NCBI GenBank assembly: GCA_016795505.1 | Contig: JAEUHH010000109.1 | Location: 1 to 64,000, forward strand | Source: Verrucomicrobiales bacterium | GTDB lineage: Bacteria; Verrucomicrobiota; Verrucomicrobiia; Verrucomicrobiales; DEV007 | DNA: 64,000 bases | Direction of reading: 5' to 3' | Shown: positions 1-64,000 of the stretch, one piece after another | How the letters are laid out: the number at the start of each line of letters is the position of its first letter | Numbering within the stretch: position 1 is the first letter of the stretch | Notes under the pieces: generated by a model | What the model was told of the DNA's origin: nothing | Seen by the model: the letters and a program-made list of their open reading frames with translations, nothing else | Databases searched by the model: none | Position numbers and translations under genes: made by a program

Positions 1-2490
<2,490 letters not shown>

Positions 2491-2613
2491 CAGTCTTTTT
2501 GAAACTCGCACCAGTCAGATAATTGCCGTAAAGCAAATTACCAAGTCTGCAACCAGGGCGCCGCTTGCGCGACATTCCCTGGGAAATTGCATCTTTTTCT
2601 ACCCTGTATGCAG

Positions 2614-2625
2614 TTGTCAAAGAAC
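2614..2625 (-). promoter_or_regulatory. boxA-like antitermination site before 23S
   Basis: The minus strand reads GTTCTTTGACAA, close to the boxA core (TGCTCTTTAACAA in E. coli) bound by NusB-NusE in rRNA transcripts. It lies in the tRNA-Ile to 23S spacer, where bacterial rRNA operons often have a second boxA. Its function is inferred from sequence and position. Confidence 0.6.
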
Positions 2626-2660
2626 GGATCCCGAGAAAACACCCCCATGTCGGGGAACGT

Positions 2661-2737
<77 letters not shown>

Positions 2738-2787
2738 GAAACCCGGCCGCATTGCGGACCAGAGAACGGCTACCGCCCCGCCTCACG

Positions 2788-2860
2788 TGGAGGCAAGGGG
2801 ATTCGAACCCCTGACATCCAGCTTGCAAAGCTGGCGCTCTACCAACTGAGCTATACCCCC
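2788..2860 (-). tRNA. tRNA-Ala (anticodon TGC)
   Basis: The minus strand reads GGGGGTATAGCTCAG at the 5' end. Anticodon loop TTTGCAA gives TGC for alanine, and the T-loop is TTCGAAT. The acceptor stem contains G-T wobbles. The 3' CCA is not encoded (ACG follows the stem), unlike tRNA-Ile and tRNA-Lys here, so CCA must be added by nucleotidyltransferase. It sits next to the 16S 3' end. Confidence 0.97.
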
Positions 2861-2922
2861 CTGTGAAAGGGAGCAAACCACCTTGTGTTTTCCCTGTTTG
2901 ACTTCCTTAGAAGCGGAAGACG

Positions 2923-2942
2923 AAGGCTAAATTGTGCGCTGC
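2923..2942 (-). other. 16S processing stem, 3' arm
   Basis: These 20 nt in the 16S to tRNA-Ala spacer are perfectly complementary to 4740-4759 in the 16S leader. Pairing would loop out the whole 16S rRNA, as in the RNase III processing stems of other bacterial pre-rRNAs. The complementarity is seen directly; the processing role is inferred. Confidence 0.85.
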
Positions 2943-3069
2943 AACACCGAGCTTTGCGCAAAACATTTGTCGGCGGCGCCTTTCGGCAACCGCGCACCAC
3001 TGACATAGTCACAGGTGTCGACCTGATCGCAGCAGGACGGTTATTGGTGTCCTACCACGACTTTCTCCC

Positions 3070-4629
<1,560 letters not shown>

Positions 4630-4739
4630 AAATCGGATCCACTGCCGGAACCACGTGGGCCCCGGTATGGAAAATTGACGGATCGCAGCCTCAGCAACCG
4701 AAGTCACTTTGGCCACTCTCCTGCGCATCCACTTGATGC

Positions 4740-4759
4740 GCAGCGCACAATTTAGCCTT
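4740..4759 (-). other. 16S processing stem, 5' arm
   Basis: This is the partner of 2923-2942: 20 nt with perfect complementarity, about 110 nt upstream of the 16S 5' end. It shows that the leader is transcribed at least to here. Confidence 0.85.
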
Positions 4760-4819
4760 TTCTTCCACCGATTTGCCCTCGCAGCCTTGCGACTCACGCG
4801 GTTTCAAATCGGCCAAAAC

Positions 4820-4831
4820 TTGTAAAGATCA
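4820..4831 (-). promoter_or_regulatory. boxA-like site in the 16S leader
   Basis: The minus strand reads TGATCTTTACAA, resembling boxA. It sits about 190 nt before 16S, between the candidate promoter and the processing stem, where leader boxA elements are found. Together with the spacer copy at 2614-2625 it gives the operon the usual two-boxA layout. Confidence 0.55.
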
Positions 4832-4920
4832 CCAGTATCAGGGGACAAAAAAGCCGATCACAATCTCTTGCGATCGACCCTATCGGTCACCGACACCCGA
4901 CGTTTCCGGCCGGTTCGAGG

Positions 4921-4948
4921 AGATTAAACCCAATCCGGTTTCGGTCAA
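4921..4948 (-). promoter_or_regulatory. Candidate rRNA operon promoter
   Basis: The minus strand shows TTGACC (4948-4943), a 16-nt spacer and TAATCT (4926-4921). The A-rich stretch just upstream (about 4950-4980) could serve as an UP element. A 16-nt spacer is common in rRNA promoters. The -10 match is weak (3 of 6), so position and context carry most of the weight. Confidence 0.4.
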
Positions 4949-4959
4949 CCGCTTTTCGC

Positions 4960-5654
4960 GAAGTTTTTTCGGATTTTGATCACTTTTTCGGCGGCTTCGG
5001 CACGAGATCCGCTTTTCCCAGTTTTCTTTTCGGCCGCTTAATCGCTTAAAATCAAAGCCGTTTAGCGTTCCCCCTCCCGAAAGAGCCAAGCCTTCTCAGA
5101 TCCGGAAGGCGGGGAACTTTTTTGTCGCAAATCAGATCCTGCCGTCTGGCTGGTCGGATTTTGGCCCTTCAGACAGCCAATTACTGATCGGCGAGGTCGC
5201 CATCGGGTCCCATGACCGTTGGCTGGCGGCAGGCGCCCACTCCGCCACGCGGGTGCCAGCCCCGCGCTTTCTCCAAACCGAGTATATAGGTCCAGCGACC
5301 CTCTCCCCTCAGTCCTCAGTCGCCCGCCTCGTTCGTTCCATTTCCCCCGTGCGGGCGTAGCGATGGACGGTCCACCCCTTTGCGCCGGCTTCGTGATCGA
5401 GGGCCTCATGGAGGACCGATGGCCCGGATGGCAACAGGTGTTTGGTGGATCGGGTTCCCGCCGCCGGCACTGGGAGGATGAAAAAGCCTTCATGCCCCCT
5501 GCGTGCCAGAATATTTCTTGCACAGGAGCGGCTCCGGGGTCTTAATCCCGCTCCGGGTCCCCAGTATCCGCCCGAGGTCCTCGCCAGCAATCAGAGGCCC
5601 TCGAGTCCGCATCGCGCCTGGGGACCTTCCGTATTTCAAACCCTGAGAGTCACG
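4960..5654. other. Gene-free region upstream of the rRNA operon
   Basis: About 700 bp between the rRNA promoter region and the first plus-strand gene. Short overlapping open frames occur on both strands, but none has a recognisable product, good start or domain. A stretch near 5167-5182 (TACTGATCGGCGAGG) resembles part of the dispersed 22-bp repeat and may be a decayed copy. I see no RNA gene here. Confidence 0.5.
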
Positions 5655-6932
5655 ATGTTCAAGAAACTTCTCAAACGGCAATCGAATCCCATCCGTGTCG
5701 GCTTGGTCGGCGCCGGTGCCATGGGCAGGGGAATCGCGTGGCAGGTCGCACACACCACGGGCATGAGGCTCATGTTCATCGGCGACCTGGACATCGAAGT
5801 GGCGCGGAGCACGGCCAAACAGATCGGGAAAGAGCCGGTCGAGACCGACGGCGTCACCATCCCCGAGATTACCGACCAGCAGGTGCTGATCACGACCAAC
5901 ACCCTCGGTCTCCTGCGCCGCAACGACGTGCTCAAGATGGAAGCGTTCGCGGAGGCCACCAATGCCATCGCCGCGGCCTGCGAATACTGCCTGGCGGCCA
6001 TCGAAGGCGGCATGCACGTGGTGCTGATGAACGCCGAGGTGGACATGGTTTACGGAAAGCTGCTCCAGCACGAGGCGAAGAAGCACAACGTGGTCGTCAC
6101 CAGCGACGCCGGTGACCAGCACGGCGTGCTCGCCACGATGATCGACGAGATCAAGCTCTGGGGCTTCGACATCGTCCAGGCGGGCAACATCAAGGGTTTC
6201 CTCAATTACTATGCCACGCCCGAGTCCATCCGCCCCGAGGCGGAGAAGCGCAATCTCAGCGCCGTCCAGTGCTGCGCCTACACCGACGGCACCAAGCTCA
6301 ACATCGAAATGGCGCTGCTCTGCAACGCCCTCGGCCTGGCTCCGTTCAAGGACGGCATGGAGGGCCCCCGCTGCCAGGACGTGACCGAAGTGCTCGACCT
6401 TTTCGACTTCGACGCCTATGGCGATCAGGGCCGCGTCGACTACATCCTCGGCTCGGAGCCCGGCGGTGGCGTCTATGTGGTGGGCAAAAGCGACTCGGAC
6501 TTCCAGCGCCCCTACCTGGCCTACTACAAGCTGCTCAGCAAGGGCAACTACTACCTCTTCTACCGTCCCTACCACCTCTGCCATCTTGAGACCACCACGG
6601 CGATCGCCCGCGCGGTTTTGGACGGTGAGGCGGTACTCACGCCCGAGGCCGGCTATCTCGCCGACGTCTACGCCTACGCCAAGTCCGACCTGAAAGCCGG
6701 CCAGACCGTCGAGCACGGCATCGGCGGAGCGGAGTGCTACGGTCTCATCCGGACCACCGCCGATGCGGCGGCCATCGACCACCTGCCGATCGCGTATCTC
6801 GAAGGCGAGGGCGACAAGCTCCCCATCCTGAAGCGCGACATCGCGAAGGATGAGCCGGTGCGTTATTCCGACGTCGAGTTCCCCGACATCACCTTCCATC
6901 ATCTGCTGCAGCGCCAGTCGGCGCTGGGCTGA
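5655..6932 (+). CDS. NAD(P)-binding oxidoreductase with C-terminal SAF domain
   Basis: 425 aa. The N-terminus is a Rossmann fold with GLVGAGAMGRG at about residues 16-26, like homoserine-dehydrogenase-type proteins. The last ~90 residues (LPILKRDIAKDEPVRYSDVEF region) look like a SAF domain. Proteins of this architecture are often found with surface-polysaccharide genes; the substrate is unknown. The ATG at 5655 follows a GAGAG Shine-Dalgarno-like sequence and begins just before the Rossmann fold; upstream in-frame sequence looks non-coding. The next gene starts 36 bp downstream on the same strand, so the two are probably co-transcribed. Confidence 0.85.
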   Translation: MFKKLLKRQSNPIRVGLVGAGAMGRGIAWQVAHTTGMRLMFIGDLDIEVARSTAKQIGKEPVETDGVTIPEITDQQVLITTNTLGLLRRNDVLKMEAFAEATNAIAAACEYCLAAIEGGMHVVLMNAEVDMVYGKLLQHEAKKHNVVVTSDAGDQHGVLATMIDEIKLWGFDIVQAGNIKGFLNYYATPESIRPEAEKRNLSAVQCCAYTDGTKLNIEMALLCNALGLAPFKDGMEGPRCQDVTEVLDLFDFDAYGDQGRVDYILGSEPGGGVYVVGKSDSDFQRPYLAYYKLLSKGNYYLFYRPYHLCHLETTTAIARAVLDGEAVLTPEAGYLADVYAYAKSDLKAGQTVEHGIGGAECYGLIRTTADAAAIDHLPIAYLEGEGDKLPILKRDIAKDEPVRYSDVEFPDITFHHLLQRQSALG

Positions 6933-6968
6933 GAGCCGCGGCGCCTGCGGTTCCCTTTTGCGAGATCC

Positions 6969-8393
6969 ATGTCATCCGAACCATCCACCGGCTTCGCCGA
7001 CCGTACCGAGACCGTGGTGCTGGGAGGCGGTCCCTGCGGACTCTACGCCGCCCTGACTCTGGCCAAAGCCGGCCGCCGGGTCACCCTGATCGAGAAGGAA
7101 GACGTCACCGGCGGTCTCGCCCGCGGCCATCTGCGTGCCGGGAACCACTACGATCTCGGCGTGCACATGCTGCACGCCTTTGACAAGGGAGTCTTCGAGA
7201 CGGTGAAGGAAATCATGGGCGACGAGCGCATCGAGGTACCGCTCAATGCCAAGATCAAATGGGCTGGCTCCTTCTACCGCTACCCGCTCCAATTTGGCGA
7301 CATGGTAAAGGGCATGAACCCCCTGGTCCTCGCCCAGTGCTGCATCGGCCTGCTCGCTTACCAGACTTGGTACAAATTCCGCCCCCATACCCCCAAGGAC
7401 GCGGAAGAGGCGCTCATCCAGCTCTATGGGAAACCGCTTTACGAATTCTTCTTCAAGGAGTTCACCACCCGCTACTGGGGTTTTCCCCCCACCCAGCTTT
7501 CGGCCACCTTCATCACCACGAAGATGCCCCGGCTCTCGGCGGTGGATGTGATCAAGAAGGTGCTGGCGAAGTTCGGCATCCAGGACAAAAGCGTCCACGC
7601 CGTGGAGAGCGCGCTCAGTGAGGAGATCCTGCACTACTCCCGCAACGGCGCCGAGGCCATGCCGCGGCTCATCGTCGGCGAGATCGAGCGCCTCGGCTGC
7701 CGCGTGGTGCGCCAGGCCGATGTCTGCGGGATCTCCATCGATCCGACCAGCGGGAAGGCGAATGCAGTCACCTACCGCAACACGGCGACCGACTCCACGC
7801 ATGCGATCGGCTGCGACCACGTCATCTCCACCATTCCCATCCGCGACCTGCTGGCGGCCTTTGGCGATCACGCGCCCGCAGACGTGAGGGAGTCGGCTGC
7901 CTACCTCAAGACCAAAGCCATCACCATCTACGGGCTGTTGGTGAAAAAGGAGAAAGCCATCGACTCCCTCTACATCTACTACCGGGACAAGGCCTTCCAC
8001 CGCGTCGGCGAACCGAAAAATGCCGGACTGATCGTGAATCCGCCCGACCACACCGTGCTCATCGTGGAGACGACCTGCGAGATCGGCGATGCGAAGTGGA
8101 ATGGCGACGACAGCGCGCGTCAGGCCATCTTTGCCGATCTGGAGCGAGAAGGCATCTGCCGGCCCGACGAGATCGTCGAGGTCCACCTGCTGCGCGCCCC
8201 CGACGGCTATCCCATCTTCGGGCTCGGCTTCGAGCCGCATCTGGAAAAGGTCAATGGCTTCGTTCGCTCGATCGGCAACGTGCAGACCACCGGCCGTCAG
8301 GGCGGCTTCTGCTATCCGAACATGCACAAGGCCATGCGCATGGGAGCCGACGCCGCCGACAGGGTGCTCCAGACCGTCGGGACGGCGGAGTGA
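6969..8393 (+). CDS. FAD-dependent amine oxidase/UDP-galactopyranose mutase-like oxidoreductase
   Basis: 474 aa. A dinucleotide-binding motif GGGPCG lies at about residues 19-24, followed by the acidic IEKED strand end and GGLARG, typical of FAD-dependent NAD(P)-binding-like oxidoreductases (protoporphyrinogen oxidase/UGM relatives). The C-terminal GRQGGFCYPNMHKAM segment is the second FAD-contacting region of this family. No membrane segments are seen. It follows the SAF-domain oxidoreductase by 36 bp, suggesting joint action on a sugar or polyprenyl substrate, but this is inference. The dispersed 22-bp repeat begins just after the stop. Confidence 0.85.
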   Translation: MSSEPSTGFADRTETVVLGGGPCGLYAALTLAKAGRRVTLIEKEDVTGGLARGHLRAGNHYDLGVHMLHAFDKGVFETVKEIMGDERIEVPLNAKIKWAGSFYRYPLQFGDMVKGMNPLVLAQCCIGLLAYQTWYKFRPHTPKDAEEALIQLYGKPLYEFFFKEFTTRYWGFPPTQLSATFITTKMPRLSAVDVIKKVLAKFGIQDKSVHAVESALSEEILHYSRNGAEAMPRLIVGEIERLGCRVVRQADVCGISIDPTSGKANAVTYRNTATDSTHAIGCDHVISTIPIRDLLAAFGDHAPADVRESAAYLKTKAITIYGLLVKKEKAIDSLYIYYRDKAFHRVGEPKNAGLIVNPPDHTVLIVETTCEIGDAKWNGDDSARQAIFADLEREGICRPDEIVEVHLLRAPDGYPIFGLGFEPHLEKVNGFVRSIGNVQTTGRQGGFCYPNMHKAMRMGADAADRVLQTVGTAE

Positions 8394-8405
8394 GCGGCGG
8401 CTTTT

Positions 8406-8472
8406 CTGATCGAACAGGGTTGGATCGGCGATGAGACAGGGTCTGATCGGCGATGAGACCCTGTCACTTCGG
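8406..8472. repeat. Dispersed 22-bp repeat, cluster A
   Basis: Two direct units and one inverted half-unit sit between convergent genes. ACAGGGTCT (8436-8444) and AGACCCTGT (8456-8464) form a perfect 9-bp hairpin with an 11-nt loop. The inverted half-unit overlaps the stop codon of the minus-strand transporter. No T-run follows on either strand, so it is not a classic intrinsic terminator, although it may act at this convergent junction. Confidence 0.9.
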
Positions 8473-9837
8473 AAGCGAAGACCACACGGAATAGACGCCC
8501 ACGCCGATGATCGACAGGGCGCTGAGCCAGAAAGCGATGTCGTAAACAGGCGACGGCTTCAACTCGGCCGGCAGCGTCCGGAAGCGGAAGTGGATGGCGG
8601 CGAACAGCACGATCAGCAGGATGAGGGCCGTCGCGATGCCGCCGAGCATCACCATGGTCCCCGGTGCCTGAAAGTAGAGGTAGAGCCCGCCCCAGATCGC
8701 CGGGATCACCCAGGCGAGGATGGCGACCAGCCGGTTGCGGACATGCGGATCATTGAAATCAGTGCCCGAGATCCGGGTGAAGGCATCGGAAAACAGCCGC
8801 GACCAGGCCCCCAACGCCGAGAGCAGGGTCGAGTAGAGCACCACAAAGGCGCCGGCCAGAAAGATTCCCATCGCGCCGGGTCCCAGCGTGCGGGTGTACA
8901 TCTGGGACAGGGTATCGACCATCGATTTCCCATCCGGCACGAGGCCCTGCGGCTTCAGAATCGCGGCTCCGAGCACGTAAAAGGCGGCGGTGACCACGGT
9001 GTAGGCCACCATGGCGAGCAGGGCATCGAGGTACATGATCTTGATCCAGCCCCGTGCCCGGGCGGTCCAGACCGGGTCGCTTTTGTCCCCGCGCGGACCA
9101 GTCTTGCTGGCGTAGCCTTTTTCCACCAGCCAGTAGTTGTAGGCCATGATCTCATCCCCTCCCACGCCGGTGATGCCGAAAGCTCCGAGGGCGACCGCGA
9201 CGTAGGCGGTCGGCAGCTCGAAGGTGAAGCCGCCGGCGATGTCGGCCCAGCCGATGGCAAAGTCCGTCTGCTGCAGCATGACGACTGATGCCAGCGTGAG
9301 CACGGTGAACGCGCCGATCATGAGGACCGACATTTTCTCGATGGTCCCGTATTTCCCCCGGAAGACCAGGAGGGCGACGGAAGCCGCCGTGACGGCCGTC
9401 CAGATGACGATGCCGACGGAGGGCACCACTTTGTGCAGGATCAGGGCCACGCCGCCGACGACGCCGGCCACCTGGAGGAATTTCAGCGGCATCAGCGCGA
9501 GCCACAGCCAGATGCTCCAGTTGGCCCGGCCGAATTTCGGTCCCGGCAGTTTGTTGAAGGCGGCGAAGGTCGTCTCGCCGGCGTAGATGGCGTGTTTGCC
9601 GAACTCCAACTGGACCGCGACCTTGATGAGACAGCTGAAGATAACGACCCAGAGACAGACAAAGCCGGCTTTGGCACCCAACTGGGTGGTCATGATCAAC
9701 TCTCCCGACCCCACGATCGAAGCCGTGAGGATGAAGCCGGGCCCGAGGTAGCGGATGCGGTCCAGCAGCCGCACCGGCGGATCGGCGATCTGGTCGGCGC
9801 CGGTTTGATAGGGATTCGAGGGATTGGCCGAGGACAT
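8464..9837 (-). CDS. Nramp-family-like divalent metal transporter, divergent
   Basis: 457 aa with about 11-12 hydrophobic segments. GPGFILTASIVGSGELI near residue 30 is the TM1 region of the Nramp family. The family's metal-binding DPGN motif is replaced by GSGE, and the TM6 MPH motif by GVGGDEIMAY. Substrate therefore cannot be assumed to be Mn or Fe. The ATG at 9837 (MSSANPSNP) is chosen because the upstream 26 residues lack family character. It is convergent with the FAD oxidoreductase, and its stop codon lies within repeat cluster A. Confidence 0.82.
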   Translation of the reverse strand: MSSANPSNPYQTGADQIADPPVRLLDRIRYLGPGFILTASIVGSGELIMTTQLGAKAGFVCLWVVIFSCLIKVAVQLEFGKHAIYAGETTFAAFNKLPGPKFGRANWSIWLWLALMPLKFLQVAGVVGGVALILHKVVPSVGIVIWTAVTAASVALLVFRGKYGTIEKMSVLMIGAFTVLTLASVVMLQQTDFAIGWADIAGGFTFELPTAYVAVALGAFGITGVGGDEIMAYNYWLVEKGYASKTGPRGDKSDPVWTARARGWIKIMYLDALLAMVAYTVVTAAFYVLGAAILKPQGLVPDGKSMVDTLSQMYTRTLGPGAMGIFLAGAFVVLYSTLLSALGAWSRLFSDAFTRISGTDFNDPHVRNRLVAILAWVIPAIWGGLYLYFQAPGTMVMLGGIATALILLIVLFAAIHFRFRTLPAELKPSPVYDIAFWLSALSIIGVGVYSVWSSLPK

Positions 9838-9951
9838 GGGGTAGCCGCGTGGTTGGGGGGATGGATCGGAAAAGCGCGAGCATGGCCCCGACCGCGCCCA
9901 TTTGGCAAGCCCCAAAGCGGGACGTGTATCGGACCCGGGCAGCCCCGGGTC

Positions 9952-10977
9952 TCACTCCGGCTTCCGGGCCAGCATCAGGATGGCCGAAGTCTTCGCGCCG
10001 AGCGCGGCGCGGACCTTGTCGAATCCGGTGAAGCCGGCGAGAAACGGCAGGAAGCCGCCGACGGGATCGAACCATTTCGCCATCCGCGGCCGGGGCGTGG
10101 CCCCGTAGCGCAGCGAGTGGTGGAACGAATACATCCAGAAGGAATGCCCCGTCTGATAGCGCGTCGCCACCGGCTGGAGGCCCTGATCGCTGAACAGGCG
10201 AGCCAGCGTGTCGGCGGCGAAGAGATTCCAGTGACGCGGGATGTGGTAACCGCCCCAGTAGGTCTCGTGGAACAGCCGGGCATCGAGACTGTCGATATTG
10301 GGCGTTTCCACGGCGAAAATGCCGCCCGGAGCCAACCAGCGGGCCGCCTGACGGACCACGGAAGCCGGATCATCGACGTGCTCGATGACGTGGAACATCG
10401 TGATGAGGTCGAGCGAGCCTTCGGGAATGCGCTGGCAGTCCTCGACGCGCTCGCAGAAGGCCTGAAATCCCTGCTCGCGCAGCGGCGCGACGACGCGCTC
10501 GTCGAGTTCGAGGCCGTAATTGCTCTCCTTGGGCACGCCGAGGGCCTCCATGGACTTGAGGAAGCGGCCATCCCCGCACCCGATGTCGAGGTAGCTGCGT
10601 GGCGGCCGGCCGAGCGCCCCGACGATGCCGCGCATCTTGCCCCGGTCGAGCCACTGCTTGGCTTTGACGGCGATGGGGCTGATTTTCGCGGCGTAATTGT
10701 AGGCGTAGTAGTGGGGCGGGTAGATCGTGGACAGTTCAGCGATGGCCGGCCGGGGATGGAGCCAGACATGGCGGCAGGCGTCGCATTGCACGAAGCGCCA
10801 GCGGTTGGCGCAGGTCATCAGCTCATAGTCGTAGCCCTCCGCGTAGGGATGGTGGCTCCCGCCCTCACAGACCGGACACTGCGGCACGGGTTCCTCGGAC
10901 ACCAAGGGGGCGCCGACGCGGCGGAATTCCTCGGGCAGCGCGATGGCCGGCCTCTCGGGGTGGGTTTCGTCGCTCAT
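9952..10977 (-). CDS. Class I SAM-dependent methyltransferase with N-terminal zinc motif
   Basis: 341 aa. Cysteine pairs C34/C37 and C65/C68 form a likely zinc-binding N-terminal module. SAM motif I (LDIGCGDGRFL) is near residues 130-140, followed by HVIEHVDDP of the Methyltransf_23-type fold. The acceptor is unknown; relatives often modify sugars or surface polysaccharides. The gene lies 17 bp downstream of the desaturase on the same strand and is probably co-transcribed with the desaturase/HTTM genes. Confidence 0.85.
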   Translation of the reverse strand: MSDETHPERPAIALPEEFRRVGAPLVSEEPVPQCPVCEGGSHHPYAEGYDYELMTCANRWRFVQCDACRHVWLHPRPAIAELSTIYPPHYYAYNYAAKISPIAVKAKQWLDRGKMRGIVGALGRPPRSYLDIGCGDGRFLKSMEALGVPKESNYGLELDERVVAPLREQGFQAFCERVEDCQRIPEGSLDLITMFHVIEHVDDPASVVRQAARWLAPGGIFAVETPNIDSLDARLFHETYWGGYHIPRHWNLFAADTLARLFSDQGLQPVATRYQTGHSFWMYSFHHSLRYGATPRPRMAKWFDPVGGFLPFLAGFTGFDKVRAALGAKTSAILMLARKPE

Positions 10978-10994
10978 GCGGCAGTTTTATTCGA

Positions 10995-12065
10995 TCAGGC
11001 GCCCGCGGGAGAGGTTGGCTCGCCGCGCCGGCACTCGGGCAGCGGCAGGGCGAGGAAGTATCGCAGGGCGAAGCCCAGATAGGACGGACGCCATTCGAGG
11101 CCGGCGGCTCCGGGCTGCTGTCTCAGCTCGGCATCCGCTTTTTTCAGATTGTAGTAAGGAATGGAGGTCCAGAGATGGTGCGCGGCATGGTAATTCATGT
11201 TCATCGGCGCGAAAATCCGGCGCTCCAGAGGATTGCTGGTGTAGGTGATGAGCCGGTGGCGGTCGGCCTTTTCATCCGACTCAGGGTGGGCGTGCTCCAG
11301 GAAGGACCGCACCAGATCCGCCAGATAGGCATGGACATAGACCGGCAGCAGCCACAGCACGGGATAGGCCCACCACCCGATCGCCCAGGTCAGCCCGCCG
11401 ATGAGGGCGATCTGCCAGCCGAGCAGGATCGCAAAGTCGCGGGCACCATGCTGGCGGCGCGGGTCCCCTGTCGCCGCGGCCTTGGGCTGGGCGGCTTTCC
11501 GGGCCCGTCCCGCATAGACATTGCCCAGAGCCGGGAGCAGGCTCATCAGGCCGCTGAGGAAAAAGAGATATTCCGGCCGGGTCGATTTGTTGAAACAGGC
11601 GTGCTTGTGCCGGTCAGGATCCCGCTCCGTGGCGAGGTGGAGGTGGTGATCCATGTGGTTGCGGTTGTTGATCCGCGTGATGGCCCCGATCGGGCCGAGG
11701 ATGAAGAGATCGCAGAACAGATCGTTCGACGAGATCTTGGCGAAGATCCGGCGATGCATCCCGTCGTGCCCGATGATGAACAGGCCGTAAAAGCGGGTGC
11801 CGATGACGGGAATCGCGATCGCCACCGTCCACCAGGCCGGATGCCAGGCTACCAACGCCCAGGCGGCCACGATCCCGGCCCACATCCAGAGCGTGTCGAC
11901 CACCGGACGCCACGGCTTCAGCACACTCAGCTCCCTGACCCGCTCCGGCGGCAGGAGGGAGCGGTAGGCTTTGTAAATGCTCGTCTCTCCGGCATCGCTC
12001 GAGGCGCTGATCGGCGTGTCGCCCCCCATCGGGGCCGTCTCGGGGTTCTCACTGACGTTCGTCAC
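10995..12065 (-). CDS. Membrane fatty acid desaturase
   Basis: 356 aa, GTG start. Three histidine clusters typical of di-iron membrane desaturases are present: HDGMH at about 100-104, NHMDHHLH at about 136-143 and HAAHH at about 293-297. Hydrophobic segments lie around 60-95, 168-185 and 214-245. It probably introduces a double bond into an acyl chain or carotenoid-type lipid; the regiochemistry cannot be read from sequence. The HTTM gene ends 49 bp upstream, so the two may be co-expressed. Confidence 0.9.
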   Translation of the reverse strand: MTNVSENPETAPMGGDTPISASSDAGETSIYKAYRSLLPPERVRELSVLKPWRPVVDTLWMWAGIVAAWALVAWHPAWWTVAIAIPVIGTRFYGLFIIGHDGMHRRIFAKISSNDLFCDLFILGPIGAITRINNRNHMDHHLHLATERDPDRHKHACFNKSTRPEYLFFLSGLMSLLPALGNVYAGRARKAAQPKAAATGDPRRQHGARDFAILLGWQIALIGGLTWAIGWWAYPVLWLLPVYVHAYLADLVRSFLEHAHPESDEKADRHRLITYTSNPLERRIFAPMNMNYHAAHHLWTSIPYYNLKKADAELRQQPGAAGLEWRPSYLGFALRYFLALPLPECRRGEPTSPAGA

Positions 12066-12114
12066 GGTGCGCGAAAAATCGCCGCGTCGCCCGTAAACAC
12101 AAGCGGATTGTCCT

Positions 12115-13086
12115 TCACAAAGCGACCCCGCCGCCCCGTCGACCCGCCTGCCATCGCCACACCCAGTAGGGCAGGTTCAGGAAAAAGATCAGCAGCACCC
12201 ACTCGCTGTTGTGGAATCGCAGGTGCATGATCCAAAAGATGCCCCGGTGCAGCCCGATGAGCGCCAGGCCGGTCCAAAATGCCCAGGGCCGGCTCTTCAG
12301 GGCCACGAGGGCGAACAACTCCAGGAAAAAAGCCCCGCCAAACCCGATCCGAGCCAGCATCGGATGCGCCAGCACCCACTCGGCCGCCGCCAGATCGCCG
12401 GCGTATTGGGGGTCGAGCAGCTTGTAATACTGCTGCCGCTGCGCCTTGACGAAATCGAAGGCGACGTAGGGCGAATTCCACACCCACAGCAGCTTCGAAT
12501 TGATCGTCTTGCTCAGCGCCGCGATCACATAAGTCGCCGCGACGGCGCCCTGAGTGTAGTAGAGCAGCCAACTGCGCTCCTTCAGCCCGTCACTCCAGCC
12601 GGTCCGCCCGCCCCCGCGCCAGTCCCGCAAACGGATGACCAGCACCACCACGGTCTGGGCCAGCAGCACCAGCGTGATCATGTGGTGGGAATGGTGGATC
12701 GATCCCTGGCTGTTCTCATAGGTCCGCATCAGGGTGTGGAGCAGGGTCAGCACCGGCAGCGAGATGGCGAGGCCGTAGCCGGACGCATAGGAAAGCAGCC
12801 CGATGGCCGCCAGCGTCACGAAAACCGGGTAAGCCCACGGCTGGTTCAGCCAGGTCAGGTCGAACAGCTTCGCGAGTCCGACCGGAGCCGGTTGGCCCGG
12901 ATAGTTGAAAGGCTGGCGGCTCGTGAAGTTGAAAAACGCCACCACTGCAAAGCCCGCCCGCATCACCGCCCACTCCCACGCCGACACCGGCACGGGGCGG
13001 AAGCCCTCGCGCAGCCAGCCTTTCAGCCGGTCGATCGCCCTGCGGCTTGGTTGAGTCGGTGGAGTCTGCATGGCGTCGTCTTTCAC
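12115..13086 (-). CDS. HTTM-type multi-pass membrane protein
   Basis: 323 aa with about seven hydrophobic segments. The layout and motifs (YENSQGSIHHSHHMI, WNSPYVAFDF, a final LPYWVWRW) resemble HTTM proteins, which are distantly related to vitamin K-dependent gamma-carboxylase. The His-rich loop HHSHH may be catalytic, but no reaction is known. The start overlaps the stop of the upstream 159-aa gene by 4 nt (13083-13086), indicating translational coupling. Confidence 0.75.
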   Translation of the reverse strand: MKDDAMQTPPTQPSRRAIDRLKGWLREGFRPVPVSAWEWAVMRAGFAVVAFFNFTSRQPFNYPGQPAPVGLAKLFDLTWLNQPWAYPVFVTLAAIGLLSYASGYGLAISLPVLTLLHTLMRTYENSQGSIHHSHHMITLVLLAQTVVVLVIRLRDWRGGGRTGWSDGLKERSWLLYYTQGAVAATYVIAALSKTINSKLLWVWNSPYVAFDFVKAQRQQYYKLLDPQYAGDLAAAEWVLAHPMLARIGFGGAFFLELFALVALKSRPWAFWTGLALIGLHRGIFWIMHLRFHNSEWVLLIFFLNLPYWVWRWQAGRRGGGVAL

Positions 13087-13562
13087 TCCAGTTCGGCCAC
13101 CACCCGCGAGGTTTCACGCAGTCCGCCGGCTTCCGCGCTCACGGCGATTTCCACCAATTGCAGCGGATCTGTCAATTCCCGGCGCGGCCGGCCCCGGGAG
13201 ATCTCCCGCAGCCACGTCAGCACCTCACGACCGGCCTCGGCCCGGATCGCATCGTCCTCCAGCGGCGCCCGATCTCCCCGCTCGATCGCCTCGGCAATCT
13301 CTCCGCGGTGATGCCCGTATTTTTTCGTCAAACTGGCCGGACTCACTCCCGTATGCCAGAGGATCGGCAGCGGCTCGCCCTCGCCATCGGCCACGTAGCA
13401 GAACCGCAGCGGCACCGGTGACGGATTCGAATACATCGAAAACGGCGACAACGGGTAAAACTCGCCCGCCACCAGCGACAGCAGGCAAAAAGCCAGCAGA
13501 GGCACCACCGGATGTCGCCACCCCTGGCCGCCCGGTCCGGATGTGTCTGCGGGTACGCTCAT
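13083..13562 (-). CDS. Hypothetical single-pass protein coupled to the HTTM gene
   Basis: 159 aa. One hydrophobic segment at about residues 19-35 is followed by FYPLSPFSMYSNP and a soluble charged C-terminal half. I recognise no named domain. The 4-nt overlap with the HTTM gene suggests the products work together, perhaps as an accessory subunit. Confidence 0.75.
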   Translation of the reverse strand: MSVPADTSGPGGQGWRHPVVPLLAFCLLSLVAGEFYPLSPFSMYSNPSPVPLRFCYVADGEGEPLPILWHTGVSPASLTKKYGHHRGEIAEAIERGDRAPLEDDAIRAEAGREVLTWLREISRGRPRRELTDPLQLVEIAVSAEAGGLRETSRVVAELE

Positions 13563-13568
13563 GTCACG

Positions 13569-14639
13569 TCACCAGCCCACGAATGGTTCCGCCGTGTCCT
13601 CGACGTGTTCCTCGCCATGGAGAATCTGCCGCTCTGCCGCGATCGCATCCCGCGTCACGGCGATGTGAAACACCCCGTCGCCTTCATTCACCGTCGCCTC
13701 CCGGGAGATGCCGATGATCACGCCCGCCACCTTGCTCTTGATGGGCGTCTCCTGCCGGCCGAACGGATCGGCCACCACGCCCAGGACCATCCCGGGCTTC
13801 ACCGACTTGCCCATGCCCACCTCCGGCGCAAAAATCCCGCCCCGCGGAGCCCGGCTCCACGAAGTCAGGCGGCTCACCACCGTCTCGCCCCGGTGACCGG
13901 CGGGGGCAGCCTTTCGTGTCTTCGGCAGCATCCCGAGGAAACGCATCACTGACAGGATGCCATCCACCCCCTGTCGCACACTCTCCGGATCGAGCCGGTG
14001 CGCCTCGCCCGCCTCGTAGAGGATGCACGGCTTGGCCCGCGAATAGAGCGTCTCCCGCAGCGATCCCGCCCGCAGCGAGGTCTCCACCACCACCGGCGGG
14101 CGGAAGGCCAGCGCCATCTCGTAGCCCTCGTTGTCCCCGGGCGACACCCGCACCTGCGGCAGGTTCGGCTTGCCCACCGCGCCGCTGTGCATGTCGATGG
14201 CGTGAGTGCAGGGCATCACCACTTGATTCAGGAAAATGTGCGCCAGCCGGCTGCCCAGCGAGCCATTCGCCGCCCCGGGAAAGAGCCGGTTCAGATCACG
14301 CCGGTCGGGCAGATAGCGCGAGTGGGACAGAAAAGCCGGCATATTCACCACCGGCACCGCCACCAGATCGCCCTTCAGCCGGTCAAAGCCAGGCATCCGC
14401 AACAGTCGGCGGATGATCTCCACCCCGATGATCTCGTCGCCGTGCAGCGCCGCGCTGACCAACAGCCGCGGCCCCGGCTTTTTCCCCCGCAGCACATGCA
14501 CCGCCATCTGCACCGGCTGATAGTCGATCAGCGAACCCACCGGAATGTCCACCACTCCACGCTCGCCGGGCAGAAAATCCCGGTCCCCCATTCGCAGGGG
14601 CGAGACATGATCGTTGGAGTGTTTACGCGGGCTCGGCAT
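13569..14639 (-). CDS. Succinylglutamate desuccinylase/aspartoacylase family protein
   Basis: 356 aa. LHGDE near residue 65 and IDMHSG near residue 151 match zinc-ligand motifs of the AstE/AspA M14-like amidohydrolases. DRRDLNRLFPG is the conserved substrate-binding segment. The C-terminal ~90 residues (GIFAPEVGMGKSVKPGMVLG) resemble a lipoyl/barrel-sandwich fold seen in many family members. The likely reaction is hydrolysis of an N-acyl amino acid or similar amide. It lies 6 bp upstream of the 159-aa gene on the same strand. Confidence 0.87.
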   Translation of the reverse strand: MPSPRKHSNDHVSPLRMGDRDFLPGERGVVDIPVGSLIDYQPVQMAVHVLRGKKPGPRLLVSAALHGDEIIGVEIIRRLLRMPGFDRLKGDLVAVPVVNMPAFLSHSRYLPDRRDLNRLFPGAANGSLGSRLAHIFLNQVVMPCTHAIDMHSGAVGKPNLPQVRVSPGDNEGYEMALAFRPPVVVETSLRAGSLRETLYSRAKPCILYEAGEAHRLDPESVRQGVDGILSVMRFLGMLPKTRKAAPAGHRGETVVSRLTSWSRAPRGGIFAPEVGMGKSVKPGMVLGVVADPFGRQETPIKSKVAGVIIGISREATVNEGDGVFHIAVTRDAIAAERQILHGEEHVEDTAEPFVGW

Positions 14640-14711
14640 GGCTTCCCGGAGGCGAGACGCCCCACCATAGACAGCCGCGGCCCGCGCGCCACGACTTTCA
14701 CCGCCCCGGCA

Positions 14712-15785
14712 TCAGAGATTCACCATCTGCCCGGTGCGGAAGGCCTCGTCCGCCGCCAGCACGATGCGCAGGCTGTTCACCGCATCCTCCATGTGATCGG
14801 TGAGATCCACATCGTTGACGATGGCATTCAGGAAGACCTCCTGCTCCCGCGCACACAGCCCGTCGTGGTCCGGCTCGTCCGCGCAGTCGATGATCTCATC
14901 CGGCCGGGAAAAACGCCCGTCCGCTCCCAGATCCGCGTGGTGGAGCTTCAGCGTGGCCGCCTTCGAGTGCGAGTCGATGTCATCGCTCGCCGTCTCGCCC
15001 TCCTTCACCCCCGCGATGCTCACGCAGCCCTTCGGACCCACCACGTCTTTCACAAAAAACGCCACTTCGCTCATCATCGGACCCCAGCCGGCTTCGTACC
15101 AGCCCACCGAGCCATCCTCGAAGGTCACCTGGAGCTGGCCGTAATTGTACATTCCCTCCACCAGCTCATCCGTGAGCCGCGCGCCGATCGCGCTGACCCG
15201 CACCGGACGGGACCGCGTCATCTGGCACATCACATCCACGTAGTGCACCCCGCAGTCCACGATCGGCGACATCGAGTTCATCAGCATCCGGTGCGTGTGC
15301 CACATCTCGCCAGAGCTCTGCTGGTTCAGATTCATCCGCATCACCAGCGGCTTGCCCAGCGTCTGCGCCACCTCGATGAAGCGCGCCCAGGTCGGATGCA
15401 CCCGCAGGATGTAGCCGATGACCAGCTTGCGATTGGCCGCCTTGGCCGCGTCCACGATCTCGCGCGCCTCCGCCACCGTCTCGGCGATCGGCTTTTCCAA
15501 AAAGACATGACAGCCCGCCGCGAACGCCTTCTTCGTGTAGTCCGCGTGCGTGTCGGGGTAGGTGTTGATCGACACCGCATCCGGCCGCGTGGCCGCCAGA
15601 GCCTCCTCGTAGCTCGAAAATTGCGGGTATTCCGTGCCCAGCGCGTCCAGCAGATCCCGGCGCGATGCCTCGCGGCGCGCCACCACCCCCACGATTTCAA
15701 AGCCCTCCATGGCGTGGTAGGCCTTGGCATGCGATTTGCCCATGTGGCCGCAGCCAACGACGAGAATGCGAACAGGTTTGGACAT
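14712..15785 (-). CDS. Gfo/Idh/MocA family oxidoreductase
   Basis: 357 aa. ILVVGCGHMGKSHAKAY at about residues 7-23 is the NAD(P)-binding motif, and LEKPIAET carries the family's EKP lysine. The C-terminal half fits the substrate-binding alpha/beta domain. No signal peptide is seen, unlike the family member at 62773. The ATG at 15785 is chosen because the Rossmann motif begins at once; the open frame upstream is shadow. The substrate is likely a sugar or cyclitol and is unknown. Confidence 0.9.
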   Translation of the reverse strand: MSKPVRILVVGCGHMGKSHAKAYHAMEGFEIVGVVARREASRRDLLDALGTEYPQFSSYEEALAATRPDAVSINTYPDTHADYTKKAFAAGCHVFLEKPIAETVAEAREIVDAAKAANRKLVIGYILRVHPTWARFIEVAQTLGKPLVMRMNLNQQSSGEMWHTHRMLMNSMSPIVDCGVHYVDVMCQMTRSRPVRVSAIGARLTDELVEGMYNYGQLQVTFEDGSVGWYEAGWGPMMSEVAFFVKDVVGPKGCVSIAGVKEGETASDDIDSHSKAATLKLHHADLGADGRFSRPDEIIDCADEPDHDGLCAREQEVFLNAIVNDVDLTDHMEDAVNSLRIVLAADEAFRTGQMVNL

Positions 15786-16014
15786 GGCTCTCAAAGAAGG
15801 GGGATAGAAGTGGGTGGATGGGTGAAACGGGGCAAAAAAGGCCCGTCTGAAGGGCCTCGAATCTGCCCATGGATCGACCGCGGGGAAAGCAGAACTTTCG
15901 CCCCCGATCGCGCCCCGCACCCAACCGGCAGCCGACCCGTGACAGCCATCGTTTGCACAGACCGCCGACATCGGCTTGGTTTCGCCCGTCTCCCCGATCC
16001 CACCGGCAAATAAA

Positions 16015-16617
16015 ATGGTCACCCGCACCGCCCTCTCCTGTCCCAAGTGCCAGCAGGCCTTCGCCCCGCCGCCCGAGGCCGCCGCGGGCATCGCCGACAG
16101 CCGCTGCCCCCGGTGCCACGCCACCCTGACCCTGACCGCCTTCCCCCGGCTCACCGCCCAGCCGGCCGAGGCCGCTCCCGACACCGCCGGGTCCACCGCC
16201 CGCGACGGGGACGCCGTCTGCCGCTTCTATCCCCACCTCCAGGCCGAGACCGTCTGCGCCGAGTGCGGCTGTCTCATGTCGCGCCGTGCCGCCGTCGACT
16301 GGGCGGGCCGCACCCTGTGCATGCCCTGCCTGCACACTCTCCGTGAGACCAAGGGCGCCGGCGATTTCTCCCCCCGCCGTCCCCTGCATGACAATGCCGC
16401 CCTCGGGCTCGTCGTCCTGCTGGCGCCGCTCAGCTTCGTCACCGGACCCATCGCCCTGTTCCAGCTCATCCGCCATCGGCGCGCCCCCGGCAGCCTCATC
16501 CCCCGGAGCCGATTCCGCTGGTGGCTCGCGCTGATCCTGTCCATTGCCGCCACCCTGGGCTGGATCGCCCTGTTCATCACCTGGATCGTCATCATCGTCC
16601 AAGCCGTCACCGCATGA
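16015..16617 (+). CDS. Zinc-ribbon membrane protein, function unknown
   Basis: 200 aa. Two N-terminal zinc-ribbon knuckles (CPKC, CPRC) are followed by a Cys/His-rich B-box-like segment (CRFYPHLQAETVCAEC ... CMPC). Two or three hydrophobic segments fill the C-terminal half, and the protein ends in a hydrophobic helix. No enzymatic motif is seen. It overlaps acpS by 4 nt (ATGA), so the two genes are translationally coupled. Confidence 0.75.
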   Translation: MVTRTALSCPKCQQAFAPPPEAAAGIADSRCPRCHATLTLTAFPRLTAQPAEAAPDTAGSTARDGDAVCRFYPHLQAETVCAECGCLMSRRAAVDWAGRTLCMPCLHTLRETKGAGDFSPRRPLHDNAALGLVVLLAPLSFVTGPIALFQLIRHRRAPGSLIPRSRFRWWLALILSIAATLGWIALFITWIVIIVQAVTA

Positions 16618-17015
16618 GCAGCAGCATCCACGGCATCGGGACGGACATCGTCGAGACCAGCCGCATCGCCGACTCCATCGAGCGCTACGGCGACCGCTTC
16701 CTCGACCGCGTCTTCACCGCCGCCGAGCGGGCCTACTGCGACGGGATGAAACACCCCGCCCGGCACTACGCCGCCCGCTTCGCCGCCAAGGAAGCCGTCG
16801 CCAAAGCCTTCGGCACCGGCTTCGGGGCCGACCTGAACTGGACCGATGTCGAAGTGATCCGCCACCCCGGCGGCCAGCCCGCCATCGTCCTGCACGGCAT
16901 CGGCCGCGAGACCGCCGCCCGGCTCGGCATCGGTCGCATCCACGTCAGCCTGAGCCACGCCGACCACTACGCCACCGCCACCGCCTGGGCGGAAAAAGGC
17001 GACCCGCCCGCCTGA
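16614..17015 (+). CDS. acpS: Holo-[acyl-carrier-protein] synthase
   Basis: 133 aa, the usual AcpS length. It transfers 4'-phosphopantetheine from CoA to apo-ACP. Hallmarks are GIGTDIVETSRI at the N-terminus (the magnesium-binding Asp) and the RFAAKEAVAKAFGTG motif, with HVSLSHADHYATATA near the C-terminus. The ATG at 16614 overlaps the upstream stop. Repeat arrays follow directly, and no clear terminator is seen. Confidence 0.95.
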   Translation: MSSSIHGIGTDIVETSRIADSIERYGDRFLDRVFTAAERAYCDGMKHPARHYAARFAAKEAVAKAFGTGFGADLNWTDVEVIRHPGGQPAIVLHGIGRETAARLGIGRIHVSLSHADHYATATAWAEKGDPPA

Positions 17016-17044
17016 GACAGGGAAAAAAGCGAGCCCCCCGCTTT

Positions 17045-17088
17045 CCGATCCAACAGGGTCTCATCTCCGATCCAACAGGGTCTCATCG
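17045..17088. repeat. Dispersed 22-bp repeat, cluster B
   Basis: Two near-identical direct units (CCGATCCAACAGGGTCTCAT core) sit at the left of a composite repeat region. The same family occurs at seven other sites in the window. Confidence 0.9.
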
Positions 17089-17102
17089 AAAACTCGCCCC
17101 CC

Positions 17103-17312
17103 GCGCCGTCCATGGAACACCCCGCGCCGTCCATGGAACACCCCGCGCCGTCCGTGGAAGACCCCGCGCCGTCCATGGAACACCCCACGCCGTCCATGGA
17201 ACACCCCGCGCCGTCCATGGAACACCCCGCGCCGTCCATGGAACACCCCGCGCCGTCCATGGAAGACCCCGCGCCGTCCATGGAACACCCCGCGCCGTCC
17301 ATGGAAGACCCC
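17103..17312. repeat. Tandem array of ten 21-bp units
   Basis: Ten consecutive units with core GCGCCGTCCATGGAACACC. Variation is confined to a few bases (units 3, 4, 8 and 10). Each unit contains the near-palindrome GTCCATGGAAC. Because 21 is divisible by three and the unit has no stop, several frames stay open (for example a 7-residue MEHPAPS repeat). I regard these frames as artefacts, not genes. Confidence 0.95.
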
Positions 17313-17392
17313 GGACGAAATGGGGAACTTCCCCGGACGAAATGGGGAACTTCCCCGGACGAAATGGGGGCCGAATTTCCGGACGGAATAGC
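17313..17392. repeat. Tandem array of 22-bp units (about 3.5 copies)
   Basis: Two perfect units with core GGACGAAATGGGGAACTTCC are followed by a third and a fourth degenerate copy. Each contains the perfect palindrome GGGGAA-C-TTCCCC. It abuts the 21-bp array without spacer. From 17393 to 17486 the DNA is AT-richer and is probably the promoter region of the sigma factor gene. Confidence 0.93.
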
Positions 17393-17486
17393 GCGGCGTC
17401 CGCATCGGTAAATCGGTAAATTTTAGGGTATACAAACAAGGGCCTTTTTCGCTAAAGTATTCCTTTAGCCTCCAGCCTCCCTCAAC

Positions 17487-18161
17487 TTGCGAACCGAATC
17501 GTCCGAAGTGCCACACACTCCGACGCCAGAATTTCCTGATACCCGGTTTACCCTGCTGCGTCGCCTGCCCGACGCTGCGGACTTCGAGGCGTGGCAAAAT
17601 TTCACGAAGGTCTATGTGCCCGTGATCTGTGCCTTCTACATGCACCGGGGCTGTCCCGCCGAGTCAGCCGCCGAGCTGACGAAGGCCGTCATGATCCGGG
17701 TGGCGGAGGAAATCGGCGAATTCATCCCGGTCGAGGGCGGCTCCGGCCGTTTCCGCGACTGGCTTTTCGTCCGGGTGATGGATGCTCTGACCGAACGACA
17801 TCCGGATCTGGCCGTGCTTCCATTCGAATCGCCGCCCTCGGCCGACAAACCGGCCACGCCCGCTTCGGAAGCCCGAAAACTCTGGGAGGAAGAATATCGC
17901 CGCCGGGCCTACCGACAGGCGGCCGATGAGATGCTGCAGGAACTGGGCGAGGGGAAAAACTGGGAGATTTTCCGCCGCACCATTTTGGAACAGGAGGATC
18001 CCGCCCAGGTGGCCACCGACCTGGGCATCACGCTCGGGTCCATCTACCTGACCCGCTCGCGGGTGCTGAATCGGATGCGGGAGCGGCTCGCCCAGATCGA
18101 GATCGACTGGGAATCGGGCGCCGCCAAATTGTCGGAAACCCTGGGGGAGGAACAGCCATGA
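17487..18161 (+). CDS. ECF-like RNA polymerase sigma factor
   Basis: 224 aa from a TTG start; a GTG at 17508 is an alternative and neither has a clear Shine-Dalgarno sequence. Residues ~25-75 fit a sigma region 2 helix bundle. The C-terminal QVATDLGITLGSIYLTRSRVLNRMRERL is a region 4 helix-turn-helix. It overlaps the kinase gene by 4 nt, the layout of PVC-phylum sigma/kinase pairs. It probably directs transcription of a small envelope- or stress-related regulon and is controlled by the kinase protein. Confidence 0.85.
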   Translation: MRTESSEVPHTPTPEFPDTRFTLLRRLPDAADFEAWQNFTKVYVPVICAFYMHRGCPAESAAELTKAVMIRVAEEIGEFIPVEGGSGRFRDWLFVRVMDALTERHPDLAVLPFESPPSADKPATPASEARKLWEEEYRRRAYRQAADEMLQELGEGKNWEIFRRTILEQEDPAQVATDLGITLGSIYLTRSRVLNRMRERLAQIEIDWESGAAKLSETLGEEQP

Positions 18162-20401
18162 GCGATCCGATCCCCACCGCGCAGACCCACCTCAGCGACG
18201 ACACGCTGCTGAGGATGCTGACCGCCCCGCTGAATCAGCCGGAGATCTCGGAAAGTTTCTGGGAGGTGCACCTTTCCGAATGCCCCCTGTGCCGGCAGCG
18301 GCTGGACCGGCTGGCGGACTCGGCCGGCGCGATGGGCCTCCTAGGACCGGTGGGCGGGATGCAGCAGATCGACCAGGTGGCCGCCCATCTGGTGGCCGAC
18401 AGCGTGACCTGGCTCACGGGCATGTCAGCCGGCAAGCCGGCTCTGGCCATGGTGGACGAGGATGGCATCCGCAATCTGCTGGGCGAGACAGGCTCGAAGG
18501 AACTGGGCCGGCTGGGGGGCATGAAGGTGGTGGAACTACTCGGCCAGGGTGGCATGGGCATCGTGCTGCGCGCCCACGACCGCGAGTTGCAGCGCGATGT
18601 GGCGGTGAAGATCCTGCACCCCGCCTATCGCGAGTCCGAGACGGTGCGCGACCGGTTCCGCCGCGAAGCGCGCGCCATCGCCGCCCTGACCCATGAGAAT
18701 GTGATCCCGATCCACCACGTGGCCGAGGACAAAGGGCTGCTGTATTTCGTCATGCCGCTGGCGGATCATTCGCTCTCCGACTGGCTGAAGAGCGAGGACG
18801 CGCCCAACTCAGAGGAGCGGCTCCGCATCGCCCTGGCCGCGGCCAAGGGGCTGTCGGCCGCGCACAAGGCGGGCATCATCCACCGGGACATCAAGCCGGC
18901 CAATCTGCTGATCCACGCCGGCATGCGCGACCCGAGCCAGCGGCTGGTCTGGCTGGCGGACTTCGGCCTGGCCCGGCGGGAGGATGAGTGCCAGTCCCGC
19001 GCCACGGGCGACGGCACGCCCGGCTTCGTGGCGCCGGAGATCGAAGCCGGCGGCGAATCCACCGCCCGATCGGATCTCTACAGTCTGGGTGTGCTCTACG
19101 AGACCCTTTTCCCCGAAGGTTGCATCAACCGCCCCACGGACCTGATCCGCCGCCTGAAAGCCTCCAAGCCGGCCGATCGTCCCGACGACGCGGCAGCCGT
19201 GGTGAGGGAACTGGAGAACCGGCTGAAGGCGGAGATGGAAAAGGTCGCCACCGACCGGCTGAAACGCCGCCTCTACCGAGCGGCCGCGGTCTTGGCCATC
19301 GTCTTCGGCCTGCCGACGGCCTTTGTGGTCGGCAGCGACCTGATCGCGGGCACCAACTGGGTCAACCGGGGGCTGGCAGCCCTGCACGGCCAGACGGTGT
19401 TTGCCATCAAGGGGCGGTTCGGCGTGAGTCGCGGTCTGCGGCTGATGCTCAACGAGACCCGCGACGGCGATGTCATCGAAGTGATCGGCACCCAGCCGAT
19501 CGAAGTGGCGCCCCTCATCCTGAAAGGCCGGACCATCACCCTGCGCGCCGCCGCCGGCCGCCTGCCCGGCCAGTCCCGTCCCACCCTGATGCTGGCGCCG
19601 GACTCGCTGGACTCGCTGATCTGGATCGACAACGGCACGCTGATCATCGACGGGCTGGAACTGCTCCAGCAGGTGGAGCATTCGACCCGGCGGCCGGGCT
19701 ACACGCTGTCGCCGCTGATCCGCATCGGGGGTGGCAATCTGACGATCCAGGACTCCATCATCCGCCGCACCGGCACCAGCCGGGGCTACCCGGCTTTCCT
19801 GGTGCTTTCGAGGATGGACGCGCCCCTGATCCGCATCGTCGACAGCATCCTGGAGGACGAGCACGGCATCTGCGTGGCCCGATCCAGTTTCAAGCCGGCC
19901 CCGCACGAGTCGATCGAGATTTCCAACTCGCGGTTCAACAGCCGCCGCTGGCTGTACATCGATCCGCCGGAGGAAGGGCGCGAATCGCCGTCCAACGTGA
20001 TCCCGGAGATTCATTTCGCGATTACCCAATCGGCTGTGAGGGCCGAAAGCGCGCTCACTCTGGGGAAACAGGCCGGCCCCGACCAGATCCGCATCGAACT
20101 GAACCTGGACAAGTGCCGCATCGAGACGTCGGGACCGGCTATCGTCTCCGGCATCGACAGCGTCGAATCGGTTCGCCGAGTGCTCTCGGTCCGGGACCGG
20201 GGAACCGTCCTGGCCAGCCCGCACACGGGGGTGATCCAACTCGCGGAAGACCTCTTCAGCCCGTTTCCGCCGATCAACGGTGACCCAGCCGCGGTGGAAG
20301 CCACGTGGCGCGGGCTGTTCGAGGGGCCGACCAATCAGTTCGAGGACACCCAGTGGGTCTCGCCGCCGATTTTCCAGTCACGCAGTCCGGAAGACTGGTG
20401 A
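18158..20401 (+). CDS. Ser/Thr protein kinase with N-terminal zinc anti-sigma-like motif and C-terminal sensor region
   Basis: 747 aa. HLSECPLC at 38-45 fits the HX3CX2C zinc motif of anti-sigma (ZAS) domains. The kinase domain spans ~121-350: GQGGMG loop, VAVK lysine at ~151, HRDIKPAN at ~242, DFGLAR at ~268 and APE. A membrane helix lies at ~372-396. About 350 residues follow with repeated short beta-strand patterns suggesting a right-handed beta-helix outside the membrane. The gene overlaps the sigma factor by 4 nt. I infer that the external domain senses a signal and the cytoplasmic part controls the sigma factor by binding or phosphorylation. Confidence 0.9.
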   Translation: MSDPIPTAQTHLSDDTLLRMLTAPLNQPEISESFWEVHLSECPLCRQRLDRLADSAGAMGLLGPVGGMQQIDQVAAHLVADSVTWLTGMSAGKPALAMVDEDGIRNLLGETGSKELGRLGGMKVVELLGQGGMGIVLRAHDRELQRDVAVKILHPAYRESETVRDRFRREARAIAALTHENVIPIHHVAEDKGLLYFVMPLADHSLSDWLKSEDAPNSEERLRIALAAAKGLSAAHKAGIIHRDIKPANLLIHAGMRDPSQRLVWLADFGLARREDECQSRATGDGTPGFVAPEIEAGGESTARSDLYSLGVLYETLFPEGCINRPTDLIRRLKASKPADRPDDAAAVVRELENRLKAEMEKVATDRLKRRLYRAAAVLAIVFGLPTAFVVGSDLIAGTNWVNRGLAALHGQTVFAIKGRFGVSRGLRLMLNETRDGDVIEVIGTQPIEVAPLILKGRTITLRAAAGRLPGQSRPTLMLAPDSLDSLIWIDNGTLIIDGLELLQQVEHSTRRPGYTLSPLIRIGGGNLTIQDSIIRRTGTSRGYPAFLVLSRMDAPLIRIVDSILEDEHGICVARSSFKPAPHESIEISNSRFNSRRWLYIDPPEEGRESPSNVIPEIHFAITQSAVRAESALTLGKQAGPDQIRIELNLDKCRIETSGPAIVSGIDSVESVRRVLSVRDRGTVLASPHTGVIQLAEDLFSPFPPINGDPAAVEATWRGLFEGPTNQFEDTQWVSPPIFQSRSPEDW

Positions 20402-20413
20402 CCACCGTCCGAC

Positions 20414-21451
20414 TCACCTGGCGCCCGCCGCGATCCGGCGCGCCACATCGAACTGCCGGTGCGGCCGGGTCGATTTGGTCACGGTGAAGCCTCCCCGCGC
20501 CGCGAAGGACGCCGCCGTTTTCTCCGCCAGAGCCGGATCATACCCGCCGGCATGTGCCACGATCAGGTAGCGTAGTTCCAGCGGCTCGCCCGCCGCGATT
20601 TGCAATCCTTCGTCGAGACAGAAGGCCGCCCCCATCCAGCCATCCTCGCGCACATGCCACTTCGTCGGGTGACGCAGGTTCGCGGGGTGATCAAAAAAGG
20701 TGATGCCCTCCGTGACGACCCGGCGCTGGCTCCCGGCGCCGGTCGCCACCGGTCCGGAGTAGTCCATCCACCGCGCCGGCTGGCCGAAAATGGCTTTTTC
20801 TCCCTGGGCACCCTCGCTGTTCGTCAGAGTCCCGCCGCCAAAGTGCACCGAGAGGCTTTTCGCCACCCGCACCGCGAGCAGGCCGAAATTGGTCTTGCCC
20901 AACTCCACCGACTCGGCTCCCGATGCGGGACGCAGTGTGATCTGGATCTCCAACTCCTGCCCGGCGCCCTGTGGCCCCGGCCGCAGCGCCGCCACCAGGT
21001 CCTGCTCCATCAATTCGACGCCCTCACCGTCATACCAGCCCAATTGGGACGCCATCACCGCCTCCTCAGGCCCGTCCTCGTAGGCCTGCCAAAGTTTTTG
21101 CCGGATGCGGGCCGCGGTGTTGTCGGACCAGAAGTCCACGCCGTTCACCTTCTGATGGGCGAACCAGATCGAGCGGTGGTGGTCGTGATTCTGGGCCCCC
21201 GGATGCCCCATCCGGGTCAGCGACTCGCCCGACGGACCGGAGAACGGATAAAAAAACGGTCGCGGATACTCGCCACCGAAGTGCCACCGCACCCGCTCGG
21301 CTCCCTCGATCCGAAACGCCGCCTGATGCCCGGCCTGCGGGACCACTTCGTAGCGTGGCGGCATCCAGACTGGTTCCTCCGCCGACAGCAGGCCGCAGAC
21401 GAGCACAACACCCGCCGCCACCCGACATGCTGTTTCTAAAAGCGCCTTCAT
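20414..21451 (-). CDS. Secreted DUF6807 (PmoA-type) family protein
   Basis: 345 aa from the ATG at 21451, which gives a clear signal peptide (about residues 1-24, ending LLSAEE). HPGAQNHDHHRSIWFAHQKVNG is the conserved His-rich segment of the family, which PVC genomes have in many copies. It is not known to oxidise methane despite the historic name. A role in sugar or polymer degradation is plausible but unproven. It converges with the kinase gene across 12 bp, and its start lies close to the J-domain gene's end. Confidence 0.82.
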   Translation of the reverse strand: MKALLETACRVAAGVVLVCGLLSAEEPVWMPPRYEVVPQAGHQAAFRIEGAERVRWHFGGEYPRPFFYPFSGPSGESLTRMGHPGAQNHDHHRSIWFAHQKVNGVDFWSDNTAARIRQKLWQAYEDGPEEAVMASQLGWYDGEGVELMEQDLVAALRPGPQGAGQELEIQITLRPASGAESVELGKTNFGLLAVRVAKSLSVHFGGGTLTNSEGAQGEKAIFGQPARWMDYSGPVATGAGSQRRVVTEGITFFDHPANLRHPTKWHVREDGWMGAAFCLDEGLQIAAGEPLELRYLIVAHAGGYDPALAEKTAASFAARGGFTVTKSTRPHRQFDVARRIAAGAR

Positions 21452-21485
21452 GGGTCCATTCGAGCACAGGGTCGCCGGTTCCCGG

Positions 21486-22475
21486 TCACGCCGCACCACC
21501 CTTCAGGTCCGCCAGCGCCTCCCAGTGGCGGCGCTCCTCGCGACTGATTTCAGTGGGCAGCTTCACCGACACCAGGATGTAGAGGTCTCCGTGCTCGTCC
21601 GTATCCTGGGGCAGCCCCTTGCCTTTCACCCTCAGCCGCGCACCGGGCTGGGTGCCGACGGGAATCTTCAGTCCGAGCATTCCGTGCAGTGTCCGGATGG
21701 GCACGCTCCTGCCCAGCACGCTGTCCCACGGGGCGATGGCGATCTCCATGTTCAGGTTGGCGCCATCGACCTCGAAATCGGGATGCCGCTCAAATTTCAC
21801 GCGGAAAAACAGGTCACCGGGCTGGCCTCCCTTGTGCCCGGGGGCACCGAGGCCGGGACAGCGGATCAGCGTGCCCTCCGTCACACCGCGCGGGATCGCG
21901 ATTTTCACCGAGGTATCCTTCGTCACCCCCGCGCCCATCGGTCGGCGCAGGCGGATCTGCCGCTCCGCTCCCTGCATCACCTCGTCGAGTGGCACCAGCA
22001 GGTCGGCTTCGATGTCGTGGCCCTTGACCGGCCGATCGGATCGCCCCCGGTCGCGGCGGATGCCAGGGAAAGCCTCCACCGCATCGCCGGCACCCGACAG
22101 GCGACTGCTGAAGACGCTCTCGAAAAATTCGCTGAACCCCGTGCTGCCGTCGAAGTGATATCGCCCCGCCTCCTCGGCAGCCTCGCCAAACTCCGGCGTA
22201 AAGGGCGACTCGGGTCCTCCGGGCGGCGGCTCGAAATCGCTGCCGTGCTCCCAGCCAGGACCGAGCGCGTCGTAGGTCTGGCGCTTTTCCCCGTCGATCA
22301 GCACCTCATACGCCTCGCTGATCTCGCGAAAACGCTCCTCGGCCGTCTCCTTGTCTTCGGCGACGTCCGGATGGTATTTCCGGGCGAGTTTTCGATACGC
22401 CTTGCGGATTTGGTCCGTGCTGGCGTCCCGCTCGACCTCCAGAATCTCATAATAATCGCGGTATTTGACCCACAT
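21486..22475 (-). CDS. CbpA-like J-domain co-chaperone
   Basis: 329 aa. The N-terminal J domain has the HPD motif at about 35-37. The C-terminal substrate-binding region carries GVTEGTLIRCPGLG, GDLFFRV and GLKIPVGTQPGARLRVKGKGLP. The Cys-rich zinc finger of DnaJ is absent, so this is a type II (CbpA) co-chaperone for DnaK. The linker at ~75-130 is acidic, Gly- and Pro-rich. Confidence 0.92.
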   Translation of the reverse strand: MWVKYRDYYEILEVERDASTDQIRKAYRKLARKYHPDVAEDKETAEERFREISEAYEVLIDGEKRQTYDALGPGWEHGSDFEPPPGGPESPFTPEFGEAAEEAGRYHFDGSTGFSEFFESVFSSRLSGAGDAVEAFPGIRRDRGRSDRPVKGHDIEADLLVPLDEVMQGAERQIRLRRPMGAGVTKDTSVKIAIPRGVTEGTLIRCPGLGAPGHKGGQPGDLFFRVKFERHPDFEVDGANLNMEIAIAPWDSVLGRSVPIRTLHGMLGLKIPVGTQPGARLRVKGKGLPQDTDEHGDLYILVSVKLPTEISREERRHWEALADLKGGAA

Positions 22476-22568
22476 GTCCGGCTCTCGGAAAACGAATGAC
22501 CCGGATTGTACGGGATGCGGCCCGTTTTGAACACCGATTTCCCCCAGCCAGCGGAGGAAAAAAATGTT

Positions 22569-22598
22569 TTGAACTCCGAAGTAATAGATTTATCATAA
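22569..22598 (+). promoter_or_regulatory. Candidate promoter of the export-system operon
   Basis: TTGAAC (22569-22574), an 18-nt spacer and TCATAA (22593-22598) lie in a markedly AT-rich patch just before the GTG at 22620. The patch stands out from the GC-rich surroundings. A similar AT-rich patch precedes the TolC gene (about 26920-26960) and may hold an internal promoter. The match to consensus is modest. Confidence 0.35.
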
Positions 22599-22619
22599 AA
22601 TTCATAAATCCAAACCTCC

Positions 22620-24632
22620 GTGTCCGACCCAGCGCCCATCCACATCACCAGCTCCTCCGACCGACGGCCGGAGAGCGTCGCGGGCGCCGATCCGACCCTC
22701 GCTGAAAGCCGGAAAGCCGAGGCCGGCACCGGTCCCGCCCCGGCCCGGAAGTTTCCCGCCCCCATCCCGCCGAAGATCCTCGGCCAACTCACCGCGTTGC
22801 CGGAATCCGCCATCCTGCCCGCGACGCTGGAGGGCCTCACCAAGCTCCACGGCGGCTGGGGCTGCCTCCTTTACCAAGTCGAGGACGGCCTCGCCCTCGC
22901 CGCCTCCTCCCCCATCGGCGACGGGGCGCCGCCCGCTCCCGTCTGCACGCCGGTCACCATCGTGCCCGCCCAGACTCTCCGGGACCGCTATCACCAGGCC
23001 GCCGGCGAGCTGCTCCAACTCGCCTGCGAACCTGCCGCCCGCGAGGCCGTGGCCACCGGCGATTCCATCCTCGTCGAGACCGAGCTGGCCGGCCAGCGCT
23101 GCCTCGTCATCGCCTTGCCGGTCTATGAAGGCGGGGTCATCACCGGCTGTCTCTGCCGGGTCCACCCACCCAACCAGCGCGGCGAAGCCACCGCCATCGC
23201 CGGGCTCCAGCTCGCCGGCGTGCTGCGCGCCCTCTCCGCGTCCCGCTCCGAGACACACCGCATCCGGTCCCGATTCGGCAAAGTCGCGGCATTTGTGGAA
23301 CTGCTCGCCGCCGCGGAAGGCGGAGTCGATTTTGCCGAATGCGCCCGCCGCCTTGCCAACCATCTGCGCGAAGTGCTGGAGTGCGATACCGTGGCTCTCG
23401 CCGTCTGCGGCCGCCTCGGCACGCCGCGCCTCGCCGCTGTGTCGGGCGAGTCCGGCCCCGCCGAGACCCACACACCGGGCCGGCGCGCTCTGCTTGCTCA
23501 TCTCACCGAGGCGATCCACCGCCGCCAGCCGCTCGTCACGCGACGCCCCGGTGCCACTGGCCATGCCGCCTCACCCGACGCCGGATCGGAGGGCGCCGTG
23601 TCGCTGCGCGAGTGGTTCGATCCCGCCCTGTCGCTCTGCCTCCCGCTCATCGACGCCGCCGGACAGCTCCGCGGCGCGTGGATTTTCCTCTGGCGCGACG
23701 AGCCGGCCGATTTGGACGAAAAGCGCACCCTCATCCAGGCCGCCAGCCCCGAGGTCGCCCCGCTGCTTTCCCTGCTCCACCGGGCCAAGCCGGGCGCCGC
23801 CCTCGGTCCCGTGCTCCGGCTCTGGCAGCGCGGCACCCTCTCGCAGCGCCGCCTCGCCGCCGCCGGCATCGCCCTGCTGCTGCTGGCCGGCCTCATTCCC
23901 CTGCCCTATCCCGTCCGCGCCACCTGCGAATTGCAGCCCGTGGTGCGCCGCGTCATCGCCGCCCCGTTCGACGGCATTCTGGAGCGTTCCACCGTCCGGG
24001 CGGGGGAAAAAGTCACCGCGGGGCAGTTGCTCGCGGTCCTCGACGGCCGCGAAGTGCGCTCCCAATTGTCCGAAGCCATCGCCCGCCGCGAGCGGGCCCT
24101 GAAAGAGTCCGACCTCGCCCTCGCCCAGGACCGCGTCGCCGAAGCCCGCATGGCCGCCCACGAAGCCGACGGGCTCGGCCACGAGATCGAGCGCCTCGAA
24201 TATCGGCAGGCCCACCTCGAAATCCGATCCCCCATCGATGGCATCGTCCTCCAGGGCGATCTCGACCGATCCGAGGGCGCGCCGCTCCGTGTCGGCGATC
24301 CCCTGTTCGAAGTCGGCCCGCTCGACCGCCTCGTCGCCGAGATCGCCGTCGAAGCCACCGACATTTCCCTCGTCCGCCCCGGCGCTCCCGTCTCGTTGAA
24401 ACTGGAGTCCGCCGCCCGCACCACCCTGTCCAGCGAGATCAGCCACATCCCGCCGCGGTCCGAGTGGGTCGGCGAGTCGAATGTCTTCCTCTGCGAGGCG
24501 GAACTCCCCAATCCCGACGCCGAACTCCGCGCCGGCCTGAAGGGCAAATGCCGCGTCTCCGGCCCCCGTCGCCCGCTGCTCTGGATCTGGGCCCGCGATG
24601 CCTGGCTGGCGCTGCGCTACCGACTGTGGTGA
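22620..24632 (+). CDS. GAF-containing HlyD-like membrane fusion protein
   Basis: 670 aa, GTG start. Residues ~75-190 and ~225-385 look like GAF-type sensory folds. A single membrane helix lies at ~410-432. A HlyD-like part follows: lipoyl/barrel-sandwich motif APFDGILERSTVRAGEKV at ~448-467, a short helical hairpin at ~480-530, the second lipoyl half (IRSPIDGIVLQGD) and a beta-barrel at ~570-650. The GAF domains would sit in the cytoplasm and the adaptor in the periplasm, so this protein could couple a cytoplasmic signal to export. It heads the block with the M50 protease, TolC and SecA-like genes. Its stop lies at the start of repeat cluster C. Confidence 0.85.
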   Translation: MSDPAPIHITSSSDRRPESVAGADPTLAESRKAEAGTGPAPARKFPAPIPPKILGQLTALPESAILPATLEGLTKLHGGWGCLLYQVEDGLALAASSPIGDGAPPAPVCTPVTIVPAQTLRDRYHQAAGELLQLACEPAAREAVATGDSILVETELAGQRCLVIALPVYEGGVITGCLCRVHPPNQRGEATAIAGLQLAGVLRALSASRSETHRIRSRFGKVAAFVELLAAAEGGVDFAECARRLANHLREVLECDTVALAVCGRLGTPRLAAVSGESGPAETHTPGRRALLAHLTEAIHRRQPLVTRRPGATGHAASPDAGSEGAVSLREWFDPALSLCLPLIDAAGQLRGAWIFLWRDEPADLDEKRTLIQAASPEVAPLLSLLHRAKPGAALGPVLRLWQRGTLSQRRLAAAGIALLLLAGLIPLPYPVRATCELQPVVRRVIAAPFDGILERSTVRAGEKVTAGQLLAVLDGREVRSQLSEAIARRERALKESDLALAQDRVAEARMAAHEADGLGHEIERLEYRQAHLEIRSPIDGIVLQGDLDRSEGAPLRVGDPLFEVGPLDRLVAEIAVEATDISLVRPGAPVSLKLESAARTTLSSEISHIPPRSEWVGESNVFLCEAELPNPDAELRAGLKGKCRVSGPRRPLLWIWARDAWLALRYRLW

Positions 24633-24680
24633 TCGATCAAACAGGGTCCCTTCGACGATGCAACCCTCTTCCATCGGAAA
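24631..24680. repeat. Dispersed 22-bp repeat, cluster C, overlapping a start codon
   Basis: One direct unit (ATCAAACAGGGTCCC) and one inverted unit (GATGCAACCCTCTTCCATCG) fill the space between two genes. The inverted unit contains the ATG at 24658 and the first codons of the M50 fusion gene. Confidence 0.88.
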
Positions 24681-26883
24681 TCCCGACTATGCCGTGCGCG
24701 AGATCGAAGTCTCCGCGCCCCGCGTCCGTGCGGGCCTGCGGTGGACCTTCCAGCAGAGCGGCGGCGAGGGCGTCTACCTCCTCGAAGATCCCCTCCACGG
24801 CCGCTTTTTCCGCCTCGGCCGGCGCGAGCACCATTTCGTGAAATGCCTCGACGGCCGGCGCACCGTCGCCCAGATCGTCGCCGCCCTGTCCACCGGCGAT
24901 CGCGACCTCGCGATGGACTCGCAGGAGGCCACCTCGCTGGTCAGGATGCTCATCGACCACGGCCTCGTCAGCACCGGCGACAGCGACCACGCCGACCGCG
25001 TCTGGGACGAGGTGAACCGCCCCCAGGAATCAAAGCGCCTGCTCGGCCGGCTCGGCCAGATCCTTTTCCTGCGCGTGCCGCTCGGCAATCCCGACCGATT
25101 CTTCATCTGGCTGGCCCGCCACGCCGGCTGGCTCGCCAGTCCCGGCTTTGCCCTCGTCTGGCTGGTGGTCGTCATCGCCGGAGTCTTCGCCGTCGTCGAT
25201 CAGGCCGGGCGCTTCCGCGCCGAAATGTCCGGCGTCTTCCACGTGGGAAATCTGTGGATGCTCGGCGGCCTCTGGGTCGTGCTCAAGATCGTCCACGAGT
25301 GCTGGCACGGCCTCGTCTGCCGGCGACACGGCGGCGCCGTGCCCGAGGCGGGCGTCACCTTCCTGCTCCTCAGCACCCCGCTCGGCTACGTGAATGCCTC
25401 GTCGAGCGCGGCTTTTCCCTCCAAGTGGCAGCGCATCGCCGTCTCCGCCGCCGGCATGTATGGCGAGCTGCTCATCGCCGCCATCGCCGCCATCGCGTGG
25501 GCGCGGCTCGAGCCGGGACCGCTCAGCGCCGCCCTGCACCAGGTCATCGTCCTGTCCAGCGTGACGACCGTGCTGTTCAACGCCAATCCGCTGATGCGGT
25601 TCGACGGCTACTACATCCTCTCCGACCTGCTCGACATCCCCAATCTGGCCGGCAAAGGCCAGTCCGTGACCCGCTGGCTGCTCCGCCGCTGGCTGCTCGG
25701 GATGAAAAAGGCCCGTTTTCCCCTGCGCCCGGGCGAGCCCCGCTGGATCATCGGCCTCTACGGCGTCGCCGCCGCCGGTTGGCGCGTCCTCGTCACCATC
25801 GGCCTGCTCATCGGAGCCGCCCTGCTGTTCGAGGGGGCCGGACTGCTCCTCGCCCTCGTCGCCGCCGCTGCCATGGTGCTCCAGAGTCTTGCCGGAGCAT
25901 TAAAATATCTGAAAAAGTCCGCCACCGCCGAGGGACTCAGCCCCCTGCGGCTCACCGTGCGGCTCGCGCTCCTCACCGCCGCCGTCGGCGCCGCGATGGG
26001 GCTCATCCACATCACCCCCACCGCCTCCGCGCCCGCCGTGGTGCAGGAAGTCAGCGGCGGCGAAATCCGCGCCGAGTGCCCCGGCTTTCTCATCGACATC
26101 GCCGTGTCTGACGGCGCCCGGGTGGCGGCAGGTGACCTCCTTTTCCGGCTGGAAAATGCCGAGGAAACCGCCCAACTCCGGCGCATCGAGACCGAGATCG
26201 CCCGCAGCCGGCTCCGCGCCGCCCAGAGCCTCGCCGCCGGCCAGATCGCGGCTTCCCAGGCCGAAGAACGCAATCTCCAGGCCCTTGAAGAAACCGCCGC
26301 CGAGTTGCGCAATCACACCGCCACCCTGGAGCGCCGCGCGCCCCGAGCCGGCATCGTGCAGAGCCCCGGCCTCGACTCCCTGCAAGGCACTTGGATCGAG
26401 CCCGGGCGCCTCCTGATGACCATCGGCGCCGAGGACCGCAAGGAACTCGTCATCATGGCCGCGCAGGAGGACTGGCAGACCTTTGATGCCGCCCGCGCCA
26501 CCGGTCGTACCGTGACCTTCGTTCCCCGTCGGCGCTGGCACACCGCGCCAGCCACCATCCGCGTCGCCAACGCCAGCGCCACCACCCAGCCCTCCCATTT
26601 TGGCCTCATCACCCCCGGCGGAGGCCCGCTCACAGTCCGCGATCGGCCCGGCGGCGATCCCGAAGCCGCCACCAGTGCCGACGCTCTCTCCCGCTACGCC
26701 CTCGCCGCTCCCCGCTTTGAAATCCGCGCCGAGATCGCCGCTCCGGATGCGGCCGCCCTGCTCTCCGGCGAGCCCGGCACCCTCCTCGCCGCCGCCGCGG
26801 AACCGGAGACGCTCGCCTCCCTGAGCGCCAAAGCCCTGCGCCGTCAGCTCGACCGGCTTTGGGACACGGCCCGCACGCCTTGA
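24658..26883 (+). CDS. PqqD domain-M50 site-2-protease-HlyD fusion protein
   Basis: 741 aa. Residues ~30-105 resemble a PqqD/winged-helix peptide-binding domain. A multi-pass membrane region follows with the zinc protease motif HECWH at 213-217 and the second M50 motif NPLMRFDGYY at ~310. After more helices, a lipoyl-like adaptor begins near 460 (GGEIRAECPGFLIDIAVSDGARV), with a coiled-coil hairpin at ~500-560. It could recognise a peptide or substrate tail, cut it in the membrane and contact the export channel. The start codon lies inside repeat cluster C. An upstream in-frame ATG exists but would overlap the preceding gene. Confidence 0.87.
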   Translation: MQPSSIGNPDYAVREIEVSAPRVRAGLRWTFQQSGGEGVYLLEDPLHGRFFRLGRREHHFVKCLDGRRTVAQIVAALSTGDRDLAMDSQEATSLVRMLIDHGLVSTGDSDHADRVWDEVNRPQESKRLLGRLGQILFLRVPLGNPDRFFIWLARHAGWLASPGFALVWLVVVIAGVFAVVDQAGRFRAEMSGVFHVGNLWMLGGLWVVLKIVHECWHGLVCRRHGGAVPEAGVTFLLLSTPLGYVNASSSAAFPSKWQRIAVSAAGMYGELLIAAIAAIAWARLEPGPLSAALHQVIVLSSVTTVLFNANPLMRFDGYYILSDLLDIPNLAGKGQSVTRWLLRRWLLGMKKARFPLRPGEPRWIIGLYGVAAAGWRVLVTIGLLIGAALLFEGAGLLLALVAAAAMVLQSLAGALKYLKKSATAEGLSPLRLTVRLALLTAAVGAAMGLIHITPTASAPAVVQEVSGGEIRAECPGFLIDIAVSDGARVAAGDLLFRLENAEETAQLRRIETEIARSRLRAAQSLAAGQIAASQAEERNLQALEETAAELRNHTATLERRAPRAGIVQSPGLDSLQGTWIEPGRLLMTIGAEDRKELVIMAAQEDWQTFDAARATGRTVTFVPRRRWHTAPATIRVANASATTQPSHFGLITPGGGPLTVRDRPGGDPEAATSADALSRYALAAPRFEIRAEIAAPDAAALLSGEPGTLLAAAAEPETLASLSAKALRRQLDRLWDTARTP

Positions 26884-26962
26884 GCGACAGGCCGGTCTCT
26901 CATGGTGGAGGAAATCAGGCTTGCTTAATTATTGTTTTTATAGTAATTTTTATAAATTGAAG

Positions 26963-28882
26963 ATGTGTCCCCTCCCACAGCGACCTTCCCGCCGCCCATC
27001 CGCCCTCTTCGCGGCTCGGATTGCTATGGTCGGATCTCTCGCGGTGGCAGGGGCCGGCTGCCAGATTCCCAAGGACTTGAGCGTGTTGCAAGCAAGCGAT
27101 CCCGCCGATCCGGCCAGCGTCCGCCTCCCATCCACCCTCATCGGCGACACCTACACACCCGAGAGCAAAACCGAGAAATCGCTCGACACCGCCCTCCGTG
27201 AGCAGTCGGCCGATTATCTGGCCGATGCCGCCTCCGTCGGTGAGGGCGAAAAACGCTCCGATCTCGCCGAGGCCTTCGCCCGGTCCGGTGCCATCGCCCC
27301 TGAAAGCTGGTGGGCCGACGACACCGCCCGGCCCCTGCTCGCCCACACCGGAAAAGTGCTCCAACTTGATCTCGACGAGATCTACCGGCGCGCCCTCACC
27401 CATTCCAGCGAGGTCAAAGTCTATGCCGCCACCCCGCTCATCCGCGAGACTGCCATCGCCGAAGCCGAAGGCGAGTTCGACCCCGAACTTTTCACCGAAA
27501 CCCGTTACGACCGCAGCCACGAGCCCACCAGCTCCGTGCTCGAAGCCGGTGAGGACAATGAATTCCTCCGCCAGCGCGGCTGGACCAGCGAGTCCGGCGT
27601 CCGCAAACGCTTCCAGACCGGCACCAGCCTGTCCCTCTCTCAGGAGATCACGGAGCAAACGAGCAATTCCGACTACTTCAATCCCCGCGACCAGGGCCGC
27701 GGCCGGCTCAAACTCTCCGTGATGCAGCCCCTGCTCAACGGCGCCGGCACCGCCTACAACCGCTCCCTCATCCAGATCGCCAAGCTGGAAGCCGAGACCG
27801 GCTATGACGAATTCATCGGCCAGCTCGAAGAACACCTCATGGAGGTGAATCGCCAGTACTGGTCGCTCTACCTCGCCCGCGCGACTTATCTCGAAAAGAA
27901 ACGCCTCGTCGCCGACACCCAGACCATCGTCGACGAACTCGAAAGCCGCGGAAACCTCGACAGCATCGCCAGCCAGCGCTCCCGCGCCCGATCCGCCCTC
28001 GCCACCCGCAAGGCCGATCTCGTCCGGGCCGAACTCGCCATCAAAAATGCCGAGAGCCGGCTGCGCACCCTCGTCAATGACCCAGTTTTCGTCGATGACC
28101 GGATCGGCGAGATCGTCCCCGGCTCCCCGCCTATCGCCTCGGCCGTCGTTCCCGACTTCCGCCAGACCGTCACCGATGCCCTCACCCACCGGCCCGAGAT
28201 CCACATTGCCGAAAACTACCTCCGCGCCTCCGATCTGCGCCAGGGCATGGCCGCCAACGAGACCCGGCCCACCCTGAACCTCATCGGAGAGGTCGGCGCC
28301 TCCGCCATGCGCGGCGACGGCGATTGGTCAGGCGCCGTCGGCGACCAGTTCGACGATGTCGAGCCCACCTGGAGCGCCGGCGTCGTCGCCAGCCTGCCCT
28401 GGGGTCGCAAGACCGCCAAGGCACGCCTGCTCCGCTCCCAGCTGGAGGTGCGCCAGCGCCGCGATGCCCTGCGCTCCACCCTCGACCAGGTGCTGCTCGA
28501 GGTACAGATCGCCCACCGCGAAGTCGCCACCGCCTGGCCCGATGCCAAGGCAAAATGGGAAGCCGCCAAAGCCGCCGACCAGGAGCTCACCATGCTGCGC
28601 GACCGGCGCGAAGTCGAATCCGCCGAGTCCGGCACCACCCTCTATCTGGAGAAAGTCCTCGACGCGCAGGAGCGCCGCGCTCTCGCCCGCGAGGAATACC
28701 TGACCGCGCTCGTCGTTTACAATTCCGCCCTCACCAACCTCGACCGCGCCCGCGGCACCCTGCTCCAGGAGGAGACCATCGCCGTCGAGCGCACCGAGGA
28801 CGCCGCCGGCCTCCCCCTCGTCCAACTCGTCAAGCAGGAAGCCGCCGACGACGCCGTCAAAGCCTACGAGAACTTCAAGTGA
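26963..28882 (+). CDS. TolC-family outer-membrane efflux protein
   Basis: 639 aa from the ATG at 26963. The N-terminus has an Arg-rich segment and a hydrophobic stretch ending AGAGC at residue 33, probably a lipoprotein-type signal with a weak lipobox. The two repeated TolC halves are visible: long amphipathic helices, FDPELFTETRYDRS, and later QGMAANETRPTLNLIGEVG. This is longer than E. coli TolC, with an extra N-terminal region of ~100 residues. It would form the outer-membrane exit duct for the adaptor proteins encoded on either side. Repeat cluster D begins at its stop. Confidence 0.88.
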   Translation: MCPLPQRPSRRPSALFAARIAMVGSLAVAGAGCQIPKDLSVLQASDPADPASVRLPSTLIGDTYTPESKTEKSLDTALREQSADYLADAASVGEGEKRSDLAEAFARSGAIAPESWWADDTARPLLAHTGKVLQLDLDEIYRRALTHSSEVKVYAATPLIRETAIAEAEGEFDPELFTETRYDRSHEPTSSVLEAGEDNEFLRQRGWTSESGVRKRFQTGTSLSLSQEITEQTSNSDYFNPRDQGRGRLKLSVMQPLLNGAGTAYNRSLIQIAKLEAETGYDEFIGQLEEHLMEVNRQYWSLYLARATYLEKKRLVADTQTIVDELESRGNLDSIASQRSRARSALATRKADLVRAELAIKNAESRLRTLVNDPVFVDDRIGEIVPGSPPIASAVVPDFRQTVTDALTHRPEIHIAENYLRASDLRQGMAANETRPTLNLIGEVGASAMRGDGDWSGAVGDQFDDVEPTWSAGVVASLPWGRKTAKARLLRSQLEVRQRRDALRSTLDQVLLEVQIAHREVATAWPDAKAKWEAAKAADQELTMLRDRREVESAESGTTLYLEKVLDAQERRALAREEYLTALVVYNSALTNLDRARGTLLQEETIAVERTEDAAGLPLVQLVKQEAADDAVKAYENFK

Positions 28883-28945
28883 TCTCCGATCAGACCCTGT
28901 TTCATCGGAGATCATACCCTGTTCGATCGGAGATCATACCCTGTC
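28880..28945. repeat. Dispersed 22-bp repeat, cluster D
   Basis: Three units in the inverted orientation (ACCCTGT core) fill the whole gap between the TolC stop codon and the SecA-like start codon at 28946. Unit spacing is exactly 22 bp. Confidence 0.92.
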
Positions 28946-30943
28946 ATGTCAGCCACCGCCCCAGCCAGGAAGCCCCGCCGGTGGGAGACGCTGCGCGACC
29001 AGTATGCCCTCGACGGCTACCTCCACGCGCTCGGCCACCAGGCCGCCCGCCGGCTCCTGCCGCTCCCAACCGGCGACCGGCCGCACTGGGACGACCGGAC
29101 CAAGCTCGCCGCGATCCACTCCCTGGCCGACGAATTTGCCCGGCTCGATCTCGATCAGCTCCGCGCCCGCAGCCTGGCCCTGCGTGACCAGATCCAGGCC
29201 GGTCGCGGCCTCGGCGATCTCGTCGCGCCCGCCTTCGCCCTGGTGCGCGAGACCTCGCGACGCATCCTCGGGCTTTACCACTATGATGTGCAGCTCCTCG
29301 CCGGCCTCGCCATGTGCCGCGGCGGCATCGCCGAGATGGCCACGGGCGAGGGCAAGACGCTGGTGCAGTCTCTCGTCGCCTACACCTGGGCCCTGCCCGG
29401 CCGCGGCGTCCACGTGGCCACCGCCAACAGCTACCTCGCCGAGCGCGACCAGGAATTTTCCCGCGACCTCTTCGCCGCGCTCGGTCTGACCAGCGCCCTG
29501 CTCCCCGAAAAGACGCCCGGCCCCGCCAAACGAGCCGCCTATGCCGCGGATGTTACCTTCGGCACGGGCACGGAGTTCGGCTTCGACTATCTGCGCGATC
29601 AACTGGAGCGCTTCCGCCACGACCGGCCCCGGCTCGGCGAACGATTCGCCCGCGCCGCGCTCGGCCAGCCGCCGGTGGAGCGGGCCGGGCTTTCGCAGCG
29701 CGAACTGGCCTACGCCATCCTCGACGAAGCCGACAGCATCCTCATCGACGAAGCCACCACGCCGCTCGTCATCAGCCGCAAGGAGGAAGGACCGCACCGC
29801 CAGCCGGCGCCGTTCCTCGTCGCGAGGGCGGTGGCCGAGGCGCTCGCAGAGGGCACCGACTACACGCCGCCCGTATCGGGGCGACCCGTGCGGCTCACCG
29901 AAGCCGGCCGGGAACGCATCGCGGGCGGCGAATTTCCCGTGCCCTGGCAGGAGCTGCGCCGTCCGTGGCACAGGTATGTGGAAAACGCCCTCCAGGCCCG
30001 GCTGCGCTTCCAACTCGACGTCCACTATGTGATCCAGGATGGCAAGGCCGTCATCGTTGACGAGTTCACCGGCCGTGCCCGGCCCGAAAGCTCGTGGAAA
30101 GACGGCCTGCACCAAGCGGTCGAAGCCAAGGAGGGCCTCACCATCCAGTCGGAGTCGGATTCGGCAGCCAGCATCTCGCGACAGCGGTTTTACCGGCTCT
30201 ACGAGAACGTCTGCGGCATGACCGGCACCGCCATCGACTCGGCCGGGGAATTCTGGGAGGTGTTTCGGCTGCCCGTCGTCCCCATCCCGCGCAATAAGCC
30301 GGACCGCGGCGCCGTGTTGCCGACCCGGGTGTTCGTCTCCGAGCAGGCGAAGCTCTGGGCCGTGGTCCGCGACATCGCCGATCGCCGCCACCGCGGCCAG
30401 CCGGTGCTCGTCGGCACGCGGACCATCGGCAACAGCGAAAAGTTGTCCGCCCTGCTCACCGCCAGCGGCATCCCCCACCGCCTCCTCAATGCGCGGCAGG
30501 ATGCCGAGGAGGCCGCCATCGTCTCCGCCGCCGGCACGCCCGGCTCCGTCACCATCGCCACCAACATGGCCGGTCGCGGCACTCACATCACCCTCGGACC
30601 GGAAGCCCTCGAAGCCGGCGGCCTGCATGTCATCGCCCTGGAGATCGAGGAATCGCGCCGCATCGACCGCCAACTCACTGGACGGGCCGCCCGGCAGGGG
30701 CAGCCGGGCTCCTCGCAGGTGTTTTTGTCTGCCGACGATTTTGTGATCCGCCACTACGCCGCCGCCGAGGCCGAGCGTCTCGCCGCCAGCCGCAGCGACG
30801 ACCACGGCGAGGTCCTGCCCACGGGCCGCTGGCCGGAAATCTTCCGCCGAGCCCAGTTCCGCGCCGAAAAAACGCGCTACGAAGCCCGCCAGGGCCTGCT
30901 GCGGCACGATGACTGGCTCTCCGAGACCAAACGCCGGCTTTGA
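28946..30943 (+). CDS. Short SecA-like translocase ATPase
   Basis: 665 aa against about 900 for housekeeping SecA. Walker A MATGEGKTL is at 131-139, the DEAD box ILDEADSILIDEA at ~258-270, a preprotein-crosslinking-type region follows, then VDEFTGR at ~371-377. NBD2 has TNMAGRGTHI at ~539 (usually TDI) and GRAARQGQPGSS at ~579-590. The sequence ends soon after NBD2, so most of the helical wing and scaffold and the C-terminal zinc tail are missing. It is therefore an accessory motor, not the essential SecA. Its position between TolC and HlyD genes suggests it powers this export system. Confidence 0.9.
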   Translation: MSATAPARKPRRWETLRDQYALDGYLHALGHQAARRLLPLPTGDRPHWDDRTKLAAIHSLADEFARLDLDQLRARSLALRDQIQAGRGLGDLVAPAFALVRETSRRILGLYHYDVQLLAGLAMCRGGIAEMATGEGKTLVQSLVAYTWALPGRGVHVATANSYLAERDQEFSRDLFAALGLTSALLPEKTPGPAKRAAYAADVTFGTGTEFGFDYLRDQLERFRHDRPRLGERFARAALGQPPVERAGLSQRELAYAILDEADSILIDEATTPLVISRKEEGPHRQPAPFLVARAVAEALAEGTDYTPPVSGRPVRLTEAGRERIAGGEFPVPWQELRRPWHRYVENALQARLRFQLDVHYVIQDGKAVIVDEFTGRARPESSWKDGLHQAVEAKEGLTIQSESDSAASISRQRFYRLYENVCGMTGTAIDSAGEFWEVFRLPVVPIPRNKPDRGAVLPTRVFVSEQAKLWAVVRDIADRRHRGQPVLVGTRTIGNSEKLSALLTASGIPHRLLNARQDAEEAAIVSAAGTPGSVTIATNMAGRGTHITLGPEALEAGGLHVIALEIEESRRIDRQLTGRAARQGQPGSSQVFLSADDFVIRHYAAAEAERLAASRSDDHGEVLPTGRWPEIFRRAQFRAEKTRYEARQGLLRHDDWLSETKRRL

Positions 30944-30982
30944 CCCAATTTTGCCATCGCTTCCCAACCCATTCCGCCTCCC

Positions 30983-31822
30983 ATGAACCTCCGGACTCAC
31001 CTACCCACCCTGCTTGGCCTCCTCTTCGCCATCCTGACGCCGGCTCTCGCCGCTGAGGATGCCGCCCTCACCGGCGTCACCGAGCCGATGGAGCAGATCG
31101 ATCTCGCCTTTCCCGAACCGGGCGTGATCCGCACGGTCGATGTGAAGGAGGGCGACCTGGTCAAAAAGGATCAGGTCCTCGCCCAACTCGACTGCCGGGT
31201 GCTGGAAAGCCAACTAAAGATCGCCCGGATGAAGGCCGACAGCACCGCCGCCATCCAGTCCGCCAGCGCCACCCTGACGATGCGTCAGCAGCGCCATGAG
31301 CAATTGCAGCGCCTCGCCGCCAGCGACAATGCCAATGCCGATGAACTGGCCCGCGCCAAGGCTGAATTTGAGATCGCCCAGGCCGACCTGCAACTCGCCC
31401 ACGAAGCCGCCGCCGAGCACGCGCTCGAAGCCAGCCAGATCGAAGCCCAGATCGAGCAGCGCACCCTGCGCGCGCCTTTCGACGGGGTCGTCGCCCGCAT
31501 CGCCCGCGATCCCGCCGCCAGCGTCACGCCCAGCGACGGCCCCATCGTGTCTCTGGTTCAGTTGGACCGGCTGGACCTGGTCGTCCACGTCGATCACCGC
31601 CGCCTCGACAGCCTCGCCCAAGGGCGCGATCTGGCCGTGGAATCCCTCGACCGACGGGTCCAGGCCACGGCGCGGGTGGAGTTCATCAGCCCGGTCATCG
31701 ACCCCTCCAGCGGCACCGCCCGGGTGCGGCTCAGCCTGCCGAACGAGCAACGGCAGCACCTCAGCGGCGTGAAATACCGCGTCCTGCTGCCTCCCGGAGC
31801 CGTCGCCGGCACCGAACCGTGA
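30983..31822 (+). CDS. Periplasmic adaptor (HlyD/RND-type)
   Basis: 279 aa with a cleavable signal peptide (residues 1-24, ending ALAAED). The first lipoyl half is near 45 (DLAFPEPGVIRTVDVKEGD), a helical hairpin spans ~75-150, the second lipoyl half is RAPFDGVVARIARDPAASV, and a beta-barrel follows. It is short for the family. It starts 39 bp after the SecA-like gene and is the third adaptor-type protein of the block, perhaps forming a mixed periplasmic ring with the others. Confidence 0.88.
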   Translation: MNLRTHLPTLLGLLFAILTPALAAEDAALTGVTEPMEQIDLAFPEPGVIRTVDVKEGDLVKKDQVLAQLDCRVLESQLKIARMKADSTAAIQSASATLTMRQQRHEQLQRLAASDNANADELARAKAEFEIAQADLQLAHEAAAEHALEASQIEAQIEQRTLRAPFDGVVARIARDPAASVTPSDGPIVSLVQLDRLDLVVHVDHRRLDSLAQGRDLAVESLDRRVQATARVEFISPVIDPSSGTARVRLSLPNEQRQHLSGVKYRVLLPPGAVAGTEP

Positions 31823-31937
31823 AACCGGCCGGAACCGGTCAACCCACGCGAGAAATTGGGCAAATCGTGCGAAGTCCCTTGCGGCAGCATCGGCGAGAAT
31901 GACTCCGGTGTCGGATGTCCGGCTCCCGGAGACACAC

Positions 31938-32669
31938 ATGCGCAACAGGTTGATCAAACGGATGGATGAATTCCTCAGCTGCCGGCTGGCGGAGGAGCAT
32001 CCCCACGGTCGCCTGCGACAGCATGTCGAAAGGCCGGCCATCACCATCTCACGCGAAGCCGGCACGCGGGGATTGGAGATCGGGATGAAATTGGTCGATT
32101 ACCTCGATCAATTCGACGACACCGCCGAGCATGGCTGGGCGCTGTTTGACCAGAGCCTGCTCGCCCGCGTCATCGAGGAACGCCGCCTCCCCGACGTGGT
32201 ACCGGATTTTCCGAATCCCTTTTCCGCCACCGAGCCCCCGCTGAAGGCGGTGGAGGATCTCCAGGGCACCCGACCCGCGGACTGGACGCTGCGCGAACAC
32301 ACCATCCACTCCATCCGGCGCCTTTCCCGTCTGGGCAATGCCGTCATCCTCGGCCGCGGGGCGAATTTCATCACCCGCGATCTGCCGAATGTGTTTCACG
32401 TCCGTCTGGTCAGCTCCCGGCAGGAGCGCCTGACCGAAGTGCAGCAGTCACTCGGCCTTTCCGACGAGGAGGCTGCCGCCTGGGTGGAGTCGACCGACCG
32501 CGCCCGCGAGTCTTATGTCCGGCGTCACCTCGGCGCCCGCATTGACGACCCTGCCGCCTACCACCTGACCATCCACGCCGGCCGCCTGGAGGAGGATCGC
32601 ACCGCGCGACTCATCGGCGACGCCGTGATCGACTGGTTCTGTTCACGGTGCTTGACGGCGACCCTGTGA
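31938..32669 (+). CDS. Cytidylate-kinase-like protein
   Basis: 243 aa from the ATG at 31938, which has GGAG nearby; an ATG at 31899 is an alternative. AITISREAGTRGLEIG resembles the P-loop region of the cytidylate-kinase-like family (Cytidylate_kin2), and ILGRGANFI and the later Arg-rich helices fit too. The true substrate is unknown; the housekeeping Cmk has a canonical GxxGxGKS loop that this lacks. It lies 115 bp after the adaptor gene and may or may not belong to the same transcript. Confidence 0.75.
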   Translation: MRNRLIKRMDEFLSCRLAEEHPHGRLRQHVERPAITISREAGTRGLEIGMKLVDYLDQFDDTAEHGWALFDQSLLARVIEERRLPDVVPDFPNPFSATEPPLKAVEDLQGTRPADWTLREHTIHSIRRLSRLGNAVILGRGANFITRDLPNVFHVRLVSSRQERLTEVQQSLGLSDEEAAAWVESTDRARESYVRRHLGARIDDPAAYHLTIHAGRLEEDRTARLIGDAVIDWFCSRCLTATL

Positions 32670-32690
32670 GGTGTTGCGTCTCTGCCAGCC

Positions 32691-33863
32691 ATGGACGCCA
32701 CCCATCCCGATGCCCATCTCCGCCTCGTCGAGGCCGCTCTGCGCCGCCGCGCCAGCGACATCCACATCGATCCCCTCCTCGACGGCTATCAGATCCGCCT
32801 GCGCATCGACGGTCTGCTGACGACAACCGATCACCTAAGCACTGACACCGGACACCGGCTGATCAATCAGTTCAAGACGGCCGCCGGCATCGAGCCGGGC
32901 ACGGCCTTCACCCCGCTCGGCGCCCGAAAAAAGCTCACGGCGGAGGGCCGGCCGATCGATTGCCGCATCACGCTGGCGCCGTGCATCAGCGGGCCGAAGC
33001 TGGCCGTCCGCCTGCTGGATCCCGATCGCCTCCGCCACCGCGTCACCGACCTCGGACTGCGTGAATCGGGGCTGGAGCGCTTCCACCGTTGGCTCACCAC
33101 GCTGAATGGCATGTTTCTCGTCACTGGTCCCACCGCCAGCGGCAAGACCACCACGCTCTACGCCCTGCTCCACGAACTCGCCGCCGAGCACCGGCATATC
33201 GTCTCCATCGAAGACCCGGTGGAGTACGAGATCGACGGCATCAACCAGATCCAGGTCGATCACCGGCACGGCATCGATTTTGCCGAAGGCCTGCGGACCA
33301 TCCTGCGCCTCGATCCCGACCACGCCATGATCGGCGAGTTGCGCGATCCCGATGCCGCCCAGGCCGCGGTCGCCGCTGCCGTCGCCGGCCGGGTCATCCT
33401 CGCCACGCTGCACGCCCGCGATGCTGTCAGCGCGGTGACGGCCCTGCGCAATTTCGGCCTCGCCGACCACCAGATCGCCACCGCCCTCGCCGTGGTGGTC
33501 AACCAGCGACTGGTGAGACGGCTCTGCGCCGAGTGCCGGCAACCCGCCAGTCTCACGCCTGCCGAAATCGAGTGGCATGATCGCCACCGCCTGCGCCAGC
33601 CATCCACCGCCTGGCGGGCGACCGGTTGCACGGCCTGCGAGGGCTCGGGCTACCACGGACGCACCGGCCTGTTCGAAGTCTGGCACGTGGATCGCGCCGA
33701 CTACGAGATGCTGCTCGCCGGAGCCGATGAGGAGACCCTGCGCCGGCACCTCGATGCCGAGGGACACACCGATCTGTGGGAGGATGCGACCGCCAAGATC
33801 GAAGCCGGCATCACGACCCACGCCGAAGTGCAGCGACTCGGTCTCAGCCTACCCTGGGAGTGA
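32691..33863 (+). CDS. GspE/PilT-type secretion ATPase, short and orphan
   Basis: 390 aa. SDIHIDP and RIDGLL at the N-terminus, Walker A GPTASGKTTT at ~145, the Asp box IEDPVEYEI, Walker B MIGELRDPDAAQ and the tetracysteine CAEC ... CTAC are all present. The long N1 domain of GspE/PilB is missing. No pilin, platform or secretin gene is in the window. It may energise a pilus or type II system encoded elsewhere, or contribute to the export block upstream. The stop codon overlaps repeat cluster E. Confidence 0.9.
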   Translation: MDATHPDAHLRLVEAALRRRASDIHIDPLLDGYQIRLRIDGLLTTTDHLSTDTGHRLINQFKTAAGIEPGTAFTPLGARKKLTAEGRPIDCRITLAPCISGPKLAVRLLDPDRLRHRVTDLGLRESGLERFHRWLTTLNGMFLVTGPTASGKTTTLYALLHELAAEHRHIVSIEDPVEYEIDGINQIQVDHRHGIDFAEGLRTILRLDPDHAMIGELRDPDAAQAAVAAAVAGRVILATLHARDAVSAVTALRNFGLADHQIATALAVVVNQRLVRRLCAECRQPASLTPAEIEWHDRHRLRQPSTAWRATGCTACEGSGYHGRTGLFEVWHVDRADYEMLLAGADEETLRRHLDAEGHTDLWEDATAKIEAGITTHAEVQRLGLSLPWE

Positions 33864-33922
33864 TGCAACAGGGTCTGATCTCCGATGCAACAGGGTCTCT
33901 GCGGAGATGAGACCCGGTTGCC
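33861..33922. repeat. Dispersed 22-bp repeat, cluster E
   Basis: Two direct units (GATGCAACAGGGTCTGATCT and a variant) are followed by an inverted, diverged unit ending GACCCGGTTGCC. The cluster lies between convergent genes, starts within the ATPase stop codon and could form a hairpin. Confidence 0.9.
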
Positions 33923-33937
33923 ACGGGCGCGGAGGGA

Positions 33938-34285
33938 TCAACCCGCCTCCTTGACTTCCTGGCAATCGACGCAGAGGGACACGCTCGGCTTGGCCTCGAG
34001 CCGGGCGGCGGGGATGTTGTCACCGCAGCCCTCGCACAGGCCATAGGTGCCCCGCTCGATCCGGTCGAGGGCATGGTCGACTTTGGCGAGCAGCAGTTCC
34101 TCGCTCTCGACCACGCGGGACTCGACCTCGGCGTCGTCCCACTCGGCGGCGCGGTCACCACCGGCGATGTCGGCGGTGGCATGGGCCTCGCGCAACTCGT
34201 CGCCGTGGGCCTCCAGATTGCGTCTCAGGTCTTCACGCTGCGCGAGCAGGCGTTGGCGGAACAACTCGATGGTATTGGGTGTCAT
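33938..34285 (-). CDS. DksA/TraR-family zinc-finger regulator
   Basis: 115 aa from the ATG at 34285. An N-terminal coiled-coil part precedes the four-cysteine zinc finger C84-x2-C87 ... C105-x2-C108 (GLCEGCGDNIP and SLCVDC). It likely acts on RNA polymerase in the stringent or general stress response, although the tip residues of true DksA are not clearly conserved. Neighbours hpf and Usp support a stress role. The open frame upstream of 34285 looks non-coding. Confidence 0.88.
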   Translation of the reverse strand: MTPNTIELFRQRLLAQREDLRRNLEAHGDELREAHATADIAGGDRAAEWDDAEVESRVVESEELLLAKVDHALDRIERGTYGLCEGCGDNIPAARLEAKPSVSLCVDCQEVKEAG

Positions 34286-34332
34286 GTCGATATTTCTGGC
34301 TTGGCGGTTCCGGACCGGTTGCCCGACAGTGA

Positions 34333-34467
34333 TCAGCCGGCCAGCCGCATGGCCAGCACGATCAGGATCACCACCAGGACCAGGGTGAGCCAGAAATGAG
34401 GGTGCCAGAGCCATACGAAGCGCTCCCGGAGCCGGAAGCGGGGCGGTTGATCGTCGGAGTCTGCCAT
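34333..34467 (-). CDS. 44-aa single-span membrane protein
   Basis: The product begins MADSDDQPPRFRLRER and continues with one hydrophobic helix (LTLVLVVILIVLAM) ending RLAG. The Arg-rich N-terminus suggests the N-terminus stays inside. No family is recognised. It lies in the gap between the DksA-like gene and hpf on the same strand, with normal codon use. Confidence 0.6.
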   Translation of the reverse strand: MADSDDQPPRFRLRERFVWLWHPHFWLTLVLVVILIVLAMRLAG

Positions 34468-34522
34468 GTCCGCTGAAGGATGATGTTGGAAAGCGGCGGG
34501 AGGAGCCGGGTGACGACCCGTC

Positions 34523-34858
34523 TCAGCCGTGCCCGTGCTGCTGGAGCATGCGGGTCTTTTCCTTCCGCATCTGGCGCTCGACTTTCTGCACCGTCAGGTC
34601 GATCGCCTCGTAGAGGTCGGCGGACTCGGTGTCAGCCTCGATGGTGACATTGTCCGCCGCGACGATGACGATCTCGGCCACGTGCCCGTGGGAGGTGGAG
34701 TCGAGGATCACCTTGGCCTCGATGATGCGCGGGTAGCCGTAGTGGATGCGTCCGACTTTCTTCTCCGCGTACTCGCGGATGGCACCCGTCAGTTCCATGT
34801 GGCGGGCGGTGATGGAGATGGGGAAGTCGGGCGCTTGGTCTTTTTCGGTTTCAGGCAT
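34523..34858 (-). CDS. hpf: Ribosome hibernation promoting factor / RaiA
   Basis: 111 aa, the short HPF/RaiA form. FPISITARHMELTGAIREYAEKKVGRI is the conserved N-terminal strand-helix, and SADLYEAIDLTVQKVERQMRKEK the second helix. It binds the 30S decoding region to silence ribosomes in stationary phase or stress. It lies between a small membrane protein gene and a universal stress protein gene. Confidence 0.93.
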   Translation of the reverse strand: MPETEKDQAPDFPISITARHMELTGAIREYAEKKVGRIHYGYPRIIEAKVILDSTSHGHVAEIVIVAADNVTIEADTESADLYEAIDLTVQKVERQMRKEKTRMLQQHGHG

Positions 34859-34888
34859 GGCTTGTTGACGGTTGGGTTTGGGGAAAAA

Positions 34889-35734
34889 TCAGTGGGAGAG
34901 ATAGAGGGCGGTGTCGCCGTTCTCGATGAGCCGGTTCGTGAAGCTGCCGACAAACAGATCGACAAAGAAGCGGCGGGAATGGATGCCGGCGACGATCAGG
35001 TCGGCCTGCGAGAGGTGCTCGCGCTGGATCTCTTCCATTGAGGTGGTTTTGACGAGTTCGGTGCGGTAGCGGCTCACGCCGTGGGCCTCGAGAAAGGCTT
35101 CGGCCTCGCGCAGCAACAACTCGCCCTGCTCCGGCTCGGTGGTGGCGGTGAGGACGGTCAGATCGAGGTCGTAGGGAGCGGCAAAGGCCAGAAAGTCGCG
35201 GAAAGCCCGGCCGGAACTGAAACTGCCGTCCCAGGCGACCACGGCGCGCCGGTAGGGCTCTCCGGCATCGGACTCGGGCACGGCCAACACGGGCGTGACG
35301 GTGCGGCCCAGCACTTTCGCCAGCGAATCGCCGGGACCTTTCTGGGTTTCGAAATGGAAGAAGGTGCGCAGCCCCATCACGACGAGGTCGTGCAGCACGG
35401 AGGCTTCCAGGATCTTGTCGGCCGGGATGCCCTCCAACTCGCTCTCGCGGTGGCAGACGCTCTGCTCGCCACAGACGCGGGCGAACCGGTCGCGAGCCCG
35501 GTGAATGCGCTCCGCCGCGTCGGCCGTGGCGCGCATCACGGCATCCTGCACCAGCGGCCAGTGGCTCACGTCGGCGGGAGCCACGCTGGACCGGATGCCG
35601 GGCGAGTCGAGCACGACCAAGCCGGTGATCTCCGCTCCGTGTCGCAGGGCCACTTCACAACTGCGTCGGGATGCCGCCTCGGCGAAGGCGGAGACATCGA
35701 TCGGGGTGAGGATGCGTCGGATGGCGGCACTCAT
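34889..35734 (-). CDS. Tandem universal stress protein
   Basis: 281 aa with two Usp folds. The first (RRILTPIDVSAFAEAA ... VMGLRTFF) spans ~5-145. The second (RRAVVAWDGSFSSGRAF ... DLIVAGIHSRRFF ... GSFTNRLIENGDTALYLSH) spans ~160-281. The C-terminal G-x9-G nucleotide-binding motif is partly preserved. It is next to hpf and the DksA-like gene. Confidence 0.88.
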   Translation of the reverse strand: MSAAIRRILTPIDVSAFAEAASRRSCEVALRHGAEITGLVVLDSPGIRSSVAPADVSHWPLVQDAVMRATADAAERIHRARDRFARVCGEQSVCHRESELEGIPADKILEASVLHDLVVMGLRTFFHFETQKGPGDSLAKVLGRTVTPVLAVPESDAGEPYRRAVVAWDGSFSSGRAFRDFLAFAAPYDLDLTVLTATTEPEQGELLLREAEAFLEAHGVSRYRTELVKTTSMEEIQREHLSQADLIVAGIHSRRFFVDLFVGSFTNRLIENGDTALYLSH

Positions 35735-35782
35735 GGTCGTGGTGGGGGCGGGGTTGGAGCGGGTGGTTCGGCTGAAAAAACT

Positions 35783-36232
35783 TCACAGCCCGGCTTCCGG
35801 CTGGAGCACGAGGCCATCGGGCCACGGGGCACCGGCCTGGATCCAGTGGTAGAGCTTGCTGGTCTCGTCCTTGGTCAGGGCGTGACCGCCGGCGGGCATG
35901 GCTTCGATGAAATAGTCAGGCATCACCGTGACGAGGAACAGGGTGCTGCGGTGCGCATCACCGGGCACCAGGACGGGCCGGCCATTGGTGTCCTCGATCA
36001 TGTTCTTCTTCCGCTGGAAGCTCAGGGCCGTCAGCGGGGCGTGGTCGTAGTGACAGGTGATGCATTTGCGCTCGAGTATCGGAGCGATGTCCTTGCGAAA
36101 ATCGACCGCGCCGACCTTCGACTCGGGCGCCACGACGATGACTTCGGGGATCGGCTTGGGGCGCGCCTGACAGCCGAAGAGCATGAGAAGCGACAGGCCG
36201 GCTGCGATCTCGAGGAAAAATCGGTTCTTCAT
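35783..36232 (-). CDS. Cytochrome c-type lipoprotein
   Basis: 149 aa from the ATG at 36232. A lipoprotein signal (LSLLMLFGC) is followed by a mature part with one haem motif, CITCH, near residue 66 and DFRKDIAPILERKC, as in PVC cytochrome c modules. A C-terminal Met (AMPAGG) could be the sixth haem ligand. It is probably an envelope electron carrier whose partner is not evident here. Confidence 0.85.
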   Translation of the reverse strand: MKNRFFLEIAAGLSLLMLFGCQARPKPIPEVIVVAPESKVGAVDFRKDIAPILERKCITCHYDHAPLTALSFQRKKNMIEDTNGRPVLVPGDAHRSTLFLVTVMPDYFIEAMPAGGHALTKDETSKLYHWIQAGAPWPDGLVLQPEAGL

Positions 36233-36367
36233 GGCTCTCAATCAATCATAGAAGATGACGCCGCGCTTCGCCAATCCTGACTTTCACCGGGCTTGTTTTG
36301 CGCCCTTGCACGGGAGCCTCGCGGGCGGCATCGTTCCCGCTCGCGTTTTTCGCGCTGTCACCCGGCC

Positions 36368-37846
36368 ATGGAGCTCGAATCCCCATCCTCAGAGACACTC
36401 TCCGCTGAACTCGAATCGCTGCGCCAGCGGGTGCGCGATCTGGAGGCCCGGCTCGATGACGAACGCCACTCGGCCGGCGACCGCTTCCGCTGTGCGGTGG
36501 ATGCCGCGCCCAACGGGATCGTGATGACCGACGGCGACGGGCGCATCCTGTTCGCCAACCGCCGGGCGCGCCAGCTTTTCGGTTATGAATTGGACGGCGA
36601 GATGGAGTCGATGAGCATCGAGCATCTCATGCCGGAACGATTCCGCATCCGCCACGTCGGCCTGCGGGAAAGCTACCATGGCGCGCCGGAGCCGCGCCCC
36701 ATGGGCACGGGCCGGGATCTCTATGCCTGCCGCAAGGACGGCTCGGAATTTCCCGTCGAGATCGGACTCACCCCGGTCGAGATCGGCGGGGAGCGACTCA
36801 TTTTGGGCATGATCGCCGACATCACGGAGCGTCAGCGCGCCACCGCCGCGATGTCTGAAAAGGCCCGCATTCTGGCCAGTGTCCACGAGGCGGTCTTCAC
36901 CGTGGACGGCGGCGGAGTCATCCGCTCGTGGAATCCCGGAGCGACGGCCATTTTCACCTGGTCGGAGGCCGAGATCGTTGGGCAGCCTGTCTCGCGCCTC
37001 TGCCCTCCGGAGGAGCCCGACCGCTTTCATACCATCATTCTCGATGGACTGAGACACCAGTCGCGCTTTGAAAGCATCCTGCGCTGCCATCGCCGCGACG
37101 GATCGGCCATCACGCTGGCCATCCGGGCGGCCCAGACCGTGTTCCCTGATACCGGACAGGCGGGAGCCATCGTCTGCGCCCACGACATCACCCGCCAGCG
37201 GGAATTGGAGGATGAGATCGTCCAGATCGCTGAAAAGGAGCAGCGCCGCATCGGCCAGGATCTTCACGACGATCTCTGCCAGCAGCTCGCCGGCATCGGC
37301 TGCCTGGCCAAGGTGCTCCAGCAGGAACTCGATGCCTCCGGCTCGACGCGCCCCGCCGACGCCTTGGGCAACCTCGTCGAAATGATCTCCCAGGCCAACA
37401 CGCGCGCCCGCGAGATCTCCCGCGGCCTCGCCCCGGCCATGATCCAGCGCGAGGGCCTCACCGGCGCCCTGTCCGAACTCGCCTCCCGCACCCGCCGCAT
37501 CTTCGGCGTGCCCTGCCAGTTCCACTGCCCCGATCCGATCTTCGTCGAAGACGAAAAGCGCGCCGTGCAGCTCTACCGCATCGCCCAGGAAGCCACTTCC
37601 AACGCCGTGAAACACAGCGACGCCACCCGGATCGACATCCACCTCGACCTGTTGCCGCGCCGCCTGCGCCTGCGCATCGCCGACGACGGCCGCGGGATGC
37701 CGCCCAAGGGCGCCACGGGACCGTCCGGTCTGGGACTCATGACGATGGCCCACCGCGCCCGCCTCGTCGATGGCGACCTTCAGGTCGATTCATCACCAGG
37801 TACCGGGACCACCATCACCTGCATCGCTCCACACCAAAATGAGTGA
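36368..37846 (+). CDS. PAS-domain sensor histidine kinase (NarL/NarX type)
   Basis: 492 aa from the ATG at 36368; longer starts exist. A coiled coil at ~8-35 is followed by two PAS domains (RFRCAVDAAPNGIVMTDGDG and ILASVHEAVFTVDGGG). The HisKA_3 segment is EKEQRRIGQDLHDDLCQQL, and the HATPase has NAVKHSDAT and DDGRGMP. No membrane helix is seen, so it should be cytoplasmic. It overlaps the response regulator gene by 8 nt and is its cognate kinase. Confidence 0.92.
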   Translation: MELESPSSETLSAELESLRQRVRDLEARLDDERHSAGDRFRCAVDAAPNGIVMTDGDGRILFANRRARQLFGYELDGEMESMSIEHLMPERFRIRHVGLRESYHGAPEPRPMGTGRDLYACRKDGSEFPVEIGLTPVEIGGERLILGMIADITERQRATAAMSEKARILASVHEAVFTVDGGGVIRSWNPGATAIFTWSEAEIVGQPVSRLCPPEEPDRFHTIILDGLRHQSRFESILRCHRRDGSAITLAIRAAQTVFPDTGQAGAIVCAHDITRQRELEDEIVQIAEKEQRRIGQDLHDDLCQQLAGIGCLAKVLQQELDASGSTRPADALGNLVEMISQANTRAREISRGLAPAMIQREGLTGALSELASRTRRIFGVPCQFHCPDPIFVEDEKRAVQLYRIAQEATSNAVKHSDATRIDIHLDLLPRRLRLRIADDGRGMPPKGATGPSGLGLMTMAHRARLVDGDLQVDSSPGTGTTITCIAPHQNE

Positions 37847-38504
37847 GACCACCGCTCCGACCCGGCGCATCCTCATCGTCGATGACCATCCCATCATGCG
37901 TTTCGGCCTCGCCCGCCTGATCGAGGCCGAAGCCGACCTCCAGGTGCCATGGGAGGCCGGCACCGCCCGCGAGGCCCTGTCCCACATCGAGCGGGAAAAG
38001 CCCGATCTCGTCCTCGTCGACATGGCCCTGCCGGATCGCAACGGTCTCGAATTGATCAAGGACATCCGCGCCGCCTTCGACGGCGTCCAGTGCATCGCCA
38101 TCTCCATGCACGACGAGGAACTCTACGCCGAGCGCGTGCTGCGGGCGGGCGGGCGCGGCTACGTGATGAAGGAGGAGGCTCCCGGCAAGCTCATCCAGGC
38201 CATCCGCCGCGTGCTCGATGGCGGCGTCTTTCTCAGCCCCAAGATGGAGGCCCGCATCGTCGAGATTTTCGCCGGTGGCGAAAAGAGCAGTTCACCGGTC
38301 GAGCGCCTCAGCGACCGCGAGTTGGAGGTCTTCCGCCTCCTCGGCGAAGGCAACGGCTCCCGCGAGATTGCCGGCAAGCTCGGCATCAGCGTGCGCACCA
38401 TCGATGCCCACCGCGCCCACATCAAAGAAAAGCTCGGACTGCGCGACGCCACCGACCTGATGCACCAGGCAGTACGCTGGGTCGAGACTGGCGAAATCGG
38501 CTGA
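37839..38504 (+). CDS. NarL/LuxR-family response regulator
   Basis: 221 aa. The receiver domain has acidic IVDDHP, phospho-accepting Asp in DLVLVDMALPD and the conserved Lys in YVMKEEAPG. The C-terminal LuxR helix-turn-helix is LSDRELEVFRLLGEGNGSREIAGKLGISVRTIDAHR. The ATG at 37839 lies inside the end of the kinase gene. It is probably a transcription activator; targets are not known. Confidence 0.93.
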   Translation: MSETTAPTRRILIVDDHPIMRFGLARLIEAEADLQVPWEAGTAREALSHIEREKPDLVLVDMALPDRNGLELIKDIRAAFDGVQCIAISMHDEELYAERVLRAGGRGYVMKEEAPGKLIQAIRRVLDGGVFLSPKMEARIVEIFAGGEKSSSPVERLSDRELEVFRLLGEGNGSREIAGKLGISVRTIDAHRAHIKEKLGLRDATDLMHQAVRWVETGEIG

Positions 38505-38523
38505 GACGACTCATCGGGCGCCC

Positions 38524-38583
38524 GTACGCGAATCGCGTACTCCGTGTACGCGAATCCACCGCGGCAGGATCGGAGTTGCGTAC
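38524..38583. promoter_or_regulatory. Palindromic operator-like cluster
   Basis: GTACGCGAATCGCGTAC (38524-38540) is a perfect 8-bp inverted repeat around one base. A second half, GTACGCGAATC, is at 38546-38556, and GCGTAC at 38578-38583 is a third. The cluster lies in the 163-bp gap upstream of the PocR/AraC gene. It could bind that regulator, the response regulator just upstream, or another protein. Confidence 0.6.
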
Positions 38584-38667
38584 AATTTCCGAAATCCAGT
38601 TCCGGGGACATCGTGAGTCCGGTTCCGGCAGGAGCCTACTCGTCTCAAAACCAACCAAATCCACCCC

Positions 38668-39576
38668 ATGTCCCAACAGCCCAAAGCCAGCCTCTTCGAG
38701 CGTCTCCGCACCTCCGATCTCTTCCAAGTCTATCGCGACGCGTTTCAGGCCGCCACCGGCCTGCCCCTGTTGCTCAAGCCAGCCGACCAGTCCGCCGACG
38801 AGGCGCCCCGCGACACTTTCCGCAATGCCTTCTGCGCCGAACTCAACTCCGGCCGCAAGCCCTGCCAGCACTGCCTGAATGCCGACCAATGCCTCACCGC
38901 CCGCTCCGAGCAGCAGGCCCACACCACGCGCTGCTTCGCCGGACTCAAAGAGACCGCCATCCCTGTGCGCGCCGGCGGCCAGACCATCGCCTTCCTCTCC
39001 ACCGGCCAGTGTTTCGACCACACGCCGGGCGAGGGCGACTTCGACTCCCTCACCGCAGCCTTGCGCGAGTCCGGATTCCCGGACAATCGGATCGAGCGCC
39101 TGCGCGGCTCGTTTTTCGCCACCCAGATCGTCGACCCCGAGCGCTATCAGGGCATGGTCACGCTGATTGGCGTGTTTGCGCTCCAACTGTCCGAGTCGCT
39201 CAATCGTCTCATGATTGAAGACGCCAACTCTGAACCGCCCGTCGTGATCTCGGCCAAGCAATACATCAACGCCAATCTCGAGGAGCGCATCACTCTCGAC
39301 GACGTGGCCGCCCACGTGTGCGTGAGCCCCTATTACTTCTGCAAGATCTTCAAGCAGGCCACCGGCATGACGCTGACCGAGTACGTCAACCGCCGCCGCA
39401 TCGAGCGCGCCAAGCGCAAGCTGCTCGTGCCCCACGCCCGCGTCACCGAGGTGGCCTACGATGTCGGCTACCAGTCGCTCTCCCAGTTCAATCGCAGCTT
39501 TCTCAAGTATGTCGGCATGTCCCCGACCCAGTATCGGGAACACTCCGCCATGGAAATGACTCCCAAAGCCGCCTGA
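38668..39576 (+). CDS. AraC-family regulator with PocR sensory domain
   Basis: 302 aa. Residues ~10-175 fit a PocR-type domain with conserved cysteines (FCAELNSGRKPCQHCLNADQC). The C-terminal ~100 residues are an AraC helix-turn-helix (ITLDDVAAHVCVSPYYFCKIFK ... VTEVAYDVGYQSLSQFNRSF). PocR domains bind small molecules, possibly hydrocarbon derivatives. It probably controls a nearby or catabolic operon. Confidence 0.92.
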   Translation: MSQQPKASLFERLRTSDLFQVYRDAFQAATGLPLLLKPADQSADEAPRDTFRNAFCAELNSGRKPCQHCLNADQCLTARSEQQAHTTRCFAGLKETAIPVRAGGQTIAFLSTGQCFDHTPGEGDFDSLTAALRESGFPDNRIERLRGSFFATQIVDPERYQGMVTLIGVFALQLSESLNRLMIEDANSEPPVVISAKQYINANLEERITLDDVAAHVCVSPYYFCKIFKQATGMTLTEYVNRRRIERAKRKLLVPHARVTEVAYDVGYQSLSQFNRSFLKYVGMSPTQYREHSAMEMTPKAA

Positions 39577-39722
39577 TTCCCCACACCCCTCCCTCAATCC
39601 CATCCCGGATCGTCAGCCGCCCCGGCTTCATCTCCCCCCAGGGGGACCGGTTGACGATCTGGAGAGAGATGGACCGGGATCCGGCGGTTTTCCTGAAAAA
39701 CCCCAGAACCGCCCCTCGATCC

Positions 39723-40139
39723 ATGAACCGAACCCCCGAGGTCGGGCTTTCACGCCCCTCCGCCCTCCTCCTGTGCCGCATCGAACCCTCCGACATCGAA
39801 GCCATGCTCGATGCCTACGACAGCGGCATGTGCGACATCACCACCGCCAATTGCCTGAGCCGGGCCGTCGCCCGGCTCTATGACGATCGGCAGACCTTCC
39901 CCCTCTATCGCCAGGGCGACCACGCCACGCTGGAGATACGGGGACACCGCGTCGCCGTGCCCCGATCGGCGCTCGACTGGCTCGATGCCGCCGAGACCGG
40001 TGCCCGCAGCGGCCCCTACGAGTTCGCCCTCCCGCTGCCGCCCGAGGTCGATCCCCCGCGCCTTCCCGAGCGCGGACCCATCCCGACACGCCGCCCTCGC
40101 GCCGCCTCGCCGGCTCCCGCCCTGGTCGCTCAGGCCTGA
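39723..40139 (+). CDS. Hypothetical protein
   Basis: 138 aa. No family is recognised. The first part, with SRPSALLLCRIEPSDIEAML, looks folded; the last ~35 residues are Pro/Arg-rich and probably disordered. Codon use resembles real genes. An ATG at 39669 following GGAGAGAG is an alternative start. The preceding ~145 bp contain no gene. Confidence 0.5.
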   Translation: MNRTPEVGLSRPSALLLCRIEPSDIEAMLDAYDSGMCDITTANCLSRAVARLYDDRQTFPLYRQGDHATLEIRGHRVAVPRSALDWLDAAETGARSGPYEFALPLPPEVDPPRLPERGPIPTRRPRAASPAPALVAQA

Positions 40140-40236
40140 CGCACCGAACGGATCGGACAAGCCCCGCCATTGTGCCGATTGTCGGCCGCCGGAAAAGGCG
40201 GCACGTTGGGGCTTTCGTAGCTCATTTCCCGACCCC

Positions 40237-41643
40237 ATGCATTCGTCCCGCCGCTCCTTCCTTCGCCATTCCGCCGCCGTCACTGCCGGCTTCCTCGGTC
40301 TGGACCGTCACCTCGCCCTCGCCGCTGATCCCATCCAGCCCTGGGGACCGCTGAAACCCGATCCCCACCGCATCCTCGATCTGCCGGAGGGCTTTTCCTA
40401 CCGGGTGCTGTCGCGTGCCGGCGACAAAATGGACGATGGCTTTCTCACCCCCGGTCAGCCCGACGGCATGGCCGCTTTCCCCGGTCCCGACGGCAGCGTC
40501 ATCCTCGTCCGCAATCATGAGTTGAACTTCGTCGGCTCCAGCGGTTACGGCCCTTTCAAGGACAACAGCAAACTGCCCGACGACTTCGATGCCAGCCTCT
40601 GCTACGCTCCCGGCGACGGGAAAAAAGTCGCCCCCCACGTCGGCGGCACCACCACGCTCGTGTTCGACCCCGCCACCGGCCGGTTGAAAAGCCACTTTCT
40701 CAGCCTGCTCGGCACCGACCGGAATTGCGCCGGCGGTCCCACCCCGTGGGGCAGTTGGATCACCTGCGAGGAGCCCGCCGATCTCGTCACCGGCGCGCAA
40801 CGGCGCCACGGCTACTGCTTCGAAGTGCCCGCCACCGCCAAGCCCGGCATCACCCCGCCCGTGCCACTGAAGGACATGGGCCGGTTCCGCCACGAAGCCA
40901 TCGCCATCCATCCCGCCTCCGGCGTCGTCTACTTGACCGAAGACCGCGGCGACGGCATGATCTACCGTTTCCTGCCCAAAAAGCCTGGCTCGCTCGCCGA
41001 AGGCGGACGCCTCCAGGCCCTCAAAATCCGCGACCGCGCCTCCGTCGATACCCGCAACTGGCCCGGCGACGCCGAGCCCTTCCCCCAGCGCTCTCGGCTC
41101 GCGGTCGACTGGATGGACCTCGAGGAGACCGACGCGCCCCTCGACGACCTGCGCCTGCGCGGCGTCGCCGCCGGTGCCGCCCGATTCTCGCGCGGAGAGG
41201 GCATGTGGTATGGCGCCGCCAGCCAGGTCGGCGAAGAGACCATCTACTGGTGCTGCACCGATGGCGGCAAGAATCAGAGAGGCCAGGTCTTCCGTTATTT
41301 CCCCTCCCCCGTCGAGGGTCAGGCTGGCGAAAAGGACCAGCCCGGTCACCTCGAACTCTATCTCGAGCCCAACGACACCGACCTGCTGCGCAACGGCGAC
41401 AATCTCACCGTCGCCCCGTGGGGACACCTCGTCATCTGCGAGGACACCTCCGGCATCAACCAACTGCGCGGCGTGACCAACGACGGGCAGATCTACACCC
41501 TCGGCCGCAACACCCTCAGCGAGACCGAGTTCGCCGGCGCCTGCTTCAGCCCCGACGGCGAGTGGCTTTTCGTCAACATCATGAGCCCCGGCACCACCCT
41601 CGCCATCACCGGCCCCTGGCGAAAGCCATCCCAAACAGTTTGA
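40237..41643 (+). CDS. phoX: PhoX-family phosphatase (DUF839), Tat-exported
   Basis: 468 aa. The N-terminus SRRSFLRHSAAVTAGFLG is a twin-arginine signal with cleavage after ALAA. GFSYRVLSRAGDKMDDG, ILVRNHELN, GGPTPWGSWITCEE and LTEDRGDGMIYRF match the PhoX family, calcium/iron-dependent alkaline phosphatases released to the periplasm. Repeat cluster F follows the stop. Confidence 0.9.
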   Translation: MHSSRRSFLRHSAAVTAGFLGLDRHLALAADPIQPWGPLKPDPHRILDLPEGFSYRVLSRAGDKMDDGFLTPGQPDGMAAFPGPDGSVILVRNHELNFVGSSGYGPFKDNSKLPDDFDASLCYAPGDGKKVAPHVGGTTTLVFDPATGRLKSHFLSLLGTDRNCAGGPTPWGSWITCEEPADLVTGAQRRHGYCFEVPATAKPGITPPVPLKDMGRFRHEAIAIHPASGVVYLTEDRGDGMIYRFLPKKPGSLAEGGRLQALKIRDRASVDTRNWPGDAEPFPQRSRLAVDWMDLEETDAPLDDLRLRGVAAGAARFSRGEGMWYGAASQVGEETIYWCCTDGGKNQRGQVFRYFPSPVEGQAGEKDQPGHLELYLEPNDTDLLRNGDNLTVAPWGHLVICEDTSGINQLRGVTNDGQIYTLGRNTLSETEFAGACFSPDGEWLFVNIMSPGTTLAITGPWRKPSQTV

Positions 41644-41655
41644 GAAAAGCAACGA

Positions 41656-41703
41656 TTCCGATGCAACAGGGTCTGATCGGCGATCCTACCCTGTTTCATC
41701 GGA
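41656..41703. repeat. Dispersed 22-bp repeat, cluster F
   Basis: One direct unit (CGATGCAACAGGGTCTGATC) is followed by an inverted unit (CCTACCCTGTTTCATCGG) at a 22-bp step, between convergent phoX and rhomboid genes. The two can pair as a hairpin. Confidence 0.9.
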
Positions 41704-41722
41704 AAGCCGGCCCATCCGGCGG

Positions 41723-42535
41723 TCAATCCCACGACTGTCGCCGGCCGCGGCGCGGAAGGCCCGCGCGATGCGGCAGGCCTTCGTAGATCCGGCGGAACGG
41801 CGTGTCCGGCTCCTCTTTCAGCGTCAGCCGCGCGAGGAGGCCGAACACGATCCCCGCCACCAGCCCGCCCAGGTGGGCCGCATAGGCGACCCCGCCGGAC
41901 AGTCCGCCGGCCCCGCCGCCGCTCAGGCTGCCCCAGCCGCTGATCACCTGCATCGCCGCCCACAGACCCAGCACCAGCACGGCCGGGATGGATACGACGC
42001 GAAAGAAAAACAGCGCCATCACGCGGTTGTGGGGAAACAGCACCAGATAAGCCCCGAGCACGCCCGAAATCGCGCCCGAGGCTCCCAGGTTCGGAATGAT
42101 CGAGTTCGGGTCCGTCGCGATCTGCGCCGCCGTCGCCGCCAGCCCGCTGACCAGATAGAACAGCAGGAAGCGCAGCGAACCGAAGCGGTGCTCCACATTG
42201 TCTCCAAAAATCCAGAGATAGAGCATGTTTCCGCCCAGATGCGCCCAGCCCCCGTGCAGGAACATCGCCGTGATCAACGTGAGATGGATCGGCCACGGAC
42301 CCGGCGCCTGCGGCACCTCCACCGGCATCCCACCCGCATCGGGATCGGGCACCACCACCGGCTCCGCCAGATCGATCCCGCGGACGATCTCCGCTGGGAT
42401 CACACTGTAGCCGAGCGTGAAATCGGGCGAAGCCAGTTGAACCAAAAAAAGCGCCACATTCGCCGCCAGGAGCGCCTGGGTGACCCAGGCGGGCCGCACG
42501 AGATGGCGATCGTCATCGCTGAGAGGAAAAAGCAT
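41723..42535 (-). CDS. Rhomboid-family intramembrane serine protease
   Basis: 270 aa from the ATG at 42535. Six or seven hydrophobic segments are present, with the rhomboid motifs HGGWAHLGGNMLYLWIFGDNVE, catalytic Ser in GASGAISG and catalytic His in YAAHLGG. The extra N-terminal loop with VPDPDAGGMPVEVP is of unknown role. The upstream in-frame 19 residues look non-coding. Confidence 0.92.
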   Translation of the reverse strand: MLFPLSDDDRHLVRPAWVTQALLAANVALFLVQLASPDFTLGYSVIPAEIVRGIDLAEPVVVPDPDAGGMPVEVPQAPGPWPIHLTLITAMFLHGGWAHLGGNMLYLWIFGDNVEHRFGSLRFLLFYLVSGLAATAAQIATDPNSIIPNLGASGAISGVLGAYLVLFPHNRVMALFFFRVVSIPAVLVLGLWAAMQVISGWGSLSGGGAGGLSGGVAYAAHLGGLVAGIVFGLLARLTLKEEPDTPFRRIYEGLPHRAGLPRRGRRQSWD

Positions 42536-42703
42536 GGCTGCGGGAGGTGGGGGACGTGCCGGAGTCCCCTCCACGGGAGCCCGGCTCGACAATGATGCGC
42601 CGGATTTCCGAAATCGCGAACCCGACCGTCGCTCCGTGAAGTCTTTGCGCTTGAAAATCCCCGATCGCCGCCCATATTCCCTGCTCCGATCGCCCGCCGA
42701 TCC

Positions 42704-42778
42704 GCCTCGCTAGCTCAATGGTAGAGCAACGGACTCTTAATCCGCAGGTTGAAGGTTCGAGTCCTTCGCGAGGCACCA
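42704..42778 (+). tRNA. tRNA-Lys (anticodon CTT)
   Basis: The acceptor stem GCCTCGC/GCGAGGC, D-arm TAGCTCAATGGTAGAGC, anticodon loop CTCTTAA and T-loop TTCGAGT form a good cloverleaf. CTT decodes AAG lysine. Discriminator A and CCA are encoded. Position 27-43 is an A-C mismatch. Confidence 0.95.
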
Positions 42779-42781
42779 AGG

Positions 42782-42796
42782 CCCCACTGCGTGGGG
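42782..42796 (+). terminator. Hairpin after tRNA-Lys
   Basis: CCCCAC-TGC-GTGGGG, a 6-bp stem with a 3-nt loop, starts 4 nt after the tRNA. No T-run follows, so it may be a processing or weak termination structure. Confidence 0.4.
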
Positions 42797-42896
42797 AAAT
42801 CCGAAATCCTAAGCTCTCAATCCGAAACCTTTCCGGTTGGCTGGGGCAGGAGGGGGCAGAAAATGCCTCGCTTTTCCATTCTCCGACCCGGCCTGT

Positions 42897-44456
<1,560 letters not shown>

Positions 44457-44617
44457 GGGATCGTCGATTGGCGGAAAAGTTGAGGCAGAAAGCCGGGCGT
44501 CGCGCCGGGTCCAGCCTGCTTGGGAAGGAACCGCGGCGTCATCGACCCGGTCGGGAGGTCGCGGGGCATGCGGGAGGGCCGGTGACGATCCCGCCTCTGG
44601 CCCGGGGCCGGTGTCGC

Positions 44618-44644
44618 CCGACGGGGAGCCGGGCTCCCCGTCGG
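44618..44644. terminator. Strong GC hairpin after the bactofilin gene
   Basis: An 11-bp perfect stem, CCGACGGGGAG/CTCCCCGTCGG, with a 5-nt loop lies 16 bp downstream of the bactofilin stop. No T-run is seen on either side. It probably separates bactofilin from comM transcription. Confidence 0.55.
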
Positions 44645-44660
44645 CGAAAGCGGGGTGAAA

Positions 44661-45080
44661 TCAACCGGCGTTCTTGCCGACGCGGCAGTCGCCGAGGAGC
44701 GAGGCGCCCTCCTCCATCTGCAGGCTGGCGGTGGTGACGGAGCCACTGATCTGGGCGGTCGATGCGACCCGGCAGTGGTTGAATTTCCCGTTGCCGCTGA
44801 CTTTGCCCTCGATGATGGCACGCTCGGCCTTCAGGTCGCCTTCGACGTCGGCATTCTTGCCGATCGTGAGACTGCCTTTGGCTTCGATGTTGCCCTTGAT
44901 GGAACCGTCGAAAATCAGGTCCGAAGTGGAGGAAAGGTTCCCTTCGATGCGGATGTCGTTGGAGAGTTGGCTGCTCACGTGTGCTTGTCTGGTGTTTGGT
45001 TTGGAGTTTCGTTCCTGAAAACCGGTAATAGCTGAGGTTTTCGGCCTGATTGTAAAGGTATTTCTGAATTCGGGAAACAT
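44661..45080 (-). CDS. Bactofilin-family cytoskeletal protein
   Basis: 139 aa from the ATG at 45080; a GTG near 44980 is an alternative. The beta-helix core repeats short hydrophobic strands with Gly turns (IRIEGNLSSTSDLIFDGSIKGNIEAKGSLTIGKNADVEGDLKAE style). Bactofilins polymerise without nucleotide and organise envelope processes. Cluster G of the dispersed repeat lies just upstream. Confidence 0.87.
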   Translation of the reverse strand: MFPEFRNTFTIRPKTSAITGFQERNSKPNTRQAHVSSQLSNDIRIEGNLSSTSDLIFDGSIKGNIEAKGSLTIGKNADVEGDLKAERAIIEGKVSGNGKFNHCRVASTAQISGSVTTASLQMEEGASLLGDCRVGKNAG

Positions 45081-45100
45081 TTTCCGTCGTTTCCCGCCGA

Positions 45101-45170
45101 AACAACCGGGTCTGATCGCCGATGGAACCCTGTTGGATCGGAGAGGCAACCGGGTATGATCGGAAATCGG
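45101..45170. repeat. Dispersed 22-bp repeat, cluster G
   Basis: Three units, the most diverged set: AACCGGGTCTGATCG, GATGGAACCCTGTTGGATCG (inverted) and GGCAACCGGGTATGATCG. They lie between the bactofilin start and the end of the next minus-strand gene. Confidence 0.82.
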
Positions 45171-45172
45171 GG

Positions 45173-45901
45173 TCACCCGCCAGCGTCGCGGAGCAGCCGG
45201 CTGGTGCCGGACGCGGCGATGCGGTGCAACAGCTCGAGCCGCTGGGCAGGCGCGGCGTCGATGAGCCGGGGCTGGCGGATCAGGCGCAGGGCGGGGACAC
45301 CGGGCGTCTCTCCGGGCGGGTCGAGGTGGTCAATTTCCGTGGTGAGCAAGCCCCAATCGAGCGGCACCTCGGCGGGATCGACGATACCGGGACGAACGAC
45401 GAGGTAAAAGAGGTCGGCGCAGCGGTAGCGGACGAGCCGGGCGAATTTGGTGCGTCCGTGGACGGCGGATTCGAGGCGCCGGATCTCGGCGACGACGCGG
45501 CGATAGCCCTCGTGACCGACGGCGGCGACATCGGCGGCGTCGTATTCCGGAAACAGGCTGTCTCCGCGCCGCAGATGGGGATAATGGACGCCGACGAGCC
45601 GCTCCAGGCGCTCGCGGCGGCGGTGCAGATCGGCGAGCCGGGTCAGGTTGGCGGCCTCGGGCCGGGAATCGTGGAGGTAGTCGGGGCGCGACTGTTTGAT
45701 CTCAAAGACGGCGCTGAGCCCGATCTCGGGCTGGTGCGGGACGGGCCGATCCAGCCGGCAGGCGGCGACATCGGCTCGGTAGGGCGACTGGGGCACCCGG
45801 ACCTCGAGCCCGATGGCACGGTAGCCCTGCTCGCGGGCCCAGTGGAGGGCGGCGCGCTTGAGCAGGCGGTGGGCGGCGGATTCTCCGGCGGCGGTGGGCA
45901 T
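45173..45901 (-). CDS. PD-(D/E)XK nuclease-like hypothetical protein
   Basis: 242 aa. YRADVAAC followed 30 residues later by AVFEIKQSRPDYL gives the D-x(n)-ExK pattern of PD-(D/E)XK nucleases, as in MmcB-type proteins. The rest is unrecognised. An upstream TTG at 45991 would overlap the preceding stop (TTGA) but adds a sequence without family character. The role in DNA processing is inferred. Confidence 0.6.
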   Translation of the reverse strand: MPTAAGESAAHRLLKRAALHWAREQGYRAIGLEVRVPQSPYRADVAACRLDRPVPHQPEIGLSAVFEIKQSRPDYLHDSRPEAANLTRLADLHRRRERLERLVGVHYPHLRRGDSLFPEYDAADVAAVGHEGYRRVVAEIRRLESAVHGRTKFARLVRYRCADLFYLVVRPGIVDPAEVPLDWGLLTTEIDHLDPPGETPGVPALRLIRQPRLIDAAPAQRLELLHRIAASGTSRLLRDAGG

Positions 45902-45987
45902 CGGCGAGGGCAACAGGATGCGGTCAAATGGCGGCTGCGTCGAGGAATCTGCGCAGGCGATCCCTGCGGAGATCTCCGGCGAGGCCT

Positions 45988-46476
45988 TCAAGAATCCATC
46001 GTCGGCCGGGGCGCGCCGCAGTGGACGCAGGTGAGTTCCAGCCGCGGAATGGTAAAACCGCAGGCCGGGCAGGCCCGCTCGGCGAGGTCACCGTCGGGGG
46101 AGGCTGTCTCGGGGAGGTAGTCATCGCCCCGCTCGGACCGGAGGCGAACGGCTGTCCCCCGCACGCTGACGAGGGCGATGTGGCCCGGTCCCATCGATTC
46201 GTAAGCGACCGAGGCCCCGACGATGGCATTGGCTCCGAGGGCCTGAGCCCGCTGCCGGATCTCCAGCAGGGCCTGCTCCCGAGCCGCGGCGATCAAGCGG
46301 CCAATGGCGGGGCTGGCTCCGCCGACAGTGCTCTCAAACGCAGCCGCCAGGTCCCGAAGCGGCCCGGCGGCAAAAACCGCCTCTCCGGTGACGAGTCCAT
46401 GGACGCGCTCGACCTCCCATCCGGGGACCTCGGGGGTGGTGACGATGAGCAGTCGGCGCGAGGCGATCTCAGCCAT
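45988..46476 (-). CDS. YbjQ/UPF0145-type protein with C-terminal zinc ribbon
   Basis: 162 aa. RLLIVTTPEVPGWEVERVHGLVTGEAVF and ALLEIRQRAQALGANAIVGASVAYE match the YbjQ (heavy-metal-binding, pentameric) family. The last ~30 residues form a two-knuckle zinc ribbon (CPAC ... CVHC). Function is not established for the family. Confidence 0.85.
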   Translation of the reverse strand: MAEIASRRLLIVTTPEVPGWEVERVHGLVTGEAVFAAGPLRDLAAAFESTVGGASPAIGRLIAAAREQALLEIRQRAQALGANAIVGASVAYESMGPGHIALVSVRGTAVRLRSERGDDYLPETASPDGDLAERACPACGFTIPRLELTCVHCGAPRPTMDS

Positions 46477-46512
46477 GCAGTGAGGAGAGGAGGGAATGGC
46501 GATACGTGGCGA

Positions 46513-47217
46513 TCACTTGGCTTCGTCAGCCTCGAGCACGGCATCGCGGCCGTAGAATTTGATCTTCCGCACGACTTTTTCCCGTCCGGTGGCCTCGCGC
46601 CAGGCGTTGGTGTCGCGGAGGCTGTAGACGCAGCCGCAGTATTCCTGCTGGTAGAATTGCTCGCGCTTGGAGATCTCGATCATCCGCTGGCTGCCGCCCT
46701 GCTTTCGCCAGTTGAAGGTCCAGTAGGTCATGCCGGCATGGCGGGCGGCGGCCCGCTCGCCGCAGCCGTTGATCTGGTCCATGTTTTTCCACCGGGAGAT
46801 GCCGAGGGTGCTGGAGATCAGGTTGAAGCCGTGCTCGGCGGCATAGTCGGCGGTGACTTCGAAGCGCATGTCAAAGCAGGCGGTGCAACGAATGCCCCGC
46901 TCGGGCTCCATCTCCATGCCGCGGGTGCGATCGAACCAATCCCGGGCATTGTAATCCCAGTCGATGAAGCCCATGCCGAGCTTTTCGGCGTAGCGGATGT
47001 TTTCCTGCTTCCGGATCTCGTATTCGTCGCGCGGGTGGATGTTCGGGTTGTAGAAAAAGATGGTGGTCTCGATGCCGGAGGCGGCGAGGGCGTCCATGAC
47101 CTCGGCGGCACAGGGGGCGCAGCAGGAATGAAGCAGGATGCGGTCGGCACCATTCGGGGTCTCCAGGACCGGGCGCTCGTAGGTATCCGTGGTGTAGCGG
47201 GAGGCGGAGTCGCTCAT
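46513..47217 (-). CDS. queH: Epoxyqueuosine reductase QueH
   Basis: 234 aa. Conserved Cys motifs SCCAPC near residue 31, CTAC near 109, SRWKN and CGCVYS match QueH, the non-QueG enzyme that reduces epoxyqueuosine to queuosine in tRNA. It is divergent from the HtrA gene across a 219-bp gap. Confidence 0.93.
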
Positions 47218-47436
47218 GGCGGAAAAGGGAGGCAGGAAAGTCGCCGCCAGAATAACTCAACCCGGGAAAAGCCGCGACGGTCATTTTTTCCGACGGCTGG
47301 AGGCGATCCGGGCATTGTCTTTTTTGAGACAAAGCCGGACCCGGCCATCGCTTTCCGGAACAAGCGGGTGACTCGCCTTTGGCTCTTGCGACCGGGGTGA
47401 ACCTGCGTTGAACTAGGCGACCCGAATTTTTTCACC

Positions 47437-49035
47437 ATGTTTGCGACTCTGCGAAATGCGCTCCTGTTGTCCGTCTCCCTGCTGGGAGCGGCCTGGCTCT
47501 ACCATTGGGGCATCGCCGGCGAGGACCGGTACTCCCTCTTTGACGTGCTCCAGGGACATCCTGTCCCGGCGGTGGTCGCCCAGGCGGGCGGTCCTGATGT
47601 GGGAGCCAAATCGGAGCCGCCCGCTCCGGAACAAGCGGCATCCGAAGGCAAAAAGTGGAGTGCCGATGAGCTGAACAGCACCGAACTGCTGCTGCGGACG
47701 AACCGGGCTCTGGCCGACCTGACGGAGTCGGTGGTGCCGTCGGTGGTGAGCATCGACACCACCACGACGGTGGATGTGCCGCGCTACGAGCCGGTGGACC
47801 CCTTCGGCTTTTTCGGCTACCGGCGCAGCAACCAGCGGTATCAGGCCCCCGGTCTGGGATCGGGGGTGATCGTGTCGAAGGAGGGCCACATCCTGACGAA
47901 TCACCATGTGGTGGCCGGCGTGGACGCGATCCGGGTGACGCTGCACAGCGGTGACCAATACGACGCGGAGTGGGTGGGCTCGGACCCGGCGGCCGATGTC
48001 GCGGTGCTGAAGATCCAGGTCAAGGATGGCCCGGCCGGAGGCGAACGCCCGGTTTTCCGCCCCCTGCCCTTCGGCGATTCTGACGAAGTCCGGGTGGGCG
48101 ATCTGGCCCTGGCCATCGGGAATCCCTTTGGCTTGAGCGAGTCGGTGACGCGCGGGATCATCAGCGCGAAACAACGGCGACTGAGCGACGGAGCGAATGA
48201 GTATTTCCAGACTGACGCGGTGATCAATCCCGGCAACTCCGGCGGCCCGCTGGTGGATGCGCGGGGCCACATCATCGGGGTGAACACGGCGATTTTCACC
48301 GGCCAGCAGGATGTGCGGGTCTGGCAGGGCATCGGTCTGGCGATCCCGTCGAACGAAGCGCGCGAGGTCTATGAGGCCATCGCTTTCGGCCGACCGCTGC
48401 TGCGGGGCTATCTGGGCATCGAATTGAGCGACCTGACCCGCTACCAGGCTGCGGTCCTGAGGCTCGGCACCACGGTGGGGGCGCTGGTCACCGATGTGGC
48501 CAAGGACTCTCCGGCCAGTTCGGTGGGCCTGCTGCCCGGCGACGTGATCGTCACGTTCGATGGCGCCGAGGTGAAGTCGGCCGACGAAACGCTGCAGCGC
48601 ATCCGGCTGAAAAAATCGGGTTCGCCGGTGAAGGCCACCGTCATCCGCAAGGGCGAGCCGATCGAACTCACCCTGACCGTGGCGGAGCGGCCCGATACCA
48701 CCACGCTGAAGCTGCGCAGCGACATCACCGCCTCGGGCCAGGGCATCACGGACAATCTCGGGATGACGGTGCGCGACCTGACGGATCAGGAGCGGGAGGC
48801 CTTCGGCCTGAGACCCAGCGATCCGGCGATCGTCATCTCGGACGTGAAGCCCGACTCCCAGGCTGCCCAGCGCTTTCTTCCCGGCGACCTGATTCACATG
48901 ATCAATCGCGATCCGGTGCGCTCGTCGGCAGAATTTTTCGACCTGCTGGGGTCGCTGCCGAAAAACGAGCAGTCCGTGATCATTCTGACCCGGCGGGGCC
49001 AGCGTTTCTACGCGGTGCTGAATCCGGGCGGTTGA
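47437..49035 (+). CDS. htrA: HtrA/Deg-type periplasmic serine protease
   Basis: 532 aa. An N-terminal hydrophobic signal/anchor at ~8-22 and a Pro-rich linker precede the trypsin-like domain. The catalytic triad is H157 (TNHHVV), D187 (AADVAVL) and S268 (GNSGGP). Two PDZ domains follow, at ~320-410 and ~430-530. It is a Do-like envelope quality-control protease. Confidence 0.95.
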   Translation: MFATLRNALLLSVSLLGAAWLYHWGIAGEDRYSLFDVLQGHPVPAVVAQAGGPDVGAKSEPPAPEQAASEGKKWSADELNSTELLLRTNRALADLTESVVPSVVSIDTTTTVDVPRYEPVDPFGFFGYRRSNQRYQAPGLGSGVIVSKEGHILTNHHVVAGVDAIRVTLHSGDQYDAEWVGSDPAADVAVLKIQVKDGPAGGERPVFRPLPFGDSDEVRVGDLALAIGNPFGLSESVTRGIISAKQRRLSDGANEYFQTDAVINPGNSGGPLVDARGHIIGVNTAIFTGQQDVRVWQGIGLAIPSNEAREVYEAIAFGRPLLRGYLGIELSDLTRYQAAVLRLGTTVGALVTDVAKDSPASSVGLLPGDVIVTFDGAEVKSADETLQRIRLKKSGSPVKATVIRKGEPIELTLTVAERPDTTTLKLRSDITASGQGITDNLGMTVRDLTDQEREAFGLRPSDPAIVISDVKPDSQAAQRFLPGDLIHMINRDPVRSSAEFFDLLGSLPKNEQSVIILTRRGQRFYAVLNPGG

Positions 49036-49185
49036 TTTTTTCCGCAGCACGAGAGCCGGGATATATTGGGCTGTTTTGGCAGTCCTTGCCTTTTCGGTTT
49101 CCGAAAGGTGACGGCTTTGCTACATTCCGCCGCCGCCTAGCCCAATCCGGGTTCCCGGCGCCCTGCATCCGGTCCCTTCCCCGCC

Positions 49186-50658
49186 ATGAACAAGCAACAG
49201 GCCATCGTGTTTTTCGGCATCATCCTCGCCGGTCTCGGCATCTCGCTGTTTACGCTGAATCGATTCGGGAAAAAAGTCGAAGCCGACCCGGCTCCGCAGC
49301 CCCTCGCCTCGGTCGACGCCGCCAAATCCACTCCCACGCCGGAGCCTCCTGCTCCCCAGCCCGCTCCGCCAAAGGCTCCAGAGCCGGCCCCGGCCCCCGC
49401 GCCGGCGATGAAAACCTACGACTCGCCCAATGCCCTGATGGGCGCGCTGATGGAAAAAATCCGCAATCGCGACATCGCCGGCTTCATCGAACTCGCCGGC
49501 CCCGAGGCCATCAGCCCGGCGATTCGGCCGCAGGTCGAGTCGCTGCTGAAAGACCCGGCCTGGTCGCCAAACGCGGAAAAGCCGGTGTCGGAGCTGGCCA
49601 AGGCGCCCGATTCGGTGCGCTGGGCGATCCACTTGGAACGGGCTGCCAGCGCCGCCGCTCCGGGTGCTCCGGCGAATTCCCAAGCCCAAGCCGTCACCAG
49701 CACGGATCTCTACGCGGATCTGGGCTCCTCACTCGACAAAAAGGTGTGGGAGGTGAAGAAGATCGCCCTTCCCTTCGATTTTGCGGCCAAAACCGGCATC
49801 GCACCCGGTGCCGCCCCGATGCCGCCGGGTGAGGCCAAACCCGGCCAGCCGGCCGCTCCCGGCACCGCTCCGACGGCCCCCGGCCAAGCGCCCATGCCAA
49901 CCCCGCAGATGACGGTGGACGGGACGGACGCGCTGACTCTGGCACATGCCTTTTCCCAGGCCGTGGTGGAGCGGAATTTCGACCTCGCCCGGCAGTTGAC
50001 TGATCGGGAGCGCGTCACCGACGAGCGCGTCGCCGCCCTGATGATCGCCGTCGAGGAAGGGGCCTTCCGCCTCCGCGAGGACAAGCCGCTGGTGGTGACC
50101 CTGGCCCGGAACGACCTGACCTGGGTCCTCACCCGGGTGGAATCCGGCTCGGCAGCCTCCGAATTTGCCCTCGAGATGGGGAAGGCGGCCGATGGCGCCG
50201 ACTGGAAGATCCACGGACTGACGTTCTCCAAACTGATTGCCGCCCTCGCCGACGACGCGGGTGCCGGCGGCGTGGCTTACGCCCCCATCGTGGCCGATCC
50301 CAAGGGCGGAGATTCCCTCGTGCTTTACTTTGAATTCGACGAGGAGGGGCTGAGTGCCCGCTCCAGCCGCCAATTGCGCATCGTATCCGAGATCCTGGGA
50401 CGCGATGCCAGCCGCAGAATCGAGATCAACGGACACGCGGACGCCATGGGGACGGATGACTACAATGAGAACCTCAGCAATCGGCGATCGGCCTCGATCC
50501 GCCAGAAGCTGATCGAGTTCGGCGTGTCGCCCAACCAGATCGTGACCAAGGCTTTCGGAGAATCGGCCCCACGCCGCCCGAATTTCAATCCCGACGGCAC
50601 CGACAATCCCGACAACCGTTCCCAAAACCGCCGCGCCGAGGTCTACCTCGATTTCTGA
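49186..50658 (+). CDS. OmpA-family envelope protein with Pro/Ala linkers
   Basis: 490 aa. An N-terminal membrane helix (VFFGIILAGLGISLFTL) is followed by Pro/Ala-rich stretches at ~40-75 and ~205-240. A DUF4878-like middle part may be present. The C-terminal OmpA domain has INGHADAMGTDDYNENLSNRRSAS, which binds peptidoglycan. It follows htrA by 150 bp. Confidence 0.9.
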   Translation: MNKQQAIVFFGIILAGLGISLFTLNRFGKKVEADPAPQPLASVDAAKSTPTPEPPAPQPAPPKAPEPAPAPAPAMKTYDSPNALMGALMEKIRNRDIAGFIELAGPEAISPAIRPQVESLLKDPAWSPNAEKPVSELAKAPDSVRWAIHLERAASAAAPGAPANSQAQAVTSTDLYADLGSSLDKKVWEVKKIALPFDFAAKTGIAPGAAPMPPGEAKPGQPAAPGTAPTAPGQAPMPTPQMTVDGTDALTLAHAFSQAVVERNFDLARQLTDRERVTDERVAALMIAVEEGAFRLREDKPLVVTLARNDLTWVLTRVESGSAASEFALEMGKAADGADWKIHGLTFSKLIAALADDAGAGGVAYAPIVADPKGGDSLVLYFEFDEEGLSARSSRQLRIVSEILGRDASRRIEINGHADAMGTDDYNENLSNRRSASIRQKLIEFGVSPNQIVTKAFGESAPRRPNFNPDGTDNPDNRSQNRRAEVYLDF

Positions 50659-50675
50659 GCATCCCCCGCCCTCTT

Positions 50676-53087
50676 TCACGGCTGCCTTTTCAACACCATC
50701 GGTGGGGCACCATCCGCCTGTGGCTCGATGACCAACTGATCGCGGTCGAGCGTCAGCGTCACCGAACCCGATTCACTCAGGTCGACCAGACTCGTGCCAC
50801 GCTTGGCGAGGTGATCCCGCCAGGCAGGCGCGATGCTCTGGCTGAGGGGAAAATCCTGATGGGTGGTGATGACAGCGGCCGGATCGACGCGCTCGAGAAA
50901 CTCCGCCAACCCGGAGCGATCGCTGGCGTGCCAGCCTTTGATCCAGACATCGGCTTTCAACTCCTCCGGGCTTCGCTCCAGCAACCACTTTTCGGTGAGA
51001 AACCCGCTGTCTGAGGTGAGCAGGACGCGCCAGCTTCCATGCCGCAACCGGAGCACCAGACAGCGGTCGTCGGCCAGACTGGCGGGATCTTCCTGCCGCG
51101 GCGGGTAGAGCACGGTCAGGTCAGAATCCGCACCGATCGGCAGGTAATCACCCCGCGCCAGCCGCAGGTGCTGCGAACCCGCACGGGCGATCGCGTCGAG
51201 GATCTTGGGGTAGGTCGATGACCGGCTGTCGAATGGCGTGTCCAGCACCGCCGCCGGCCGGAGCCGCGAGATCAGGGCCGGAGCGGATCCGATGTGGTCG
51301 TGGTCTCCATGCGTCAGCACGAGCGCCTGGAGCCGGTTGATCCCGTCATGACGCAGGACGGGCTGGCCGGCACGGGTGAAGCCGCCGGGATCCCCGGGAT
51401 CGATCAACCAGTGGACCTCGTCGCCATTCGCCCGGGGCGAGCTGATCAACTGCGACAGGCCACCGATGTTCGGCTGCCAGAGCGTCAGCCGCGTCGAATC
51501 CGCATCTTGCGGCCCTGCCTCGTCCCGGCTGGCGACGTGCACCGTGCCACCCGGCACGCTGGCGAAGAAAATGGCCAACAATGTGAGAATCCTCGCAAAA
51601 AGGGCATTGAGCGGATTGATCGCCACCCCGGCCAGCAGGCCGCCGCCAACCAACGTGGCGATGAGACTCCCGATGGCCGTCGCCAGCACCACAAACGCCG
51701 CCGGCACCATAATGACATTGGCCACCACCGCCACCGGGGTGATGATCTGGAAGTGGTGCACGATGAGGATGGCGGACCCTGCCCACGCCGCCACGGAAAC
51801 GCCCAGGCTTTTCGTCAGCCAGTCGGCGATTCGATCGATGACACGGCGCCAGCGGGGAATCAGTCGGCGGGGCAGGAAGGGGTCCACCCGGCAGGGCTCA
51901 TAGAGCAGCGACTGGGCCGGTCCGGCCCCGATGGCCATGGCCGCCAGCACGGCGAAAGACAGCTGAAAGCCAGCCTGATAGAGCTGCTGAGTATCGTAAG
52001 CCAGGATCGCCAATCCTGCGAGTCCCAGGCTGTTGAGCAGGCGTGGCTGTCGCTCGACCAGGGGAGACAGGAACACAATCGATCCCATCACCGCCGCCCG
52101 CACCGCCGAGGCCGGAAGTCCCGTCACGGTGGCATAAAAAAGGATCGAGGGGATCAGCACCAGCGCCGCAGCGCGGCGCGACACCCGAAAGGTCCTCAGC
52201 AGCACCCAGATCACCGAGCCAAAGATCGCCACATGCAGCCCCGACACCGAAAAAACGTGCATGGCGCCGCTCAACTGGAACGCTTCCTCGATATGATCCG
52301 GCGTTTGTTCCCGCGAGCCGAGGACCATCGCCTTGATCACGGCCGACTCGTCGGGATGGTCCTCCAGCCCGCGCGTGATCGCATCGGCGATGAACTGACG
52401 ACTCTGTTGGGCCCAGGCGATCAGCCGGTATCCCTCGTCCCGCGCCACGATGGTGACCGGATCGCCCGGGCCGACGACGAATTCTCCGAGCGCACCGAGT
52501 TTCCTAAAATGGAAGGCCGCCGGATCGAAGGCACCCGGACTGAGCGGTGGCCCAAAGGGCCGGATGCGCCCCTCCGCCACGATGCGATCCCCATATTTCA
52601 GGGAAACCTGAGGATTGCCCAGCGTGATCGGCAGGCGTTGGTCGCATCGCCAGTGATGGCCGGCGAGCGTCAGCCCGGTGATCCGGACCACCCCCCTGCC
52701 GCCGCCCGGCCCACTCTCTCGGGCCGTTGGCGGAGCCTCGACCACCCGCGCCTCCACGACCACGCGCATCGTCTCGCCGGAGCGAAGGTTGGGCGCCAGC
52801 GGGAATTGACCGACCGTCCAGAGATTCACTGCATGGGCAAATGCATAGACCGACATCGTCCCCAACAGCAGGCTGCCCGGCAGTCGAGGCCGCCACAGGG
52901 CCAGGGCGAAGCACAACGCGGCGATCAGGCCCGGTATGGCGAGGGAGTAACCCGCCGGAAACCGATCCGCGATCCCGATGCCCAGTCCGGCAGCCAGCGC
53001 CGCGGGCACGAGCGGGTCCCGCCCACAGGCGCGCGCGACGGCGGCGTGGCATCTCTGGTAAACCGGGCGAACGGCAGGCAGGCGCAT
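50676..53087 (-). CDS. comEC: ComEC/Rec2-family DNA uptake protein
   Basis: 803 aa. The N-terminal region has hydrophobic helices and an OB-type segment. The Competence domain carries [15 protein letters not shown] with many membrane spans. The C-terminal metallo-beta-lactamase domain has [10 protein letters not shown] and STYPKIL, probably degrading the non-transported strand. It forms the inner-membrane channel for single-stranded DNA. Confidence 0.95.
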
Positions 53088-53218
53088 GGCCGACCATTCT
53101 CAGCCGGGCTTTGCCGATTGGGAAAGCCAAAAAATCGCCCTTTCCCCGTCTCGGCACCTCCCGAGGAGCCGATCGGCGCGGCTTGACGGCTCCCCGGAGC
53201 CTGCGTAGCCTCGCCGAC

Positions 53219-53971
53219 ATGCACAAACCCCTGTCCCTGCTCCTCACCGTCCTCGCTCTCGCGGTGGCGCCGCTCACCGCCGCCGACCCGGTCTATGAGA
53301 TGCGCACCTACTTTGCCGCCGAAGGCAAACTCGACGCCCTCCAGGCCCGCTTCCGCGACCACACCGTCAAATTGTTCGAAAAGCACGGCATCACCAATGT
53401 CGGCTACTGGCTCCCGGTCGAAAATGCCGACCTCCGGCTCATCTATCTGCTCTCCTACCCGAGCCGTGAAGCCCGCGAGGCCTCCTGGCAGGCCTTCCTC
53501 GCCGATCCCGACTGGGTCGCAGCCAAAGCCGCTTCGGAAAAAAACGGCAAGTTGGTCGCCAAAGTCGAGGCGCTTTTTCTCACCCCCACCGATTACTCGC
53601 CACAGCCCGTCCTCGAGGCAAAAAGCCCCGCCCGGCAGTTCGAACTGCGCATCTACACCACCAACGAGGGCAAACTGGCCGATCTCGATGCCCGCTTCCG
53701 CAACCACACCGTGAAGCTGTTCGAAAAGCACGGCATGACCAACGTGATCTACCTCCACCCGATGCCCGACCAGCCCGGTGCCGGGACGACGCTGGTTTAT
53801 TGGCTCGCCCATCGCGACGATGCGGCCCGACAGGCCTCCTTCAAGGCATTTGGCGCCGATCCCGCGTGGCAGACGGTCCGCACGGCCTCCGAAGCAGCCG
53901 GCCCCATCCTGATCAAAGGCGGCGTGAAGTCCGTACCGATGACGCCGACCGACTTTTCGCCGATGAAGTGA
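53219..53971 (+). CDS. Secreted NIPSNAP-family protein
   Basis: 250 aa. A signal peptide (1-20, ending PLTAAD) precedes two NIPSNAP repeats ([40 protein letters not shown] and a second copy at ~135-245). Many PVC genomes carry secreted versions; the function is unknown, and the fold is a dimeric alpha-beta barrel. Confidence 0.9.
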
Positions 53972-54089
53972 GGCCACCTCGGAGACGGGCGAAACGCAGG
54001 ATACTGGCGCTCCAGCCAAAGGCGATTCCGCCTCGACAAAGCGCCAACTTGCGCCATAAATCCCTCCCTTTCCGAATCTTCCCCCTCCT

Positions 54090-55325
54090 GTGAGCCTGAT
54101 TGTCCAGAAATACGGCGGCACCTCCGTCGGCGATCCCGAGCGCATCCGCAACTGCGCCCGGCGGATCATGGAGTGCCATGCCGCCGGCCATCGGGTCGTG
54201 GCGGTCGTCTCGGCCATGGCCGGCGTCACCAACCGGCTTATTCAGCTCGCCTCGGAGGTCACTGGCGAGGGCCGCGAGCCGACCGAGCGGGAGATGGACG
54301 TGCTCCTCGCCACCGGCGAGCAGACCACCATCGCCCTCACTGCCATGGCGATCAATGCCATGGGTGGCAAGGCCGTCTCCCTCACCGGAGCCCAGGCCGG
54401 CATCGAGACCGACGGCGTCCATACCAAGGCCCGCATCGCCAACATCACCCCCGGCGAGGTCCATCGCTTCCTCGACGAGGGCAACATCGTCATTCTCGCC
54501 GGCTTTCAGGGCAAAACAGCCGAGGGACGCATCACCACCCTCGGTCGGGGCGGCTCGGACCTCACCGCCATCGCCATGGCCGCAGCGATCGATGCCGATC
54601 TTTGTCAAATCTACACCGATGTGGACGGCGTTTACACCTGCGACCCGCGCGTCGTGCCCACTGCCCGCAAACTGGAGGAGATCAGCTACGACGAACTCCT
54701 CGAGATGGCCAGCAGTGGCAGCAAGGTCATGCAGTCGCGCTCGGTCGAGTTCGCCAAGAAATTCGGCGTCCGCTTCGAAGTCCGCAGCAGCCTGAACAAC
54801 AATCCCGGCACCCTCGTGCGAGAAGAAACCATGAGCATGGAATCCGTAGTCATCCGCGGCGTCAGCCTCGAGCGCGATCAGGCGAAAGTCACCATCACCG
54901 GCGTCGGCGACCTGCCCGGCACCGCCAGCCGCATCTTCGGTCCGGTGGCCAAAGCCAACGTCATCATCGACATGATCGTGCAGAACGTGTCGAAAACCGG
55001 CATCACCGACATTTCCTTCACCGTCAACAAGGCCGACCTCGCAAAGGCCGAAGCCGCTCTGAAGCCGGTGCTGGCAGATCTCGGCGACGGCGTCACCATG
55101 GAAGCCCAGGGTGGCATCGCCAAACTCAGCGTCGTCGGCATCGGGATGCGTTCCCACGCCGGTGTGGCCGCGCAGATGTTCGAGACTCTCTCAAATGCCG
55201 GCGTGAACATCCAGATGATCTCCACGTCCGAGATCAAAATCGCCGTCACCGTCGCCGAGGATCAGATCGAGACCGCCGCCAAGGCCGTTCACGAAGCCTT
55301 CGGCCTCTCAGCCTTACAAGGCTGA
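54090..55325 (+). CDS. lysC: Aspartate kinase
   Basis: 411 aa, GTG start. [42 protein letters not shown] and [13 protein letters not shown] are conserved kinase motifs. Two C-terminal ACT domains ([18 protein letters not shown] and [17 protein letters not shown]) bind lysine/threonine. It catalyses the first step of Lys, Thr, Met and diaminopimelate synthesis. Confidence 0.97.
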
Positions 55326-55335
55326 CCCCTACCAC

Positions 55336-55354
55336 CCCGCCACGTCGCGGCGGG
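55336..55354. terminator. Hairpin between convergent lysC and the PilZ-like gene
   Basis: CCCGCC-ACGTCGC-GGCGGG forms a 6-bp stem with a 7-nt loop. It sits between convergent genes. There is no T-run, so a terminator role is only plausible. Confidence 0.35.
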
Positions 55355-55377
55355 ATGACCGCATTCCGAGCCAGCGC

Positions 55378-55821
55378 TCAGTTCAGGCAGATCGAATCGT
55401 TCAAGTCGCCCAAGCGGGCCGACTGATCCAGATCCAGCGGATTCGGCGTCGCCTCGCGTCCACCCGACAGCAGACGCTCGTCATAGGCCATCAATTCCAG
55501 CAGGTCGCGGTCGCTCCAGCTCAGGTCACTGAACAGCAAAGCCACCCGGAAGACCGGCGCCCCCCGCCTCACCGGCTCGGGCTGGCAGGCCACCACCATG
55601 CTTTCGGCACTGATGAACTCGCTCTGGCCGGAATCGGGCAAATTCACATGCAGCCCGACGGCAAACGTAGAGCCCACCTCCAACTCGCGGCTGGAAAGAG
55701 CAATGAGTCCATTCTGACTCGCTCCAATCACTCGGATGAGAGGGCAACGATCAGTGTCCTTACCGGAACGGGGACTTGCCATTGATTTGACTGACAGGGG
55801 GGGAATTTTCGATTCAGCCAT
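55378..55821 (-). CDS. PilZ-like domain protein
   Basis: 147 aa from the ATG at 55821; alternatives at 55872 and downstream exist. The pattern of Gly turn, GLIALSSRELEVGSTFAVGLHV and VFRVALLFSDLSWSDRDLLELM resembles the PilZ beta-barrel. The RxxxR c-di-GMP signature is not clear, so binding is uncertain. Confidence 0.6.
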   Translation of the reverse strand: MAESKIPPLSVKSMASPRSGKDTDRCPLIRVIGASQNGLIALSSRELEVGSTFAVGLHVNLPDSGQSEFISAESMVVACQPEPVRRGAPVFRVALLFSDLSWSDRDLLELMAYDERLLSGGREATPNPLDLDQSARLGDLNDSICLN

Positions 55822-55994
55822 CCCGGTGACGGAGCCGCCGAAACCCGAATCTACCAGTACGCTAACACCCACCGGGGGGCTGTCAAACGATCCCGGCGAA
55901 ATCGTCCGGGGCCAGAAAAGCCGTTGAAGCCCACCCCATCGGGTGAAACGGTAGCGACTTCGTCATTCCGGGAGTCCCGCTCCCACGCCGCGCC

Positions 55995-56918
55995 ATGCAC
56001 ATCCAGGACATTTTCCAGCGTTACCGCACCACCATCTCGTTTGAGTTTTTCCCGCCCAAGTCCACGGACGCATCCGAGGCGCTCTACGGGACCATCGCCG
56101 AGCTCGAGCCCTACAAGCCCTCCTTCGTCAGCGTCACCTACGGCGCCGGCGGCTCCACCCGCGAGCTGACCCACGACCTCGTCGTGCGGCTGAAGCGCAC
56201 CACCGCGCTCGATCCCATCCCCCACCTCACCTGCGTGTGCCACGGCGAGGAGGAAATTCGCTCCATCATCGAGCGCTACGCCGAGGCCGGCGTCAGCAAC
56301 ATCCTCGCCCTCGGCGGCGACCCGCCACGCGATCGGGAGGACTGGGACCGCTCCCAGGATGCCTTCCGCCATGCCGCGGACTTGGTGGCTTACCTGAAAA
56401 AGTTCAACGACTCCGGCGCCCACCCCGACCGCCGCGGGTTCGGCATCGGCGTCGCCGGCTTTCCCGAAGGCCACCCGGGCACGCCAAACCGCTTGCTGGA
56501 ACTCGACTACCTGAAGCGCAAGGTGGACGCCGGCGCCGACTACATCGTCACCCAGCTCTTTTTCAGCAATGCCGACTTCCTCGATTTTCGCGACCGGTGC
56601 GACCTCGCCGGCATCCGCATTCCCATCATCGCCGGCATCATGCCCATCGTTTCAAAAAAGGGCATGTCGCGCATGGCCGAACTCGCCGCCGGCGCCCGCT
56701 TCCCCGCCAAACTGCTCCGGGCCATCGACCGGGCCGGCAACGATCCCGCCGCCGTGGAGAAAGTCGGCATCCACTACGCCACCGAGCAGTGCCTCGACCT
56801 GCTGGAGCACGGTGTGAGCGGCATCCACTTCTACACGCTCAACCAGAGCGCCGCCACCCGCGAGATCTATGCCAATCTCGGCCTGCGCGACACCGACGCG
56901 CTCGCCGCCGCCAACTAA
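55995..56918 (+). CDS. metF: 5,10-methylenetetrahydrofolate reductase
   Basis: 307 aa. FEFFPPKSTDASEALY, SVTYGAGGSTRE, HLTCVCHGEEEI, ILALGGDPP and ADYIVTQLFFSNADF are MetF signatures, including FAD- and folate-binding residues. It makes 5-methyl-THF for methionine synthesis. The next gene starts 7 bp downstream. Confidence 0.97.
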   Translation: MHIQDIFQRYRTTISFEFFPPKSTDASEALYGTIAELEPYKPSFVSVTYGAGGSTRELTHDLVVRLKRTTALDPIPHLTCVCHGEEEIRSIIERYAEAGVSNILALGGDPPRDREDWDRSQDAFRHAADLVAYLKKFNDSGAHPDRRGFGIGVAGFPEGHPGTPNRLLELDYLKRKVDAGADYIVTQLFFSNADFLDFRDRCDLAGIRIPIIAGIMPIVSKKGMSRMAELAAGARFPAKLLRAIDRAGNDPAAVEKVGIHYATEQCLDLLEHGVSGIHFYTLNQSAATREIYANLGLRDTDALAAAN

Positions 56919-56924
56919 ACCCGC

Positions 56925-57992
56925 GTGAGCACCGGCGCCGCCCCGTCCCGAGCCCGGTTCCCGTGGCGGGCCCTGCTCTACACGCTGGTCATCGCCTATC
57001 TCGTTGCCGATCTCTACTGGATCGAAGGCCCCCTGAAACAGCGCCTCGAGCGCAACCGGGCCTTCACCAAGTTCTCCCTCCAGCGCGCCCTCGCCAACCG
57101 CTGGGTCGCCACGGTCAATGGCGAGCCGCTCACCCGCGCCCAGCTCGACCAGGCCGCCGCAGTCCATTTCTTTCGTCAGGGTCGCGATCCCGCCTCCCTG
57201 TCGCCCGCGGCAGTGGCCATCGGTCGGCGCGTGGCGCTCTGGCACCTCATTGAAGACGCCCTGGTCCGGAAATACTGCGACTCCGAAGCCTACCAGGTCG
57301 ATCCCGCCGCCGTGGACCGCCGCGTGGCGGAGTTCAAGGCCCGCTTTTCCGACCCCGCCACCCTGTCGGCCCGCCTCGACGCCATGGGACTGAATGAAAA
57401 CAGCCTAGCCGACGAATTGCGCGAGCAGGAACGCCAACGCCAATGGCTGGAGGCCCGCATCGCCGAAGCGGCTGCCGTGACCGATGCCGATCTGCGCGAG
57501 TGGTACGACGCCAATGCCGCCGCCGATCCCGGCACTGAGAATCCCCCGCTCATTCGGGCCCGCCACCTCTTCCTCAGCACCGTGCTCGAAGACACGCCCG
57601 AGCGCGAAGCCCGCATCCGCGAGGCCCACCGGCTTCTTGTGTCCGGGGAGACCGATTTCGCGACTCTCGCAGCCGATCTCTCCGAAGACGAGCGCACCCG
57701 GCGCGACCGAGGCGACCTCGGCTGGTTCGGCCCGAGCCGGATGCCGAGGGATTTCGCCGACATTGCCTTCGGATTGCGCCCCGGACAGGTCAGCGAGCCA
57801 TTTCGCACCTCCCTGGGATGGCACATCGTCGAAGTCACCGACACCCGCGAGCCCGAGCGGCTCGATTTCGAGGCCCTCAAGCCCGAGATTCGCGCCTGGC
57901 TCGAGACCGAGCGCCGCCGTTACGCCGTGCAGGTGTTCATCAACCGGCTGAAGACCGTCGGCGTCGTCGAGGTCTTTCCGGACAATTTCTGA
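56925..57992 (+). CDS. Membrane-anchored parvulin-type peptidyl-prolyl isomerase
   Basis: 355 aa, GTG start. One helix at ~15-33 anchors the protein; a SurA-like helical part follows, and the parvulin domain is at ~205-325 (RARHLFLSTVLED ... GDLGWFGPSRMPRDFADIAFGLRPGQVSEPF). It probably assists folding of exported proteins. Confidence 0.9.
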   Translation: MSTGAAPSRARFPWRALLYTLVIAYLVADLYWIEGPLKQRLERNRAFTKFSLQRALANRWVATVNGEPLTRAQLDQAAAVHFFRQGRDPASLSPAAVAIGRRVALWHLIEDALVRKYCDSEAYQVDPAAVDRRVAEFKARFSDPATLSARLDAMGLNENSLADELREQERQRQWLEARIAEAAAVTDADLREWYDANAAADPGTENPPLIRARHLFLSTVLEDTPEREARIREAHRLLVSGETDFATLAADLSEDERTRRDRGDLGWFGPSRMPRDFADIAFGLRPGQVSEPFRTSLGWHIVEVTDTREPERLDFEALKPEIRAWLETERRRYAVQVFINRLKTVGVVEVFPDNF

Positions 57993-58442
57993 CTGCGTCG
58001 CATGGTTCGCTCTCTCCGCGGTCCATGCGGGGTGGACTGCAGTTTCCGGTATTGAACAATCACGAACCTTTCGGGAACCAACCGAAACCGTGTCTCTTCT
58101 CCAATTCCCGTTCGGCGCAATCTCTGCTTAACGAAGAAAGCGCTGGACATTCGCATTCGAACCAACGTATTACAGTGCCGTTGCGCCGGAAAATCGCACA
58201 GAACAAATGACAACGAGCTAAATTAGCAAACAAATTCAGAGTGAATGTTGGTGAAACATTCTCCACCTTCGAGCAGAACAACGAAGGCATTTCTTGGTGA
58301 TTCAGAGAAATTCTAGCGACATAGATTTTAAGATACCTCATGACTCAGTTCGGGGCGCCCCCCGAGATTTGATGGCTTCAATCCAACAACGAAATATGGG
58401 ACTGAAAAGGCATTTTCATAACATTTTCGATTTTTAAAAATC
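57993..58442. other. AT-rich gene-free region
   Basis: About 450 bp, visibly AT-richer than the surroundings. Short minus-strand frames occur (up to 93 aa), but none has a recognised product. I see no RNA gene or repeat. With the gene that follows, it looks like an island of different base composition, perhaps transferred DNA or remnants. Confidence 0.5.
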
Positions 58443-58772
58443 TTGAATAAAACGCGCCAACCAATCGTGCCGATAAGACAATTACAGTTCAGAGGAGGGG
58501 CGAGGATAGGGATCTTTTCAATAACATCTCCTATCGCGGTGCTGGACGTTTATGAATCCCACCTATCCATCGCCGTACCTTTTTCAAGAAAGGACATTGA
58601 TTTCAATGCGATTAAACAGATAAATGAAATTGATTTTCTCTTCGGTTGCGTATTCAGATTTGACTTCGAAGAAGATTCGAATCTGAAGCCTTTTTATTTT
58701 TGGCCTAAACGATCCCAGAGGGAGGATTTCAAGAAATGGGTCACCGGGTTAAGGCAGACGCAACAGGTATAG
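58443..58772 (+). CDS. Hypothetical protein in AT-rich island
   Basis: 109 aa from a TTG start, low confidence in the start. Codon use is AT-rich, with many Asn, Ile, Phe and Lys codons, unlike all neighbours. The order of hydrophobic strand patterns and a C-terminal helix (EDFKKWVTGLRQTQQV) suggest a small folded protein. No family is recognised; foreign origin is inferred. Confidence 0.55.
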   Translation: MNKTRQPIVPIRQLQFRGGARIGIFSITSPIAVLDVYESHLSIAVPFSRKDIDFNAIKQINEIDFLFGCVFRFDFEEDSNLKPFYFWPKRSQREDFKKWVTGLRQTQQV

Positions 58773-58947
58773 ACTAGTTCCGGACTTACGGATTGATAAA
58801 TTTGATTTCCAGTTCAATCAACGGTTCCCTCCAAACTCCCACACAGTTGCCCCAGCGCGCTCTTCCGCGCCGGCCTGAGGCGCTTCCTTGCGCGTTCCCC
58901 GCAGTGAGGGCTTGCGATGGCCCGGCGCCGGCCGGATGATTGGCCCC

Positions 58948-59826
58948 ATGTCCCTCTTCAACGACCATCCCGAAAAGACCGGCGTCATCGGACTGGGCAT
59001 CATCGGCTCCCGCGTGGCCGAGGTGCTTCGTCATGCCGGGCACCACGTCTATGTCTGGAATCGCACCCCGAAGCCGGAGCCGAACTTCGTCAGCTCCCCG
59101 GCCGAGATGGCCCAGCTCGCCGAGACGATCCAGGTGTTCGTCACCGACGGCGCCGCCCTGCTGTCCGTGGTCGAGGCCATGCGCGGCCACATCGGACGGC
59201 GGCACGTGGTGATGAACCACTCCACCATCGATCCCGATTCCACCCGGCGAGCCGCCGCCATCGTGCAGGAAGCCGGCGGAGCCTTCCTCGACGCTCCCTT
59301 TACCGGCAGCCGCCTCGCGGCGGAAAAGGGCGCGCTGGTCTACTACATCGGCGGCGATCCCAAAGTGCTCGACCGCGTCCGGCCCCTGCTCGAAAAGTCG
59401 GCCAAGGAAATCATGCCCGTGGGCGGCATCGGCGACGCCACCGTGCTCAAAGTCGCCACCAATATGATCTCCGCCACCACCGTCGAAGTGCTGGCCGAGG
59501 CCTACGCCCTCACCGTCGCCGCCGGCATCGAGCCGGAGAGACTCGCCGAGGCCCTGCAGAGCAACGCCTGCGCATCCGTCCTGACGGGGATGAAGATCCC
59601 CGCCATCATCGCCCGCGAATACGAGCCGCACTTCTCCCTGAAGAACATGTTCAAGGACGCCCAGATCGCCCTCGGCATCGCCCAAAAGCAACGCATCGAC
59701 CTGCCGGCCCTGTCCACCACCGCGAGCGTGATGTTCAAGGGCATGCAAAAGGGCTGGGGCGAGGCCGACTACTCGGTGGTCGCCCGCCATTTCCAGGACT
59801 CCGCCCCTACCAACCCGGAGAAGTAA
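58948..59826 (+). CDS. 3-hydroxyisobutyrate dehydrogenase-like NAD(P) oxidoreductase
   Basis: 292 aa from the ATG at 58948. The Rossmann motif is VIGLGIIGSRVAEVL. FTGSRLAAEKGALVYYIGGD and the helical domain with LKVATNMI (catalytic Lys region) match the beta-hydroxyacid dehydrogenase/glyoxylate reductase family. The substrate is a small hydroxy acid, not determined. Confidence 0.9.
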   Translation: MSLFNDHPEKTGVIGLGIIGSRVAEVLRHAGHHVYVWNRTPKPEPNFVSSPAEMAQLAETIQVFVTDGAALLSVVEAMRGHIGRRHVVMNHSTIDPDSTRRAAAIVQEAGGAFLDAPFTGSRLAAEKGALVYYIGGDPKVLDRVRPLLEKSAKEIMPVGGIGDATVLKVATNMISATTVEVLAEAYALTVAAGIEPERLAEALQSNACASVLTGMKIPAIIAREYEPHFSLKNMFKDAQIALGIAQKQRIDLPALSTTASVMFKGMQKGWGEADYSVVARHFQDSAPTNPEK

Positions 59827-59845
59827 GCCGCCGCCACCCGCCGAT

Positions 59846-59892
59846 TCCGGACAGACCCTGTCTCATCTCCGATGCAACCCTGTTTGATCGAT
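59846..59892. repeat. Dispersed 22-bp repeat, cluster H, overlapping a start codon
   Basis: Two units with the ACCCTGT core (inverted orientation): ACAGACCCTGTCTCATCT and GATGCAACCCTGTTTGATCG. The second contains the ATG at 59872 and the first codons of the ygfZ gene. Confidence 0.9.
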
Positions 59893-60756
59893 CTCTCGGA
59901 CCGCGCAAAATACCGCCTCACGGGCGGCGACCGCGAGCGCTATCTCAACGGCCAGGTGTCCAACCAGGTGACGCGCGCCACGCCCGACACCGCCATCGAG
60001 GCCTGCGTCTGCAATGTGAAGGGGAAGCTCGACGGCGTCATCCATATCACCCGGTCGGCCGATGGTGAGGCATTCTGGATCGATGCGCCCGCCGCGCTCC
60101 GCGACAGCCTGTTCGCCCGGCTGGGACGCTACATCATCGCCGACGACTGCGAGCTGGAAGACATAACGGACGAACTGGGGCTCATCCACGTCATCGGAGA
60201 CCGACCCGACCTGCCCGGTGCCCAGTGGCGGCAATCGGACCGCTACGGCGTGCCCGGTCACGATCTCTGGGTCGAGCCCGGCTCTGTCTCCCGCGTGCTC
60301 GCCGGCGGCACCGTGTTGGACCCGGGCGCGGTGGACGATCTGCGCATTCGCCAAGGCGTGCCCGCCTGGGGAGCGGAACTCGGCCCCGACACCCTACCGG
60401 CCGAAGTAAGACTTGACGAGCGGGCGGTGGATTTTCACAAAGGCTGCTATCTCGGACAGGAGGTGGTCTCGCGGCTGGAGAGCGTAGGCCGCCCGGCGCG
60501 GCTGCTCGTCCTGATCTCCGGCCACCCGGACAGCGCGCCTGTTTCTGCAGGAGACACGCTTTATGCGGCTTCACAGGATGCCGGGCAGAAGCCCGCCGGC
60601 ACGGTGACCTCTGTGGCTTCTGATGGCCGCCTCGCTCTCGCAATCTTGAGAAGAGAATTCGCGAGCCCGGAAACGAAGCTTGTTTTACAGCCGGAAAATG
60701 GTAAATTACTTTCGCATTTTTGGGAAGTGCGAACATTCGGCATCGCCGAAGAATAA
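59872..60756 (+). CDS. ygfZ: YgfZ/GcvT-domain folate-binding protein
   Basis: 294 aa. The hallmark KGCYLGQEVVSRLES near residue 188 and the GcvT-like RYLNGQVSNQV region identify YgfZ, which assists Fe-S cluster assembly or repair. The start codon and the first six or seven codons come from repeat cluster H; no other ATG is closer to the conserved region. Confidence 0.92.
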   Translation: MQPCLIDLSDRAKYRLTGGDRERYLNGQVSNQVTRATPDTAIEACVCNVKGKLDGVIHITRSADGEAFWIDAPAALRDSLFARLGRYIIADDCELEDITDELGLIHVIGDRPDLPGAQWRQSDRYGVPGHDLWVEPGSVSRVLAGGTVLDPGAVDDLRIRQGVPAWGAELGPDTLPAEVRLDERAVDFHKGCYLGQEVVSRLESVGRPARLLVLISGHPDSAPVSAGDTLYAASQDAGQKPAGTVTSVASDGRLALAILRREFASPETKLVLQPENGKLLSHFWEVRTFGIAEE

Positions 60757-60789
60757 GGAACCGTGATCCACCACTGTCTGGAAACCGCC

Positions 60790-62676
60790 ATGAACTCTCG
60801 TCTACTGGCTTGTGCCCTCCTCCTGTCTTCCGCCGCGCCGCTCCTGCGCGCCACCGATGTCGAGATGACGATCGATGTCGCCGGCACGGAGCGCAAAGTG
60901 CTGTTCCGCCTCGATCAGGAGGTCGCTCCGAAGACCAGTGAGAACTTCGCGAAACTCTGTCGCGAGGGTTTCTACGACGGCATCTCTTTCCATCGCGTCA
61001 TCCCCGGCTACGTCGTGCAGGGAGGCGACCCGCTCACCAAGGAGGCGGGCGCGCGGGCAAAATGGGGCACCGGTGGCCCGGGCTACACCATCCCAGCGGA
61101 ACTGGGCGGCAAGCATGTCCGGGGTGCGCTGGCAGCATCCCGGCTGGGCGATCAAGCCAATCCCAAGAAGGAATCGAGTGGCAGCCAGTTCTACGTGGTG
61201 CTGCGGGACATCAAGCCCCTCGATGGGCAATACACCGTCTTCGGCCGCATCGTATCGGGGCTGGAGGCCTTTGAAGAAATCGCCAGTGCTCCGTCTGACG
61301 AAAGCAAAATTCCCACCGCTTCCATCACCATCAAAAGCACGCGCGTGATCGAAGCCGAAGCCCCCGCAATACCCGATCTCACTGCGACGGAAGCTCCCGT
61401 GATCAAATTGGGAGCCGCATCCGCCATGCCGCCAGCCGAAAAGCCGGCCGCTGCCGCCACGCCCACGATTCCCTCCGGTCCGCCGGCCAGTTCCGCTGTC
61501 GCGGCCATCGAAGGCGGCTCCAAAGCAAAGGCCGAGCCCTCCGCCACGCCCGAGCCCCAGCCCGACGCTCCCGAAGCAGCAAAGCCGGCCGTCGCGATGA
61601 ATGCCAAGGCCGACGACGAGCCCCAGAAGCCCGCCGTCGCCGAGGAGGCAAAGCCGGCCGTCGCGATGGCAACCAAACCCGCCGATGCCCCGGCTCCCGC
61701 TCCCGCTTCGACCACGAGTCCCGATGCCACGCCGTCGAAGCCACTCGCGCTCAATGCCGCTGCCGACGCTCCCAAGCCCACCCCGACACCCACTCCCGAG
61801 CCCAAGGCGGAACCGAAAACGGACACGCCTCCGGCGCCCAAGCCGGAACCCGCCGAGACGACCGTGGCAGCCGCTCCTGCGCCGATGACGTCTGGCCCCG
61901 CTTTTTCTCCCCTGTCTCTGAACGACGCCGCGGCAGCGTCACCGGCTCCCGCCGCCGCGAATCCCGCGCCCGCGCAACCCGCCTCCTCGGGCGTGAACAT
62001 CGCGAACGCCCTGGCCGAGGCGATGCGTGCCACGCCGGCTCCCGACCCCACCGAGCCGCCTCCGGCGATCACGACGGGGAATGAGGCTCCCACCGGGTTC
62101 AATTTCGGCACTCCGGGCAATGCCGCGGCTCCGGCTCCGGCTCCCCAGCCAGTCGCTCCGGCTCCCCCGGTAGAGGATCGCATGACGCTGAACACCGAGC
62201 GCCCCCTCTCCCCGATGCGGCTGGAAGCCGACGGCGATACGCTCGCCCGCGCCACGGCCGCGCTGGGTGGCGAGGCGGGGAACCAGCCGGCCGACGATGG
62301 CTTCATGCCTCTGTCTTCGGTGGGGACCTTTGGCAACTCCGCTGCGAAGCCGGCCCCTGCCCAAGAAGCGCCGAAACAGCCCGCCACCCAATCGGCCAAC
62401 CCGAAGCCGGCCGCCAAGCCCGCACCAAAGCCGGCCCCGCCGGCAGCCGACCCGGACCCGCTCGCCTTCCCCACCTTCCGCCAGGGCGCTGTCGAGAATG
62501 ACGAGCCCGCCCCCCAGCCTTCGACGCCAGCTCCCGAAATGGCTGCGCCGAGCCCCGAAGCCGATCCGCTCACCGCCCCGATCGCGGGACCGGAGACTCC
62601 GGCTGCCCCGCCCCAGCAGGCGGCTCCGGAGAAGCCGCGCGGTCCCCTGGGCCGATTCATCCGGCGGATTTGGTGA
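60790..62676 (+). CDS. Secreted cyclophilin with very long disordered tail
   Basis: 628 aa from the ATG at 60790. A signal peptide (ending LLRAT) precedes the cyclophilin domain at ~20-180 (SFHRVIPGYVVQGGDP, SGSQFYVVLRDI). The remaining ~440 residues are Pro/Ala/Lys-rich and low complexity, ending in an amphipathic PLGRFIRRIW. The tail may span the periplasm or bind the wall; this is inference. Confidence 0.88.
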   Translation: MNSRLLACALLLSSAAPLLRATDVEMTIDVAGTERKVLFRLDQEVAPKTSENFAKLCREGFYDGISFHRVIPGYVVQGGDPLTKEAGARAKWGTGGPGYTIPAELGGKHVRGALAASRLGDQANPKKESSGSQFYVVLRDIKPLDGQYTVFGRIVSGLEAFEEIASAPSDESKIPTASITIKSTRVIEAEAPAIPDLTATEAPVIKLGAASAMPPAEKPAAAATPTIPSGPPASSAVAAIEGGSKAKAEPSATPEPQPDAPEAAKPAVAMNAKADDEPQKPAVAEEAKPAVAMATKPADAPAPAPASTTSPDATPSKPLALNAAADAPKPTPTPTPEPKAEPKTDTPPAPKPEPAETTVAAAPAPMTSGPAFSPLSLNDAAAASPAPAAANPAPAQPASSGVNIANALAEAMRATPAPDPTEPPPAITTGNEAPTGFNFGTPGNAAAPAPAPQPVAPAPPVEDRMTLNTERPLSPMRLEADGDTLARATAALGGEAGNQPADDGFMPLSSVGTFGNSAAKPAPAQEAPKQPATQSANPKPAAKPAPKPAPPAADPDPLAFPTFRQGAVENDEPAPQPSTPAPEMAAPSPEADPLTAPIAGPETPAAPPQQAAPEKPRGPLGRFIRRIW

Positions 62677-62772
62677 GACGATCGACTGGCTGACGTCACT
62701 CCGGCGCTGGTCGGCTTTGGTGGTGTGATCGCGTGGATTGACCGGCCGCCGGCGAGCCGGTAGCCTCGGCGC

Positions 62773-64000
62773 ATGTCCAGACAAAACACACCCGCCTCTG
62801 TCACCGATCGCCGCCAATTTCTGAAGACCGCCACCGCCCTGGCGGCGCCCTACATCGGCTGGAAGACCACCTCCCACGGTCAGTCGCCCAATTCCGCGCT
62901 GCGGTACGCGTGCTTCGGTGCCAACGGCCGCGCGTGGGGCAATATCCAGAGCATGGCCGGCGTGCCCAATTGCACCCTCGTCGCCGTGGCCGAAGTGGAC
63001 AGCAGCCGCCTGGGCAATGTGAAAAAGGGCTTTCCCGAGGCCAAAGTTTACGCCGACTGGCGCCAGCTGTTGGAAAAGGAAGCCGGCAACATCGACGCCA
63101 TCGTCTGCGGCACCCCCGATCACCTCCATGCGCCCATCACCATGAGCGCGATGCAGCTCGGCAAGCACGCCTATTGCGAAAAGCCGCTCACCCGCACCCT
63201 CCACGAGGCCCGCGTCATCCGCGAGTATGCCGAGGCCAATGGTCTCGTCAGCCAGATGGGCATTCAGGTCTCGTCCAGCGGTGGCAATCGCACCCCTGTC
63301 GCCTGGCTTCAACAGGGCCTGATCGGCAAGATCAAATCCGTCCACAGCATGAATCCGAAGTCGTGGGGTTCCCTCGACAAACTGCCCGACCGCACCGACC
63401 CCGTCCCGGCCACGCTCGACTGGGAGATCTGGGTCGGACCAGCCCGGATGCGCCCCTTCCTCGCCGGCGAGTTCCACCCCGGCAACTGGCGCAAGCGCAT
63501 CGGCTACGGCACCGGGACGCTCGGCGATATGGGTTGCCACATCTATCACCCGTGGTTTGCCGGACTGAACGCCCCGGCCACCCTGTCTGTCACCTCACAT
63601 GGCCCCGGACCGGTGGATGAGCACAGTTGGCCGCTCAACGCCAAGGTGCATCATCGGATGAAGGGCAACGACCTCACCGACGGCGACTTCGACTTCACCT
63701 GGTACGACGGCAACCAATTCCCCGACGAATCCGTGTGGCAGGCCGTCGGCGGACGCGAGAACGTGCCCGTCAGCGGCTCAGTCGTCATCGGCACCACCGG
63801 CGCCATGACCATCCCCCACGGCGGCGGCAAGCTGGCGATCTGGCGCGATGGCAAACAGAGCGAGGAGAAACTCGAAAACCTGCCCAGCGAGGATCATCAC
63901 CGCAATTTCGCCGCCGCCATCCGCGGTGAGATCAAGGAGAAGCCACGTGCCCATTTCGGCTATGCCGGACCGATGACCGAGACGGTGCTGCTCGGCTGCG
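62773..64000 (+). CDS. Tat-exported Gfo/Idh/MocA family oxidoreductase, partial
   Basis: At least 409 aa; the 3' end is beyond the window. TDRRQFLKTATALAAP is a twin-arginine signal. CFGANGRAWGNI is the nucleotide-binding region (a relaxed GxGxxG), EKPLTRTL carries the conserved Lys and CHIYHP is in the substrate pocket. Such secreted members are abundant in Verrucomicrobiota and Planctomycetota. Confidence 0.9.
   Translation, partial: MSRQNTPASVTDRRQFLKTATALAAPYIGWKTTSHGQSPNSALRYACFGANGRAWGNIQSMAGVPNCTLVAVAEVDSSRLGNVKKGFPEAKVYADWRQLLEKEAGNIDAIVCGTPDHLHAPITMSAMQLGKHAYCEKPLTRTLHEARVIREYAEANGLVSQMGIQVSSSGGNRTPVAWLQQGLIGKIKSVHSMNPKSWGSLDKLPDRTDPVPATLDWEIWVGPARMRPFLAGEFHPGNWRKRIGYGTGTLGDMGCHIYHPWFAGLNAPATLSVTSHGPGPVDEHSWPLNAKVHHRMKGNDLTDGDFDFTWYDGNQFPDESVWQAVGGRENVPVSGSVVIGTTGAMTIPHGGGKLAIWRDGKQSEEKLENLPSEDHHRNFAAAIRGEIKEKPRAHFGYAGPMTETVLLGC

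Follow-up and report, generated by a model that had tools for sequence, protein, structure and literature searches.

A short SecA, an M50-HlyD fusion and a TolC channel in one gene set of a Verrucomicrobiales-like genome: a candidate exporter of LEPR-XLL giant surface proteins

The window, i.e. the whole stretch of 64,000 nucleotides analysed here, belongs to a Verrucomicrobiales-like genome and contains an operon-like run of five genes on the + strand. Taking the likely starts, the intergenic gaps measure 25-79 bp. The genes are:

22620..24632, + strand: GAF-HlyD1, with a cytoplasmic GAF-like part, a membrane helix at residues ~412-430 and a periplasmic MacA-like adaptor
24658..26883, + strand: PqqD(RRE)-M50-HlyD, with a leader-binding-type domain, an RseP-like protease core and a MacA/MexA-like adaptor
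26963..28882, + strand: TolC/OEP outer-membrane channel, probable lipoprotein
28946..30943, + strand: short SecA, with NBD1, preprotein-binding domain and NBD2, lacking the scaffold, wing and finger domains
30983..31822, + strand: HlyD2, a periplasmic HlyD/RND-type adaptor with signal peptide

The first-pass annotation had described a hybrid of a type I-like conduit and a SecA-like ATPase with neither ABC nor RND pump, and this description is borne out: all five genes are present, and tblastn with one query per pump type detected no ABC or RND gene in the window. A cytidylate-kinase-like gene (31899-32669) and a GspE/PilT-type (T2SSE) ATPase gene (32691-33863) follow the module at short gaps. 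Since the order module, kinase, T2SSE ATPase is kept only in two genomes of the same genus (L041, L042), both genes were left out of the module. At 17487-20401 of the window, a small regulator-like ORF (224 aa) precedes a gene for a Ser/Thr kinase whose C-terminal part is long, and overlaps it by a few bases; no link between this pair and the export module was seen.

The longest ORF of the M50 gene spans 24598-26883, with the ATG at 24658 as the more likely start, and its nearest named relatives occur in Verrucomicrobiales MAGs (60-62% identity). The protein was annotated from its letters as an M50 protease that has intact active-site motifs and to which a PqqD-like domain and an adaptor are joined, and each part is matched. 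The motifs HECWH (residue 233) and NPLMRFDGYY (residue 330) are intact, and the HExxH residues together with N328, N330, P331, L332, D336 and Y338 are invariant in an alignment of 45 homologues. The structure model (pLDDT 87) is composed, in this order, of a PqqD/RRE-like domain, a site-2 protease core and a MacA/MexA-like adaptor (Z about 15). Its residues 39-126 align to 6jx3_B, the structure of a lasso-peptide B1 protein together with its leader (Z 10.2, rmsd 2.8, 82 residues), and the protease core aligns to RseP 7w6y (Z 11.2, rmsd 2.8, 130 residues); both matches come from a second aligner, the top Foldseek rows containing adaptor matches only. The PqqD domain PF05402 is matched in 8 of 15 homologues. 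The model suggests about seven membrane spans, with the PqqD part inside, the adaptor outside, and the HExxH and second NPL...DG motifs of the site-2 protease in membrane helices. Among NCBIfam models, the one closest to the M50 part describes a maturation protease of daptides (RiPP).

GAF-HlyD1 matches HlyD_3 (E=2e-17). Its GAF part has no Pfam match in the window protein, and a paralogue in the same genome (L011) matches PF01590 weakly (E=8e-4, under the family cut-off). The model, built on a thin alignment (pLDDT 72), is GAF-like inside, crosses the membrane with a single helix and is MacA-like outside; it aligns with solved GAF domains at Z about 11. The TolC/OEP gene has its longest ORF from 26921, a likely start at 26963 and its end at 28882. 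TolC and HlyD2 carry ordinary lipoprotein-type or signal sequences, and the lipobox-like LAVAGAGC in TolC probably marks it as a lipoprotein.

The short SecA (665 aa) matches SecA_DEAD (E=3e-90), PP_bind (E=3e-21) and P-loop_SecA (E=8e-52), and the domain search found no SecA_SW. Aligned with E. coli and Priestia SecA, it breaks off in the opening stretch of the helical scaffold, at about residue 608 of B. subtilis SecA, and lacks the wing and C-terminal parts, as the first-pass annotation had noticed. All ATPase motifs (Walker A, DEAD, TNMAGRG, arginine finger) are intact and the preprotein cross-linking domain is kept. Across phyla the short SecA falls into one size class of mostly 600-790 aa. 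The housekeeping SecA of this genome is a separate protein of about 1,057 aa on contig C38. In a tree of 92 SecA sequences, midpoint-rooted for display only, the 13 full-length or SecA2-type proteins, the housekeeping copy of this genome among them, group together with support 1.0, and the short SecAs linked to the module all fall outside this clade.

The same genome possesses a second, more distant paralogous set, split across two contigs, with a short SecA and HlyD2 on C56 (L005; 8113-10239 listed) and a GAF-HlyD and M50-HlyD on C55 (L011; 8603-12912 listed). DUF4407 and ClpB-like genes adjoin the short SecA on C56. Three short-SecA clades in Verrucomicrobiota relatives adjoin TolC, HlyD2, GAF-HlyD and M50-HlyD in varying combinations. 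A scan of the species-genome collection with the M50 alignment retained 80 M50-HlyD loci from Verrucomicrobiota, Planctomycetota, Gammaproteobacteria, Desulfobacterota, Chlorobi, Bacteroidota, Elusimicrobia, Spirochaetes, Fibrobacter, Kiritimatiellae, Burkholderiales and Methylobacterium. Partners found nearby are GAF/HlyD1 (73/80), HlyD2 (57/80), short SecA (39/80) and TolC (28/80), many of these loci being cut by contig ends; any ABC match occurs in seven loci and an RND match in none. The five genes are not a chance cluster, because the same partners are found together again in three Verrucomicrobiota clades and many other phyla; a scattering of the genes in relatives, which would have spoken against one machine, is not observed. 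A small DUF3467 gene lies directly before the GAF-HlyD gene in L074 (11693-12013), L076 (10742-11047), L077 (11812-12093) and L080 (7641-7985), and also in five of the 80 loci. Alphaproteobacterial copies have it after a giant gene, often between giant and module, and its product is a possible cargo chaperone.

The giant genes in question encode proteins of the LEPR-XLL family (NCBIfam NF012209). On annotated alphaproteobacterial plasmids the module directly follows a gene of 26-39 kb, and NF012209 matches near the N-terminus of all four plasmid giants whose start was read. In the 80 loci, LEPR-like motifs stand at ORF N-termini 17 times at a distance of up to 10 kb from M50, as compared with 0.4 expected. 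Giants directly adjoin the short SecA in six genomes (G001, G003, G012, G023, G038 and G051) and lie near M50 in several Burkholderiales and Hyphomicrobiales, which bears out an earlier surmise that a related layout may occur near giant adhesins. The window's genome contains 12 LEPR-XLL frames over the curated cut-off of NF012209, up to 5,858 aa long; on the module's own contig no LEPR-XLL gene was found.

Presence and absence agree in three separate samples, with p-values that are too small throughout, the genomes being related. Among Verrucomicrobiota relatives, LEPR-XLL proteins occur in 22/23 genomes with a short SecA vs 3/34 without (p=1e-11). The 199 Hyphomicrobiales genomes (LEPR-XLL threshold E<1e-4) contain them in 6/6 cases with class I M50-HlyD vs 0/193 without (p=1e-11), and the 300 Burkholderiales genomes (E<=1e-3) in 26/29 vs 4/271 (p=5e-30). 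The cut between class I and class II M50-HlyD was drawn after a score gap had been seen; when class II is also counted as positive, the association stays (p=1e-25 in Burkholderiales, 4e-8 in Hyphomicrobiales). Weak matches in Hyphomicrobiales (E 0.001-0.05), for the most part in short frames, resemble chance background and were left out of the count. LEPR-XLL proteins are found in 36 of 45 M50-HlyD genomes from many phyla, and one of 14 control genomes passes the cut-off. The case for LEPR-XLL giant surface proteins as cargo of the module is strong but correlational, all links being of a genomic nature.

The leaders of the 12 frames in the window's genome are nearly identical, with the consensus ALEPRVLFSGAPVE preceded by a short stretch rich in basic residues. 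Their form is [IL]EPR[IVT]LFS[GA]AP, usually 15-55 residues from the start. G, T, A and S abound in the LEPR frames read, which are acidic and contain 0-3 Cys per 1,200-6,500 residues. None of the LEPR proteins read has a hydrophobic Sec-type signal peptide, the best mean hydropathy over 12 residues being 0.3-1.5. Four of the five scanned contain FG-GAP, bacterial Ig, cadherin, Calx-beta, NIDO or DUF4347 domains. By analogy with large adhesins, this composition and these domains would fit unfolded export and a surface function. An open LEPR-XLL frame of 18,596 aa belongs to a relative (G027:C8:85805-85858, L195), and frames of 17,246 aa and 18,012 aa occur in G087 and G085.

Not all genomes with giants possess a short SecA. 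Class II M50-HlyD proteins (profile E about 1e-85 to 1e-120) are encoded near the genes of LEPR-XLL giants in five genomes whose only SecA is the housekeeping one (G389, G520, G530, G121 and G123; L198-L202). Their loci carry an HlyD protein and, in those checked, an OEP protein. Further SecA-less cases are G060, G064 and G077. The short SecA is therefore not needed for LEPR proteins everywhere, and in LEPR-XLL genomes with M50-HlyD but only a housekeeping SecA, either the latter serves or another motor exists.

The gene set itself has been known since 2015, contrary to the first-pass annotation, whose view of a type I-like hybrid with an M50 fusion and a possible tie to giant adhesins holds, while its assumption that no such set had been characterised does not. 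Kamneva, Poudel and Ward 2015 (PMC4452313) described a secondary SecA_DEAD locus with HlyD/M50, GAF-HlyD and OEP, suggested that the SecA_DEAD protein is the ATPase and that M50 might be the pore, and called the broader role of the locus 'completely unknown'. META1p2399-2402 of Methylobacterium extorquens AM1 is among the loci that this paper names. Its main text does not mention PqqD, DUF3467 or cadherin, and no cargo is given. The module in the window shares with that locus a SecA_DEAD protein that lacks SecA_SW and stands apart from the canonical SecA, M50-HlyD and GAF-HlyD as neighbours (GAF by fold and the weak paralogue match, not by Pfam on the window protein), a further HlyD, an OEP, which is present only sometimes in the 2015 loci, and the lack of an ABC gene in the locus (one ABC query). 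The cargo assignment, the leader motif, the RRE and RseP modelling, additional phyla and the SecA-less variants are added here. No other description of the gene set was found in the open-licence literature, and later work elsewhere is possible; nor does the open-licence literature found to mention NF012209, itself an annotation family, give an exporter for LEPR-XLL proteins.

Type I secretion (HlyB/LapB-HlyD-TolC, giant adhesins) resembles the module in its conduit of adaptor, i.e. membrane fusion protein, and TolC-family channel, and in its long, repeat-rich, Cys-poor cargo. It differs in its ABC exporter, in the place of which the module has a SecA-like ATPase, and the proposed cargo bears an N-terminal signature. 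Because an ABC exporter is lacking (none in the locus, and no LapB-type ABC over cut-off in the genome, where LapB was the only T1SS ABC subfamily searched), assignment to type I secretion proper was rejected. With SecA2/accessory Sec systems the module shares a second SecA besides the housekeeping one; here, however, scaffold, wing, finger and C-tail are missing, HlyD and TolC genes are linked, and no SecY2 was seen near the module. The RRE/PqqD proteins of RiPP systems (lasso peptide B1 protein, daptide metalloprotease) share the PqqD-like domain and an M50 core near the daptide protease model, whereas here both are fused to a membrane-fusion adaptor and the proposed cargo is thousands of residues long.

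The gene set with its intact active sites and domain architecture, the linkage and co-occurrence with LEPR-XLL proteins and the split from housekeeping SecA, all of them sequence features, are consistent with an exporter that spans the envelope and is dedicated to very large surface proteins with an N-terminal LEPR-XLL leader, a reading to which we assign a probability of about 0.7. The functional steps, above all motor action, leader cleavage and the inner-membrane pore, we infer as follows. The leader is predicted to be bound by the cytoplasmic PqqD/RRE-like domain of M50-HlyD. The short SecA, with its intact ATPase and substrate-clamp domains, would feed the unfolded, nearly Cys-free chain outward by ATP hydrolysis, through a conduit that may consist of the membrane-anchored M50-HlyD and GAF-HlyD, the periplasmic HlyD2 and the TolC lipoprotein. 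The M50 site-2 protease would trim the leader during or after passage, and the GAF part may regulate the process. Candidates for the inner-membrane pore are an M50 assembly or SecYEG. It counts against the exporter reading that the two-helix finger and the wing, with which SecA works on SecYEG, are absent from the short SecA and that the module encodes no known pore.

The exporter may even be a separate secretion type, widespread in diderm bacteria and hitherto lacking an assigned cargo: a SecA devoid of its wing would drive LEPR-XLL giants, up to about 18,000 residues long, in one step through an M50/HlyD/TolC conduit, while the RRE reads the leader and the site-2 protease cuts it off. This stronger version is tentative, and we would not quite lay even odds on it.

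A two-step variant is unlikely, though it deserves serious weight: cargo would cross the inner membrane through SecYEG, assisted by the short SecA in the manner of a SecA2, and the HlyD/TolC part would do no more than move it from the periplasm to the outside. The short SecA is a clear SecA relative that retains the preprotein-binding domain, and the genomes combining LEPR giants with housekeeping SecA only would fit if SecYEG were the pore throughout. On the other hand, the scaffold, wing and two-helix finger by which a SecA2 engages SecYEG or SecY2 are missing from the short SecA, and the LEPR leaders lack a Sec-type hydrophobic stretch.

It is distinctly improbable that LEPR-XLL is a processing or anchoring tag of giants that exit otherwise, the role of the M50-HlyD module being confined to their maturation or attachment at the envelope. 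An intact site-2 protease with an RRE-like domain would suit processing, and the SecA-less variants exist; yet TolC, up to three adaptors and an ATPase amount to a conduit, which is more than a protease, and the lack of a LapB-type ABC over the cut-off in this genome also argues against such a tag. Export of something else, e.g. a small modified peptide, with LEPR giants merely sharing surface-rich genomes, would accord with the proximity of the M50 part to the daptide protease model, but is very improbable in view of the giants physically linked to the module in several phyla and the near-exact match of presence and absence in two proteobacterial orders. That the short SecA is a decayed copy of the housekeeping protein, with unrelated efflux genes next to it, would account for the missing C-terminal third, but the probability of this is negligible, the intact ATPase motifs, single length class across phyla, separate tree branch (no short SecA groups with housekeeping SecA) and conserved neighbours speaking against it; the SecA tree and the conserved neighbourhood rule out both this and a chance cluster.

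Under the exporter reading it is the substrate assignment that is new, and an uncharacterised gene set of 2015 becomes an exporter that can be tested, for which both a class of cargo and a recognition tag are named. If correct, it would explain how proteins of 5,000-18,000 residues are exported in many phyla with neither an ABC pump nor a Sec signal; SecA would gain a second kind of job, and the LEPR-XLL tag would allow the cargo of any genome to be listed. The reading further suggests that one machine comprises many of the proteins entered in public genomes as 'SecA', 'prepilin peptidase' or 'efflux adaptor'. The RefSeq name of the short SecA is the misleading 'prepilin peptidase' in L074 (16171-18087) and L078 (17083-19107), and elsewhere the protein is named 'DEAD/DEAH box helicase'.

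Follow-up and report, generated by a model that had tools for sequence, protein, structure and literature searches.

To our knowledge, the export by bacteria of their own largest proteins is poorly understood. The window analyzed here, a stretch of 64,000 nucleotides from a Verrucomicrobiales bacterium (GCA_016795505.1, contig JAEUHH010000109.1, positions 1 to 64,000), contains on its forward strand an operon which includes a secondary SecA_DEAD protein of 665 aa (28946..30943, ATG to stop), hereafter referred to as the short SecA. In SecA proteins, the wing and the scaffold carry the SecY contacts, and the two-helix finger belongs to the scaffold. A natural SecA deprived of the wing and of most of the scaffold raises the question of which polypeptides such a motor could move, and through which channel.

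An Intact Motor Ending Inside the Scaffold

Pfam analysis of the short SecA returned SecA_DEAD (302.8 bits), P-loop_SecA (176.2 bits) and SecA_PP_bind (76.3 bits) and no match to SecA_SW or SEC-C, while the same scan recovered all five domains in the 1057-aa SecA encoded elsewhere in the genome. The open reading frame and the domain content thus bear out the sequence-only reading of this DNA, which had described a SecA of 665 aa without wing and zinc tail. The motifs listed in that reading, Walker A, LDEADS, VDEFTGR and NMAGRGTHI, were likewise all found. In an alignment of 29 short SecAs (A1), residues T133-T138 of the Walker A motif (ATGEGKT, residues 132-138, 29339..29359, forward strand) are invariant. 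So are three positions of the DEAD box (residues 260-263, 29723..29734, forward strand), namely D260, E261 and D263; many other SecA rows have DEVD in place of DEAD. The scaffold had also been described as missing, which holds for most of it; however, the structural model and the alignment both identify residues 629-664 (30830..30937, forward strand) as the retained first part of its long helix. The window ORF is an intact SecA motor with its PPXD, ending inside the first scaffold helix.

Structure prediction, one of the checks proposed in the sequence-only reading, gave a model with a mean pLDDT of 89.7 and a pTM of 0.88, in which helix 629-664 corresponds to the beginning of the long helix of the scaffold. 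In a fold search, the best TM-scores were obtained with the substrate-engaged SecA-SecY structures 6itc (0.82) and 5eul (0.81), while free Bacillus subtilis SecA gave TM-scores of 0.67-0.70 with a larger rmsd. This resemblance to the SecY-bound state is weak evidence, since the structure predictor may favour one state. It had further been suggested that such a motor would need partners to clamp its substrate, perhaps PqqD or adaptor proteins. The association of the motor with PqqD-like and adaptor proteins fits the conserved neighbourhood described below, but a need for clamping by these partners appears poorly founded, because the PPXD is present and the model comes closest to SecA-SecY structures captured with substrate.

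A Clade Distinct from the Housekeeping SecA

The host genome (120 contigs, 96.56% complete) contains three SecA_DEAD genes: the short SecA of the window, a full-length SecA on contig C38 (1057 aa, wing/scaffold and SEC-C included), and a second short SecA on contig C56 (708 aa counted from the first start codon). According to the sequence-only reading, the window gene would be the essential copy if the genome had no second secA; the search it proposed retrieved the full-length gene on C38 as well as the other short SecA on C56. As a full-length SecA exists elsewhere in the genome, the short SecA of the window is not the essential copy. Against the canonical SecA model TIGR00963, the short SecA scored 567 bits, under the 800-bit cut-off, compared with 940.8 bits for the SecA of C38. 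It also fell under the cut-offs of all four SecA2 models, namely TIGR04397 (571.6 bits for a cut-off of 1085), TIGR03714 (460 for 930), TIGR04221 (416.1 for 725) and NF012136 (393.5 for 1100).

A family alignment was assembled from 122 distinct SecA frames of at least 560 aa, originating from the host genome, its relatives, 80 other loci (the best 80 of 588 confirmed places) and 13 further stretches. The number of residues past the end of the window protein is 0-13 in 53 rows and 122-492 in 69 rows, with none in between; the 53 short rows include L008 and L091, both truncated where their contigs end, and L069, a gene of canonical type whose reading frame is disrupted. The THI of motif V, in which H547 (30584..30586, forward strand) replaces the Asp, is present as the sequence-only reading had pointed out, but it is not peculiar to the window protein, since His occupies this position in 21 of the 53 short rows and in 0 of the 69 long rows. 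All 21 belong to a clade of 22, the last member of which (L012) has TDI. A sharper family mark, absent from that reading, is the change in motif VI, where T578 (30677..30679, forward strand) replaces the first Arg of the canonical QLRGR. This Arg is replaced in 52 of 52 short rows (L069 left out), while the 69 long rows have 68 Arg and one Lys.

Phylogenetic analysis grouped the 52 short rows (L069 left out) in one clade with a support of 1.0, within which the window-type (9 rows, support 0.996) and C56-type (13 rows, support 0.984) sequences are joined at 0.785. The rows nearest to this clade, with a support of just 0.112, are four SecA2-like proteins (L037, L053, L061 and L072) named from their hosts and length. 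The record of L037 (JAGGRA010000050.1) is titled Pseudomonas sp. ISL-84, and its SecA groups with Ureibacillus and Exiguobacterium rows; to judge from this placement, the genome label of the record may be wrong.

Organization of the Operon

All five operon genes are on the forward strand. The first one (22620..24632) codes for an HlyD-type membrane fusion protein with a long N-terminal region, the counterpart of the GAF-HlyD protein reported by Kamneva, Poudel and Ward (2015; PMC4452313), although no GAF domain was detected by Pfam at E<=1 in its residues 94-427. The second (24598..26883) combines a PqqD-like N-terminal part, an M50 intramembrane metallopeptidase with HECWH and NPLMRFDGY motifs, and an HlyD adaptor part. 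The PqqD label, which stems from the sequence-only reading, has subthreshold support (Pfam E 0.11). The M50 Pfam score is 21.7 bits, under the 27.2 cut-off, the M50 call being backed by the intact motifs, and the daptide intramembrane metalloprotease model gave 139.4 bits, under its own cut-off of 300. All 24 M50 proteins that were aligned preserve the HExxH and NxNPLxxxDxY motifs, which rules out that M50 is a mere pore-like relic. The model of this protein (pLDDT 80.4, pTM 0.60) comprises an N-terminal part, a membrane part and the HlyD adaptor part. Its structural matches are known adaptors, recovered via the HlyD part (residues 470-747), and barely cover the membrane part; for residues 31-130, a single match was recorded, to chain 8hkr_B (Z 10.3, rmsd 2.8, 87 aligned residues).

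The third gene (26921..28882) encodes a TolC-type outer-membrane efflux protein (OEP), for which the in-frame ATG at 26963, followed by a lipoprotein-like sequence, was judged by eye to be the likelier start. It precedes the short SecA gene, itself followed by an HlyD/RND-type periplasmic adaptor of 279 aa (30983..31822); relatives of this adaptor directly follow short SecA at many loci. No ABC ATPase or permease model matched any of the five operon proteins, and no SecY model match was obtained in eight window proteins (the five of the operon, two encoded after it and the kinase upstream).

The neighbourhood of the short SecA is conserved across loci. A profile built from 19 M50 proteins (A2) matched in 20 of the 20 short-SecA genomes of a 288-genome phylum sample; 40 genomes of this sample without short SecA also matched, at 543.5 bits or less. 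Similarly, an M50 relative was present in 23 of 23 short-SecA genomes among the relatives. In the host genome itself, an HlyD relative adjoins the C56 paralogue, and a second M50 and HlyD pair is located on C55.

Several other features surround the operon. Downstream (31899-33863) are cytidylate kinase-like and GspE/PilB-like (390 aa) genes, a pair also present in G003, the kinase being found in G001 as well. Upstream (17487-20401), what we take to be a sigma-factor-like gene overlaps a protein kinase gene, and two minus-strand genes lie between the kinase and the operon, one of them presumably DnaJ-like; a DnaJ-like gene also adjoins the operon in G001 and G003. Further upstream, a tandem array (17099-17313; 21-bp unit, 10.2 copies, 95% matches) sits between this sigma-factor-like ORF and one assumed to be acyl-carrier-protein-synthase-like.

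LEPR-XLL Proteins as Candidate Cargo

Very long frames adjoin the operon in several of the 30 loci whose flanks were inspected (L089 and L091 in part). An N-terminal LEPR-like segment was identified in at least seven frames of these loci, six of the seven scoring over the cut-off of the LEPR-XLL model (NF012209) and the seventh reaching 15.6 bits for a cut-off of 17. Some operon-linked matches are weak, such as that of the 18,984-aa frame of G140 (19.8 bits, cut-off 17). The genome of the window has 12 LEPR-XLL matches over the cut-off, nine of them in frames of at least 1000 aa, the longest of 5858, 5090 and 3682 aa; on the window's own contig, the profile had no match. Single LEPR-XLL frames of about 18,200-20,500 aa were observed in G070:C142, G073:C1, G140:C1, G206:C29 and G027:C8, the longest, in G070, having 20,466 aa. 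In the LEPR N-termini of 28 loci, which include an evident mispick (L144) and three without upstream ATG, the 15-residue hydropathy maxima range from 0.52 to 1.87, with no strong hydrophobic core.

In the phylum sample of 288 genomes, 19 genomes have both short SecA and LEPR matches, one has short SecA only, five have LEPR only and 263 have neither (Fisher 3.5e-24, the genomes being treated as independent and shared ancestry ignored). For this sample, as for the Pseudomonas genomes described below, the short-SecA and M50 searches scored the best three to four candidates per genome; in the phylum sample, the short-SecA search also misses copies interrupted at contig ends or with E values exceeding 1e-205. 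All 19 genomes with a LEPR frame of at least 1000 aa have a short SecA. Frames of this size account for 36 of the 47 LEPR matches, and the matches of the five LEPR-only genomes are weak (E from 9.6e-4 to 0.009), their frames being 138-636 aa long.

A comparable distribution was obtained for 57 relatives, with 22 genomes having both, one short SecA only, three LEPR only and 31 neither among the matches listed, two SecA pieces at contig ends (G035:C146 and G025:C213) being excluded from the short-SecA count. Among the same matches, G032 and G039 have no SecA match. The relative with short SecA and without LEPR match, G030, is 73% complete. As for the LEPR-only relatives, G045 has a weak match (E 0.0063), while G046 (82% complete) has LEPR and M50 genes on the same contig and a short SecA was not found. 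The third, G039 (83% complete), has five LEPR matches (best E 5.5e-6, one frame of 1047 aa), and searches for short SecA, M50 and any SecA gave no match.

Within the window's own family, a comparison which is a partial control for shared ancestry, 19 genomes have both, one has short SecA only, none has LEPR only and 16 have neither; for family genomes of at least 4 Mb, these numbers are 19, 0, 0 and 11. In other phyla, LEPR was found in 13 of 17 short-SecA genomes versus 0 of 32 genomes reached through long SecA loci, the latter being hand-picked from 62 other loci and, as they are defined by a long SecA, possibly carrying a short SecA as well. Six short-SecA genomes have no LEPR match (G030, G135, G332, G333, G336 and G337). 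Collectively, these data show that the short SecA co-varies with LEPR-XLL proteins, which are mostly very long. Such genomic co-occurrence suggests LEPR-XLL proteins as candidate cargo for short-SecA exporters, a proposal which is new here.

The genes are also physically linked. Of the 19 phylum-sample genomes with both genes, 10 have a LEPR gene starting no more than 10 kb from a short SecA, where random placement would give about 0.23 (shared ancestry ignored). In G003, a sister species of the same genus, the gene order is HlyD-M50-[LEPR giant, 5336 aa]-TolC-SecA-HlyD-cytidylate kinase-GspE, and the operon proteins are 52-77% identical to those of the window. In G001 and G004, a LEPR gene is likewise located immediately downstream of M50. 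In contrast to G003, the window has at the same place (26884..26962) a mere 79 bp from the M50 stop to the likely TolC start, with no LEPR gene between them, and the cargo gene would therefore have been lost from, or have never entered, the window copy. The window operon may serve LEPR proteins encoded elsewhere in the genome.

SecA-Less Relatives in Pseudomonas

Among 249 Pseudomonas genomes, 36 have LEPR-like matches and a short SecA was found in one (G341), whose M50 match is on another contig than the short-SecA operon. Five other Pseudomonas LEPR-like segments read xALEPR(I/L)(L/M)(L/F)D, without the Glu which LExLEPR has two positions before LEPR. A clean split between SA tags, with SecA, and D tags, without it, fails: the segment of the SecA-linked giants of G001 and G003 is FEALEPRVLFDAAP, and because these giants have the D too, this residue is not diagnostic.

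At three Pseudomonas sites (G544, G395 and G387; L165-L170), relatives of the HlyD protein with a long N-terminus and of the M50 protein are encoded near a LEPR-like adhesin, the OEP domain being confirmed at one of them (G544) and no SecA relative being seen in the flanks of the three. M50 relatives were detected in 35 of the 36 genomes with LEPR-like matches, compared with 111 of all 249; they are encoded within 25 kb of 32 of the 38 Pseudomonas LEPR-like sites, and on the same strand in 32 of 32 cases. A literature search did not turn up any description of SecA-less M50/HlyD genes beside Pseudomonas LEPR-like adhesins.

That LEPR is always accompanied by a short SecA is ruled out by Pseudomonas and by G039. 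Since LEPR-like sites without short SecA occur in Pseudomonas, this protein is not needed by every LEPR-type system, and the pairing of M50 with LEPR there indicates that M50 exporters and LEPR-type cargo would belong together more widely. In light of the Pseudomonas M50/HlyD/LEPR genes without short SecA and of LEPR without short SecA in G039, the short SecA looks like a motor that some lineages acquired, or that Pseudomonas lost.

Proposed Mechanism and Alternatives

The retention of motor and PPXD, the conserved M50/HlyD/TolC operon and the linkage to LEPR genes in relatives lead us to propose that the operon probably encodes a T1SS-like exporter, devoid of an ABC transporter, whose substrates are LEPR-XLL proteins (giant in many cases) and in which the short SecA likely serves as the dedicated ATP-driven motor. 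In this mechanism, the N-terminal LExLEPRxL segment would be the export signal, recognized in the inner membrane by the PqqD-like/M50 protein, which may also cut it. The SecA would then drive the chain, in unfolded form, along a conduit of M50 and HlyD and on into the TolC-type channel, with no two-helix finger and probably independently of SecYEG. A bolder version, to which we give slightly less than even weight, is that these genes could form a distinct secretion system, defined by the LEPR-XLL tag, a PqqD-like/M50-HlyD reader, the passage of chains of up to about 20,000 residues via M50/HlyD/TolC, and a SecYEG-free SecA. In such a system, the SecA-less Pseudomonas version would be the simpler form, on which the motor was gained or from which it was lost.

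Several observations could also be accommodated by an accessory SecA which, in a SecA2-like manner, hands LEPR or other clients to SecYEG, with M50/HlyD/TolC acting after the inner-membrane step: the PPXD and the motor are intact, the model fits the SecY-bound conformation best, and the Pseudomonas M50/HlyD proteins beside LEPR-like adhesins need another motor, which could be ordinary SecA with SecYEG. We nonetheless regard this route as unlikely, as the short rows lack the wing and most of the scaffold, and with them SecY contacts and the two-helix finger, the LEPR N-termini are without a strong hydrophobic core (as judged by hydropathy rather than by a signal-peptide predictor), and no SecY model match was obtained in the eight window proteins. 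It is less probable still that the operon is a T1SS-like exporter of the published type, in which SecA is the ATPase and M50 forms the pore, and which transports other substrates, the LEPR link reflecting shared ancestry or ecology. While this module has already been published (PMC4452313), while the window operon has no cargo gene and G039 has LEPR without the module being found, the association persists inside one family, in other phyla and in operon position, and at 32 of the 38 LEPR-like sites of Pseudomonas an M50 gene is encoded within 25 kb, always on the same strand. Finally, a decaying or inactive duplicate, which the loss of the C-terminal domains, the D-to-H change in motif V and the missing Arg of motif VI might evoke, is very improbable given a clade of 52 members with a support of 1.0, the invariance in A1 of the Walker A and DEAD-box acidic residues, a conserved operon position and a confidently modelled fold.

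With the preferred reading, a dedicated exporter of LEPR-XLL proteins, the SecA family described in 2015 gains a specific candidate cargo and a hypothesis for its export tag. If SecA does work here without SecYEG, this motor would be transferable to another channel and the two-helix finger would be dispensable, which bears on how SecA pushes a polypeptide.

Comparison with Known Systems

Secondary SecA_DEAD proteins without SecA_SW, adjoining M50, HlyD, GAF-HlyD and sometimes OEP genes, have been described in hosts including Verrucomicrobia, with canonical SecA encoded separately (Kamneva, Poudel and Ward, 2015; PMC4452313). Among the carriers of the module reported there is Methylobacterium extorquens AM1 (META1p2399-2402). 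In the part of this paper considered here, M50 was proposed as the pore and the biological role and cargo are left unstated, and a term search of its main text retrieved neither LEPR, giant nor PqqD. With SecA_DEAD in the absence of SecA_SW and with M50, HlyD and OEP neighbours, the window locus is, by its gene content, of this published type. It differs in representing the THI sub-branch and in the peptidase motifs of M50, which are intact in the 24 of 24 proteins aligned here. A literature search found no later work on the function of this exporter.

Like accessory SecA2, the short SecA is a second SecA beside a housekeeping copy; however, it reaches none of the four SecA2 model cut-offs, and the SecA2-like rows extend 173-180 residues further. 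Escherichia coli SecA-N68 (PDB 5k9t), which was among the fold-search matches, is also a C-terminally truncated SecA, but it is a laboratory fragment, whereas the short SecAs are a natural family with an operon of their own. LEPR-XLL (NCBIfam NF012209), the presumed cargo class of the window-type exporter, is found at the N-terminus of a Vibrio giant, about 8000 aa long, which has C-terminal RTX and serralysin domains (PMC10868602); the terms SecA, HlyD and TolC do not occur in that article, where LEPR-XLL is named as a domain only. With type I secretion systems (HlyB/HlyD/TolC), finally, the window operon shares HlyD-type adaptors and a TolC-type channel, but in place of a recognized ABC ATPase/permease it has an ATPase of the SecA type together with an M50 membrane protein.
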